This document shows, in pieces, positions 1 through 64,000 of a stretch of DNA of 64,000 nucleotides (its first letter is position 1; each line of letters begins with the position of its first letter). Location of the stretch: positions 2,660,943-2,724,942 of the forward strand of contig CAJHNH020004890.1 in the NCBI GenBank assembly GCA_905116865.2, written 5' to 3'. This DNA comes from Candidula unifasciata. Lineage: Eukaryota; Mollusca; Gastropoda; Stylommatophora; Geomitridae. A program made the position numbers and the translations under genes. The notes under the pieces are model-generated. The model searched no databases, was not told the origin of the DNA, and saw only the letters and a list, made by a program, of their open reading frames with translations.

Positions 1-78
1 GAAGTAAAGGTAGCCGGTGTAACGCTGACCACATCATCCACCAAATACCGATTGGTCTATAAAAATTTAAGTCTAGCC
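1..78 (+). mobile_element. SINE-B tail fragment (cut by window edge)
   Basis: Shares the body of a dispersed repeat seen at least ten times in this window, here called SINE-B. The diagnostic words are CTGACCACATCA and GATTGGTCTATAAAA. The full plus-strand form at the other end of the window (63774 onward) begins with a tRNA-like head, so this is the tail half of a copy that starts outside the window. Confidence 0.75.
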
Positions 79-424
79 AAAAAAAAAAAAAAAAGCTAAG
101 GCATGGAAAAGAGACCTTAATTTTTTACTTACATTAATAGTTTTTTTTTCAGGCAGACTGTGATGAGAGCGACGTTTTGCAAAGGACCTGCTACATGATG
201 ATGATGAACGGGGAAAGACTGACTTGCCTATCAAGTCTTTTTATATCCTTCTGTCTAGAAATCAGTAGGGTGCTGCCAAACATTTCTGATACAGATGATT
301 TAACATAACCTGATACTAAACCATCTAACATCTGTCTTGTTGGCCCTCCCTCTATTAAACTATCATGAGATGCCCTTCGTCTATTAAACTTTCATACTGC
401 CACCAGTTGTCACCTTCTCATAAG
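79..424. other. No recognisable feature
   Basis: Unique-looking sequence with a short A-run near 80-95 and a T-run near 140. No coding signature or repeat was recognised. Confidence 0.5.
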
Positions 425-667
425 TCTTCCAAGGTGGCCGGCTCTCTAGCGTAGTTGGCTAAACCGGATTGCGCGGTGACCGAGGGATGAACTCCTTGTA
501 GTCCGGGTTCACTCCCGGGGGTTGGCAGAAAAGCCACATTTCTCCCAGATTTATGGTATTTACAATGGAATCAAGGCCGAAAGTTTGCGATATCCATAAT
601 ACCGGGCCTAGGGGTTAACAACTCATGGCTTCTGGATACTAAAACAAACAAACAACTCTTCCCAGGT
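425..667 (+). mobile_element. tRNA-derived SINE-A with target-site duplication
   Basis: The element (about 436-656) has an A-box-like GTAGTTGGCTAAACCGG and a B-box-like GGGTTCACTCCC, so it is a tRNA-derived SINE. It ends in a short (AAAC)n-like tail. It is flanked by imperfect 11-bp direct repeats, TCTTCCAAGGT (425-435) and TCTTCCCAGGT (657-667), as expected of LINE-driven insertion. Two further copies lie at 44901 (interrupted) and 51852. Confidence 0.85.
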
Positions 668-859
668 ATGTCCATTAAGAATAGAGATAAAGGCAATCAC
701 AGCAGCTCTCCACTGGCTTGACAACCACTGGCACATACATACACATATACACACATTTCGGGATTATTAGAGACCCCAAAAACATATTGAGAAAACTGAA
801 ACAGTTATGCTCCGCGATGAACAGTAGCAACTAGGAACTTCTTCTTTTTTTGACTACAG

Positions 860-1085
860 TGAAAACACGGATAATGCAATGATACGGACGTGTCATAACA
901 TCTATCTGCCTCTCAGGGACAGTATTACATGGGTCAGTACAAATGAAGAAGAGAAGGGGCAGACCAAGGAAGACCTGGATACAGAACAGCAACTGGTGAC
1001 CTAACAAAAATGTAGAATCACGGGACGTTGATGACGATGATCCGCGAAGAGTGGCAAGAATCGCTTCAGAGGTCCCTGACAGTTA
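860..1085 (+). pseudogene. Decayed non-LTR reverse-transcriptase C-terminus
   Basis: Near 950-1005 one frame reads RRGRPRKTWIQNSNW followed by TGA. This is the basic GRPRKTW segment found near the C-terminus of many LINE reverse transcriptases. The surrounding frame is broken and no catalytic part is present. A short decayed 3' end is the best reading; the clade cannot be told. Confidence 0.4.
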
Positions 1086-1225
1086 GCTTCATTTGGAAAC
1101 GAACTGGGAGACAGATATAGCTGTTTTTACTTTACTGAGTGGGAAACTGATGCATGTTATATTAGATGCAGCAAAAGGGTTTTTGGTAGATAATTAACAG
1201 TGTATAATCACAAACAGATCGTCAC

Positions 1226-1616
1226 GTGGGGGCTGCGTGGTCTCAAGGCATGGTGTTCGACTCGAGTGCTAGAGGTTCCGGGTTTAATGCCATTTAAGGG
1301 CTGGGATTTTTTTCACGTGGACTAAGACTTCTAGTAATTCCCCAGGTCTCTGGGTAATGAGTTCAGGCGCCGTTGTGCATTGTTGCGCACGTATAAAAAA
1401 AATCCCTTAGCAGATGGAAATCGAAAAGAATAGCTGCCCGGGTAAAATTTGGAGTTAAACATCTACTCAAAGTATTTCAGGATCCTCGCCGGGGCTACAG
1501 AGCCTGTGCACTGTGCTGAGCTTCTTCGGACTCGGACGTGAGTTAGAAGAAGAACGGAGAACTTATGGGTTACTACCCGCGTGCCATGATGTTGATCCGT
1601 TGTTCAAACCTCAAAA
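1226..1616 (+). mobile_element. SINE-D, about 390 bp
   Basis: A near full-length match to 59779-60190. The tRNA-like head has GTGGTCTCAAGGCATGG and GGTTCCGGGTTTAATGCC. The body shares TTTCAGGATCCTCGCC and TTCTTCGGACTC with the other copy, and both copies end at GATCCGTTGTTCAAAC. A tRNA-related promoter and two dispersed copies support a SINE. The open frame across its 3' half is incidental. Confidence 0.75.
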
Positions 1617-1737
1617 TAAATCATCACGATCTGAAGAAAATAGTGACGCGTGGAGCGAACAGGGGATCTTACTGACACTCAACACTCAGAGAAAACAAAA
1701 GACGGGCATTCTTTCAGATTGTGGCTGTCTTCTGAAA

Positions 1738-2102
1738 AACGGTCCCAAATTACCGAGGCCGAAAATATATCCTAACAGGGCCCCAGTCACATGTCAATTG
1801 CGGACTTCGCCACCGCCGAGAGTATCTCCCACGCCGCGCCTGAACTAGATGGAGCTTAACTAGATGGCTGGGACTCACCAGCAAATAAAATAAAGGAAGC
1901 TGCATGAGATGCGGTAGCTGCTGCTCGTGAGTCCCAGCCATTTAGTTTAGACCCAATCCACGCCGCGCATAGCGGCATGGGAGATAAGCGGTGGCGGTAG
2001 TCGCCGGGAGTTCACAATTAAAGTCGTCGGCAGTCCGCTATTGACATGTGACTGAGGCCCTGTTAGGGTGTATTTTCAGCCTCGATAATTTGGGACCGTT
2101 AT
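1738..2102. mobile_element. Foldback/TIR element with inner hairpin
   Basis: The left end ACGGTCCCAAATTACCGAGG is matched in inverted orientation at the right end. The two arms, about 70 bp each (1738-1806 and 2028-2102), both include CCCTAACAGGG-like and CAGTCACATGTCAAT words. An inner inverted pair, GGCTGGGACTCA near 1866 and TGAGTCCCAGCC near 1928, makes a second hairpin. A related element lies at 61370-61998. There is no coding capacity, so it is non-autonomous. Confidence 0.8.
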
Positions 2103-2534
2103 TAGGAAGATAGCCCAGACTGTTATTGCAGCTTCAAAATCGAAAAGTCTCCACTGGCTGCTAAAGATGGGGACGAAACACTTATGGGAGTTTGTAATGC
2201 TGTCCTAAACTCAACTCAACGAAGAAAATGTGGCTTTTCAACTGATGAGATTAGTACATAGGTTTTGTCTTTCTGTTACAGTTGTAATGGGTCGGTGTGT
2301 ACGTGTCTTGTGTGTGTGTGTGTGTGTGTACGTGCGTCCATATAAGGCTGGAATTTACAGCTGGTAAACGTAAAGAAGAATAAAGAAAAGAGATCATCCT
2401 CAATACACACTGAACCACTCGGTCCATAAGTGCATGGAACCTCCTCGGGATTTTTTTTTTCTTAGCATGTAGCGGTTGAAAATGCATGAGTTTAGGCTTA
2501 ACATCTGACAAAAGCTTTATGTATCAATGTGTGA
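2103..2534. other. Unannotated stretch with a short GT microsatellite
   Basis: Contains a (GT)n run near 2309-2329. The words near 2160-2200 (CTGCTAAAGATGGGGACGAA) are echoed near 26092-26130, suggesting a dispersed repeat tail. No gene is visible. Confidence 0.45.
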
Positions 2535-2960
2535 TTAGAGTATAGATGGGTTACAACTGCTTGCACCTCACAAACGTTAAATGTATGAGCGTGTGGTTAG
2601 ACTAAAGATAGGTGAGAACTACTTACCTACATGACTGTAAGCCTTTACATTGCAAACGTTAAATGTATGAGCGTGTGGTTAGACTAAAGATAGGTGAGAA
2701 CTACTTACCTACATGACTGTAAGCCTTTACATTGCAAACGTTAAATGTATGAGCGTATGGTTAGACTACAGGTGGGTGAGAACTACTTACATGCGTGGCT
2801 GTAGGCTTGCACCTCACAAAAAATGTATGAGCGACTAAAGATAGGTGAGAACTACTTACATGCGTGGCTGTGACCGAGAAAATAGACTAAAATGTTCTGT
2901 GATTTTCACCCGCTTACTTACATGCGTGGCAGGCTTGCACCTCACAAACGTTAAGCGTTC
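2535..2960. repeat. 82-bp minisatellite
   Basis: Units start with CAAACGTTAAATGTATGAGC at 2571, 2653 and 2735, an exact 82-bp spacing. Shorter, degraded units lie on each side. About five units in all. Confidence 0.9.
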
Positions 2961-3049
2961 ATGGTATGACCGAGAATATAAGTCTTGTCAGGGGAACATC
3001 TGTTCTTGGACCATGGTACCATTCAATCATACATGAATTTGCATCGTAC

Positions 3050-3648
3050 GTTTCCAAAAAGATGCATGCACTTCATGTACATACTTGTCCAGAACTCGTA
3101 AAAGTATGTGTACGTGATCTGCAAACTTGTTTCAGTTGTTAAATACACATGTGCGAAGCAATTAGTGGACCATGCAATGTTTGTACCATTCAATCAGAGA
3201 TAGGTGACCACATTTATGCAATAATATACGCAACTAATGAATTTGCATCGAACGTTTCCATTGGGGGGGGGGGGGCAAGGACTAACATGACTTTTAGGCG
3301 TGGTGCCGTTTCATTAATATATCTGGAGTATCTGTCTACAAGAAAACAAATGCGTGATGGTAGAACACTTGTTCCTGTGCGGGAGGATTTTTTAATAAAG
3401 CGCATCACTGACATTGATATCACATGGAATCATAATAAAGAAAAGGATTGCTCTGAGTAACATTGGGAAGCTGAAGCTGTTACTGTTACAATGCACAGCT
3501 GTGTACTTTGTACATACTTGTCCAGACTCATGGGGTTGCCTAAATCACAAACTGTAAAAATCGACTTGCAATATAAAAAGTATGTGTACGTGATCTGCAA
3601 ACTTGGGGTTCAGTTGTTAAATACACATGTGCGAAGCAATTAGTGTAA
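3050..3648. repeat. Direct duplication pair
   Basis: Segment 3070-3168 recurs at 3509-3648. Shared words include AGTATGTGTACGTGATCTGC and CACATGTGCGAAGCAATTAG. The second copy has a 30-40 bp insertion. The sequence between holds a G-run near 3262. No coding function seen. Confidence 0.8.
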
Positions 3649-4380
3649 TAATTATCAAGGCGGTCCAGCGATTTTATTATACGTAATAAAAAGAGAATTA
3701 TTCAGCCCTGTCTGATACTGATCACACCACCCATCGAGTTCATAGTGAGGGTTCCGCGGTCATATTTAGGGGAGAAAACAGAATAGACCACGAAAGGAAA
3801 ACTTGGTTCCAAATGCTGTTCAGCTGAGGAGGGCGGAGGAGGGGGGGGGGGGGAGAAAGCTGAGGTTAGGCTCTTAGCCCCAAAGAAATACAGTCAGGAC
3901 ATGCGACTCTTCTAGCCTCAGACAGCAAACATTCCAACTCCTGGCTTTCTCGCTATTATAACTGATAGGAGACGTGGCAACAGCTTTGGGGCAGGTCAGG
4001 CTCGCCAGCACGGAAGTGCAGCTCATCTAGGAGAAGGACAACCGATCTCAAACCTCCACTGCCTTGTGGCAATACCTGATTTAGGGTAAATGCTTCGGAA
4101 GTAAACCAAGAGGAAGAATTCAGAGCTGGAATCCCTAAGGGTGTTTACACTACTGCCCCGGAAATTTCCTGGAACGTATTCGGCGCCAAGCTGTGTTGGC
4201 ACTTGCCCTTCCCTTGGTAATAGCGTTGATCCAGACAGGTGGTACCTTCTGCCTAGGCAACAGCGTGAACTCCAATTCAACGTGCTCATGCCTTTGCTTG
4301 GAGAGGCTACCCAAGCGTCGCTTAACATACCTGGAAGCAGCAGTTACCGGTTATATACCGGTCAAGCAATTGTTTGAATA
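3649..4380. other. Unrecognised sequence
   Basis: Contains a G-run near 3841-3854. Open frames overlap on both strands at 4023-4377, but no protein family, splice structure or repeat was recognised. Confidence 0.4.
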
Positions 4381-4906
4381 GTGTAAAGCAGTGATTCCCA
4401 AATTGTACGCCACGGCGCCTCGGGGAGCCGCGACCTCTTCACATGGGCGCCGCGAAATATTCGAAGATACACAAGTTTTTTTTTCTCTTTTTCAAATCTT
4501 TTAAAAACGAATATTCATGCTTTTACTTAGGTTAGGGCGCCGTGACAAAAAAAAAATTCAATTGAAAAAAGGCGCCGCGACGGTTCTTAATTTATAACGT
4601 ACCCCAAACAGGAAACTCCCGTGGGAAATCCACAGCTGACCTGACAGTCCATTATTTCAAGGGGTGCAAGTGTGCTGTTGTGTGGTGCTATTTTTGAGTG
4701 TTCATCTAGTGTCTTCTAACCCTAACCCTAACCCTAACCCTACCTTAACCCTAACCCTAAACTTGGCTGTAGATAAATCTCGAGAAACTACACCCTGAAC
4801 ACCCTAGAATTGATTGGGCATGTCTCCCGTGACGTTGTCGTCAGGGGTAAGTTATAAATGAAGTACCGCCGCGACTAAGAAACGTTTGGGAAACACTGGT
4901 GTAGAG
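4381..4906. mobile_element. hAT-like MITE with 8-bp target-site duplication
   Basis: The element is 4389-4898. Termini CAGTGATTCCCAAA and TTTGGGAAACACTG are inverted repeats of the CAGTG type known from hAT elements. Subterminal GC-rich GCGCCGCG motifs are also typical. Flanks are GTGTAAAG (4381-4388) and GTGTAGAG (4899-4906), an 8-bp duplication with one mismatch. There is no transposase. It carries a short telomere-like tract. Confidence 0.85.
4714..4762. repeat. Telomere-like CCCTAA tract inside the MITE
   Basis: About seven CCCTAA units, one of them altered (CCCTACCTTAA). The tract lies inside the hAT-like MITE rather than at a chromosome end. Confidence 0.9.
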
Positions 4907-4996
4907 TAAGACGCTAGGGTTTGCTTCTGGCGGTGAGAGAAATCATTATTATCTCATTGGACAGTTACCGCCCGCCTTAGTTGGACAGTCTCCACC

Positions 4997-5276
4997 AGGG
5001 CTGCCAATGCTTGGGGTTTCCCCCCAGATCTGGGTTTTCATTTGACGCCTCGGGAAAATCTGGGTTTTTTTTTTTTAATTTATCCTTAAATAAAAGTGGT
5101 AAATGCTTCGTTTCGTAAATCTAAATTTTGTACATTTTAACAATCTGGGTTTTTTTTATTTTGTGTTTTTGTTCTCTGTATATGTATTGCTTGGGTTTTT
5201 GTTCTCTGTATATGTATTGCTTGGGTTTTTGTTCAGCTAGGCTGGTTTTTTCAAAAAAAATCCCATTGGCAGCCGT
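4997..5276. mobile_element. MITE-E with short inverted ends
   Basis: Ends AGGGCTGCCAATG (4997-5009) and CATTGGCAGCCGT (264-276 of the 5000s) are inverted repeats. The left part recurs at 19868-19960, including CCCCCAGATCTGGG. A 30-bp direct repeat containing GTTCTCTGTATATGTATTGC occurs twice near 5170-5222. No clear target-site duplication. Confidence 0.65.
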
Positions 5277-5468
5277 GGGTGTGAGAACGCGAACACGGCG
5301 GCCTATGCATGTCGGTGCGGCACGTATTATTGATGACATTACAGAAATGTCCAGTCAAAAGGTCGCCATAAATTGATTCTGTCCAGTTATGTTGGGAAAT
5401 AGAAACAAGATGCCAACTAGCCAGCACACTTATTATATACCAAGTGACACCGCTAATGAGACATCCAC

Positions 5469-5692
5469 GGTTAGTTGCGTATGTATCCTTTACAGGACGT
5501 TGCAGCCCCTGGCTGTTGTGTGGTTTTTCTAGGCAAATTTACATCCAGTAGTTTGCCATTGCTTTCTGGAGGTCAGCTTTCTTGATACCACTGTCGAAAC
5601 CAACGCAAGGCACATGGCTCGCAGCTGGGATCGAACACGGCATTCCGGCATTACGAAGCGTTCGCATCGCGTTAGCCACAGAGCCGACAAAC
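5469..5692 (-). mobile_element. SINE-C copy
   Basis: Read on the minus strand the head is CGGCTCTGTGGCTAACGCGA with a B-box-like GTTCGATCCCAGC, so it is tRNA-derived. It matches copies at 30112, 51199 and 60530. The minus-strand tail ends in GGATACATACGCAACTAACC-like sequence. Confidence 0.8.
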
Positions 5693-6093
5693 ATCCAAAC
5701 TTAAGTTAAAAAAACACACCAAGAAACAGATTATCTTGACTTATACGCGTTCACCAGCTGTAAACTCTCGCGAAAAGTTCTGGTTGTTCATCCACTTCTT
5801 GACTGCAGTCCTGTTTCAGAAGCAGTGTTGCGTGGGCATCGGTTTTACAGATCTGACTCATATGTATGCAGATTGCTGGTTTCTTGTCTCTGAGGCAGAT
5901 GCAATCCTACTTTAAAAGAAACTCCAAATTAGTCGACTCTCACGACAGGCTTTTAAGTAGGCAGTGGATCTGTTCTTGTTTTCCCTATAACAGGGCCCCG
6001 GAACCCACACGGGAAGATATAGATTATAAACAGCATATTCATACCAGCACTGAGATACGAGTGCCAGACTTGGATCTTATCGAGGGCTTACCT
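5693..6093. other. Unannotated; contains a short family-D match
   Basis: Positions about 5745-5850 resemble the GTTCACCGGCTGTGAATTCC end of the repeat at 35863 (family D). The rest is unrecognised. Confidence 0.4.
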
Positions 6094-6240
6094 TTGTAAA
6101 ATTAACACCTGTGAAATGATATGCCGAAGAACTTAACCATGCGAGAGAACGTTAGAAATGATATCAGACACACTGCGGGAACAACACCATGCAGCAAATT
6201 CAGTGAGAACCAGAAGATCAAATGGTTTTGTCATCAGGTA
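6094..6240 (+). pseudogene. LINE-X 3' fragment, frameshifted
   Basis: One frame reads KINTCEMICRRT and a second reads IRHTAGTTPCSKFSENQKIK. These match KKITTCEMRCLRKA and AIVGTTPCLQYIKKQQIE of the better preserved copy at 26347. It is therefore a broken piece of the same non-LTR reverse-transcriptase C-terminal region. Confidence 0.7.
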
Positions 6241-6309
6241 AGAATACAGCCAGTACAAATACAAACGCCGGTGCTACATGTTTAACTGCATTTCACTGTC
6301 CGCCACCAA

Positions 6310-7109
6310 AGGAGTCGGTTTGCAGCTGATCTGTCCCACTTGTCTGTGCGAATATTGATATCTTTCAGGTCACGTTTGCATGTGTCCTTATAGCGTAGCT
6401 TTGGCCCTTCTGCATGTCTTATCCTTGTTACCAGTTAACCATAAAGGAGATTCTTTTCGAATGCGACCGTACTAGATGCGAAAGGCAAGTCCCAACTAAC
6501 GCAGGAGTCTTTGATTCAATAGAAAGTACATTACTGCCATACCTGTTCTTTTGAGAACACATTCATTGGGGACGAAGTCTCGCCATGTATACCAAGAATG
6601 TGGAGTGTATTCAATCTTTTCTCTTAAGGAGCACACCAAGTCCAGGTTTCACTGTCGTAAAGGAGCGTGCTCTGGACGTGCACTGAATAAACATTCATTG
6701 TGGTCCTAACCGTAAGCTTTTTGTTTGACCACACATTTGTTGTGAGTTTGTAGAAGAGTGCACAAGCTTTTTGCTCTTCGTCTGTTTAGCTCTGCATGTA
6801 GGGAACGGTCGTCTACGATACAAACTCATGTACAACCAATAGCTAATGGTTAAAAAAAACCACACAAAAACGCTAATGCTTGGTGGGTTTATCTCATTCA
6901 TCCCCACCACTTCCGTTTTGTTGAGATTGATAGTCAGTCGAAATTATGTGCATGTATTTGAAAAGCCATTCACGAGAATCTGCACGTTACTTTTAGTATG
7001 TGCAGTAATGACTGCTTCATCCACCAATAGAAAGTTCCTGCGATTTCTTGTCTGCACCTTACTCCTTGCACGAAGCCTGGACAGATTGAAAAGGATGCCT
7101 ATCATTGAG

Positions 7110-7110
<1 letters not shown>
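6310..7110 (-). pseudogene. LINE-Y reverse-transcriptase remnant
   Basis: Parallel in order and wording to the minus-strand remnant at 48900-49790. Shared DNA words include AACTCATGTACAACCAA, GCTAATGCTTGGTG and TTTCACTG(T/C)CGTAAA. The minus-strand frame NPPSISV matches NTPSISV of the other copy, the strand segment after the catalytic box in LINE reverse transcriptases. Many stops and shifts; not functional. Confidence 0.65.
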
Positions 7111-7700
<590 letters not shown>

Positions 7701-8016
7701 TGACCGTCTTATCTGGTCTCTTGTCTTAACTGCTTATTGGATCTGAAATATGTCCAACTGAACATTTGTTCTCAAAATTTTCTGATTGGTAATCTAAAGC
7801 TACCGTTGCTTTCCAACTCTCACATCCATAAGTTAGCGCTGGCATCACACAAGAGTTGAACAGTACCGGCGTCCTTTATTTTACCGAGAAACAGAACCAT
7901 TACAGTAACAACGATAATGAACGATTCATTTCCGACAATAATACAATTAATGATTGATTAACTTCTATCAATACCATGAGGACAAAACAATATTAACGAT
8001 AGACTGCGTCTCTTAC

Positions 8017-8226
8017 CGCCATCGTTGTTGTAAATGATGACCCGGTGTAGCACATAAGGCTTGTTAAATGTCACATACCACCAGCTGCCCCGATAGGATC
8101 TCCAGGTGTGAATGCAATCTTCACAACGTATACTTGTGCTTCCATCTACAGCCAGGTGGAAGAGACCTTCGTTATGAAAATATCTCCGACTGAAATCCGT
8201 CTCCTGTTTGATGGCAACATTTCGAC
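8017..8226 (-). CDS. Exon c: fucolectin/F5-8C-like domain, first half (second module)
   Basis: Acceptor GATAG before 8226 and donor GTAAGA after 8017 give 70 codons, phase 1-1. The peptide opens with GRNVAIKQET, has LAVDGSTS, and ends GSWWYVTFNKPYVLHRV plus IIYNNDG. N-x-A near the start, an A-x-DG turn and W-x-V-x-F are standard for galactose-binding beta-sandwich domains. It is the counterpart of exon c' (42773-42985). Two extra cysteines (RCEDC) replace the single one in c'. The second half of this domain would be the next exon, below the window. Joined to exon b it reads SGGRNVA, exactly as b' to c' does. Confidence 0.85.
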
Positions 8227-8351
8227 CTATCAGAGAGCAGTAAACTCAACTTGAGCACAGGCAACTTTTGTTTAGGACACAATTAAACACAACACAAACT
8301 TCCTATTCTTCATCTTCTTCTTCTTCTTCTGTATTATATATCCAGTTTCGT

Positions 8352-8567
8352 CCTTTTTAGGACGAAATTTTTTGTCATTTGAAGCCCTACTCTGGCTTTT
8401 GCCAGGGGCCGCAATATAGGCAGGCCATACATATGGCCAAATGTCTGAACGCGGTTTCTGGGACCTCTCCACGGCGATCCTCATCCGCATGGTGGCACTT
8501 TGTGTCATCGGGTGTTTATCGCTTGTGTGATGTCCTGGTGGGGTAGAAAGTCAGTCAGTCAGTCTTC
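8352..8567 (+). mobile_element. Repeat-E copy with (GTCA)n tail
   Basis: Shares TTTGAAGCCC(C/T)ACTCTGGC and GGTGGCACTTTGTGTCATCG with 18164-18352, and in inverted form with 11499 and 25305. Ends in GGGGTAGAAA followed by GTCAGTCAGTCAGTC, a microsatellite tail typical of SINE or LINE 3' ends. No A/B box was recognised. Confidence 0.75.
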
Positions 8568-8569
8568 TT

Positions 8570-9240
8570 CTTCTTTACGTCCTCTGTTACACCTCGAGGG
8601 AGAGGTAAGGTCCCTCTTCGTGCCCTTTTGGCTGCTTCGACCATAGACACATCGTGGTGCTGTCTTCTTCGTCACCATGACGTAATTTTGCTGTTTTTAT
8701 CGTTGCCGCGATATGTGCACATTTCTATTTCATTAGGCATATATTTTTCAAGCTAGCTTCGTGGGACACTGAGTAATATTTTGCAGCCTCCTTTGAGTGA
8801 TTGCTTCATCAGCCACCGATCTACGGGTGTTGTCCCCAGGACAGCCTCTTGAAGACTAAAGGAAAGGCAGGTGCAGATCGAGAGCATTTCCCGCCATCCA
8901 AGGAAGCTTCCATAAGTTCAGAGCCGATACATTGGCCCTCTGGTACTGGTATCAGCCAAGCAATCTTTACTTGCAGCTCATGACTGCTAAATGTCACATC
9001 TATTTTTTTACTGTCTGCACCCATTTGTGATCTTCAGGAAGCTGTCTGCAGACCTGAGACGTCGATGAACTTCCCAAAATGGGCAGCTGGCTTCCTTGGC
9101 GTGTTAGACCTATCTTCGCAAATGGCCTTGTTCGCTTGGATGTCCCAGGACACTTTGTACGGCATCCATGGATAGCATGCATTAAGCATGGCTTCCTCGT
9201 TATTCGTTTCACTTCAACAAATCGAGCCATATGGTGAACG
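8570..9240. repeat. Family-D related repeat
   Basis: Positions 8840-9000 match 36185-36330, sharing GCAGATC, CCGCCATCCAAGGA and GCTTCCATAA. Similar organisation suggests a fragment of the element inserted at 35845-37207. The remainder, 9000-9240, is open on the minus strand but unrecognised. Confidence 0.6.
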
Positions 9241-10285
9241 TTTGAACCTTTTGTGTCTTTGAGGGACAGACATCATCTGAAACGTTGCTCATAAGACGAA
9301 CTATGAATAAATGAAACTCAGCGTTGGGATGGAACAGATACACAGACACAGTCATTCAGTTCAGCTCATGTCAGAACGTATCAAGGGGGAAACAGGAGAA
9401 CGTGGACAGGAGCAGCACGAGAAGCATAGGCGATTGGAGAGACTGGGAGTTAAAAGATAGTTGCTGACAACAATTTAATCTAAAATATCCAGCCACATTA
9501 AAAGACATAAACTTAAAAAAATTTCACCAGTAGGAAACGTCGAAGGTGAGAAAAGAAAGCAGTAAACAGCGACACATGTTGAAGAACAATATCACACGTT
9601 AAAGCAGATGGACCTATGATGAAGATTAACCTAGTCATTCAGCTGCATGAGCACTCCCATTGCTTCCCATATGTGAACTCCAACCGCATACATTACAACG
9701 TGTACAGATACTCATGTATACAGTCATCAGAGGCTGTCAAGAATTACTCTTGTTGTCTTCCTATATGCCCGTCGTTGCAACTAACCTTAATTCTCCTTCG
9801 AAGCCGGGGTACATCTGCCGGTAATGCGGGTAGCGGCAAACAATTAAGCCAGTAAAACAGATGTATACGCGAAAAGTCCAGGTAAAAGCCAAAAGTCCAA
9901 ATGGACGAACTACCAGGACCTCCCGCCGGATTTCACAACCGGTGAACGAGAAGAATCAAAAAGAACTTACCGTAAACTGCGTACAAGTAGAACAGGTGTC
10001 CAAATCGACCTCAAGATTTTAGCTCACAATTTTGAGTTACAAATATACCAACCAAATGCTGTTTAGTTAAGTCGACTCCTCGTTTGAGAAATATTTGTTT
10101 AAGCTCGAAAACTCGACTTAAACGCCACAATTTAAGCTATTTCAGTTTTCTTATCCAAGCAATTATGTCTGCCACTGTCTAAGACATATTTCCAAGCAGG
10201 AAGATTACTTCTTTGGCTGTGCAGAGAACTAAAAGTATTTTGACAGTTCCAAGAATAAGAAACATAAATGTAATTCATTGTTTAC
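9241..10285. other. Intronic sequence with an inverted family-D piece
   Basis: Positions about 9775-9965 are the reverse complement of the family-D end at 35863-36010 (shared GTAAAACAGATGTA-like and AAAAGTCCA(A)ATGGACGAAC words). The rest shows no gene or repeat I recognise. Confidence 0.5.
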
Positions 10286-10465
10286 CTCCACTGACAATAA
10301 TGGAACACACGTAAGCAGCCGCCGGTCCCTCAACAGTAATTTTGTTTGCAAATGCGAAACTGCTGCACTCGATATCAATCGTGTTCTTATCTATGACGAC
10401 TGTAGTCGAGTCAGGACACAGGTTTTCAGAGTCAGTAAGTGTGACTATCAGTGGCCTCATAGTAA
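10286..10465 (-). CDS. Exon b: second half of first galactose-binding-like domain (second module)
   Basis: Acceptor CTACCAG before 10465 and donor GTAAAC after 10286; 60 codons, phase 1-1. The same length and phase as exon b' (43766-43945). The three cysteines occupy the same places in both: NLCPDS, IDIEC and YVCSIIVSGG here; KPCPDM, VDVIC and ELCSLRLSGG there. The pattern of alternating hydrophobic residues fits beta-strands of a galactose-binding-like fold. Spliced to exon a it reads AEI-V-TMRPL. Function beyond a structural or ligand-binding module cannot be told. Confidence 0.85.
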
Positions 10466-10630
10466 CTGGTAGGAGTAGACAAATATAATAGTGATTAAAA
10501 TCAAGCCTAGCAAGGTTTTTTTAGGGGGGGTGGGGGATCCACTCATTCACAAATCGGGTATTCTGAGCCATTATGAATCAATGTTAACCATCCCTTTTTT
10601 AAACTCTGACATGTCATATTGAGGTATTGT

Positions 10631-10661
<31 letters not shown>

Positions 10662-10949
10662 TGGTCGTTTGGGTTAAATTCATGTCCTCGTCCTGGCCAA
10701 TTAATTGAAGTCATTCAATAACATTATTGCGAATATGTAGTTTTTCGGGCCGCAGGCGTGTCTACAAAGAGTCGTATGCGGCTTAATATTTCTCTCACTT
10801 CTCTATTTTTTATGTTTATTTTATAGCACTCTAATATATTTGTTTTAAATTTTTTTTTCTACACACAACAAATTAATTTTTGCTGCCATCGTTGTTTCTA
10901 TTGTTGTTGTGTTTTTTTTTTTGTTTTTTTTTTGTTACCTGTACTACTA
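10466..10949. other. Intron with simple runs
   Basis: Contains (GT)n plus a G-run near 10629-10661 and T-runs near 10912-10932. No gene. Confidence 0.6.
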
Positions 10950-11170
10950 CTTCTATTAATACTACTACTGCTACTTCTACTACTATTACTGTTTCCTATT
11001 ACTGTTACTACTACTGTTGCATCTGCTGCTGCTGCTACTACTGCTGCTGCTGCTGCTACTACTACACTACTGCTGCTGCTACTACTACTAATACTAATAC
11101 TACTGCTGCTGATGATACTACTACTACTACTACTGTTGCTGTTGCTGCTACTACTACTTATAGTGCTTCT
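10950..11170. repeat. Imperfect ACT/GCT triplet array
   Basis: About 220 bp of mixed ACT, GCT and GTT triplets. It reads open in several frames only because of its period of three. Same composition as the larger array at 23078. Confidence 0.9.
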
Positions 11171-11498
11171 GCTTCTCCTTCAAGTTTTTGCTGGGATTGA
11201 CAAAGTTTTTAATTGGTTTTCAAATGGGACGCCGAAAGACATGTTGAGTGATTTCCACTAGTACTGAAATGGAGCAGTTATAAATGTGTATGACTGTACA
11301 GGAGAACATCGTTTGTCTGGCTCGTAATAATCCGGACTCCATTGAATCCGGCCTTGTTTTTTCTTAAATCCTTGGTAATGACATGAAGAATAATTTACTT
11401 TGCCAAGTCGTTATAAGCGTGCGTCCTGGGCATAACACAAGTTGAGGCATCGCAGTCTTTTCTTCTTGCAAGCTCATTAAGCTTATTGAAAAGAAGTG

Positions 11499-11637
11499 AC
11501 TGACATTTTACCCCACCAGGACATCACACAGAGAGATAAACACCCGGTGACACAAAGTACCACCATGCGGACGGGGATCATCCATGGAGAGGCCAGAAAC
11601 CCCGTTCAACGCATATTTTGGGTTAAATTAGGGCCCC
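11499..11637 (-). mobile_element. Repeat-E copy, inverted
   Basis: Reads ACCCCACCAGGACATCACAC, then CGGTGACACAAAGT and CACCATGCGGA, the reverse complement of the 8352 copy's 3' end. Truncated. Confidence 0.75.
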
Positions 11638-11662
11638 CTCCATAATATGCACACACTGACAT

Positions 11663-11675
11663 ATATATATGTGTC

Positions 11676-11715
<40 letters not shown>

Positions 11716-11742
11716 TATATATATATATATATATATATAAAT
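11663..11742. repeat. (CA)n(TA)n microsatellite
   Basis: A CA run followed by a TA run, ending 17 bp from the donor of exon a. Confidence 0.95.
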
Positions 11743-11758
11743 ATATAATCATACGTAC

Positions 11759-11917
11759 CTATTTCTGCTAGGTGCAGCCTAAACCATATTGTTCTTTGTG
11801 GACTTGAAAGTTTCAGCGTAACGGAAGTAGCCTGTAGATCATCGTTACAAGTGGTCACATCCTCGTCTCGCAAGAAGCTAGGGTTGCTTTCATCACCCTC
11901 TATGAAGGCCATATTTA
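11759..11917 (-). CDS. Exon a: first half of first galactose-binding-like domain (second module)
   Basis: Acceptor TTCTTGCAG before 11917 and donor GTACGT after 11759; 53 codons, phase 1-1, identical in length to exon a' (50317-50475). The peptide includes VNMAFIEGD, DEDVTTCNDD and QRTIWFRLHLAEI. The TTC/NTC-N-D motif and the closing W-F-x-L strand are shared with a' (NDNTCNTD and LQWFQLGV). It follows directly on the EGF exon e', giving CQY-V-NMAF, the join also expected upstream of a'. The TA microsatellite starts just inside the intron after its donor. Confidence 0.85.
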
Positions 11918-11940
11918 CTGCAAGAAAGAAAGTAGTCTGT

Positions 11941-12814
11941 ATTCTAGTTAGGGCTGTAATGAATAGTGATATTTACTATTTGGCCGAATACGAATAGCGG
12001 GACCAACTATTCGGCCGAATACGACAAGTGTATCATCATCGTCAGGTGCCTCGCCGGCTGGCGTGGGCCAATATGCCTCGCCAGAATCTGCGTTCTCCTG
12101 CAGAATGAATTAGTTCGTGTGCTGACACACTTCCGTGCCATGCAACAGACAGACAGACAGAATCTTCTCTTGTTGCCGTCCTCTATCCCTCCTTCCATAG
12201 ATCTTTCAGTGGTCACCACATGTTCCAATATCCCTCTTCTCATAACATGGCCGAAAAATAATAACTGTCTCCTTCTGATGTCTTTGATAAGTTGTCTTCG
12301 GGCTCCCGCCTCTTTCAAAACCTCTTATTGCTTTTTTTCGGCATTTTACGCAGTATGATACATTCTGAGTGTGAAACAAGGGGGAAAAAAACTCTTTTTG
12401 ACACTGGCTAGGAAAGACAATTTAAATTTTAACTTTCTAGTATTTTCATGCCTTTTTTAATAATGTCACAATTTATAGCCGACTTTTCTTGATTTTCGCC
12501 ACAGCACCCCTGACAAACGCACCAAGTTTGAGAACCTCTGCTGTAATGCCTTGGTCGAATCAGCAGGCAAAGACCTTGCCAGCTGATGTACCACGCAACC
12601 AGGTAGCAGTTTTCCCCGCTACGACAGACTTAGGCAACAGCAACTATTCTGTTAATGAAAGACATATTTCAGTATACAAAACGGGTGTAAGTTAACCATT
12701 GATCGTATTCTGCCCGACCGCAAGTATTTGGCCGAATACTGAATAGTTATTAGGTCCACTATTCGGCCCCGAATCGAAAACGAAGCGATTATTCGGTACA
12801 GCCCAAATTCTAAT
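11941..12814. mobile_element. hAT-like TIR element, TAGGGCTGTA type
   Basis: The element is 11949-12806. The left end TAGGGCTGTAATGAATAGTG and the right end ATTATTCGGTACAGCCC are inverted repeats, with further inverted ATTCGGCCGAATA motifs on both sides. Flanks ATTCTAGT (11941-11948) and ATTCTAAT (12807-12814) form an 8-bp duplication with one mismatch, as in hAT-type elements. It contains no transposase, but a LINE fragment lies inside it. Confidence 0.75.
12010..12330 (-). pseudogene. LINE 3' fragment nested in the TIR element
   Basis: The minus strand reads KEAGARRQLIKDIRRRQLLF followed by FGHVMRRGILEHV, the typical C-terminal R(R/L)LxxFGHVMRR segment of non-LTR reverse transcriptases. 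A shift near 12130 breaks it. It ends in a short GATGATGATAC tail near 12027. A different family from LINE-X and LINE-Y. Confidence 0.7.
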
Positions 12815-12857
12815 ACAACTGCAACAGCAGCAGCGGAAACTACTACCCCACCCCCCC

Positions 12858-12888
<31 letters not shown>

Positions 12889-13452
12889 ACTAGCTCTGTT
12901 TTATATAATGATTTATAATAAGCTCTACCTTAAAAACTAAGCCCAAGTTAAAATCGTTAGCTGGAATAAGAGACTTGTAGCCAAATTGCCTATCGGAGTA
13001 TTGAGGCCACTTGGGCCAATAGTTCTATTGGAAATTAGGACTTTAGACATTCCGGCTGGAATTCGAGATTTGAAGAGAGTTCTAAATGACGAAGTTTCAG
13101 ACCCAGACGATATTACATTAATTTAAAAAATGTTGAATTCTTTACATGAATAAGTATAGATTTGTGTATCTGAAATAAAAAGACATCACCAAAAATAAGT
13201 TGCAGGCTTTTTTTACGGAGCATAAAATTAAAACATGATCCGGTTTTATTTTCGGTGAAACACGGCACTAAAATTGATAATAATTAATCAGAATGATAAA
13301 TAATATTATTAATATAAACAATAATAGTAATAATAGTAATAAACAAAAAATTAATAACCCAATACGTGTGCGTTTTCCCATTCCATTGTTGAGTTTCTAA
13401 TGAGCATTGTGTTCCTTTATTTGTCCATATCAGTTGAAAACATTCACCATTA
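12815..13452. other. Poly-C run and AT-rich intron
   Basis: A C-run of about 30 bases (12848-12878) and an A-run, then AT-rich sequence with AATAATAAT repeats near 13300-13345. No gene. Confidence 0.6.
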
Positions 13453-15979
13453 TCTTTGACACCAGTTACCCCTCACTTTGACACCAGTCACCTCTCGCTT
13501 AGACACTAGTCACCCCTCACTATGACACTAGTCATCCCTCACTTTGACACCAGTCACCCCTCACTTTGGCACCAGTCACCACTCACTTTGACACCAGTCA
13601 CTCCTCACTTTGACACCAGTCACCCCTCACTTTGACACTAGTCACCCCTCACTTTGACACTAGTCACCCCTCACTTTGACACCAGTCACCTCTCACTTTG
13701 ACACCAGTCACCTCTCACTTTGACACCAGTTACCCCTCACTTTGACACCAGTCACCTCTCACTTTGACACCAGTCACTCCTCACTTTGACACCAGTCACC
13801 CCTCACTTTGACACTAGTCACCCCTCACTTTGACACCAGTCACCCCTCACTTTGACACCAGTCACTCCTCACTTTGACACCAGTCACTCCTCACTTTGAC
13901 ACCAGTCACCCCTCATTTTGACACCAGTCACCTCTCACTTTGACACCAGTCCCATCTAACTTTGGCACCAGTCACCTTTCACTTTGACACCAGTCACCCC
14001 TCACTTTGACACTAGTCACCTCTTACTTTGACACCAGTCACCCCTCACTATGACACTAGTCATCCCTCACTTTGACACCAGTCACCCCTCACTTTGACAC
14101 CAGTCACCCCTCACTTTGACACCAGTCACCACTCACTTTGACACCAGTCACTCCTCACTTTGACACCAGTCACCCCTCACTTTGACACTAGTCACCCCTC
14201 ACTTTGACACTAGTCACCCCTCACTTTGACACCAGTCACCTCTCACTTTGACACCAGTCACCTCTCACTTTGACACCAGTCACCCCTCACTTTGACACCA
14301 GTCACCTCTCACTTTGACACCAGTCACTCCTCACTTTGACACCAGTCACCCCTCACTTTGACACTAGTCACCCCTCACTTTGACACACCAGTCACCCCTC
14401 ACTTTGACACCAGTCACTCCTCACTTTGACACCAGTCACTCCTCACTTTGACACCAGTCACCCCTCACTTTGACACCAGTCACCCCTCACTTTGACACCA
14501 GTCACCTCTCACTTTGACACCAGTCACCTCTCACTTTGACACCAGTCACCCCTCACTTTGACACCAGTCACCCCTCACTTTGACACCAGTCACCCCTCAC
14601 TTTGACACCAGTCACCGCTCACTTTGACACCAGTCACCCCTCACTTAGACACCAGTCACCCCTCACTTTGACACCAGTCACCTTTGACACCAGTCACCCC
14701 TCACTTTGACACCAGTCACTTAGACACCTCACTTTGACACCAGTCACCCCTCACTTTGACACCAGTCACCCCTCACTTTGACACCAGTCACCCCTCACTT
14801 TGACACCAGTCACCCCTCACTTTGACACCAGTCACCCCTCACTTTGACACCAGTCACCCCTCACTTTGACACCAGTCACCCCTCACTTTGACACCAGTCA
14901 CCCCTCGCTAGACACCAGACACTTGACACCAGTCACCCCTCACTTTGACACTAGTCACACCAGTCAGTCTCACTTGACACCAGTCACCCCTCACTTTGAC
15001 ACCAGTCACCCCTCACTTTGACACCAGTCACCCCTCACTTTGACACCAGTCACCCCTCACTTTGACACCAGTCACCCCTCACTTTGACACCAGTCACCCC
15101 TCACTTTGACACCAGTCACCTCACTTTGACACCAGTCACCCCTGACACCAGTCACCCCTCACTTTGACACCAGTCACCAGTCACCCCTCACTTTGACACC
15201 AGTCACCACCCCTCACTTTGACACCAGTCACCCCTCGCTTAGACACTAGTCACCCCTCACTTTGACACCAGTCACCCCTCGCTTAGACACCAGTCACCCC
15301 TCACTTTGACACCAGTCACCCCTCGCTTAGACACCAGTCACCCCTCACTTTGACACCAGTCACCTCGCTCAGACACTAGTCACCCCTCACTTTAACACCA
15401 GACACTAGTCACCTCTCACTTAGGCACCAGTCACCCCTCACTTTGACACCAGTCACCCCTCACTTTGACACCAGTCACTCCTCACTTTGAAATCAGTTAC
15501 CCCTCACTTTGACACCAGTCACCCCTCACTTTGACACCAGTCACCCCTCACTTTGACACCAGTCACCCTCACTTTGACACCAGTCACGTCTCACTTTGAT
15601 ACCAGTCACCCCGCACTTAGACACCAGTCACTCCTCAATTTGACATCAGTCACCCCTCACTTTGACACCAGTCACCCCTCACTTTGGCACCAGTCACCCC
15701 TCGCTTTGATACCAGTCACCCGGCACTTTGACACCAGTCACTCCTCACTTTGACACCAGTCACCCCTCACTTTGACACCAGTCACCCCTCACTTTGACAC
15801 CAGTCCCCCTCACTTTGACACCAGTCACCTTTCACTTTGACACCAGTCACCCCTCACTTTGACACCAGTCACCCCTCACTTTGACACCAGTCACCCCTCG
15901 CTTTGACAATAGTCACCCCTCACTTTGACACCAGTCATCCCTGACCTTAACACCAATCACCACTAACGCTGATACCAGT
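13453..15979. repeat. 22-bp minisatellite, about 2.5 kb
   Basis: Around 115 copies of a 22-bp unit, consensus ACTTTGACACCAGTCACCCC plus TC. Variants (ACTAGTCA, TCACCTCTC, TTAGACAC) are scattered. Units are cleaner around 14750-15120, and truncated units occur near 14690-14730, 14910-14980 and 15120-15200, suggesting slippage or unequal exchange. Lies in the intron between exons e' and a. Confidence 0.98.
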
Positions 15980-16167
15980 CAAAAACCCACACTTCAGACA
16001 CAATAGTGGCAAAAACCAATACTGTAAAAACTGGCTAAAATCTTCATCACAAATACAAGACAACACATACTTACCGAACAAACATGACAAAAACTCGCAC
16101 TTACCACACAAACATTACAAAAACTCACACTTATCACACAAACAACATGATACAGACAGAAACTTAC

Positions 16168-16305
16168 CATACTGGCATCCAGGGCCAAAGTAACCACTTG
16201 CACATGGGACACCAGGAGGGCACTTTCCGTTTTCATATATACAGGTTTCCGAACGACAATGGCATTGGAGCAAACACGATGGACCGAACCAGCCACTGCT
16301 ACACT
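16168..16305 (-). CDS. Exon e': laminin/MEGF-type EGF-like domain
   Basis: Acceptor TTCTGTAG before 16305 and donor GTAAGT after 16168; 46 codons, phase 1-1, the usual phase for a mobile EGF exon. Eight cysteines lie in CSSGWFGPSC, LLQCHC, ETC, GKC, VPC and SGYFGPGCQY, the spacing of the eight-cysteine EGF-like repeats of MEGF-type proteins. GWFGPxC and GYFGPGCQY are characteristic. No Ca-binding DxxE signature. It joins d' across a 25.4-kb intron (A plus AG makes lysine, giving SDAKCSSG) and a across 4.25 kb. An extracellular location is expected from the disulfide pattern. Confidence 0.9.
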
Positions 16306-16424
16306 CTACAGAAAACAAAACAGGAAAAAATACATTAGAATCTTTCTCTAACGTGACACAAATATTTGATTGTCATTCTCACAAACCATCTTAGAGACTT
16401 TCGGCGAAAACGACTGCTAAGTAA

Positions 16425-16665
16425 GTAAAGTAAATGGACCCTTTTAAACGCCTTAAGACGTATTGGTCATATAGGGCTAGACCTATATTTTTATAGGCCA
16501 ATCGGCACATAATGGGTGATGTGGTCAGCATAACGCCGGTCGCCTTTACTTTCCCTGGACTGCACCCTGTACCCACTTAAGGCTGGGTCGACCTGGGAGC
16601 CAAGGTTATTTTTGAAAAAAGTCCGGCTCCGCCAGGGAGCGAACCCACGACCTTCTGCTAACATC
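16425..16665 (-). mobile_element. SINE-B copy
   Basis: Carries ATAGGGCTAGACCTATA, CCAATCGGCACATAATGGGT, GATGTGGTCAGCATAACGCC and AGGCTGGGTCGACCTGGGAG. The tRNA-like head lies at the right, minus-strand side (CGTGGGTTCGCTCCC). Confidence 0.8.
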
Positions 16666-18163
16666 CTGAATATTCATTTATTTTCAGCAAGCTTCTGCTG
16701 ATGCAAATTCTCTATTGCTGGACCGGGAGTCGATAGGTTCCATCCGCTAGTTACTAAGTTGAGTGCTTGGTGCGACACTCTAAGCTGTGGATCCATCTGG
16801 AATGTTTTTTTTATTTATTTATTCGCTTGTACCTGCGGCGTGTTGTTGACTTCACTAAAACAGCGTGTAGCCGATAAAGTTTACACAGTGCGTGCCTTTG
16901 CGGGTGCAACTGGGACGTTCATGATTGACCTTTTGAGCTGCAGTTCCTGCGTTTGACCGTCAGTAATGGTGCATCTGACAGCTGATTGATTGATTTGATT
17001 TGATTCAAGAGCCGACATTAAAGTACTCGGGGCATTCCCATAAGCGTTCCGTCCCCATCTCCAATAGCCAGCGAAGAGTACTAGCAAACCATCAACCAAC
17101 TAAATATCTAAGTAAGTAAGTAAGCTTCCAACCATCTCAGTTATTCATCAACCAAAAACCTTCCAAGCAAGTAACCACACCCATATAGCCATCTCAGTAG
17201 AACATCAACGAAAAGATTCATGTGTTACCATTTTGTACCACTGCTGGTTTTATGAGTGCCGTAAGGAGCAGATATCGGAGTACCACAGATAGAAGACCAG
17301 ACATCAGTAATGTTGTTGAGCTGTCGACACTTCCAACGCTGAAAAAAAAAAATTATCCAATAATACCGCATTGTTTGGGGAAGAAATCAAGAATCAATAT
17401 ACTTGTACATGAAAGAAGACACAATGTATGAGGTTTGTTGGCCAATTGTTATTTTTTTTTATTTTGCCAACCTGGCGGTGACTTTACATACAGGGAAAAC
17501 AACCAAGTAATTCTGTGACACACCTATGTACCCACATTGAGTCAGATATGAATACTAAAAAAAAAAAAAAAACACAAGCTCATAAACAGGATGATAAACT
17601 GAAATTCGTTTGTCGTATTGCATTTATATTATAGATCAACTGTGTTTAACTCGCTGGAGTACAAAACTTCATTTCCTGGCTAATTTGTACGTTCAGACAC
17701 GTCTGACTCATTGTGGATTCCATGGTCTTGTTTTGAAGAAAGCAGTGGGGGGGGGGGGGGGGGGGGGATATATCCTCTAGCTGTAACAATCTTGTAAATA
17801 AAAAGTAACCTAATTAAAAGGGGGGAGGGTGTCTTTCCAATGTCAACCTAAGGCTTTAGACGGAAGATGAAGCCATTTAACTGGCCATATTTATTTAAAT
17901 CTTATTACAGTAACAATTACATAAATGAAGCAAATAAGCTATTCCTTTATAACTGTAGTACTGTTTCAACAACGATCAAATTAACTGTATGTTTTTATCA
18001 GGATAGCCGTAAAGACAGTCATCTCTTTCAGTTTACAGAGTTCCGGGCGCAGGTGACGAATCGCGGAAGCTTCGATAAATCATAGCGTTCTGCTATTTGT
18101 TGACGTATGAAGGATTGGAAATGCGTTGTCCTTAGCTACCACGTAACAAATCAATATTATCTA
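16666..18163. other. Unannotated intron sequence
   Basis: Short simple runs only: (GATTT)n-like near 16983-17003, AAGT repeats near 17107, an A-run near 17560, and a G-run of about 20 near 17748. No coding or repeat family recognised. Confidence 0.5.
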
Positions 18164-18352
18164 TCCTCACGTCCTTTATAGGACGTAGTTTTTTGTTATT
18201 TGAAGCCCCACTCTGGCTTTTGCCAGGGGCCGGAATATAGGCAGGCCACTGTGATCCTCACCTATTTGGTGGCACTTTGTGTCATCGAGTGTTTATCGCT
18301 TGTGTGATGTCCTAGTGGGGTAGAAAGTCAGTCAGTTAGTCAGTCAGCTACC
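18164..18352 (+). mobile_element. Repeat-E copy with AGTC tail
   Basis: Matches 8352-8567 from GGACG(T/A)A through GGGGTAGAAAGTCAGTCAG. It lacks an internal block of about 30 bp present in the other copy. Confidence 0.8.
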
Positions 18353-18852
18353 ACGTGTCCAGATTTTAGAAAAAGGCGTGCTATTGCAGAGGGGCGATCT
18401 TTGCGGCCAGTGTTATCATTTTAATATTATGTTTATATTTACAACGGGGAAACATTGCTTTAATATACTATTATCAAACTGAATATGCAAGAGAACTCTT
18501 TACTGGATCATCATGAGGAGGATAACATTACACATCCTTCTTTTTCTTTAATACGAGTAAATGGAAAAAAAAAGTTTTTCATTTTAAATGGATAGTTATT
18601 AAAGTTGGGCTCTACAGGCAAATTTGGCCGGTAAGCTGGAATGCGTCGACTGCTTCAGCTGGCTTAGCGGAACTTAGTGGGAGTTATGTCCCCGTGGCCG
18701 CACTCAAAACAACGAGCGGAAAAAGTCACGAATCAAATGACATACTTACCTATCATCATCCGGGTGCGTGTAGGGCTGCGTAGGGTGTCTATCATCGTCC
18801 TACGGTTGCGTGTAGGGCTGCTTATTGCGTGTAGGTTGGTTGTTTGTGTAAG

Positions 18853-19010
18853 ATGAGGGGTAGGGTTAGGGTTTGGGGTTTAGGGTTAGGGTTTAGCGTT
18901 AGGGTTAGGGTGTAGGGTTAGGGCTTACTGTTATGGGTTAGGGTTTAGGGTTTGGGATAGGGTTAGGGTTTAGGGTTAGGGTATAGGGTTAGGGGTTAGG
19001 CTTAGGGCGA
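18853..19010 (+). repeat. TTAGGG-like array (left of copy 1)
   Basis: Degenerate TTAGGG, TTTAGGG and TAGGGTTAGGGT units over about 160 bp, directed towards the element core. Confidence 0.95.
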
Positions 19011-19293
19011 AGCTACAGCAACGTCGCAAACGTAAGGCATGCCATCTATCTGCACGAGGTAGTAGTCCACCAGACCAACGTCGTCGACGTCGCGCACAGT
19101 CACATACACACACAAACAATCGAGGGCCTGTGGATGTTGGTGAAACGATCAATTCGCCAGCGACTGGGCACCAGCCGCCTGCTATTGGCGTTGTCATATT
19201 TGACAGAGTTTCAGTGGCGCCACTCCCGCAAACGTCAAATTGTCGGTCACTATTTAGACCTCCTACGTGAAAATGTTCAAATCGAACCATACC

Positions 19294-19425
19294 CATAAAC
19301 CCTAAACCTAAACCCTAACCCCTAAAACTTAACCCTAACCCCTAAAACCCTAACCCATAAACCTAACCCTAACCCCTAAACCCTAACCTCAACCCCTAAA
19401 ACCCTAAACACTAAACCTACCCCTC
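19294..19425 (-). repeat. CCCTAA-like array (right of copy 1)
   Basis: Degenerate CCCTAAACC and CCCTAACCC units, the inverted partner of the 18853-19010 array. Confidence 0.95.
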
Positions 19426-19867
19426 ATCTATCTTACGCAAACAACCAACCCTACACGCAATAAGCAGCCGTACACGCAACCGTAGGACGATGATAGACAC
19501 CCTACGCAACCCTACACGCACCCGGATGATGATAGGTAAGTATGTCATTTGTTTCGTGACTTTTTACGCGACTTGTTTTGAGTTGTTTTGAGTTTGGCCA
19601 AGGGACATAACTCCCACTAAGCCCCGCTAAGCCGGCCGAAACAGTCCAGCTTACCGGCCAAATTTGCCAGTAGAGCCTAAAGTTGTTACTCCATGTAACA
19701 TTAGCAACAGCCAGAATGTACCAGAAATAAAAATAGCTGGTACTCCTGTCAAATACGGACGAAGAATAAAAAGCCTTGGACGACTTAGTCAGAGTTCTCT
19801 CCCTTGGGCGCACTGCGAACAGTGATCGGAAAAGCCAACGAAACAAAGAAGACAGTCACGTCGACAT

Positions 19868-20005
19868 CAGGGCTGCCAATGCTTGGTTGTTTCCCCCAGA
19901 TCTGGGGTTTTTATTCGACGCTGCAGGACAATTCTAGGTTGTTTTTTTTTTGGGTGTGTTTTGTTTGTTGGTTTTTGCCGATTTGTATGCTTTAATGATC
20001 GATAA
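19868..20005 (+). mobile_element. MITE-E fragment nested in copy 2
   Basis: Begins CAGGGCTGCCAATGCTTGG and contains CCCCCAGATCTGGGGTTTTT, as at 4996-5060. The right terminal repeat is missing. It replaces the inner part of the left arm, which the right arm still shows. Confidence 0.7.
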
Positions 20006-20312
20006 ATTTGCGTGGTTAGGGGTAGGGGTTAGGGTTAGGGAGTAGGATTAGGATTAGGGTTAGCGGTAGGGTTAAGTTTAGCGTTAGATTTGACAATTTT
20101 GACGCCGGATTTCCCTATAATCGCGCACAGTCCCATACACACACACAAACAATCGAGGGCCTCTGGATGCTGGTCAAACGCACAATTCGCCAACGATTGG
20201 GGGCACCAGCCGCACGCGATTGGCGTCATATTTGGCAGAGTTTCAGTGGCGCCACTCCCACAAACATTTGATTGTCGGCCAGTATTTCGAAATCCTACGT
20301 CAAAATTTTCAC

Positions 20313-20576
20313 ATCTAACCCTAACCCTACCCCTAACCCTACCCCTAACCCTACCCCTAACCCTACCCCTAACCCTAACCCTAACCCTAACCCTACCCCT
20401 AACCCTAACCCTACCCCTAACCCTAACCCTAACCCTACCCCTAACCCTAACCCTAACCCTACCCCTAACCCTACCCCTAACCCTAACCCTAACCCTACCC
20501 CTAACCCTAACCCTAACCCTAACCCTACCCCTAACCCTAACCCTACCCCTAACCCTACCCCTAACTCTAACCCAAC
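20313..20576 (-). repeat. CCCTAA/CCCTAC array of copy 2
   Basis: About 260 bp alternating CCCTAA and CCCTACC units in a higher-order pattern, much more regular than in copy 1. A short TTAGGG-like counterpart lies at 20018-20075. It opens long reading frames of proline/asparagine or leucine/threonine repeats that have no coding meaning. Confidence 0.95.
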
Positions 20577-20898
20577 AACCGCATGATGATGACTACACAA
20601 CCATTCACAATGCCTCACGAAGCCGTACGCAGCCCTACACGCAACCGCAGGATGATAGGTAAGTGTCTCGTTTATTTCGTTTGTTTTCCGATTACTGTTC
20701 GGAGTGCGGCCAAGGGAGAGAACTCTGACTAACTCGTCCACGGCTGTTTATTCTTCGTCCGGATTTGACAGGAGAGCCAAATAGCTTTCCTTAACAAATC
20801 AGTGTGCTGAAAACGAAAATGTCATTACACAAAATCAAAATAAAAGTTGAGTGGCTTTAGTTTTTAAGGTAAATGCTACTAACATTTAATGACGGTCA

Positions 20899-20960
<62 letters not shown>
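20899..20960. repeat. (TA)n microsatellite
   Basis: Uninterrupted alternating AT for about 60 bp. Confidence 0.97.
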
Positions 20961-20962
<2 letters not shown>

Positions 20963-21004
20963 CGCGTGTTGTGGGCAATTACATTAATCATTATTTGTCT
21001 TTCT

Positions 21005-21070
21005 AGGTAAAGGTAGCCGGTATCATGATGCTGACCACATTAGTCATCAGACACAAAGTTTCTGGATCTA
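21005..21070 (+). mobile_element. SINE-B tail fragment
   Basis: AGGTAAAGGTAGCCGGTATC then GCTGACCACATTA matches the tail half at 1-78. Confidence 0.6.
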
Positions 21071-21754
21071 TTTTTACTTTTACTTACTTTCAGATTACAT
21101 AATTGTAATTTTTATTTTTCTTTGCGAGGAAACACAATTGTAGAAACCATTACCTAGCGTTATTTCTGTGAACTGCGAAGGTGTCCTAGAGATGAGTATT
21201 TCTCTGTGCTAGCTGCTCAATAACTGTGTGAGACTAAACAGTCAATTAAAAACACGCTTTAGTTTCCCAGATTTTCTAACCGTTGTCCAGGAGACGTGTA
21301 AAACGTTACCAAATCTGGGGTCATTGTGATATCATTTCTTTTTGGCGTAGGACTGAATTATTGATGACGTCATTTCAGTTGTAAACAAATGAATCGGGTG
21401 CCATCTCCACAATAATGGTTGTTGGTCGTAATGGGCCTCTATTATGTTGTGTCTTTCGGTCTGGATGTACACTCTTTCAGATGGTTGTTCTTGATTTTGT
21501 TACGTTTTGTGGTTATTCAAACTACTGAACGTAACATTTACTGGTCAAAACCACAGACCATTTCCCCCCCCCTCCCCCCCCCCACCTTTTGGTGGAGGTG
21601 GGTTCTTTTTATTGTCCTGGCAGTCCCGAGAAAGCGCCACATTTTCATAGTAGCCTTTTATCTTTCACTTCAGTTCCAGAGCATATCTTTTCTTTTTTCT
21701 TGGCAAGAATGATTCGGGTTTTAACACCACTATGGAACGAGTAATTAACTTTAT
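21071..21754. other. Unannotated intron sequence
   Basis: A C-rich run near 21565-21585 and a (TCA)n run near 21752-21772 bordering the LINE-X copy. No gene recognised. Confidence 0.5.
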
Positions 21755-22545
21755 CATCATCATCATCATCATAAACCACTTCTGCCGTTAAGCGACGTGG
21801 GGAGGAATAATTTGCGATCCAGTACATGTTGGTTGCCACTGACTATTGTCATGTCGTGAAGGCGTAGAGTGTCTTTATTGTTCTCGATCCATGTTTCCGT
21901 GGCCGTCCTCTTGCTCTTGTAACCGATCTTCTGAGATGTAGTGCTTGTCATGGTCATTGACCTTGCTGCATTCTAACAAGATGGCCAAACTACTTGATCT
22001 GTTGTTTCTCGATGAATCTAGTACAAGCTGTCGTTCCCACAATTTGCCTGATAGTTTCATTATTCACTCGATCTCGGATGGTTAGGTTGGCTGCTTTTCC
22101 TAGGGATCTCATCTCGCAGGTGGTAATTTTGCGTAAATGGGCGTTAGATGGTGTCCATGTTTTGCACTGGTAGCCTATTGTTGGAATGAATATGCTATTA
22201 ATAATCTGTCTCTTTGCACTCATAGTAATGCTTGGATGTCTTAACAATGGTGACAATTGGTAAATAAGTGCACTTGCTTTTTGACATCTGGTTTCTATTT
22301 CTCTGTCCTAGATATTTGAACTCCCTAACTTGATTTACAGCAGAACCTTTCAGCTGCATGTGTAGTGGGGCAGGAGTTCTAATAACTTGCATTGTTTCGG
22401 TTTTGTTTGCATTGATCTTCATGTTGTATTTACTGCATGCTGTGTTTAACCTGTTAATGTGGTCTTGCAGTCTATCATTTTCAGGGTAGGACAAGCACTG
22501 GTCGTCAGCTAATATTAGTTTAATGTGGGTGAATCGATAACTTCT
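21755..22545 (-). pseudogene. LINE-X copy, 3' part, frameshifted
   Basis: On the minus strand, ILADDQCLSYPENDRLQDHI, then KYNMKINANKTETM, EFKYLG, LLRHPSITMSAKRQIIN, ITTCEMRSLGKAANLT and IVGTTACTRFIEKQQIK follow in order with shifts. These are the motif-C (ADD) to C-terminal region of a non-LTR reverse transcriptase and align stepwise with the 26347-27153 copy. It ends in an (ATG)n tail at 21752-21775. Not functional. Confidence 0.85.
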
Positions 22546-23077
22546 CCTGATGTGTGTACTTCCACATGATTATAAAGGAACTTTGTCATCTCTAAAAAAA
22601 AATATGTATTGTTAAACTTACTTAGGATGTCACGTTTTCAGCTCAAAATATTTTTGTAATGTCCCGTTTTCAACTCAAAATATTGATGGGATATTCCGTT
22701 TTCAGCTCGAATATTATTGTCTCCTAAGACATGATAGAATTAGAAGAGACTTAAAGAAAAAGATCTACATGCTGGTTTGGACACGGTGTATCTAAGATCT
22801 GAGCTGCCGGTTTTCCTTTCAAGATGAATTCCTTGATGTAGCAGGATAGTTAGACCTTCAGGTACCAGTAATGGAAAGATGGGGGAGGGTGTGTGTGTGT
22901 GTGTATGACAGACAGGAATTATCGTAACATGTAACTTGCAAAACGGCTCACGGGAAAGACTCCGACATAATATCGAAAAGTGGATTAGTTAAAATTGAGT
23001 GGACCAATACCACAACAAGATCATCATCATCAACAACAACAAAACAAAATATGGCAAATGTTATTAATACTGTCATT
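22546..23077. other. Unannotated intron sequence
   Basis: CGTTTTCAGCTCAAAATAT-like words recur near 22632, 22665 and 22698 (about 33-bp spacing, three decayed units). (GT)n at 22888-22906. Confidence 0.5.
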
Positions 23078-23870
23078 CTTACTACTGCTACTACTGCTTG
23101 CTCTTCTTCTACCGTTACTTCTACTACCACCCTCATTACTACTACTACTACTTGTTCTTCTTCTACCGTTACTTCTATTACCACTCTCATAACTACTACT
23201 ACTGGTAATATTACTAGCTGTCGTTCTTGCTACTACCACCCTTACTACTACTACAGTTGCTTTTACTAGCAGTTTATACCATTACTACTTCTACTTTTGC
23301 TACTGCTACTACTACCCTTACTACTACTACTGTTGCTATTACTAACAGCCTTACTACCATTAGTACTTCTACTTTGGCTATTGCTACTACCACCCTTACT
23401 ACTACTACTGTTGCTATTACTAACAGCCTTACTACCATTACTACTTCTACTTTTGCTACTGCTACTACCACTCTTACTACTACTACAGTTGCTTTTACTA
23501 GCAGTTTATACCATTACTACTTCTACTTTTGCTACTGTAACTACTACCCTTACTACTACTACTGTTGCTATTACTAACAGCATTACTACCATTACTACTT
23601 CTACTTTTGCTATTGCTACTACCACCCTTATTACTACTACTGTTGCTATTACTAACAGCCTTACTACCATTACTACTTCTCCTACTGCATTTACCACCCT
23701 TACTACTACTGTTGCTATTACCAGCAGCCTTACTACAATTACTATTTCACTTTTGCTACTGCTACCACCACCCTCACTGCCACTCATACTACTACCGTTG
23801 TTGCTACTACCAGTCCGCCCACTCCTTACTATTACAACCACCAACACCACGACCACCACCACCATCACTA
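23078..23870. repeat. Triplet array with about 78-bp higher-order unit
   Basis: Mixed ACT/GCT/CTT triplets. The landmark ACTAACAGC or ACTAGCAG recurs near 23341, 23419, 23497 and 23573, spacing about 76-78 bp. Overlapping open frames (poly-L, poly-T, poly-V) are by-products of the triplet period. Confidence 0.9.
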
Positions 23871-24817
23871 TTGATACCTTTATGACTTATACTGACGACT
23901 TCAGCAAATTGAATATGTACTCGTATTTATGAATATCGTGTACTAATCTGAAATATCCGCCATTGTCGGTCCCAAGCCCGGATGAGAAAGGAGGAGAGTT
24001 GGACGTGGGCCAGCTCCCCCACCCTGTAAAAATTTATTTCCTACAGAAACTTGCAGGAAAGGAGGCCATTCTGGTAAAGATAGACTACGAGCCTATGTAA
24101 CATAATGGCACAAAAGGATAACGAATGCTTGATTCTAATAAGTCTTCGCGGTTCCTTCACCCCCCCCTCCCCCCCCCCACCCACCCTCCCCTCCACCTCC
24201 AAAACAAGGCAATTGTTCCTATGTTTTTTCACCAAGCGGGCCATTTAGTTACGCAACTGTCCAGGCTTACTTTTCTCGTAAAATATCAAAAACAGCTCAT
24301 ACCTGCCAATAAAAAATGTATTAGAGAACTGAAAGGTTGCATAACCTAAGCAAGTGTAGCATTTTACAGGATGCCTAATATTATGTCACCTATGTCAGTT
24401 CATTTAAAGCAGAGCCTTCTTAACTCTTTGAGTCCCAGGGGGTTTATCATCGATGGCCAAACGGGTGGTCAAGAGAAATATCTTCTAGGAGGAAACATAT
24501 GCACATATGATGCGTTTATTGGGACTATAAGAGATAAGAACTACATGAACCAAACTATTATAAGGCACTAAATCAATGAAGGACAGTCAGTGATTGATCT
24601 TCTTTCTCTGAATTGTATCCCTTAATTAAGCATAGGCACTCAACCACCTTACGTTAAGTCGTCCTATTCTTTGTTATAACATGAATAGTATGGTATGTGT
24701 AGGATCCTCATTCAGGAGAAACATGTGGCTCCCTAAGGAGCAGATTGATATGATTCTAAGGAGCCCTAAGACAGCTGTTATCACGTTATAAAGAAATATT
24801 TTTACGTAAATTTTTCA
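23871..24817. other. Unannotated intron sequence
   Basis: A C-rich tract near 24160-24200 and scattered AT-rich sequence. No gene or known repeat recognised. Confidence 0.5.
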
Positions 24818-25050
24818 GATTTTTTTTTTTTTTTTTTTTTAGTTTATTCTTTATTAAATTGCGTGAATGGGATCATGACTGTGTATAATAAAAATAGGTC
24901 TAAGAGGTCTCCCTTAGGGGTATGACTTATTGTATAGCAAGGATCGCTCCCTAAGAGATTGTGGATGGTTTCAGAGAAGTTTGTTTTCGATAAGTTGTGT
25001 GGTCTCGGCTTGTTAGATGAAGGGTATGTTTGCATCATTAATGACAATAG
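24818..25050 (-). pseudogene. Retroposed transcript 3' end with poly(A)
   Basis: Read on the minus strand, sequence with two AATAAA signals (CGCAATTTAATAAAGAATAA) is followed within a few bases by an A-run of about 22. This is the layout of a polyadenylated transcript copied into DNA. Just upstream an open frame of 67 residues ends at TAA (24844-25047), not recognised. A LINE 3' end or a processed pseudogene are both possible. Confidence 0.5.
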
Positions 25051-26334
25051 GTATTGAATTATGCTGTATGTGCAGCTGTCTTATATTTGTCTGTTCAAAG
25101 TAAAAATACAATTTTAACAGTCAAAAGTCTTAGTATTTTAGATACTGTATATAAGTTTGTCTTAGATATATTGAATTCAATATTATTATTTAATATTTAC
25201 AAGTTAGAGTAAAAACGCAAAAATTTCACAAATGTACAACATTTTTCAAACAGTTTGAAATTTAATAATATTATTTAGGATATCACACTGAGCTATGAAC
25301 CCCGTCTAAACTAAGTGCCACCATTCGGATGGTGATCACCCATGGAGAGGTTCCAGAAATCCCGTTCAACCGTTAAGTTATATTAGGGCTCCCGGCAACA
25401 GCTAGGGCGGGGCTTAAAAATAACAAAATACAATTCCCGCATTGGGACATACTCTATATCTATTCAATAATTTTTAAAGAACTTCGAATAAATAAAAAAA
25501 ATTAAAAAAAAAAAACTTTACAAACCAAACAATTTAAAATAAAACAAAAATTACAAGTTTTAAAAAACGTTTTCTTCTAAATTAAGAGTTAAAAATATTT
25601 TTTGCAAACTTGAAAAATTTGAAAAGTTTAAAACATTTAAAACAAGTTTACAATTTAATTTTTAAAAAAAAATTTTATCGAAACTGTTAAACAAACTCAA
25701 AACTTTTTTTTTTCAAAGAGAAATAGCCAGGAATTACCAAACACCCCTAAAAAATAGCGTCACTTTATGTCCCTTTGCCAAGCACAGAAACGAAAAGTAG
25801 GCGGGTGGTATAAATTTTTGTTTATATAATTAGTATTGATATAAATTTGACCAATTCTTGTTCACTACATCTGTTAGAAGTCTTTCTGTCTATCTGTTGA
25901 CACAACATGTTGATTTTTATAGACACACAGATAAAACTGGAATTATTAGCATGACTATTCGTTATAATAAAGGTTGACATTTTGTAAGATATTGATTTGT
26001 GTAAATATTTAGTGTTAATATAAAGATGTTCAATTCTTTTACATAGTAATCAGACGGTTACTGGTACCATCGGAATTTAAACTCTTTGCTTGCTGCTGAA
26101 GATGGGAACTGAGCACTTAAGGTGTGTCCCGAGCGCTGTAATGTCGATTCTTGATTCAACATTCAACATTCTTTTACATAGTAAAGTTGTTTATTTTGAA
26201 TCAGTATGATCTCCTTGTCCGTCCGTCTGTCCATCTGTCTCTCTACCTAGTTTAAAGAAGGAAATACAGGGAGGTGCCTTACTGTGGTCTATTGTCTGAT
26301 ATTTAAAAAAAAAAAGGTGTAGATATATATTTGT
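25051..26334. other. AT-rich intron with an inverted repeat-E copy
   Basis: Positions 25305-25402 match repeat-E in inverted orientation (AAGTGCCACCATTCGGATGG, CCATGGAGAGGTTCCAGAAA). The rest is very AT-rich with A- and T-runs. No gene. Confidence 0.6.
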
Positions 26335-27165
26335 ACAATAGCACAACTGAACGAAATATTTTTCGCAGACGACCAAAGCATAATACATGAAAACGAAAAA
26401 GAACTTCAAATACACGTAAATGCGCTACACACAGTCTGCAACGAATATAACATGAAGATCAGCATCACCAAAACAGAAATTCTGAAAATAAGTAGAACAC
26501 CTTATATGCTAACTATTCAAGTTAACAACGAACAACTCAAACAAGTGCAGCAATTTAAATATTTGGGGAGCATCTTCACAGCTGATGGAAGAATTGATAG
26601 GGAACTTGAGGCAAGATGTCAAAAGGCGAACGCAGTAACTTACCAACTCTCCCCACTGCTAAAACACCCAAGCATCACTATGGCACTAAAACGACAACTG
26701 ATAAATTGCATGTTTATACCAACCCTCTGCTAGCAATGCCAAACCTGGTCCCTAACAAGAGCACATGAGAAAAAGATAACGACGTGCGAAATGAGATGCT
26801 TACGTAAGGCTGCCAATGTCACAAGGAGAGACAGAGTTCGAAAAGAGAACATTAGAGCAATTGTAGGAACCACACCATGCCTGCAATACATAAAGAAGCA
26901 ACAAATAGAGTGGTTTGGCCACTTGATGCGAATGCAAACAGACCAACTGCCTCTACGAGCATACAACGAACAGCACTACTGCCCAAGAGCAAGAGGCAGA
27001 CCGAGAGTACGATGGATAGACAATATATCAGAGATCCTGAAGCAACACGGACTAACAACAACACATGCAACACACCTGGCCCAGGATAGAAAACTGCGAC
27101 TCCCCACTACGCTGTGAGGCAATTGTGGACAAGACAAGACAAGACAAGACAAGACAATAGCACAA
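26335..27165 (+). mobile_element. LINE-X, 5'-truncated, with 12-bp target-site duplication
   Basis: The insertion is 26347-27153. ACAATAGCACAA occurs at 26335-26346 and again at 27154-27165. The element starts a few codons before the reverse-transcriptase FADD box and ends with a (GACAA)n pentanucleotide tail, about five units. This is the footprint of target-primed reverse transcription with 5' truncation. Relatives: 21755-22545 and 6094-6240. Confidence 0.9.
26347..27117 (+). pseudogene. LINE-X reverse transcriptase, C-terminal half, one internal stop
   Basis: A single frame runs from 26347 to TGA at 27115-27117 with only one in-frame stop, TAG at 26731-26733. It contains FFADDQSIIHE (reverse-transcriptase motif C; metal-binding DD), KYLGSIFTADGRID, LLKHPSITMALKRQLINCM, ITTCEMRCLRKAANVTRRDR, IEWFGHLMRMQTDQLP and RARGRPRVRWIDNI. 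There is no RNase H domain. The fingers and palm before FADD are missing, so it cannot act alone. It looks fairly young, with one lesion in about 257 codons. A CR1/RTE-like clade is likely, not certain. Confidence 0.88.
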
Positions 27166-27469
27166 AGAATTTGATAACGTCTATACAAGATATTTAACCA
27201 GGACACTATTTAGCGTTGCATAGCAATATTTTACTAGACTTTGGTTTTGTTTAACACTACTGAGCTTTTTGTGGGCAAACACAAAGCGTTTTATTTTTTT
27301 AGAGTAAGTTCCGATATAAAATTGTAAAAACCCATCATACATAAATATGATTTATTGCCGCCACAATTGAATCACGCATTTACATTATTTCGCAATACAG
27401 TCACTACTGACTTAAAAACATTTGTAGTATTGTTGCACAAGGCTCTTAATTCCGGTGTCATACATGTCT

Positions 27470-28415
27470 GCCTCCAGAGTCTCAACGTCCTCACGCCTTT
27501 CAAGATCGTCACGCTCCTCAAGGTTGTCACGCTCCTCAAGGTTGTCACGCTCCTCAAGATTCACACGTTCCTCAAGGTTGTCACGCTCCTCAAGATTCAC
27601 ACGTTCCTCGAGGTTGTCACGCTCCTCAAGATCCTCACGCTCCTCACGGTTGTCACGCTCCTCAAGATTCACACGTTCCTCGAGGTTGTCACGCTCCTCA
27701 AGATCCTCACGTTCCTCAAGGTTGTCGCGTTCCTTAAGATTCTCACGTTCCTCGAGGTTGTCACGCTCCTCAAGATTCTCACGCTCTTCAAGGTTGTCCC
27801 GCTCCTAAAGATCCTCACGCTCCTCAAGGTTGTCACGCTCCTCGAGATTCACACGTTCCTCGAGGTTGTCACGCTCCTCAAGATACTCTCGCTCTCAACG
27901 TTCCCACGCTCCTCAAGATCCTCTCGCTCCTCAAGTTCCTCACGCTCCTCAAGATACTCTCGCTCTCAACGTTCCCACGCTCCTCAAGATCCTCACGCTC
28001 CTCAAGTTCCTCACGCTCCTCAAGATACTCTCGCTCTCAACATTCCCACGCTCCTCAAGATACTCTCGCTCTCAACGTTCCCACGCTCCTCAAGATCCTC
28101 ACGCTCCTCAAGTTCCTCACGCTCCTCAAGATACTCTCGCTCTCAACGTTCCCACGCTCCTCAAGATCCTCACGCTCCTCAAGTTCCTCACGCTCCTCAA
28201 GATACTCTCGCTCTCAACGTTCCCACGCTCCTCAAGATACTCTCGCTCTCAACGTCCCCACGCTCCTCAAGATACTTTCGCTCCCAACGTTCCCACGCTC
28301 CTCAAGATCCTCAGGCTCCTCAAGATTCTCACGCTCCTCAAGATCTCCACGCTCCTCAAGGTTGTCACGCTCCTCAAGTTCCTCACGCTCCTTAAGATCC
28401 TCACGGCACATGAAG
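27470..28415. repeat. 18-bp-based minisatellite, open in several frames
   Basis: Built from CACGCTCCTCAAGGTTGT and relatives (GATTCACACGTTCCTCGA, CTCTCGCTCTCAACGTTCC). After about 27880 a longer higher-order unit takes over. Because the unit is a multiple of three, open frames run through it on both strands. On the minus strand it encodes NLEER(D/V) repeats ending in a unique tail, [19 protein letters not shown], before a stop (27412-27672). I treat it as a repeat, not as a proven gene. Confidence 0.85.
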
Positions 28416-28429
28416 GCTTGGAAACATAA

Positions 28430-29270
28430 TGATTGAATGAACGTGTTCGATGAAAGGTAGCAGATAAGGCATGTTCCGGATACCCCCGAAGCCGGAAGAA
28501 GTCTAACATTTCTAGGGCCTCGTAGGGATAGTCGTGGTTCTCCTGACATAGTCTCCTGAGGAGTAGAAGCTGGGAGAAAGAAACAGAGTCCATACAGGAA
28601 GAGGGAGGAGAGAACGTGTGAATAAGATGAGCATGGGAATCAGTGGGCTTATAGTACACCGAAGTGCTGACGCCTTTAGAGACCACGGTGACAGTGAGAT
28701 CTAGAAAATGCACCTATGAAGGTGGAATGCTGGAAGTGCATTGGATGCTGGAAATAAAGTTGGAGAAAGAATTAAATCCTGCAGTTCTGGTAGGGGCATA
28801 CCGATGACACCGAGGCAGTCATCGATATACCTCATATAGAGTTCCGGAAGCCTGACGTTTCTGGTGTTCGAGGTAGCCCGTGAAGTGGCAGGCGTAGCTG
28901 GGTCCTATCTAGGTACCCATAGCGACGCCGCTGATCTGGTTAAAATAGTGGCCATTAAATTCGAAAAAAAGTTTAGAGTGAGCACTAACTCGGCCAGATT
29001 ATCAAAGGGCAAGTAGCTATAGCAGACTCTGCGATCTAGAAAGAACCTCAAAGCCTGGGAGGCCATCAGAATGTGGAAGAGAGGTGTAGAGGGGGCAAAC
29101 ATCTAAGGTGAAGATGAGGTGACCTGGAAAATGAAGTGAATCAGATGGATTGAAAATACGACTGAGGAACTCAGATACGTGTTCTGGGAAAGAAGCGCCG
29201 GTGGACACGATTGGGCTGCCTGGGGTGTCAGGTTTATGTTTTTTGGGAACAATCCAGCCCGATCAGACCG
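28430..29270 (-). pseudogene. Penelope-like element reverse transcriptase, decayed
   Basis: The minus strand gives in order TPGSPIVSTGASFPEHVSEF, LIFTLDVCPLYTSLPHSDGL, ALRFFLDRR, LAELVLTLN, GVAMGT, PSYACHFTGYLE, RYIDDCLGVIG and then FLDLTVTV, STSVYYKPTDSHAHLIHT and LRRLCQENHDY. LFTLDVxxLYTxIPH, RYIDD (near 28818-28832) and the KPTDxHxxL segment are the signature of Penelope-like reverse transcriptases. Shifts and a stop after GVAMGT break the frame. No GIY-YIG endonuclease was seen before the 18-bp minisatellite begins. Confidence 0.85.
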
Positions 29271-29597
29271 TCAATGATCAGCAATGATTTAAACAGGTTC
29301 TGAAGTGTGATATTGCTTTCACTTTTTATTTCCCGCTGTTTGCATCTTTGACTGGTCTAGAAATTTGTCGCAAAACTTTGTTGAAAAAAAAAAAAAAACG
29401 TGTAATAATGAGACCTCCTCTATTAAAAAAAAAAAAATAGAATAAAAGATATTTAATGTGCATGGGTTATCAGGTCACTGTACATTTAGGTCAGTCGCTT
29501 CTCCCCTTTGGTCATGCCTTGTGGCGTTGGTAATCATGTCTGTAAACAGACTTCTGATTGGTGTACTGTTGTTAATGTAGAATACATGTGTTCTCTT

Positions 29598-29745
29598 CGG
29601 GGGCGGCGTTAGCGCAGTCGTTAGGAGACTCGCTGTCAAATCCTGCTGCAACTCACTGCAGCCCGCGTCCGGTGTTGGAAACCGTGCGGTTCCTAGGGTT
29701 CACCCAGCCTTTAGGTAATGGGTACCAGAGTTAATACTCTGGGGT
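29598..29745 (+). mobile_element. tRNA-like SINE (single copy here)
   Basis: GGCGTTAGCGCAGTCGTTAG resembles a tRNA A box, and GGTTCCTAGGGTTCACCC a B-box region. The TACCAGAGTTAATACTCTGG hairpin follows. No second copy in the window. Confidence 0.5.
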
Positions 29746-30111
29746 AAATGAAGGAACGTTGCTGTAGCTATGGAGTTTCGTGCGGACAGCGACACAGGCG
29801 GACAGTTTCTTATCAGCTGTCCGAACTGGTGGCAGAGCACTTATGGTTTATAACCGTATGCAATGACGCTGGTTCACATCTCGCCCACTTTACCTTTATT
29901 TACAGATGTTCTTTCAATTTTTTTTTTTTTTTTTTTTTTGGCCAGATGTCAGAATCTGTTGGTCTCCATCTGCGTCTCTTTTCCTCCAACTTTCCAGTTA
30001 TTATGACATACTCATATTTTTATTTTCTTCCAATGTGTCAAGAGAGCCTACCTAAATATGTAATTTTAAAACAGCCGAATCGTGAAACACTTGAAACAGA
30101 TGAAACGTCAA
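29746..30111. other. Unannotated intron sequence with T-run
   Basis: A T-run of about 20 at 29918-29939. The open frame across it is unsupported. Confidence 0.4.
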
Positions 30112-30305
30112 ACACGCCTGTTGTGGTTTTTCTAAGCAAATTGACGTTTAGTAGTTTGTCATTGGCCACTGAACCATCGACTCTAAGTACAACTGACGAA
30201 TCCAACGCACAGGGGTCTGCTGCGAAATCGCCTGCAGGTGGGATCGAACCCAATACCCAGGCATTATTAAGCACGTTCGCAACACCTAAGCCACAGAGGC
30301 CGGCG
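30112..30305 (-). mobile_element. SINE-C copy
   Basis: Minus-strand head CGGCCTCTGTGGCTTAGGTG with GGGTTCGATCCCACC as B box. The body TAGTTTGTCATTGGCCACTG parallels the 5469 copy. The minus-strand 3' end is truncated. Confidence 0.75.
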
Positions 30306-30639
30306 AAACACCTCTACACACATTAATCATGAAACACCAACACATCAGTATTGTGAAAAAATTCAACAAGCCAGAGGGGGGAAAATCTTCTCACCTAATA
30401 AGGAAACACTGTAAAACAACAATCCCAAATGCTTGTGTCCACCAGAATAATTCCTCATACCATATAAGCATCATGAACTATTTCAACACACCTAAATCAT
30501 GGAATGCACCAATACAAATGCAACAAGAAATATTTCAACACAGAAACACATTGAAACACAAGCCACTTGAACAAAGAAATACACCAAGACAAAGGAATCA
30601 GGAAATAATTCAACGCGTACGAAACATGAAATACATGAT

Positions 30640-31515
30640 GAGATATCTCAATAAACGCTATTCATGAAATACCTCAATATACACAAATCATGAAATACCT
30701 ACACTTACACAAATCATGATATACCTCAGCTCACACAAATCATGAACCATCTCAATACACACAAATCATGAAAATATTTCAATACGCACAAATCATTAAA
30801 TACCTCAACATACACAAATAATAAATTCGTCAACACACACTAATGATGATATACTTCAACTTACACAAATCATTAAAAAAAACCTCACTAGACAGAAATC
30901 ATGAAACACCTTAACTCACATAAATTACGAAATACCTCAATTCACACAAATCATGAAATAACTCAACTCAAACAAATCATGAAATACATCAATACACAGA
31001 AATTATGATATACCAAATACACAAAAATCATGAAATACCTCAACACACACATATTATGAAATTAGTCAACACACTAATCATGAAAAACCTCAATACACAT
31101 AAATCATGAAATACCCCAACTCACACAAATCATTAAATACCTCAATAGACACAAATCATGAAATACCTCAATAGACACAAATCATGAAATACCTCAATAG
31201 ACACAAATAATGTAATACCTCAATGCACACACAGAATGAAATACCTTATCTCACAAATCATGAAATACTCAATACACACAAATCATGAAATACCTTAATA
31301 CACCCCAATCATGAAATACCAAATACACACAAATCATGAAATACCTCAATACACCCCAATCATGAAATACCAAATACACACAAATCATGAAATACCTCAA
31401 CACACACAAATCATGAAATACCTCAACACACACAAAATATGAAATACCTTAACAAACACAAATAATGAAATACATCAACACAGATTAGTCATGAAATAAT
31501 TCAAACACTCTAATC
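30640..31515. repeat. About 26-bp minisatellite
   Basis: Over 30 imperfect copies of ACAAATCATGAAATACCTCA followed by a short CA spacer. Single-base variants are frequent. Similar but looser words start near 30450. Confidence 0.92.
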
Positions 31516-31848
31516 ATTATATATCACCACAAATCAGCGGAATCGTAAACATTTAAAGCCATTTGAGTCTTAAAACTCTTAAACATACACCACGTTTGGA
31601 CTGCTTCGATACATTTAAACTCAAAATTAAAACTACATGAAAAAAAAAAAAAAAAATCAAAAAAAAAAAAAATAAATTAAATTTATTCAAACCAAGCGAA
31701 GGAAAACGCAGCCAAATTCAACTCAGAGGATTGTCCCAAATAAATGCATCAATAATGTATAAAATTCAGTCAGTGACTAATATTTTTTTTCCGGTTGTCT
31801 CCCATTGAGCATTCGTTGCCAGAAATATGCAGAAAGTTTTCAAACTAA
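31516..31848. other. AT-rich intron
   Basis: A-runs near 31640-31675; no gene or repeat recognised. Confidence 0.5.
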
Positions 31849-32035
31849 ATGTATAGGACCCTTTTCCACGCCTTCGGACAAAGTAGGCATATAGGGCTAG
31901 ACCTATATTTTATAGACCAGTCAGCACTTGATGGGTGATGTGGTCAGCATCACGCCAGCTGCCTTTACTTCCGAGGACTCCACCTGGTACACAGTTAAGG
32001 CTGGGTCGACCTGGGAACCAAGGTCATTTAGACAC
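31849..32035 (-). mobile_element. SINE-B copy, head missing
   Basis: Contains GGGCTAGACCTATATTTTAT, GGGTGATGTGGTCAGCATCA and AGGCTGGGTCGACCTGGGAA. The tRNA-like head on the right is absent. Confidence 0.8.
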
Positions 32036-33167
32036 GCGCAGAGGAACTTCAATATTCGTCATTAATCCATTGTTAAGATGAGGATGAAAATGAAACTAGT
32101 TTTTCCTCATATGAATTGACTGAAAAATGGTTAAGTCCGTTCCCAGTCTCGAATTCTATTCTCTTTAACGACATTACAATTTCACACAGAAATATTGAAA
32201 ATACATTTTAGTTACATAATAACCACTGTACGTATTATTGCTTTGTCCCTGTGGCAGAGAATTACTCACTCTGGGGACGTAAATATACTGTAGGCCTACA
32301 CAATTATAATTTTAAAAGTAAATTAACCTTTTATATTAGATAATGGTTATTGTTTGGGAGTGGAGTTATCTTCCCTTATAAAATCAAGTAATGTCACTGC
32401 TGGTGATTGCTGTCTTGATGATTTATAACCCTTTCTAGGCAATTCACCAGCACTCATTTTTTTTTTTAAATAAAAGTTATTCTTTTTTGTTTGCATTGTT
32501 CTATTTTGTATAATGTTCCTAAAGTGTCCAAACACTTCGTCATCAAATAAATTGATATGTTGATTAATGTTTAGGTGCTATTTCTCGTTGTAAATCTGAT
32601 TCCCCCCCCCCCCCCCCAAGTGAAAAGCCATTCCTTTATTTAGGCACTTATAGCCGGTGCAACGTCTTGTCTCTCCCTCCCCCCCCCACTTCCTTATCTG
32701 ACGACTCGCCGTCCATGTCGGAGGAAGGAGGAATACTGACTTTTCGGGCGAAGCACAGCAGCATTTTTAAACTATTAAAAATTAAAAAAAAATAGGAGAT
32801 TGTTGTCGTGGACGAATATCAGAGTTCCTATGTATTTTTGTATACACTAATCAACTCTTTCACCGTGTAAACTTGCGTTAAGCATCACATGCTTGTTACT
32901 TCAATGGTTGGAAAAGTAGTCCACTTCCCTGTATATGCCAAGCAGAAGATGCAGTATGTGTGACAGATTCTCCTCTCCTGTGTTCGTCCTTTAAATTATG
33001 GTTTGCATAGTGTGCTGTGGTTTATACAGCTAGACTGTAACATCTGCCTTATTTTGCCCTTTATTCTGATTTCTCCGACTCCGGCAACTCTTCAATTTAT
33101 TCCCCGTACATGCTTGGTTAGGGACAAGAGGATATTTTATAATCGGGTTGTCGTGCAAAAAAGGGCT
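32036..33167. other. Unannotated intron sequence
   Basis: C-runs near 32602-32618 and 32679-32688. No coding or repeat family recognised. Confidence 0.5.
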
Positions 33168-33173
33168 TTTTTC

Positions 33174-33214
<41 letters not shown>

Positions 33215-33560
33215 AACACAGTCTCATACATACAAAAACACACACATACAAACAAATACACACACACACAAACGCACACATATAAACTCACACACATACA
33301 CACCAACACTTACGCATTCAAACACAGACACAAACACTCACACAGACACGAACACACACACACAGGCCACAAACATACTCACACACACATACAAAAATAC
33401 ACATACAAACATACAAACACACAAACCAATGCAGACACTGACATAAACACAAACACACACTCACACACAAACACTCACACATTCACAGAAACACATACAC
33501 ACGAACACTCACACGTACAAACACACACACACTAACACTCCCACACATTCTGAAACACGC
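33168..33560. repeat. CA-rich microsatellite region
   Basis: (CA)n followed by degenerate CACA/TACA/AACA motifs. Confidence 0.95.
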
Positions 33561-33599
33561 ACAAATTATGTACATTGCTCTGACTAACAGAGAATGTTT

Positions 33600-34005
33600 A
33601 CAAATTAACCATAACATCTCACACAAACTTATATAACAGGATACAATATTACGTTAGTGGCTAACGTATTATATAACTGGAATAAATATTATGTTACGTA
33701 ATAAAATATTATAAAACTGGGTAAAACAACATACAAATGGGTCCAATTTAATTTATAAGGATAAAATATTATGTAACTGGATACAATATTCAATCGCCAG
33801 ATAAAATGTTGCACAGCCGGATAAAATTTAAAAAAAACTGGTTAAAATATGTAATGAGATAAAATATTGTAAAGATGAATAAAATTTTATATAGCATGAT
33901 AACATATTAAATAACTGTATAAAATATTACATAACCTACACACACTAAAATATAAATAGGTAAAATATTTTACAACTGGATACAAAAAAAGTATGCAACT
34001 GTAAG
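33600..34005. repeat. Degenerate AT-rich tandem repeat
   Basis: Loose copies of ATAACTGGATAAAATATTA at intervals of about 20-25 bp. Confidence 0.75.
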
Positions 34006-34009
34006 TAAA

Positions 34010-34278
34010 ATAAAGATCCCTTTTTACACTAGGGGAATCGGGCATATCGGAAGAGTAGTTATATTTTTACAGACCAATCGGCACTAGGTGGGTAATGGTC
34101 AGCATTACGCTGGCCTTTTTTACTTTCCCAGGACATACATTCTGGTACCCATTTTAGGCTGGGTCGACCTACGACGCACCATACCATGAAACAAATCCAC
34201 GCAGCCAACAATGGGTTTCGATCGCGTTACGTTGGAATTACGAGTCAGACACGCAACGCCTAAGCCACGGACACCGCA
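34010..34278 (-). mobile_element. SINE-B copy with tRNA-like head
   Basis: Body ACCAATCGGCACTAGGTGGG, TTAGGCTGGGTCGACC. Minus-strand head GGTGTCCGTGGCTTAGGCGT and B-box-like GCGATCGAAACCC. This head differs from that of the 51447 and 63774 copies, so SINE-B has at least two head subtypes. Confidence 0.8.
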
Positions 34279-34352
34279 GTATGCAACTGGGTAGACATTA
34301 TATAACAAGACATAATATAATATAACCGAATGTGTGACCCGAGGTAGTCAAT

Positions 34353-34620
<268 letters not shown>

Positions 34621-34879
34621 AACACTGACGTCAACGATGATCCAACTTGCTCAGGGACAATTATCTGTATAAACATCTGGAAACTGTTTTGAAAGACCGA
34701 GAGGTGCACAAATGAAATCGAGCATTTCGACTAAAATCTTTATCAAGGATTAGAATAGGAATCATAAACCAGAAACAAGGGAAGACTTTTACAAGGGGAG
34801 ATAGGAGGTATTGATAAAATATACTACACATTAACCAAATTCAAGCGAAACATAATAGGTAAAGGAGGTGAAAATACGT

Positions 34880-35515
34880 CCACCCCCACCACAACACTAC
34901 CCATCACTTCACTATCCACCATTCCAATATCCACCACTCTACTATCCACCCCTCTACCATTCACCACCACATCATTTCACTACCCACTACCCTACCATTC
35001 CATTGTCCACCACCCCACCATTTCAGGACCCCACAATTTCACTGCTTAATCATTCTGCACCTTCACCACCATACCACTCCACCTTCCCACATTTCCACCA
35101 CTTCACCACCATACCACTCCACCTTCCCACATTTCCACCACTTCAGAACCCTACTACTTCACCACCCGACAACTTCAAAACGCCACCACTTTACCACCCT
35201 ACCACGCCACTGCTTCACCATTCCTCTAATTTAGATCTCTAACACTCCACTATTTTAACACCCTACCACACACCGCTTTACCACTCTACCACTTTACCAC
35301 TTCTTTACTTTATCTCACTACCACATCATTACTTCAACACGTACTATTTCACCACTTCACCAATTCTTTACTTTACCTCACTACCACATCATTACTTCAA
35401 CACGTACTATTTCACCACTTCACTACTTTTTTACTTTACCTCACTACCACATCATTACTTCAACACGTCCTATTTCACCACTTCACCACTCAACCACGTA
35501 GACACCTTCTCCTAT
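34880..35515. repeat. Degenerate CCAC-rich tandem repeat
   Basis: Loose CACCACTTCACCACC and CTACCATTC units. A longer unit of about 76 bp containing CTCACTACCACATCATTACT occurs three times between 35315 and 35475. Confidence 0.85.
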
Positions 35516-37234
35516 CATCTCCATCCTTAGAAATCAGTGCCTGAAGATGGACGTGTCAGGCTGTGTGGGGCTTGGTTTATAGCTGACAGCCAAACTTGGT
35601 TGATCATTTTTTTAAAAATATTTTCATAGGTTGCTCGTTGTAGTTTTACAGAATCTCGCTGACTGTCCAGGGTACATACACACATACATACATCCTTATA
35701 CACAAACTGGTAAAGATATCTAACTAAGACACACATCACATATAGATCTCTCAATCAGACACATGTAACAAATAGATGTCTAACTCAGACACATGTAACA
35801 AATAGATGTCTAACTCAGACACATGTTACATATAGATCTCTAACTCTTCTTCTTCTTCTTCTTCTTGTTCACCGGCTGTGAATTCCGGCGGTAAGTCGCG
35901 GTTGTTCGTCCAAAATGGACTTTTGGCTTTTACCTCGACCTGAGTTTTGCGTGTACATCCGTTTTACTGGCTTATTTGTTCGCAGTACTCGTTCCCCGCC
36001 TCTCCGGCAGATGTACTCCGACTTTGGAGGAAGACGTCAAGCCTATTTCTAGGTTGACTGTGGCCATTGTTTTGTGTGGGTCGAGATGTTGCCTCATTTG
36101 TGTGGTGTCCTCTTTGACTTTTAACAGGTGTGGCCCCCGGCATGTCGTCCTTAAGGCAGCTCTATGTAGAGTTTTCAGCCCTCAAGGGAAGGCAGGGGCA
36201 GATCATGGGCATTCCCCGCCATCCAAGGAGGCTTCCATAAATGCAGAGCCGACACATGATGCTCTGGTTCTGGGCTCACCCAAGGAATCGTCACGTCCTG
36301 CCCATGACTGCTTAACCTCACAACCGTGTGTTGAGCTTCCCGCGCTACAAGGCTGCGCTCTCCGGAGATCAGCGGGGAGCAGCCCGCAGGTCTAGGACGT
36401 TTGTGGCCACACAAATAGGTACATTCTTTTTCATCTTACGTTAGACACCTTTAACGTTGTTTCAGCTGTGCCCTTAGCACGGCAGAATGGGGAAGCAAAA
36501 TACGTCAGGCGTGGCTTCACCTGTTTGGTCCCAACACTCGGGCGAGTTGGACCAGTGGATACGGACATTCTGACTTTTCCTAATCGGTACGAATTATGAT
36601 CGTCGGACTCTGAGCTTGTCTGTGTGCCGTGGGGTATAACTTTGTCGGACATTATTTCCAAGCCAGCATATGAAAAGTTGCTGTCGTGGTGTACCTCAGC
36701 GCGGTGACGACGACACTGAGGATTGAGGATGTACGTAGGTAGGATCTTGCTGCGAGAAGTCACCCACAAGAGATGTTACTCATCTTGGCTGCGGGTAAAT
36801 CTCGGTCAGGGTTGAGTCTCAGCAGCACAGTTTTCTATTCGCTTCCGAATTTTAACCGAGAGTTGTCATTTGATGGTACATTTAGCAAGCAATCTTTACT
36901 CATGTTCCGAATGAGTTTTGTTATACTTTTCACCCATGCGTTTGGGGGCAAGCTGGTGAGAGCCAGAAAGGACACTACACCTCTAGGGGCCGCCAGCTCC
37001 GAGATCCCCTGCCGACTCTGTTAATGCTCATTTGAGACATTATCCGTGGCGCACGACGGGGACGTGTAGCAGGAGTCTTGCATGAGGTTCGGTAAAACCA
37101 GAACAGTGAAGGACTGGCGCCCGAGTGGGGTACGGAATATCTCCTTATACACATCACATCCGACTTAACTTCCCCTCATGCCTGTGACCGAAATCACCGC
37201 GCCACAATTTTCATAGGTTGCTCGTTGTAGTTTT

Positions 37235-39930
<2,696 letters not shown>

Positions 39931-40509
39931 TCGCATAATAGTTGTCACTACTGTGTGTTTGCCGCTGTTAGGAAGATGTAAACAGAGAAATGGGGGGGGG
40001 CGGAGGAGGGGGGTCGTGACCTTGGGGGATTTCGGGTCGTAAGGCTAGTGCTGTCAATACTAAGTTTAAAGGTTTTGGACGTTTATTTTCTGCATTTGAC
40101 AGAAACACTCCAATCGCCTAAGCGGGATTCGAAAAGGGTCTTTCCTATTTGAGCCCATTGTTGTAACAATCGGACAGCCGTTCCATGTGGCATACAGATC
40201 TCTAAATCTGACAGCAGTCACACACAGATGTGTGAGAGAGAGAGAGAGAGAGAGAGTGTATGTGTTTGAGTGTATATGTGTGAGAGTGTGTGGGAAAGAC
40301 TTGTGACTGTGTATGTGAGACAGCATGTGTGCGCGCGCGTGTGTGTGTGAGTGCGTGCGTATGTGTGCCTGGCCTAGGCACCAACTGTAGGGTAAAACTA
40401 GACTCTCTCGTGGTCCAGTATCTTCACTCACCCTTGTCCAAATTTTGGCCACTGACACGTGAGCACTGTAACTCGGTAGCTCATGTGTCTTAGAGCCATC
40501 CCTCCCCCC

Positions 40510-40592
<83 letters not shown>

Positions 40593-40766
40593 CTGCAGCG
40601 TTTAAGGAACATGAGTGCTTAGTCACATCATCAAATCTTCAACCCCCCCCCCCCCCCCCCCCCAGCCCCCTGCTGCATAAACTTCCTTTCTTTTCAAGTA
40701 TTTGTGTTGTACATTTCGTATTAGTGAAAAATGCTATTATATGTATGCACCACTGAGAACATATAT
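39931..40766. other. Simple runs and a SINE-F trace
   Basis: A trace of SINE-F at 40005-40060 (GTCGTAAGGCTAGTGCTGTC). Also GA and GT runs at 40230-40350, (CT)n at 40510-40590 and a C-run at 40641-40662. No gene; the long frames here are repeat by-products. Confidence 0.6.
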
Positions 40767-40932
40767 AGTAAAAGTAAAGATGCCTTTTTACGCTTTTACT
40801 TCCCCATGTAACCATTTTAGACTGGGTCGACCTGCGACGGCCAATACCATGATACAAATCCGCGCAGCCAGCAGTGGGTTTCGATCGCGGTACTTCGGAA
40901 TTACGAGTCGGACTCGCAACTCCTAGGCCACG
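40767..40932 (-). mobile_element. SINE-B copy, internally deleted
   Basis: TTTAGACTGGGTCGACCTGC, TGGGTTTCGATCGCGGTAC, then the head CCTAGGCCACGGAC. The CCAATCGGCAC block is missing. Confidence 0.75.
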
Positions 40933-41698
40933 GACTAACTGTATTATTATTGCACAATAAAGACAAAGCACACGCTGTTTAAGCTCTCGATACTTCACCT
41001 GCTGAAAATTAATACGTGGACTGATGAGGTCATGGTGGTTTTCTCTCTTTTGTCCTAACTCAGCTCTCATACATTGGGCCGGTTTTGGACACTGGCGATT
41101 AGACTGAACCGCATATCTAAAGCTAGACTCGTTGAATAGATGAACAGTGCCAGAAGTTGACAATGTCCCAATTTGTGAGCATACCATGAGCATCATGTAT
41201 CAGGCCTTTTACATGATTTAGTTCTCATCACACCCAGGAGCAGAATTTTTTTTTTTTTTTTTAATTTTTCTCTCGCCAACTCTGCACCTTGTGAACTTTC
41301 CTATCCAAGAAGTCTCTTATGTCCAGGTGCCCATCTTCGGGTTGGTCGGCTCCTGTCCTTCTTTTGCAGCACCTTGCCCTCAGCTACTACTGTACACCCT
41401 GGTGCTTGATATGACCAAAATATGTAATTTTCCCAAGACAAATTGATGTTTACGAGCCACACATCCCCGATGTTCTTCAGCTCTACCGAGATGCCGATAT
41501 TTGTTCCCTGTCACTCAGACATAATGGAAGCATAACGGAATTCGAACCCGCAAGCTATGGCTATGTGACGTCAACACGAGCATCTACAAGAACTATAGCA
41601 CTTACCAAGACTCTCTTCCGACTCTTCTCCAAAAGCTGAAGCTGAATGACAATACAGGACTAGAGAAGCAGAAGACAACATATGTTATGGATACTTAC
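40933..41698. other. Unannotated intron sequence
   Basis: T-run at 41247-41262. No gene recognised outside exon d'. Confidence 0.45.
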
Positions 41699-41923
41699 TT
41701 GCATCACTATAGGCCATCACCTCGCAGAGAGTCAGCTTGCGGTCGGCCAGATTCCGGGGGACCGCTACCTTGCCAATTACCATGTATTTGACGGCCTGCA
41801 GACTCGGCAGTGGAATAATGTACACGTTCAATGCATATAAGGCGGGATCCACATATTCGTGAAGATAATTGTTGTTTTTATTGAAGAGGGCAACATAAAA
41901 GCCAGCTAATCTCTCGGGGAAAA
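41699..41923 (-). CDS. Exon d': fucolectin/F5-8C-like domain, second half
   Basis: Acceptor TTTCTGTAG before 41923 and donor GTAAGT after 41699; 75 codons, phase 1-1. It starts FPERLAGFYVALFN, the ERLxGFxL strand of galactose-binding domains. It continues with LHEYVD, YIIPLPSLQAVKYMVIG and ends LTLCEVMAYSDA. The closing LTLCEVxxY strand, with the cysteine that pairs back into the domain, is the family's C-terminal signature. It joins c' (NRD-I-FPERL) and then e'. Its repeat counterpart, exon d, is not in the window. Confidence 0.9.
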
Positions 41924-42479
41924 CTACAGAAATACCAACATGCATCAGAAAAGATAATCTTTTTTAGTTCAAAAAATTGTAAATCAGTGCTCAGTCTGGA
42001 ACCTACAGAGGTATAGAGATGAAAACAACCACACAGAAAAGAGAGATCAGCAGTGAAGTTTATAAAATAGGGACGACATGAAATAAGCTGCACGCGACAG
42101 CAAAGGAAAACACCATCTAGAGTTGGTTGATTGAGGGCCTTTGCTAAACTGGGGAATAAAGGAAAGATGAAGTAGCAGAAAAAGAAGATGGAGGAGACGA
42201 TAATGATGGTCATGATGATGATGATGATGATGACAACGAGGAGGAGTAAGAAGATGGAAAAGACGAAGAAGTAGAAAAAGTTGATGATGATCATGATGAT
42301 GATGATTAAGGACAAAGAGTAGAAGAAAAAGAAGAAAACGAGGATGATTGATGACAAGGACAGGAGGAGAAGACAGAAGAAGAAGAGGAAGAAGAAGAAA
42401 CAGGGTGTGGACAAGGAGGTTTAAGAAAATAAGAAAAAGATGATGATGACTGGGGACAATGAGAAGAAAGAAGACGGAC

Positions 42480-42542
<63 letters not shown>

Positions 42543-42633
42543 AAGAAGAAGAAGAAGAAGAAGAAGAAGAAGAAAGAAGAAGAGAAGAAGAAAGAAGAAG
42601 AGAAGAAGAAGAAAGAAGAAGAGAAGAAGAAGA

Positions 42634-42679
<46 letters not shown>

Positions 42680-42700
42680 AGAAGAAGAAGAAGAAAGCGG
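42480..42700. repeat. (AAT)n(GAA)n array by exon c'
   Basis: AAT for about 30 bp, then GAA-based triplets to 42697, ending about 75 bp from the donor of exon c'. The flanking 42180-42470 is also purine- and GAT-rich. Confidence 0.97.
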
Positions 42701-42772
42701 ACGGGAGGAAGGAATAGGACATTGCAAATGTATTGTGTGAGACAGTAATTGAGTAAATTAAATGTCTCTTAC

Positions 42773-42985
42773 TGTCTCTGTTAAAAATGACCACAGCCAG
42801 CAACTTATATGGAGTAGAAAACGTCAGTTTCCACTGCCCCCCTCTGAACTCTGTATCTGTAGTGGAACATGAGTTTTTAGAGGCATCACTGTCGGTGTTA
42901 CCGTCGATCGCAGTCAATGGCCCGCCATTGTCTTCGTGAGACTGAGATGACAGATAAGCTGTTTGTTTGAGGGCAACATTTCGTC
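42773..42985 (-). CDS. Exon c': fucolectin/F5-8C-like domain, first half
   Basis: Acceptor AAACTAG before 42985 and donor GTAAGA after 42773; 71 codons, phase 1-1. Landmarks: GRNVALKQTAYLSSQS, TAIDGNTDSDASKNSC, GGQWKLTFSTPYKLLAVV and IFNRD. These are the N-x-A-x-x-x-x-A start, the A-x-DG-N turn, a cysteine and the W-x-L strand of the fucolectin-type lectin fold. I do not see an unambiguous HxxR-RG fucose-binding signature in this half, so sugar binding is not shown. The second-module copy is exon c at 8017-8226. Confidence 0.9.
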
Positions 42986-43519
42986 CTAGTTTTGAAACAA
43001 GAAGAAATCCTTTTTGTTATTCTTCTAACTATAGTTGCATAAACTCACCTTCTTATTGTTACTTTTTTTTCTAGTTATTAGGATTCTTTTGAAGATTCAG
43101 TGCATCTGAGAGGAAAAGAACCAACAGTCTGCACACAAATAAGCAGTCTGCACACAAACAAGCCAAATTTTTAGAGCGGATGTGACTGCAAAACTTAAGT
43201 TTTGGAACAAAGTCGAAGTGAACTAACGACGGAGTTCACAGTCGGCTGACACAAACAAACAAACAATAAACTAACTAAGTATTTAAATATCGTAGTCATT
43301 ACGATGAAATGTTATTTGCAAAGCCAGCAAGAGATGAATATCGATTGAGGTCGAAATGAGTTAGCGGAACAAAAGAGAGACAACACACCCTTTCATTGTC
43401 ATTACCAGAAATACAAATACTTATAAAGGGAATATACAAGGAATTTTTGAGCAAACAAACCAACAGTAAACAACCACGAGACCCCATCAGCAGACTTAAC
43501 AGCAAACAACTACAGAAGA

Positions 43520-43733
43520 AGAGGATGAAGAAGAAGAAGAAGAAGAAGAAGAAGAAGAAGAAGAAGAAGAAGAAGAAGAAGAAGAAGAAGAAGAAGAAGA
43601 AGAAGAAGAAGAAGAAGAAGAAGAAGAAGAAGAAGAACAAGAACAAGAAGAACAAGAAGAACAAGAACAAGAAGAAGAAGAAGAAGAAGAAGAAGAAGAA
43701 GAAGAAGAAGAAGAAGAAGAAGAAGAAGAAGAA
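43520..43733. repeat. (GAA)n array by exon b'
   Basis: About 210 bp of GAA with a few GAACAA variants near 43636-43672, ending about 32 bp from the donor of exon b'. Confidence 0.98.
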
Positions 43734-43765
43734 ACTTTTGAAATGACGACTGTATTGAAAACTAC

Positions 43766-43945
43766 CTCCACTAAGACGTAGAGAACACAGCTCAGCTACT
43801 AGGTCGCCTTCAACAATGACTGTGTCCACTTCGGCATCCTCTCCGCAGATGACGTCAACTGTGGTATTGTCGATTGCATACTTCTGCATGTCTGGACATG
43901 GCTTCTCTGAGTCTCCTAGTTTGAGTTTGACCGTGAAATTTTTAT
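43766..43945 (-). CDS. Exon b': second half of first galactose-binding-like domain
   Basis: Acceptor CCTATTAG before 43945 and donor GTAGTT after 43766; 60 codons, phase 1-1. The peptide has KNFTVKLKLGDSEKPCPDMQ, IDNTTVDVICGED and LCSLRLSGG. Cysteine positions match exon b. On the minus strand a pyrimidine (TTC)n tract begins about 32 bp into the following intron. Joins a' as KDT-N-KNFTV and c' as SGG-RNVAL. Confidence 0.88.
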
Positions 43946-44887
43946 CTAATAGGAAAAGTAGACAACTTGTACTAGTTACTGTCACAAGGACAGAGAGATA
44001 CGGAAGGAAAGAGGGAGGGGGTGGCTAGCGATAGAGGCAGAGTGTTGGGTAGCCTGACAGAGAAAGAGAGGGGAAAAGACCAAGTGAGACAAAGAGGGTT
44101 ACAGCGACAAGAGGGGAGACAGGGAGAGAGACAATGAAAAAAAATTAGATACACAAAAAAAGAGGGAGGATCGAGGAAGGGAGACACATAAGTGAGATCG
44201 AGATACAAACAGGGACACGGGAGACGTAGAGTAGAAATGGAGAACGGAGATATTCTGGTGGAAATAAGGGAGGCGGAGTGTAACCGAGTTGTTCTAGAAT
44301 CATCACATGTTTGTCAGGAGATAGGATATTGCGCATGGTTAGAATAGATTAAAGATCAACAAGTCTTAGCAACCTTGACTTCCCTTTCTAAAATCACCAC
44401 TTGTTTATTAACAGAGGGATATTAAGCAAATGAATAATCTAGGTATATAAATAGTATATGAGGTAATCTTGCTGACGTCCAGTGTCAAAGTGAGAGCCTT
44501 GTCGCACTCGTTTTCCAGAAGCTCTCGAAGACCAGCTCTCGGCCCAATTAGTGTATATTAAGGTGTCGAAACAAGATAATGCAATCAATGCTCAGTTAGA
44601 AAATATCTCGTAGAGAACATTCATAGCATAATATAATCTTTCAGAAGTAGTTTAGTGAGTATAAAACGCATTTCCCACATGCAAGCATCTCAGTATAAAT
44701 AGTGGTCAGGGAACCACTTTAGCAAATTTCAGTTTAGGGGAATTAGAAGAGGAACTAATAGCATAAACCCTAACATGTTAGAAAGAACCTCCAGTCTTTG
44801 GGAGTCAAGAGGACCAGAGACTAGTCATATGGACCCTCATAGACAAGAACCTTTAGTTGTGGAGATGACATCTGAACACTAGAAATA
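43946..44887. other. Purine-rich intron
   Basis: GA-rich between about 43980 and 44280; no repeat unit is regular. The rest is unrecognised. Confidence 0.5.
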
Positions 44888-44930
44888 AAGTACCAGTAGC
44901 GCCCGGCTCTCTAACGTAGTTGGCTAAACC

Positions 44931-46124
44931 GGATTCCACTTTTAGAAATTTATGAAAGATGCGTTAGGAAAAATCATAACCATCCTTTTAGAAAACTGGG
45001 AATACAAACAAAGAATAAAGCACAAATCGGTTTTACACTGTGTTAATGAAATTCAGGACAGATACCACCTCCCAGAAAGATGTCAAGGAATTCAGAATGT
45101 TGCAAGAAACCTACCACCACATGCTCGCTTTAAAGCTCCAGAAGTCCGAATTAAATTGGTAGGCGAGGAAACCAAACAGTCCGACCCAATCGCTCTTATG
45201 AACTCATCACTAAAGACCGTTGATTCTTACCCCCAAGAATGGATACATGTCTATACTGATGGATCAGCATTTAAAGCTACCATTAAAGCAGGTTACGGAA
45301 TCTACATAGGTTATCCCGATGGATCTGTTAAAGAGATTTTTGATGCATGCGGGGAATTCTGTTCAAATTATGAAGCTGAAATAATTGCACTGGAAACAGC
45401 AGTATACCACCTAAAGACTGTAATGGATGTTTACCCCTCAAAGGTCCAAAATATTGTCATCTTCACAGATTTAATTTCTGCCCTTCAAGCTCTGGAGGGC
45501 AGTGAACGCTGCAGAACTGACATAGCCAAGATAATCCTGGATACTGATCAGCTTATTACCTCATACAACATCAGAATAGTGATGCAGTGGATTCCAGGTC
45601 ACTCCGGCACACCAGGTAATGACAGAGATGACAGATTGGCAAAGAAAGGAGCAACACAAGAACAACCACCTACAGCGACAACCCTCCAGACAGCAAAAAC
45701 ACTGATAAGAGCTATAAACCAAGAGACCATGGGAGACACTGGAAGAAAGGTTTATAGACATATGTCTGGTCCTGATCCTAATGACAGCATTAACCATCTA
45801 ACAAGAAGGGACCAGGCCACCATCTTCAGACTTAGAACACAACATACTCCACTCAATGGACACCTAAACAGAATACAGCCACAACACTCCCCAGAGTGCC
45901 AGCTATGTAACTACCCCTACGAAACTGTTGAACACCATCTCTTTGAGTGCCCAAAACTCAGTGAGACAAGAAGAACGCTACTCCCTCCGAGACCAGTCAA
46001 GTGGAACACCTTGTACGGAGGAAAAGAACAGCTTGTGAAAACATGCAAATTCCACTACATGGCATTGGGCCAAAGGGCGAAAGCTCATTCGCCGCTGGAT
46101 CGATAACAACAACAACTGGATTCC
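44931..46124 (+). mobile_element. LINE-Z, 5'-truncated, inserted in SINE-A
   Basis: The insertion is 44938-46117, flanked by GGATTCC (44931-44937 and 46118-46124). It ends with (AAC)n, ATAACAACAACAACT. The open frame inside encodes RNase H. Since it interrupts the SINE, it is the younger insertion. Confidence 0.92.
44952..46106 (+). CDS. LINE-Z ORF2 C-terminus: RNase H domain and zinc knuckle
   Basis: An intact frame of 384 codons up to TAA near the element's end. Residues about 97-235 are a type I RNase H: VYTDGSAF (D103), NYEAEIIALETA (E143), IFTDLISALQAL (D173), IPGHSGTPGNDRDDRLAKKG (H217, D227), so all catalytic acids are present. The DSxxA motif has leucine in place of serine. After HLTRRDQATIFRLRTQHTPL comes CQLCNYPYETVEHHLFEC, a CCHC-type motif usual at the C-terminus of RNase H-bearing LINEs. 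Reverse transcriptase and endonuclease are missing through truncation, so it is not autonomous. The start codon is only the first Met in the truncated frame. Confidence 0.9.
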   Translation: MKDALGKIITILLENWEYKQRIKHKSVLHCVNEIQDRYHLPERCQGIQNVARNLPPHARFKAPEVRIKLVGEETKQSDPIALMNSSLKTVDSYPQEWIHVYTDGSAFKATIKAGYGIYIGYPDGSVKEIFDACGEFCSNYEAEIIALETAVYHLKTVMDVYPSKVQNIVIFTDLISALQALEGSERCRTDIAKIILDTDQLITSYNIRIVMQWIPGHSGTPGNDRDDRLAKKGATQEQPPTATTLQTAKTLIRAINQETMGDTGRKVYRHMSGPDPNDSINHLTRRDQATIFRLRTQHTPLNGHLNRIQPQHSPECQLCNYPYETVEHHLFECPKLSETRRTLLPPRPVKWNTLYGGKEQLVKTCKFHYMALGQRAKAHSPLDR

Positions 46125-46318
46125 GCGGTGACCGGGTGACGAACTCCTTGTGGTCAGGATTCACTCCCGGGGGTAGGCAGAAAACCCACATTTCTCCTAG
46201 ATTTACGGTATTTACAATGGAATCAAGGCCGAAAGGTTGCGATATCCACAATACCGAGCCTAATGGTTAACAACTCATAGCTTCTGGATACTAAAACAAG
46301 CAAACAAGTACCAGTAGC

Positions 46319-46865
46319 ATGGAGCCTCACAGACACCAGAGAGGAGACATGATACGAGATATGGAGCTACAGATACAACAGAAAAGATACATGGATCGAC
46401 TGTTAGCAGAGACAGTTTAAATATGAACTCAAACAAGATGTTAGAGTTGGCGATCAAACCATTATTGCAAGGTAACAGTAGAATTCAGGCGGTATTTACA
46501 GACACTAGTACCAGTTTACAAAGTATCTAGAGATGAAAAACACAAGGCGATATCAAGAGTAAATAACTACAGAGCGAAATCGGCTGTCGTTCAGAACATT
46601 ATTGATTTTATTTACAACATTTAGAATTGACAGTAACGACATCAGATTGGAAAGAATAGTTGTTTCAAGACATTTTGTTATACAAGCATAGGAGCGACGT
46701 GAGAAGCAAGGGGCTAGTAAGACAACATCATCATCACTGCTATCGACATGACCATCTTTCTCCTTGTCCATATTATCTTTCAATTGACTCCTTCTGTAGC
46801 AAACTAACGACGAACCTGGGTGTGACATCAACATACTTAAAGAATACGGCTGTGCTTCAGGAGAT
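46319..46865. other. Unannotated intron sequence
   Basis: No gene or repeat family recognised before the G-rich minisatellite. Confidence 0.45.
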
Positions 46866-47370
46866 GGGTGGGGTGGGGGGGGGGGGGCGGGGAAAAGGCA
46901 GACAGCGATAAGAGAATCAGAGAAAGGAGACAGATACGGAGAAAGGCGAGGCGGGGATATGGGAACAAGGAGATAAGAGAAAAAGAGAGGGGATACGGAG
47001 AGAAAAAGGCGGAAAGAGGAGAGGTGGAAAGAGGGGAGGCGGAAAGAGGAAAGGCGGAAAGAGGAAAGGTGGAAAGAGGGGAGGCGGAAAGAGGGGAGGC
47101 GGTAAGAGGGGAGGCGGACAGAGGGGAATTGGAAAGAGGGGGAGGCGGAAAGAGGGGAGGCGGACAGAGGAAAGGTGGAAAGAGGGGAGGCGGAAAGAGG
47201 GAAGGCGGAAAGAGGGGAGGTGGAAAGAGGAGGAGGCGGAAAGAGGGGAGGTGGAAAGAGGCGGAGACGTAAAGAGGGGAGGTGGAAAGAGGCGGACACG
47301 GAAAGAGGGGAGGTGGAAAGAGGCGGAGACGGAAAGAGGGGAGGCGGAAAGGGGGGATGTGGAAGAGGGT
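46866..47370. repeat. G-rich minisatellite of about 15-16 bp
   Basis: Some 30 copies of GGAAAGAGGGGAGGC and close variants, plus a G-run at 46876-46887. The plus strand has runs of G that could form G-quadruplexes. Open frames on both strands are by-products. Confidence 0.93.
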
Positions 47371-47461
47371 AGAAGAGAAAGTGTGACAAAGAAGAGCACG
47401 TGTGTAGCAATCTCCGCTAGGAAAAAAAACACGTTTAAACTACGTTATGCTGAATGAAGCT

Positions 47462-47574
<113 letters not shown>

Positions 47575-47599
47575 CTCCTCTCTATTGCTTTCAAATTCA

Positions 47600-48920
47600 A
47601 ATTCAAATTCTCTTTCTTTGACCACTTTCAGCTAGGTCCGTTCACATTTCTGCTCACTTTCCTTTCAGCTATATTTGTGGTGACGTTTTCTGGTCGCGAT
47701 CTTATTTGATTCTGGATTGTGTTCAATATTGTCACTTTCTGTTTGTTGTGGTTTCCGCTCTTGCTGTTGTTTTTGTAATCTGGCTGGCCCTGTGCTGCGC
47801 TCAAGATGATTGGATGTTGGATCGATTTATTGTGGTTTTCCTTGGCTGTTTGTTGTTTCCGGGAAAGTAGATTGCCTATCCTAATAAGGACCGGCGGTCG
47901 ATTGACTTGGGCAGGTACTGATGGCTATACTGCTGAGGTCTGGTATTATTTGGTGATTTTCTCGTATCCTTGTTGTAAAGTACTGCTCCTACATAGGGTT
48001 TCGGTAATTTGGCCTTGGTTGTGTCGTATCTGGTATTAGTGTTTGGGGTAACGGTGTCGACCTCGTTTGACTTCAAATTTTGGCTGTCGATGTGGTTCCT
48101 CTGGTGATGATCAAAAAACATCATCATCCTGCAGTTCTGAGTTATAGAAGTTCGGGTCCTCCATCTCCATGATGCGTTGGTTAATTTGGTCAACTGTTGC
48201 CAACGGAAACTGTTTCATCAGCGATGCCTGAGTTTTCTTATCTGGTGTTTGATGCGGCTTTTTCTGGGTCTCGGCTCCCTGTATTTGCTGCCTTCTTGTT
48301 GCCTCTTTCCGTGCTTTCTCTCTTTCTTCCATCACTCTGTTGGTTGCTTGCAGTTCCTTGTTAAGTCTGTTGTTTTCTTCGTATGCTCTTCGTAACTTTT
48401 CCTCTGTTTCAGCCAGTGCCTTCTTGATCATTGCGACTTCTTTCGCGAGAAGTTGTTGGTTATCCCGCAGATCATTGATGACCGCCTCGTCTTCCCTTGC
48501 CTTAGTTGGTTGTTCCTTTTGTGTCTGGATAGTGGCCAGTGCATTCATGATGTCCTCCTTGAATTTCGTCATCTCTGCTGTCATCCGTTTCTGGGTGTCA
48601 AGAGTCGCCTGCATTATAGCTCTCAGGCCTGTTATTTCATCTCTGTCTTCATCTCGTTGGGTTTTGGATGCGTCTTTCTCGTCTCTGAGAGCTTGGATGT
48701 CACTTTTGAGTTGAGCCACCTCGTTGCTCAATTTGGTGGTAATGGCTGCAGTTATGCCTTGGGTTGCTTCGTGTCTTCTGCGGGCCTCATGGTATGGAAT
48801 CTTATCCCGTATGGCCGTGGTTGCAATTTCTCTACATTGTTGCAGATATAGCTTTCTGCGTTTGGCATCTTTTATACTGCTCAGTCAATCGTTCACCGCC
48901 TTCCTATAGTTGAGCCTATC
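47600..48920 (-). pseudogene. Decayed coiled-coil ORF, gag/ORF1-like
   Basis: The best part, 48111-48731, encodes 206 residues opening MSNEVAQLKSDIQALRDEKD and rich in Glu, Lys, Gln and Leu with heptad-like spacing, a long coiled coil. The same frame continues upstream (KRRKLYLQQCREIATTAIRD) to a TGA near 48885. Downstream it runs past TGA and TAA into basic SSPEEPHRQPKF and FEVKRGRHRYPKH-like sequence. It directly follows the LINE-Y remnant in the same direction. An ORF1-like coiled-coil protein of a mobile element is my best guess; a host pseudogene is possible. Confidence 0.5.
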
Positions 48921-49790
48921 TGCAGCTGATCTTTCCAACGTGACTGTGTCAATGATAGTATCTGTTAGATCGTGTTTGCATAGTCTTCATAGCATAGCCT
49001 TGGCTTTCTGTAGATCCTCTCCCTGTTAACCAGATCAGCATACAGTAGACCCTTCACAATGGTACCGTCTCCCATACGCAAGGCACATCCAGACTAATGC
49101 AGGCGTCTCTGCTTCGATAGGAAATTCATTGCTGACATTCATGCTCTTTTGAGTATAAATTTGTTTAGGACAAAGTCTCGCCTTTATATACTAATTCTTG
49201 AGGAGAATACAGAGTCCATGTTTCACTGCCGTAAAAGAGCCTGCTCTGGACACACGCTCCATAAATATTAAGTTTGCTCCTATTCGTTAGCTTTCTGTTC
49301 GGCTGCACTCTCGTTCTGAGTTTGAAAAGCATCTGGTTTAGGCCGATGTGGACTGGTCTTGCATGAGGCAGCATAAAATCAGCACTGTGTTTGCTGGTTC
49401 TTGGGGTGTTTCGTACTCGTCTGTTCCTTTTCTGCATCTAGGAAAACATCGCCTGCCATTCGAGAGCTTAGGTACACAAACTCATGTACAACCAACACCT
49501 CATAGTCGCAGACGCTAATGCTTGGTGTGTTTACTACATTCATCTCCTTCTGCTGTGATTTCCTGAGACTGGTGGTGAGTCCAAAGTCCTTGCGTGCAAT
49601 TGAAAAGCAGTTCAGGAGAATCTGCAGATTATTCACTGTATATGCAGCAGTGGCAGCATTCTCCGCAAATAAGTCATTGTATGAAGCCTTGACAGATTGC
49701 AAAGGTTGCCACCTGGCCTCGTACAGAGATATATCCCTTCAGGTCGATCTCTAAAAATTACGCCGAAGCAATGCCGTGAAGAAAATGTCA
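48900..49790 (-). pseudogene. LINE-Y reverse-transcriptase remnant
   Basis: The minus strand gives ILLNCFSIARKDFGLTTSLR, NTPSISVCDYEVLVVHEFVY, LSSRM, NRKLTNRSKLNIYGACVQSR and LFYGSETWTLY, then IYRKPRLCYED and QSRWKDQLQ. These are the post-YADD thumb and C-terminal segments of a CR1/RTE-type reverse transcriptase (compare ...LLYGSETWTLY). Frames shift several times. The second copy in the window is 6310-7110. Confidence 0.85.
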
Positions 49791-50316
49791 AACGAGTTTG
49801 GGAGCTAGAACTCAACAACCCTAGTGAACCTGGCTGGGCAACTATCGTGTATCGTGAAGGCCGCTGTGCTGTGTGAACCACCCCTGAGAACCAGCAAACA
49901 CAGTGCTGATTTTATGCTGCCACGTGCAAGGCCAGTCCACATCGGCCTAAACCCAGCTGGTAGGAAAACGGTCAACCCTCATCAATCCAAGCCCATTGCA
50001 ACAAAATCTCATTGAAGTCCGTGGGCCGAGTCTCCTATAAAACGATAAATATTGGTTCACGTGTCCAACGATCGAGAGTGCAGCAGAATAGCAACATCCT
50101 ACCCAATGATACTTAAGGTTAATGTTGGTCACTTTCATCCTCGATAAAAGATCGACGTTTCAACTTGAAATTGTAGTGCCTCTGCCTGAACTGCACTTAT
50201 ATAAGGCAGTTCTGTAAAACACATGTGCACGCAAACTGGAATAAGGCGAAAGTCCAGAAACTGACACCAGATTTTAAAGCAGTTGAAGGCAAAGATACAA
50301 TAAAACAAAGACGTAC
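49791..50316. other. Intron; contains an inverted duplicate of LINE-Y
   Basis: Positions 49880-49957 are the reverse complement of 49337-49412, including GAACCAGCAAACACAGTGCT. Nothing else recognised up to exon a'. Confidence 0.7.
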
Positions 50317-50475
50317 TTGTGTCTTTAACGCCGAGCTGAAACCATTGTAATCTGTTGGGCTTTGATACAATCATTGTTGCTGAAGTAGATTGTCTGTCAG
50401 TGTTGCAGGTGTTATCATTATCATCTTGTAGATATGCCGTGGTGTTCGCGTGAGAATATGTTTTTGCAATATTGA
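50317..50475 (-). CDS. Exon a': first half of first galactose-binding-like domain (first module in window)
   Basis: Acceptor CTATTGCAG before 50475 and donor GTACGT after 50317; 53 codons, phase 1-1. Peptide landmarks are VNIAKTYSHAN, DDNDNTCNTD, TSATMIVSKPNRLQWFQLG. It has the same length, splice phase and T-C-N-x-D motif as exon a. A preceding EGF-type exon ending CQY would be expected by analogy with e' to a, but I could not find it between 50.5 and 64 kb, so the 5' part probably lies beyond the window. Confidence 0.85.
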
Positions 50476-51198
50476 CTGCAATAGATTTTGGAGTGCATTT
50501 TTTGAACAACTCTATGTCTCAGACAATGTCAGAGAAAAAGAGATTTTAAATTAAACTACTATCAAAAGCTATGTCGTTATCCGGAAAAACAAATATTTAG
50601 AAATCAAGGTACTTAAAAAAAAAAAAAACTCCTACAGCTACTGCTGCTACTTCTTTTTTCTTCTTCCTTTTTTTCTTCTACTTCTTCTTCTTTATCTTCT
50701 TCTTCTTCTTCTTCTTCTTCTTCTTCTTCTTCTTCTTCTTCTTTTTCTTCTTTTTCTTCTGTTTCTTCTTTTTCTTCTTCTTCTTCTTCTTCTTCTTCTT
50801 CTTCTTCTTCTTCTTCTTCTTCTTCTTCTTCTTCTTCTTCTTCTTCTTCTTCTTCTTCTTCTTCTTCTTCTTCTTCTTCTTCTTCTTCTTCTTCTTTTTC
50901 CTCCTCCTTTCCATCCTTCCTCCTCCTCCCCTCCGCGTCCTCCAGTTCTTCATCGAAATGTTGGGAATAATACGTTGCAAGAATTGATCTTCCTTTCCTT
51001 AAGGCTGTTATTAATGTTACCGTTCAGTCTTAGAGATGGTATTCACTGTGCTCTGTATCCAGTATATTTCTTCAACGTTGCCCTCTGTGGCAGTTGGTAC
51101 CAAGGCCTTCTCGTCAGAGGACCCCATCATCAAATCTGTATATTTGTAATTTTCGCTTTACTTGCTTGAGTGTCTTATTTATAAATCGTATGATCATC
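50476..51198. other. Intron or upstream region with a (CTT)n array
   Basis: (CTT)n from about 50655 to 50905, then CCTCC-rich sequence to 50945. On the minus strand this is GAA, about 180 bp 5' of exon a'. No coding region. Confidence 0.85.
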
Positions 51199-51432
51199 CT
51201 AGTCGGCTCTGAGGCTAAGTCGATGCGAACGCTTCATAATGCCGGAATGCCGGGTTTGATCCCAGCTGCGGGCCATGCGCCTTGCGTTGGTTTCGACAGT
51301 GGTATCAAGAAAGCCGACCGTCCAGTAAGCAATGGCAAACTACTGGACGTAAATTTGCCTAGAGAAACCCCACAACAGCCAGGGGCTGTTTGGGTTGGTT
51401 CTGCAACGTCCTGTAAAGGATACGCAACAACC
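51199..51432 (+). mobile_element. SINE-C copy
   Basis: Head AGTCGGCTCTGAGGCTAAGT, B-box-like GGTTTGATCCCAGC, body AAACTACTGGACGTAAATTT, end GTAAAGGATACGCAACAACC. The most complete SINE-C in the window. Confidence 0.85.
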
Positions 51433-51446
51433 TTATGTTCATCCTA

Positions 51447-51738
51447 GGTAAAGATAAAAATGGACCCTTTCCCACGTTTTCATTTCGAATATATGGCTGG
51501 ACTGATGTATTTTTTTTTTTTTTTTTTTTGTTCAGACCAATTACGTTGTGGGGGATGTGGTCAATATCATGCAGGCCGTCTTTACTTCCCAGAACTCTAC
51601 CAGCTACCTATTTAAGAATGGGTCAACATGAGAGCCAAGGTCATTTGTAAAGATAAAATGTCTGGTTCCGTCACGACCCGAACCCACGACCTTACGATTC
51701 GCAAGTGAGCGTCTAGCCGCTAAGCCACAGCGGCTCCC
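51447..51738 (-). mobile_element. SINE-B copy with T-run
   Basis: GATGTGGTCAATATCATGC and ATGGGTCAACATGAGAGCCA match the body. Minus-strand head GGGAGCCGCTGTGGCTTAGC with B-box-like GTGGGTTCGGGTCG. A 20-base T-run (51511-51530) is inserted. Confidence 0.8.
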
Positions 51739-51840
51739 AGATTAAGGACATCCTGACCTACGTATCAACTTGCTGGTTACAACTGTCTTCACTGCCTAAA
51801 CGTAGCGGTGTGCGGCTTGGGTTCTTGGGCCTGAGGTTTT

Positions 51841-52088
51841 ATGAAGAAGAAGCCCGGCTCTCTTACGTAGTTGGCTAAACCGGAATGCGCGGTGAGCGGG
51901 TGACGAACTCCTTGTGGTCCGATTTCACTCCCGGGGGTAGGCAGAAAAGCAACATTTCTCCCAGATTTACCGTATTTACGATGGAATCAAGGCCGAAAGG
52001 TTGCGATATCCATAATACCGAGCCCAAGGGTTAACAACTCATGGCTTCTAGATACTAAAGCAAACAAATAAACAAACATGAAGAAGAA
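51841..52088 (+). mobile_element. SINE-A with perfect 11-bp target-site duplication
   Basis: The element is 51852-52077. ATGAAGAAGAA at 51841-51851 and 52078-52088. Head GCCCGGCTCTCTTACGTAGT; B-box position degraded to TCCGATTTCACTCCC. Confidence 0.93.
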
Positions 52089-52544
52089 CAGAAGAAAAGC
52101 AAAGTTGCCGAAAGGTAGATAACCGTGATACTCAAAGTATTTGTAACAAGAGTAAAACTGTTCCAGTGGTACACACAAATACTTCTAGTTCAACCAATCA
52201 ATTGACCAATCTTTTGTATCACGGTCGTCGACAGTGTTTTTAGTCATTTGGCCTTTCCCGTCAAGTAATGAAAACGCGACATCGGATAACTATGCCTTGT
52301 AGTTTTTGGGAACTGTCATGCTGACGCCGTGGCAAGAACACTCACTGCTGGCCCAATCTGATTGCCCGTCTAAACACAATGTGTGCAAGGGTCAGGCATC
52401 CGAAGTCTTTGTCCTTGAGCATCCCTGCTCCATCTCCCCCATTATCCCCCTAAAATGTGTAAAGGTACTGCCACCCCCCCCCCCCCCGCACCCCTGCCTC
52501 TCCCCATTGCTTTATTTAAGTTAGCACCCTAGGCACACATCCCC
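52089..52544. other. Unannotated sequence
   Basis: C-run at 52472-52487. No gene recognised. Confidence 0.45.
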
Positions 52545-53016
52545 GAGACTACTGTTGAGTAGAATATCCTACATCTGCACTCTCGTATATCGTGGCAGTT
52601 TCAGAGACTACTGTTGAGTAGAATATCCTACATCTGCACTCTCGTATATCGTGGCAGTTTCAGAGACTACTGTTGAGTAGAATATCCTACATCTGCACTC
52701 TCGTATATCGTGCCAGTTTCAGAGACTACTGTTGAGTAGAATATCCTTCATCTGCACTCTCGTATATCGTGCCAGTTTCAGAGACTACTGTTGAGTAGAA
52801 TATCCTACATCTGCACTCTCGTATATCGTGCCAGTTTCAGAGACTACTGTTGAGTAGAATATCCTACATCTGCACTCTCGTATATCGTGCCAGTTTCAGA
52901 GACTACTATTGAGTAGAATATCCTACATCTGCACTCTCGTATATCGTGCCAGTTTCAGAGACTACTGTTGAGTAGAATATCCTACATCTGCACTCTCGTA
53001 TATCGTGGCAGTTTCA
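52545..53016. repeat. 59-bp tandem repeat, eight near-perfect units
   Basis: GAGACTACTGTTGAGTAGAA starts units at 52545, 52604, 52663, 52722, 52781, 52840, 52899 and 52958. Only a handful of substitutions (GTGGCAG/GTGCCAG, CTACAT/CTTCAT, CTGTTG/CTATTG). A degraded ninth unit starts at 53017. Confidence 0.98.
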
Positions 53017-53142
53017 GAGATTGCGGATACACCTACTGGGATGATTCCTGGTCATGACTACATGCGAAAAATATCATATCCATCGGGCTAAGTTTCAATC
53101 GACACATCATAGGACGCTTAATACGGCAGGGACGTTTATCTT

Positions 53143-53700
53143 CTAAGAAGAAGAAGAAGGAGAGAAGAAGAAGAAGAAGAAGAAGAAGTAGAGAAGAAGA
53201 AGAAGAAGAAGAAGAAGAAGAAGAAGAAGAAGAAGAAGAAGAAGAAGAAGAAGAAGAAGAAGAAGAAGAAGAAGAAAAAGAAGAGGGAAGAAAAGAAGAA
53301 GAAAGAAGAAGAATAAGAGAAGAAGAAGAAGAATAAGAAGAAGACAAAGAAGAAGAAGAAGAAGAATCAGAAGAAGAAGAGACTAAGAAGAAGAAGAAGA
53401 AGGAGGATAGAAAGGAGAAGCAAGAAGAGAAGAAGAGAAGAAGAAAAGCAGATGAGAAGAAGAGGAAAGAGAAGAAGAAGAAGAAGAAGAAGAGAAGAGG
53501 AAGAAGAAGAAGAAGGAGAAGAAGAAGAAGGAGGAAAAGAAGAAGCATAGAAGAGAGAGAGAGAAGCGAGAAGAATAAGAAGAGAAAAGAAGAATCAGCA
53601 AGAAGGAGAAGCAAAAGACTCCATCAGTAGAATCCGAGAAGAATAAGACATCAGAATAACTCACGAAGAAGAGAAGGCTTCGACCTCCGGACATAGTAAG
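53143..53700. repeat. (GAA)n part of the 4.5-kb triplet tract
   Basis: GAA/AAG triplets, clean up to about 53275 and then with many one-base breaks. Confidence 0.95.
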
Positions 53701-55920
53701 AAGAAGAAGCCATGAGCCTCCTCCTATTCGAAGAAGAAAGAGAGAAGCAGAAGGACCTGCCTCCTACTGAGGATCCAAGGGAGTAGAAAATAGGAAGAGA
53801 AGAGCCTCCTCCTCCTCCTCTCCTCCTAAGAAGACGAAGACTTAAGAAGGAGAGAAGAAAGAAGAAGCAAGAAGAAACAAGAAGAAGATAAGAAGAAGAA
53901 GACAATCCTCCTCCTCCCTCCGCTCCTAAGCCGTCCTCCTCGAAGGCTCCTCATCCTCCTCCTCTCAAACACGAACGAAAGAGAATGAAGGCCTCCTCAC
54001 GATGAGAAGGGATCCTCCGTCCTCCTCAGAATCCGCCTCCGCCTCCGAGAAGAGCTCCTAGAGCCGCCTCCTCCTCATGAGGAGAATCCGCCTCCCGGCC
54101 TCCTCCTCCTCCTACCTCCTGCCTAAAAGGACCTCCTCCTCACAACTCGACGAAGAGAAGGGAGTCCTTCCTCCCTCCCGAAGATGATCCTCATCCTCCT
54201 CCTCCTCCTCCTCCTCCTCCTCCTCCTCCTCCTCATCCTCCTCCTCCTAAGAGGAATGACCTCATCCCTCCTCAGAGAACGCTCTCCTCCTCCTCCTCCC
54301 GAATCCTCCTCCGAAGCCTCCTCCTCCTTCCTCCTCCGAGCCGGAAACTCCTCCTCCTCCTCCGAGAAGAATCCTCTCCTCCTCCTCCCCTCAGGAGCAG
54401 AAGAGGAGAAGCCTATCTCCTCCTCCTCCTCCTCCTCCTCCTCCTCCTCCGCCTCCTCCGCCCTCCTCCGCCGCGTGCCAAAGACGAAGAGCAGACGTCT
54501 TCCTCCCGCCTCCTCCGCCCTCCTCCTCCTGCCTCAGCCTCCGCCTCCACCTCCTCCTCCTGCCTCCTCCTCCTCCTCCTCCTCCTCGAAGAGCTACCTA
54601 TCCGCCCTCCTAAGCCTCCTCCTCCTCCTCAGCCGGATCATCCTCCGCATCCTCCGAGGACTCCTCCGCCTCCTCCTCCTCCGCCGAGAAGAAGACAAGA
54701 ACGCCTCACCATAAGAAGACCGCCGCAGCATCCGGCCTCCTCGTTCCGCCGCGTCCTCCGCCAGACGAGAAGAAGATCCGCCGGCGCCTCGCCTCGCGTA
54801 GGACAGCATCCTCCTCCTCCTCCTCCTCAGGGCATCCTCCTCCTCCGCCGCCCGCCCCGACCGCCTCTCCGCCTCCGGCCGCCTCCGTCCTCCTCCGCCT
54901 CATCCTCCCTCCTCCTCCTCCTACTCCTCCGCCTCGCGCAGCCATGCGGCCGCTCCTCCAGCCGCCTCCGCCGCCGCCTCCGCAGCAGCCGAGCAGCCGC
55001 CTCCGCACGATGGCGCCTCCGCCGCCTCGCGCATCGAGCGAATCCTCGTTCCGCCTCCTCCTCCGGAACGCCTCCGCCTCCGCGCACCGAACCGCAGCCG
55101 CCGGCCTCCTCCTCCTCCATCCCCGCCTCCGCCACTCTCCTCCTCCTCCTCCGCCTCCGCCTCCTCCTCCGCCGCCTCCGCCGCAAGCAGCCGCCGCCGC
55201 CGCGCCTGTCGCCTCGCGCCTACTCCTCCTCCTCCGCCGCCTCCGCCGGCCTCCGCCGCCCCGACTCCGCCTCCGCCGCCTCCTCCTCGGGCCTCACTCC
55301 GCCGCCGGCCTCCTCCCCAGTGTCCTCTCCTCCTCCTCCTCCGAGGCCGCCTCCCTCCTCTCCGCCTCCGCCGCCTCCTCCGCCGCCTCCTCCGCCTCCG
55401 CCTCCTCCGCCGCGCCTCCTCCTCCTCCTCCGCCTCCTCCTCCTCCTCCTCCTCCTCCTCCTCCGCCTCCTCCTCCTCCGCCTCCTCCTCTCCTCCGCCT
55501 CCTCCTCCTCCTCCTCCTCCTCCTCCTCCTCCTCCGCCTCCTCCTCCTCCTCCTCCGCCCTCGCCGCCTCCTCCTCCTCCTCCGCCTCCGCCGCCGCCTC
55601 CTCCTCCGCCGCAACCTCCTCCTCCGGCCTCCTCCTCCTCCTCCTCCTCCTCCTCCTCCTCCGCCTCCTCCTCCTCCTCCTCCTCCTCCTCCTCCTCCTC
55701 CGCCTCCTCCTCCTCCTCCTCCTCCTCCGCCGCCGCCTCCGCCTCCTCCTCCTCCTCCGCCTCCTCCTCCTCCGCCTCCGCCCCGCCGCCTCCTCCTCCG
55801 CCTCCTCCTCCTCCTCCTCCGCCTCCTCCCTCCGCCCTCCTCGCCTCCTCAGCCGCCTCCCGCCTCCTCCGCCGCCTCCTCCGCCGCCGCCGCCTCCGCC
55901 TCCTCCGCCCCGCCGCCGCC
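53701..55920. repeat. Mixed AAG/CTC, then CTC/CGC triplets
   Basis: From 53700 to about 54180 AAG blocks alternate with CTC blocks. CTC dominates from 54180 to about 54900. CGC enters from about 54820 and rises to the right. The composition moves steadily from purine-rich to pyrimidine-rich to GC-only. Very long frames exist on both strands, none of them credible genes. Confidence 0.9.
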
Positions 55921-55946
55921 GCCGCCTCCGCCCTCCCCGCCTCCTC

Positions 55947-55981
<35 letters not shown>

Positions 55982-56139
55982 TCCGCGCCGCCGCCCGCCG
56001 CCCCTCCCTCCGCCGCCTCCCGCCGCCGCCGCCGCCTCCGCGCCGCCGCCGCCGCCGCCGCCGCCCCTCCGCCGCCGCCGCCGCCGCCGCCGCCCGCCGC
56101 CGCCGCCTCCGCCTCCGCCGCCCGCCTCCGCCGCCGCCT

Positions 56140-56189
<50 letters not shown>

Positions 56190-56673
56190 TCCTCCGCCCG
56201 CCGCTCCCGCCGCCTCCGCCGCCCGCCCGCCTCCTCCGCCGCCGCCGCCGCCGCCGCCGCCGCCTCCGCCGCCTCCGCCGCCGCGCCCCTCCGCCGCCGC
56301 CGCCTCCGCCCGCCTCCGCCGCCGCCGCCTCCGCCGCCGCCGCCGCCCCGCCGCCGCCGCCTCCTCCGCCTCCGCCGCCGCCGCCTCCGCCTCCGCCGCC
56401 TCCGCCGCCGCCTCCGCCGCCTCCGCCGCCGCCGCCGCCGCCTCCGCCCTCCGCCGCCTCCGCCGCCGCCGCCCGCCTCCTCCGCCGCCGCCGCCGCCCG
56501 CCGCCGCCGCCGCCGCCGCCGCCGCCTCCGCCCCCCGCCGCCGCCGCGCGCCGCCGCCGCCGCCGCCGCCGCGCCGCCGCCGCCGCCGCCGCCGCCTCCG
56601 CCGCCGCCGCCGCCGCCGCCGCCCGCCTCCGCCTCCGCCTCCTCCGCCGCCGCCGCCGCCGCCGCCGCCGCCT

Positions 56674-56729
<56 letters not shown>

Positions 56730-56812
56730 TCCGCCCGCCTCCGCCCGCGCCGCCGCCGCCGCCGCCGCCCCGCCGCCGCCTCCGCCCGCCGCCGCCGCCG
56801 CCGCCGCCGCCT

Positions 56813-56850
<38 letters not shown>

Positions 56851-56891
56851 TCCGCCGCCGCCGCCGCCGCCCGCTCCGCCGCCGCCGCCGC

Positions 56892-56923
<32 letters not shown>

Positions 56924-57075
56924 CGCCGCGCGCCGCCGCCTCCGCCGCCGCCTCCGACGCCGCCGCCGCCGCGCGCCGCCGCCGCCGCCGCCCGCCTCCC
57001 GCCGCCGCCGCCGCCGCCTCCGCCCGCCCGCCGCCGCCCCGCCGCGCGCCGCCGCCGCCGCCGCCCGCCGCCGCC

Positions 57076-57121
<46 letters not shown>

Positions 57122-57252
57122 GCCGCCGCCGCCGCCGCCGCCGCCCGCCGCCGCGCCCGCCGCCGCTCCGCCGCCGCCGCCGCCGCCGCCGCCGCATGCC
57201 CTCCGCCCGCCGCCGCCGCCGCCCGCCGCCGCCGCCGCCGCCGCCGCCGCCT

Positions 57253-57342
<90 letters not shown>

Positions 57343-57343
57343 A

Positions 57344-57437
<94 letters not shown>

Positions 57438-57452
57438 CGCCGCCGCCGCCTC

Positions 57453-57487
<35 letters not shown>

Positions 57488-57692
57488 CGCCGCCGCCGCC
57501 CGCCCGCCGCCGCCGCCGCAGCCGCCCGCCGCCCGCCGCCGCCGCGCCGCCGCCGCCGCCGCCCGCCCGCGCCGCCGCCGCCGCGCCCGCCGCCGCCGCC
57601 GCCGCCGCCGCAGCCGCCGCCCGCCGCCGCCGCCGCCCTCCGCCGCCGCCGCCCGCCGCCGCCGCCGCCGCCGCCGCAGCCGCCGCCGCCGC
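55921..57692. repeat. (CCG)n tract, about 1.8 kb
   Basis: Nearly pure C and G: CCG units with frequent one-base slips (CCCGCC, CGCGCC) and occasional CTC, CAG, GAG or one ATGCCC (57195). It ends sharply at CCGCCGC and TTTTACAGACC, the start of a SINE-B body. Confidence 0.93.
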
Positions 57693-58645
<953 letters not shown>

Positions 58646-59300
58646 CCTGAACTGACAGATGGACAATGGAACCCTGATAGACAGACAATAGAACCAGCGA
58701 CAATTGTAGACAGACAATGGAACCAGCGAGACCAGATAGACAATTAAACCAGCGATCCAAACAGACAGACAATGGAACCACTGACAACTGATTGACAGAC
58801 AATAGAACCTGCGACAACTGATACACAGACAGTGGAACCAACGATACCTGATAGACAATGAAACCAGCGACACCAGACAGACAGATAATGGAACCAGCGT
58901 CAGCAAGTAGACAGACAATGGAACCACCGACAGCTAATAGGAAGACACTGATAGACAGCGGGACGAACAACAAGGCAGTGGGACAAACAACATCTGACAG
59001 TTAGTAAAATGAAAAAAAATTCTCATAGACAGACAGTGGGACGAAAAAATCTGATAGTCAGTAAAACGAAAAACATCTGACAGACAGACAGTAGGACGAA
59101 CAACACCTTACAGTCAGTAAAAAAAACAACAAAAAAATATCTGACAGACAGACAGTGGGAAGAAAAACATCTGATCGTCGGTAAAACGAAAAACATCTGA
59201 AAGACAGTGGGACGAACAGCATTTGATAAACAGACATCGAGATTAGCAACTGATAGACAGTTAGTGATACTAGCAGCAGCTGACAGACAGACAATGGGAA
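58646..59300. repeat. About 30-bp degenerate repeat, GACAGACAATGGAACCAG type
   Basis: Loose units of GACAGACAATGGAACCAGCG plus GACAACTGATA. After 58940 they change to GACAGTGGGACGAACAACAT. Confidence 0.88.
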
Positions 59301-59547
59301 AAAGTCTCACAGACATTAAAAAACTACGATTACCATGTGCTGTGGATGTTGTTACAAATATCAACAGTAGAGATGGGAGCTGCAGACCCTTCAATAAAGA
59401 CATCATTGGGGATGGTATCGGTGCACACTACACTCGCTCAGACGTTTACTGCAACAGAAAGATTTGTACGTACACTGAGACAAGTTTTATGTAACTACTG
59501 TGTCCTTTTTATGTTATGCGAAATAAAGTAACTTAAAGAAGCATTTC
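59301..59547. other. Unannotated sequence
   Basis: No gene or repeat recognised. The short frame MLWMLLQ... at 59337 has no support. Confidence 0.4.
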
Positions 59548-59715
59548 CGATGCCTTTAAGCCTACTGGGCATATAGGGTTAGACCTTATTTTATAAAACA
59601 ATGGGCACTCGTTCGGGTGAAGTGGTCAGCACCCAGCGGACTGCCTTTACTTCCAGGACCGTGCCTGGTAATCATTTAAGGCTGGGTTGACCCGGGAGCC
59701 AAATTAATTTTGGGA
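59548..59715 (-). mobile_element. SINE-B copy
   Basis: GGCATATAGGGTTAGACCTT, AAGTGGTCAGCACCCAGC, AAGGCTGGGTTGACCCGGGA. The head is lost. Confidence 0.75.
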
Positions 59716-59778
59716 AACGTCCAACTGTACACCAGAATAAATCTACCAGTTACTGCCTTTATATTCCACTTTTTTTTT

Positions 59779-60190
59779 TAAGGGGCTTCGTGGTTTCGAG
59801 GAATGGTATCTGCCTCGGGTGCTAAAGTTTCCGGGTTCAGTCCCCGATGAGGGCTGGTTTTTTTTATTTTTTTTTTTATTTCACGTGGAATTGGACTTCT
59901 AGTAATTCTCCCCAGTCTCTGGACAGTAAGATCGGACGCCCGTGTGCACTGTCGCGCACGTAACAAAAATCTCGTGTCAATTGGAAATCAAAAAGAGTAG
60001 CCTAGTGGCGCTGCCCCGGGCACAATTTGGAGTTAGAAAGCTCCCCCAAGCATTTCAGGATCCTCGCCAATGATGCAGAGCCTGTCCACTGTGCTAAGAT
60101 TCTTCGGACTCAGACTTGAGTTAGACAGAAGAAGAACGGAGCACTTATGGGTGTGCCATGATGCTGATCCGTTGTTCAAACTTCAAACTG
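59779..60190 (+). mobile_element. SINE-D copy
   Basis: Aligns over its length with 1226-1616. Head GGCTTCGTGGTTTCGAGG, B-box-like TCCGGGTTCAGTCCCC, then CATTTCAGGATCCTCGCC and GATCCGTTGTTCAAAC. Confidence 0.8.
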
Positions 60191-60372
60191 TACCACTTTT
60201 GCGGTGTAAGGCAGGGGATTTTTTAAGTCTGAGGATTTAAGGTCGCATGGCTAGTGCTGTCACCACGACTGTCCAGGAGGGGATTTGATTTTGCCACCGA
60301 CAGAAATAATACCTAGATTTACGAAGGATCGAACCCGGGTCTACCGCATGAGAACCCAGCGTTACGTCAGAA
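60191..60372 (-). mobile_element. SINE-F copy
   Basis: On the minus strand, GTAGACCCGGGTTCGATCC is a good B box. The body GCATGGCTAGTGCTGTCACC matches 63290-63320 and 40040. Confidence 0.65.
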
Positions 60373-60529
60373 CAGCATGTTGTATTCAATTCGACAAAAG
60401 CAAATGACATGGTTCTGATATCACTGTAAATGTATAAAGAGCTGCTGAAAGAGTTAAAAAAAATAATAATAATAAATTAATCAACTATTTCAACCACAAT
60501 AAAAGGCATAATTGCTATGTTGCTGTTAA

Positions 60530-60745
60530 AGTTAGTTGCGTATCCTCTACACAACGTTGCAGAACCAAAGGTGGGCTGTCGTGTTTTTTTTCTTGGCAAA
60601 TTTTACGTTCAGTAACTTGCCTTTGCTGCTGATCGGTCAGTTGCTGGTACTGCTCTCAACACCAAGGCAAGACAAATCGCCCTCAGCTGGTTTTCAAAAC
60701 GCGTACACAACGCTGAAGCCAAGGATGCCGACATGCAGTGGCTTG
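60530..60745 (-). mobile_element. SINE-C copy, head degraded
   Basis: TTAGTTGCGTATCCTCTACA, TTGGCAAATTTTACGTTCAG, CGCCCTCAGCTGGTTTTC. The tRNA-like end has lost its B box. Confidence 0.7.
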
Positions 60746-61369
60746 TGAAAAATCAAACAAAGTGTCCGTCACCGGCTCGTATGAACACTACCAATAAGTT
60801 TAGTCCTAGAAAAAATCCAGAAACTCGCACAGACAGTAAATGCATAAGGTGAAAGCCCTCTGCTTATCGCTGATTAGAGCAGTAGTCACGACAAACTCGT
60901 AATTGCACATGAAATATTGCACAAAATACATCGTCCTAACATAAAACCGGCTACGGGACATTTTATGAAATGCATTTCAAAATAAATTCCTATCTCGCAA
61001 TATCACGACCCAGTCGCTGGGAAAAGAAACAAATGACTTCCAAATCGAGATAGGAGGAAAATACGTAAACCCAGAAGCAAATAACACCCTTAGGTTTCAA
61101 TTGACTGCCCGTCTTTTCGCAATTTTGGATGTGAAATCCAAATATTTTACTTGTAGAAGTAATAACTTCTACGGATTAAAAACAGAAACAAAAAGTAACA
61201 AAAACACCTGAACGTAAATGCGAGTCAGTGTTCTTGTCTTGTCCTATCCATATAGCTATGCCATCCAGGTATTTATCGCTTTGCTTTGATGTTCCTCGTT
61301 CGGTTCCTTGCGCGGGCCAGACATTTTTTTTTCTCTTCAAAAATGACTTTTGATAGAATGGCTCACCTC
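60746..61369. other. Unannotated sequence
   Basis: No coding region or repeat recognised. Confidence 0.4.
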
Positions 61370-61998
61370 CAAACTTCGTCCCCATATTATGGCGGCCAAA
61401 CATACCCTAACAGGGCCTCAGTCGTGTGTAAAATGCAGTCTTCCTTCGAAGAACACATCAGGCAAAACGTTGGCTATTTCGAGAAACGGAACAATACACA
61501 CGATAATAGCGACATGGCGGGGAGATCACGCGCTCCGACGCGGGTTAGCGATAGTGTTCTTCAGATTAAACTCACTGCCGAGCGTATCTCCCGAACCGCT
61601 ACGCTGCGCAAATGACGGAAAGAATAGATGGCTAGGACTCACGAGCAGCAGCTACCGCATCTCCTGCAACTTCCTCCAAATGATTTGCTCGTAAATCCCA
61701 GCCATCTAGTTTAGCACCCCCCCCCCCCCCCCCTTCCCCAATCTGCGCCGCGCGTAGCGGCGCGTGGGATACTGTCGATCCTGCGGCATAGTCGCAGAAA
61801 CAGATCAGCAATTAACATATCGCTGAGACCCTGTTAAAGTGTGTGTTTGCCTACAATAATATTGGCCCGTTATTAGGAGGCAAACCTGGTTTTGCCGTGA
61901 TTTGTTCCTCGGCATACACTCCGCATTTTACACCACGACTGAGGCCCTGTTAGGGTATTTGTTTAGCCGCAATAATACCGCGACGAAGTTCTAAGGAG
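61370..61998. mobile_element. Foldback/TIR element, second copy
   Basis: Left arm AACTTCGTCCCCATATTATGG through CCCTAACAGGGCCTCAGTCG to GTGTAAAATGC. The right arm repeats this inverted (61915-61995). An inner pair, GGCTAGGACTCACGAGCAGC near 61631 and CTCGTAAATCCCAGCCATCT near 61688, is the same hairpin core as 1862-1943, reversed. A partial extra arm lies at 61827-61885. Confidence 0.78.
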
Positions 61999-62130
61999 AG
62001 CCCATACATCCTGATACCCATTGTAGGCTGGGTCGACCTTCGACGCCACATACCATGATCAAAACCCACGCAGCCAGAAGTGCGTTTCAATCGCGGTACG
62101 TTTGAATTACAAGTCGAACTCACATCACAT
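61999..62130 (-). mobile_element. SINE-B copy, truncated
   Basis: TTGTAGGCTGGGTCGACCTT and GTTTCAATCGCGGTACG, with the subtype head of 34010. Confidence 0.75.
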
Positions 62131-62167
62131 ACAACATGGACGCCGCCTAGTATTAATACAATAAATA

Positions 62168-62257
62168 CATTTTAAGAGTTCTTCTTTTTCTTTTTCTTCT
62201 TTTCCTTCTTCTTCTTCTTCTTCTTCTTCTTCTTCTTCTTCTTCTTCTTCTTCTTCT

Positions 62258-62304
<47 letters not shown>

Positions 62305-62665
62305 TTCTTCTTCTTCTTCTTCTTCTCTTTCTTCTTCTTCTTCTTCTTCTTCTTCTTCTTCTTCTTCTTCTTCTTCTTCTTCTTCTTCTTCTTCTTCTTC
62401 TTCTTCTTCTTCTTCTTCTTCTTCTTCTTCTTCTTCTTCTTCTTCTTCTTCTTCTTCTTCTTCTTCTTCTTCTTCTTCTTCTGTTTTCTCCTTCTCCTCC
62501 TTCTTTTTCTTCTTCTTCTTCTTCTTTACTTCTTCTTCTTCTTCTTCTTCTCCTCCTCCTCCTCCTCCTCCTTCTTCTTCTTCTTCTTCTTCTTCTTCTT
62601 CTTCTTCTTCTTCTTCTTCTTCTTCTTCTTCTTCTTCTTCTTCTTCTTCTTCTTCTTCTTCTTTT
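62168..62665. repeat. (CTT)n array
   Basis: About 500 bp of CTT with CTC-rich breaks at 62480-62510 and 62551-62570. The minus-strand poly-Arg/Glu/Lys frames are by-products. Confidence 0.98.
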
Positions 62666-63237
62666 CGGTCGCTTGAAACAAATTATCCAAATCCTCAGTG
62701 TTGTCTCTAGTATCAACTTCACTGTCTTTTGTAATCGTGAGGTTTGGCTTGCACTCATGTTTGTCTTAGCCAAAAGGATAAAACTACTCAAATAACCATT
62801 TTTTTTTTTAAAGTAATAATTGACTGAGTACAAGTACTTACAAAAATGGTTTTAGTTGCAGATGTAAACCTGGGAACTGAAACAACGGTCCACAACTGAC
62901 CTGCCAAGTATATGTGATGTCACCGAATTTAGAGTCAGGTAATTGTCATTGTGGAATTTGGGATTCAGTTATCAATGACGTCATTTCCGTGATAAATCTG
63001 GGCGATAATTGTACATTTGGCATTCACAGGAGAAGAATATCGGGTCTTTTGAATATGTAGAGCAAGTTATTATGCCTTGTTGTGTAACCAGATAGCATCT
63101 CGTGCGTGCTCAGGCCTCTAGTGCAGCAGCCACCCCAAGAAACCTAGACCTCAGAAACAACATTTCCCCTGCTGTGTTTTTTTTTCCTCTGTTTTTAACG
63201 CCAAATAATAAAACCCTGTCACTATCACTACTGTCTG
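62666..63237. other. Unannotated sequence
   Basis: No gene recognised. T-runs near 62799 and 63177. Confidence 0.4.
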
Positions 63238-63392
63238 TATGCACCACATTTTAGTGCGGTGTAGACAGGTAGTCCTGAGTCTGAACATTTAGGGCAACAC
63301 GGCTAGTGTTGTCGCCGCGGACTGTGCTAGTTAGATTGTTTCATTTTCATTACCGGGGTTTAAACCCAGGTTTCTCACCAGTAAGGCTGCCC
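63238..63392 (-). mobile_element. SINE-F copy
   Basis: Minus-strand GAAACCTGGGTTTAAACCCC in B-box position; body GGGCAACACGGCTAGTGTTG. Confidence 0.6.
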
Positions 63393-63773
63393 CCCCCCCC
63401 CCCACCCCACCCCCCTTTTCCCCAACCTGGCAATGGGGAAACATGTGAAGGGCTATATTTCGAAACGAATTAAGTAAGAAGGTGAACTAAATAGAAAGCA
63501 CGACATTGGAAATGAAAGACATGCATATATACAACCGAACGTTTCATTTTAAAAGCTCTTTTGCCTTGTCCGTGGAGTTTTCCAGTCACAGTATGTGTTG
63601 TACTTTGTACTCCGTTGATAAGGACTTTGGTTCATACGTTCGATTGTCTTTGTGAGCGTCTTTTGCACTCCCCCCGTCCAACTTTCTAGTCTTATTTTGT
63701 GTTGCGTTTAACGATTTTCATTTTATACGATAGACAGAACGAGATAAATTATCTCCTAGATTGTAGTAAACAA
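63393..63773. other. C-run and unannotated sequence
   Basis: C-rich run 63391-63415. No gene recognised. Confidence 0.45.
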
Positions 63774-64000
63774 TGGGAGTCGCCGTGGTAAAGCGGCTAG
63801 AACGCTCGCCGCTGATCGGAAGTTCGTAGGTTCCCTTCCTGGCGCAGCCGGACTTTGTTTTATGACCTTGGCTCCCAGGTCAACTCAGCCTGGAGTGGGT
63901 GGGTATCGGGTGCTGTCCTGGAAAGTAAAGGGTGTGATACTGACCACATCACCCATCTTGTGCCGATTGGTCTATAAAATATAGGTATAGCCCTATATGC
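63774..64000 (+). mobile_element. SINE-B copy, near complete, cut by window end
   Basis: Head GGGAGTCGCCGTGGTAAAGC with AAGTTCGTAGGTTCCCTTCC as the degraded B-box region. Body CTTGGCTCCCAGGTCAACTC, GACCACATCACCCATC, GATTGGTCTATAAAATATAG. Shows the family's polarity. Confidence 0.85.

What the first reader, a model, noticed from the sequence alone, without database searches (positions are those of the whole stretch)
18600..20786. Two transposons carrying head-to-head telomere-like arrays, each with a perfect 8-bp target-site duplication
18608-19677 and 19739-20778 share terminal inverted repeats of GGCTCTMCWG type, a related core (both with ACACACAAACAATCGAGGGC), and TTAGGG-like and CCCTAA-like arrays facing each other around the core. 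Flanks TAAAGTTG/TAAAGTTG and AAATAGCT/AAATAGCT are exact. So the interstitial telomere repeats here were carried in by a mobile element and are not a scar of chromosome fusion, which the TTAGGG-to-CCCTAA orientation would otherwise suggest. Two insertions 46 bp apart also suggest a local target preference. I know of no named family with this layout, but I cannot search.
Basis: partly seen in the sequence, partly recalled or inferred. Interest (0 to 1): 0.85.

Follow-up and report, generated by a model that had tools for sequence, protein, structure and literature searches.

The report
Merlin transposons carrying host telomere repeats
These are two non-coding relatives of a known jumping gene (Merlin) that picked up the host's own chromosome-end repeat right behind its enzyme gene, so its copies leave false 'fused chromosome' marks inside chromosomes.

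Summary
18608-19677 (A) and 19739-20778 (B) are transposon copies with exact 8-bp duplications, inverted ends and facing TTAGGG/CCCTAA arrays. The window's own assembly (1.34 Gb) identifies them: Merlin-superfamily transposases (DDE_Tnp_IS1595) lie inside elements with the same ends and 8/9-bp duplications. The 'core' is the 3' end of that gene, catalytic E included. In coding copies a single CCCTAA array begins at the transposase stop codon, usually with the stop's TAA as its first unit. Array-bearing transposases form one clade beside array-less sisters. Facing arrays arose secondarily: in A by inverted duplication of the array-bearing 3' end, in B by an inverted array replacing most of the gene. 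Of 53 recognised TIR pairs, 44 have exact 8- or 9-bp duplications. A second family (about 290 bp, 8-bp duplications, copy at 4582-4867) also carries telomere units. Of 39 interstitial (TTAGGG)4 places taken in contig order, 37 fall in these two families. One contig end checked is TTAGGG telomere without Merlin. So the fusion-like pattern here is transposon-borne. Local target preference is not established. Known superfamily, new variant; no use for the arrays is demonstrated.

The parts
18600..18607 (.). target-site duplication of A, TAAAGTTG (left)
18608..18855 (+). left arm of A: inverted copy of the 3' end of the coding element (TIR plus subterminal region)
18856..19007 (+). TTAGGG-like array of A
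   Evidence: tblastn 85% identity, E 1e-51; PF12762 E 1.3e-4, 22.5 bits, below its curated cut-off of 27
19291..19424 (-). CCCTAA-like array of A, starting at the end of the transposase remnant
19449..19677 (-). right arm of A (true 3' end)
   Evidence: 95-96% to the 3' ends of L039/L048
19678..19685 (.). target-site duplication of A (right)
19731..19738 (.). target-site duplication of B, AAATAGCT (left)
19739..19847 (+). 5' TIR of B (GGTACTCCTGTCAAAT...)
   Evidence: 98% over 109 bp to the 5' end of the B-type coding relic L031, against 91% over 104 bp to its inverted 3' end
19865..19950 (+). piece of another repeat in B's left part; also at window 4993-5076
   Evidence: 82.6% identity
19977..20018 (+). 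short N-terminal transposase remnant (codons 57-70)
   Evidence: tblastn, E 6e-4
20014..20087 (+). short TTAGGG-like array of B
20083..20104 (-). inverted copy of the end of the transposase gene, joined to the inverted array
   Evidence: 22 bp, 86% identity; score 29 against a maximum of 20 in 500 shuffles; the same junction in the C-type copy of L059 scores 34 against 19
20125..20321 (+). transposase C-terminal remnant of B (codons 290-354, frameshifted)
   Evidence: tblastn, two frames
20315..20573 (-). CCCTAA/CCCTAC array of B
20541..20778 (-). 3' arm of B (overlaps the array's end), ending in GGCTCTCCTGTCAAAT (reverse complement)
   Evidence: 98% over 238 bp to L031
20779..20786 (.). target-site duplication of B (right)
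4574..4875 (.). second telomere-carrying element, 4582-4867 (286 bp, ends GGTTCTTAATTTATAAC / GGTACTTCATTTATAAC, array 4716-4760), between exact 8-bp duplications GCCGCGAC

Best explanation
A and B are non-autonomous members of a Merlin-superfamily DNA transposon lineage, moved in trans by Merlin transposases encoded by copies with matching ends. Shown: in this lineage a host-type telomere array begins at the stop codon of the transposase gene, on the 3' side only in coding copies, and array-bearing transposases form one clade. Shown: A's left arm is nearer to an inverted copy of the array-bearing 3' end than to the 5' end. Shown: B keeps its own 5' end, while most of the gene is replaced by an inverted array joined to an inverted scrap of the gene's end. 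Inferred: movement in trans; one early gain of the array at the stop codon, either by telomeric DNA captured at a break with TAAC microhomology or by expansion of a TAAC seed, followed by slippage. Inferred: the inverted pieces come from template switching while excision gaps were repaired, at least twice (A joins at codon 263, B/C at about codon 290 with a shared junction). Inferred: the arrays are passengers, since their length varies and they dwindle to about 40 bp in L035 and L042. The facing TTAGGG/CCCTAA pattern is therefore spread by transposition and is not a fusion of chromosome ends.
For: Same-type ends plus exact 8/9-bp duplications around PF12762 transposases in 10 of the 30 Merlin loci fetched; open 356-aa frame in L029, PF12762 2e-20, D198/D259/E300. 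Cores of A and B align to the transposase C terminus. The stop lies at or in the start of the array in 11 of 11 array-bearing frames read to their end; array-less relatives keep the same C terminus with other sequence after the stop. Array clade 100/99 support. A's left arm and B's inverted gene end; the B-type junction again in the C-type copy. 44 of 53 TIR pairs have exact duplications (38 of 8 bp, all different, and 6 of 9 bp). 37 of 39 (TTAGGG)4 places fall in the two TIR families. One contig end is TTAGGG telomere with no Merlin match.
Against: 7 of 53 TIR pairs show no duplication by the test used. No transposition was observed; mobility is read from duplications. The assembly is unnamed and fragmented, and no empty orthologous site was available. 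18 of 30 fetched Merlin loci are array-less relatives whose ends I could not define. The single gain rests on 10 array and 8 array-less frames from one genome; three array-type loci (L032, L034, L038) were not in the tree. The template-switch step has no direct evidence. The second family's transposase is unknown.
Confidence: 0.92

Rival explanations
1. Scar of telomere-telomere chromosome fusion: head-to-head TTAGGG/CCCTAA arrays left at a fusion point.
For: Orientation fits; fusion ITSs are described as head-to-head (PMC8537989, passages).
Against: Exact short duplications, transposase remnant in the middle, hundreds of dispersed ends, only about 46-264 bp of telomere-like words per array in A and B.
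Confidence: 0.01
2. Short ITSs put in one by one by telomerase during double-strand-break repair, unrelated to transposons.
For: The route proposed for short vertebrate ITSs (PMC8537989, passages); 2 of the 39 places here (L094, L109) matched no transposon reference.
Against: 37 of 39 places fall in two TIR families with 8/9-bp duplications.
Confidence: 0.02
3. The array has a job in the element (3' end formation, binding of telomere proteins, replication or repair bias) and is kept by selection.
For: Present in coding copies with end types A, B, C2, E, F and G, and at the stop codon in all 11 frames read.
Against: About 41-43 bp of array words are left in L035 and L042, whose ends and duplications are intact; unit variants are many. 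Array-less sisters exist.
Confidence: 0.12
4. The arrays were gained several times independently in different subfamilies.
For: A second, unrelated-looking TIR family in the same genome also carries telomere units, so gain can recur.
Against: Same position at the stop codon, and one clade with 100/99 support among the 18 frames of this genome placed.
Confidence: 0.06
5. A and B lie 46 bp apart because Merlin prefers to insert near or at ends of other Merlin copies.
For: Two insertions abut another Merlin-like terminus at the same offset, the GG of its end being the last two bases of the duplication (L060, L073). L035 and L059 each hold two elements with own duplications 251 and 335 bp apart (one of the four duplications has a mismatch). 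C32 holds two insertions with different exact duplications and an unpaired end in 4.6 kb.
Against: Among 59 consecutive pairs of elements, 4 gaps are under 2 kb (0.06-0.12 expected under uniform spread), but two proved to be duplications within one element and the other two are the C32 cluster. L035, L059, L060 and L073 were not drawn as a random sample. The pattern search for facing ends did not complete.
Confidence: 0.35

Closest known systems
Merlin superfamily (IS1595/IS1016-related DNA transposons)
   Same: TIRs beginning GG, 8- or 9-bp duplications, DDE_Tnp_IS1595 transposase, no Zn_Tnp_IS1595 domain found (defining features from PMC8101967, passages).
   Different: Host telomere array at the transposase stop codon; non-coding copies with facing arrays. 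PMC8101967 reports internal tandem repeats in some Merlins, in one case duplicated in opposite orientation; 'telomer' does not occur in its main text.
Oxytricha telomere-bearing elements (TBE, Tc1/mariner)
   Same: DNA transposons carrying telomere-like repeats (PMC12242761, passages).
   Different: G4T4 repeats belong to the TIRs; ANT duplication; Tc1/mariner transposase; eliminated during development.
Fusion ITS and short ITS of vertebrates
   Same: Interstitial telomere repeats, head-to-head in the fusion class (PMC8537989, passages).
   Different: Not described there as transposon-borne; [quoted passage not shown]
Helentron-borne satellite-like arrays of the oyster (Cg_HINE) and MITE-borne tandem repeats of Xenopus
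   Same: Tandem repeats dispersed by non-autonomous elements (PMC7492417, passages; the Xenopus work seen only as a reference title).
   Different: Helentrons in the oyster case; no telomere unit seen in the passages read.
Sea-urchin TU and other foldback elements (recalled, no call)
   Same: Long inverted repeats with tandem arrays, 8-bp duplications, as recalled.
   Different: Not tested here; no telomere units as far as I recall.

Membership tests
Merlin superfamily | transposase with DDE_Tnp_IS1595 (PF12762) | tested here: met
   L029 2e-20, L039 1.8e-19, in elements with matching ends; A's remnant 1.3e-4, below cut-off alone, but 85% identical to L029
Merlin superfamily | 8- or 9-bp target-site duplication | tested here: met
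   38 exact 8-bp and 6 exact 9-bp of 53 TIR pairs; 2 more with one mismatch; 7 with none
Merlin superfamily | TIRs of 24-462 bp starting with GG | tested here: met
   A about 248 bp, B about 112 bp; the end types used all start with GG, and GG was also asked for, so only searches found it without asking
Merlin superfamily | no N-terminal Zn_Tnp_IS1595 domain | tested here: met
   no such match in L029, L039 (partial frame) or L051 at E 0.1
Merlin superfamily | conserved DDE residues; about 50-70 aa between blocks 1 and 2 | tested here: met
   D198, D259, E300 in L029, 60 residues between the two Ds; the blocks themselves were not aligned
Merlin superfamily (second family, 4582-4867) | matching transposase | tested here: inconclusive
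   GG ends and 8-bp duplications, but no Merlin locus carries a pair of its ends; single weak 17/24 hits in L040 and L060; exact motif absent from L096-L101
fusion ITS | unique join of two chromosome ends without element boundaries or duplications | tested here: not met
   defined ends, duplications, many copies
Oxytricha TBE | Tc1/mariner transposase, telomere repeats in the TIR, ANT duplication | tested here: not met
   Merlin transposase, internal array, 8/9-bp duplications

The most novel reading that the evidence does not exclude
Merlin and a second TIR family have become the main distributors of host telomere sequence inside the chromosomes of this genome, and the arrays matter: facing telomere arrays around a short core are ready templates for break healing or telomerase-independent telomere upkeep (as adjacent ITS tracts are in worms that survive by TALT), and the Merlin array may be kept because it ends the transposase gene.
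Probability: 0.1. Interest if true: 0.85.

Novelty: new variant of a known kind. Interest (0 to 1): 0.62.

Why it matters
Head-to-head TTAGGG/CCCTAA arrays are read as marks of chromosome fusion. In this genome 37 of the 39 interstitial (TTAGGG)4 places examined fall in two TIR families, and one layout mimics the fusion signature. Fusion calls and telomere-probe signals in related species would have to be checked against such elements. It also offers a route, datable by copy divergence, for how interstitial telomere sequence spreads, and a natural test of whether it affects stability, since array-bearing and array-less sister copies share one genome.

Tried and rejected
Rejected: fusion scar; telomerase insertion copy by copy. 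Other superfamilies with duplications of about this size (hAT, P, MULE, KDZ; recalled) were considered but not searched, because Merlin matched at the first family tried. Led nowhere: phage records and viral contigs gave no relative; the 18 homologous proteins whose sequences I printed (of 65 listed) mostly end at the same C terminus and cannot show arrays; the coding partner of the second family was not found; ends of the array-less 331-aa Merlin lineage were not found in two 6-kb stretches. Literature: ten searches showed no animal TIR transposon described as carrying telomere arrays. I saw listings only, some cut (20 of 62, 20 of 39, 25 of 185), and passages of eight papers; the library holds open PMC papers only, so this is no proof of absence. 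Clustering was first counted as 4 close gaps and cut down when two proved to be internal duplications. The script stopped before its tree; the tree was built without L101, which gave no frame.

Full report
Observation. Both elements are there at the stated coordinates, with exact 8-bp duplications and inverted ends. The arrays and the shared core are as described. B's left end is GGTACTCC and its inverted arm is short, about 112 bp; other B copies share that end.

Copies elsewhere. The window lies in a held assembly, G000, of 1,344,651,174 bases in 7,176 contigs. A search with both elements gave 226 matches; only 40 of 2,632 first-look candidates were scored. The 16-base end pattern GGYWCTMCTGKCAAAT occurs 1,400 times, against 5 for the reversed control, so several hundred copies exist. 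I examined the loci held (L001-L075; L011, L024 and L025 left out as the same places as L060, L073 and L059). Of 53 recognised TIR pairs, 38 have an exact 8-bp and 6 an exact 9-bp duplication; 1 has one mismatch; 1, a rearranged copy in L060 that I dropped from later counts, fits with shifted ends and one mismatch; 7 show none: L004, L006, L012, L015, L018, L061, L063. The two window elements are among the 53. All 38 8-mers differ, with a weak palindromic bias nAAATTTn.

Transposase. A search of the assembly with PF12762 (DDE_Tnp_IS1595, the Merlin transposase domain) gave 150 matches from the 150 candidates scored of 408, and 30 became loci L029-L058. In 10 of these 30 the transposase sits between ends of these types with exact 8- or 9-bp duplications: L029-L032, L035, L039-L042, L048 (one end of L041 was missed by the stricter test). 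A-type ends flank L039 and L048; B-type ends flank L031, L032, L040 and L041. Of the other 20, 17 belong by protein to one array-less lineage, one (L047) is another array-less form, and two (L034, L038) are array-type by protein with only one recognised end. L029 has an open 356-aa frame, PF12762 at 2e-20, and D198, D259, E300. No zinc domain of the IS1595 kind was found, as expected of Merlin (PMC8101967, passages).

What the core is. tblastn of the L029 protein places codons 263-355 at window 19011-19292 in A (85% identity) and codons 290-354, frameshifted, in B. B also keeps codons 57-70.

Where the array sits. In coding copies the array is on the 3' side (at most 12 bp of TTAGGG-like words elsewhere in the ten). 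In 11 of 11 array-bearing frames read to their end (L029, L030, L031, L034, L035, L039-L042, L048, L098) the stop codon lies at the first unit of the CCCTAA array or just inside it: eight end NFHI, NFNI or HFHI with TAA and then CC; A-type L039 and L048, and L029, run four codons further. Frames cut short elsewhere (L032, L038, L052, L058, L099) say nothing. Array-less relatives keep the C terminus and stop, followed by other sequence (L043, L047, L051, L100). In a tree of 28 C-terminal sequences the ten array-bearing ones form one clade (100/99), with L047 and L100 next to it. L100 also has a GGCTCTCC end.

How facing arrays arose. A's left arm matches the inverted 3' end of coding copies over 218 bp at 92-93%, but their 5' end over only 126 bp at 88-89%, so the 3' end, array included, was duplicated in inverted orientation. 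B differs: its left end is the true 5' end (98% over 109 bp), and an inverted array with 22 bp of inverted gene end stands in place of most of the gene (score 29 against a maximum of 20 in 500 shuffles). The C-type copy of L059 shares this junction (22 bp, score 34 against 19; a first look searched too narrow a stretch). The joins of A and of B/C differ, so at least two events are needed. Template switching in gap repair is my inference.

Second family and the share of interstitial telomere sequence. (TTAGGG)4 occurs 1,661 times, counting overlapping matches and true telomeres, against 0 for the reversed control. The answer lists only the first places; I took them in contig order until C228, merging matches of one array or element: 39 places. 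I fetched 32. Of these, 14 match array-masked Merlin references, 16 match a second TIR family, and 2 (L094, L109) match neither; of 60 random window pieces, 3 matched, each overlapping a known element of the window. In 28 of the 30 the match spans the array or lies on both sides of it; in L089 and L111 it lies on one side only. The other 7 places I assigned by coordinates: C86 is L039; C130, C142:248875, C156, C191:43876 and C221 lie between Merlin ends; C142:257323 lies between second-family ends. Together 37 of 39. The second family is 274-293 bp with ends near GGTWCTTAATTTATAAC and 8-bp duplications: of 11 copies with both ends, 8 are exact (the window copy and L082, whose AT repeat proves little, among them) and 3 have one mismatch; a twelfth, L089, lacks one end. 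Its end pattern occurs 1,452 times against 0. It has no assigned transposase. C228 runs in dense TTAGGG to within 166 bp of its end, where my stretch stops, with no Merlin match, so the host telomere unit is TTAGGG.

Local preference. Among 60 elements built from the first 100 listed ends, 4 of 59 consecutive gaps are under 2 kb (0.06-0.12 expected), but two are duplications within one element and the other two are one cluster, C32. Elsewhere, L035 and L059 hold neighbours within 0.4 kb, and in L060 and L073 an insertion abuts another Merlin-like end with the same offset. This is suggestive only.

Host. Among the 120 listed hits of a window LINE protein the named ones are sea slugs (Elysia), a land snail (Bradybaena) and one bacterial bin, so a gastropod is likely but unproven. 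A mollusc TE survey found Merlin almost restricted to cephalopods (PMC10294476, passages).

Function. I see no sign that the array is needed: it shrinks to about 40 bp in intact-ended copies (L035, L042). The bold reading is that such arrays seed or template telomere repair, as adjacent ITS tracts do in worms that survive by TALT (PMC9071541, passages). It is not excluded and not shown.

Noticed in passing
window 4574-4875: Second, short TIR element with an exact 8-bp duplication GCCGCGAC and a CCCTAA array; its family has 1,452 exact ends in the assembly, transposase unknown.
   Followed up: partly
window about 4999-5285 and 19865-19950: Another repeat with ends GGCTGCCAATG / CATTGGCAGCC (read by eye); a piece of it sits inside B's left part and, by eye, in the C-type element of L059/L025.
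   Followed up: no
L074 2477-4917, L075 2487-4969: A repeat of about 5.5 kb or more (95% alike in two places) holding an open array-less Merlin transposase (331 aa) tail to tail with a truncated array-type one; its ends were not found.
   Followed up: partly
L096, L097, L101: A distant Merlin-like lineage in the same genome (L096 and L097 end DIARFWPP); no (TTAGGG)2 or (CCCTAA)2 seen.
   Followed up: partly
L029, L035, L042, L098, L100, L047, downstream of the transposase stop: GGTAAGT, a splice-donor-like string, stands 3' of the array in the array-bearing copies and shortly after the stop in array-less L100 and L047.
   Followed up: no
L104 162-1651; L103 203-1334: Merlin copies with a duplicated 5' part; in L104 the duplication AGAATGCC also stands between the two units.
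   Followed up: partly
L094 about 400-700 and L109 about 400-445: The two of 39 interstitial telomere places that matched no transposon reference; L094 has a CCCTAACCTTAA pattern.
   Followed up: no
window 55105-57692 and 13454-15981: Very long CCT/CCG array (2.6 kb) and a 22-bp satellite-like array (2.5 kb).
   Followed up: no
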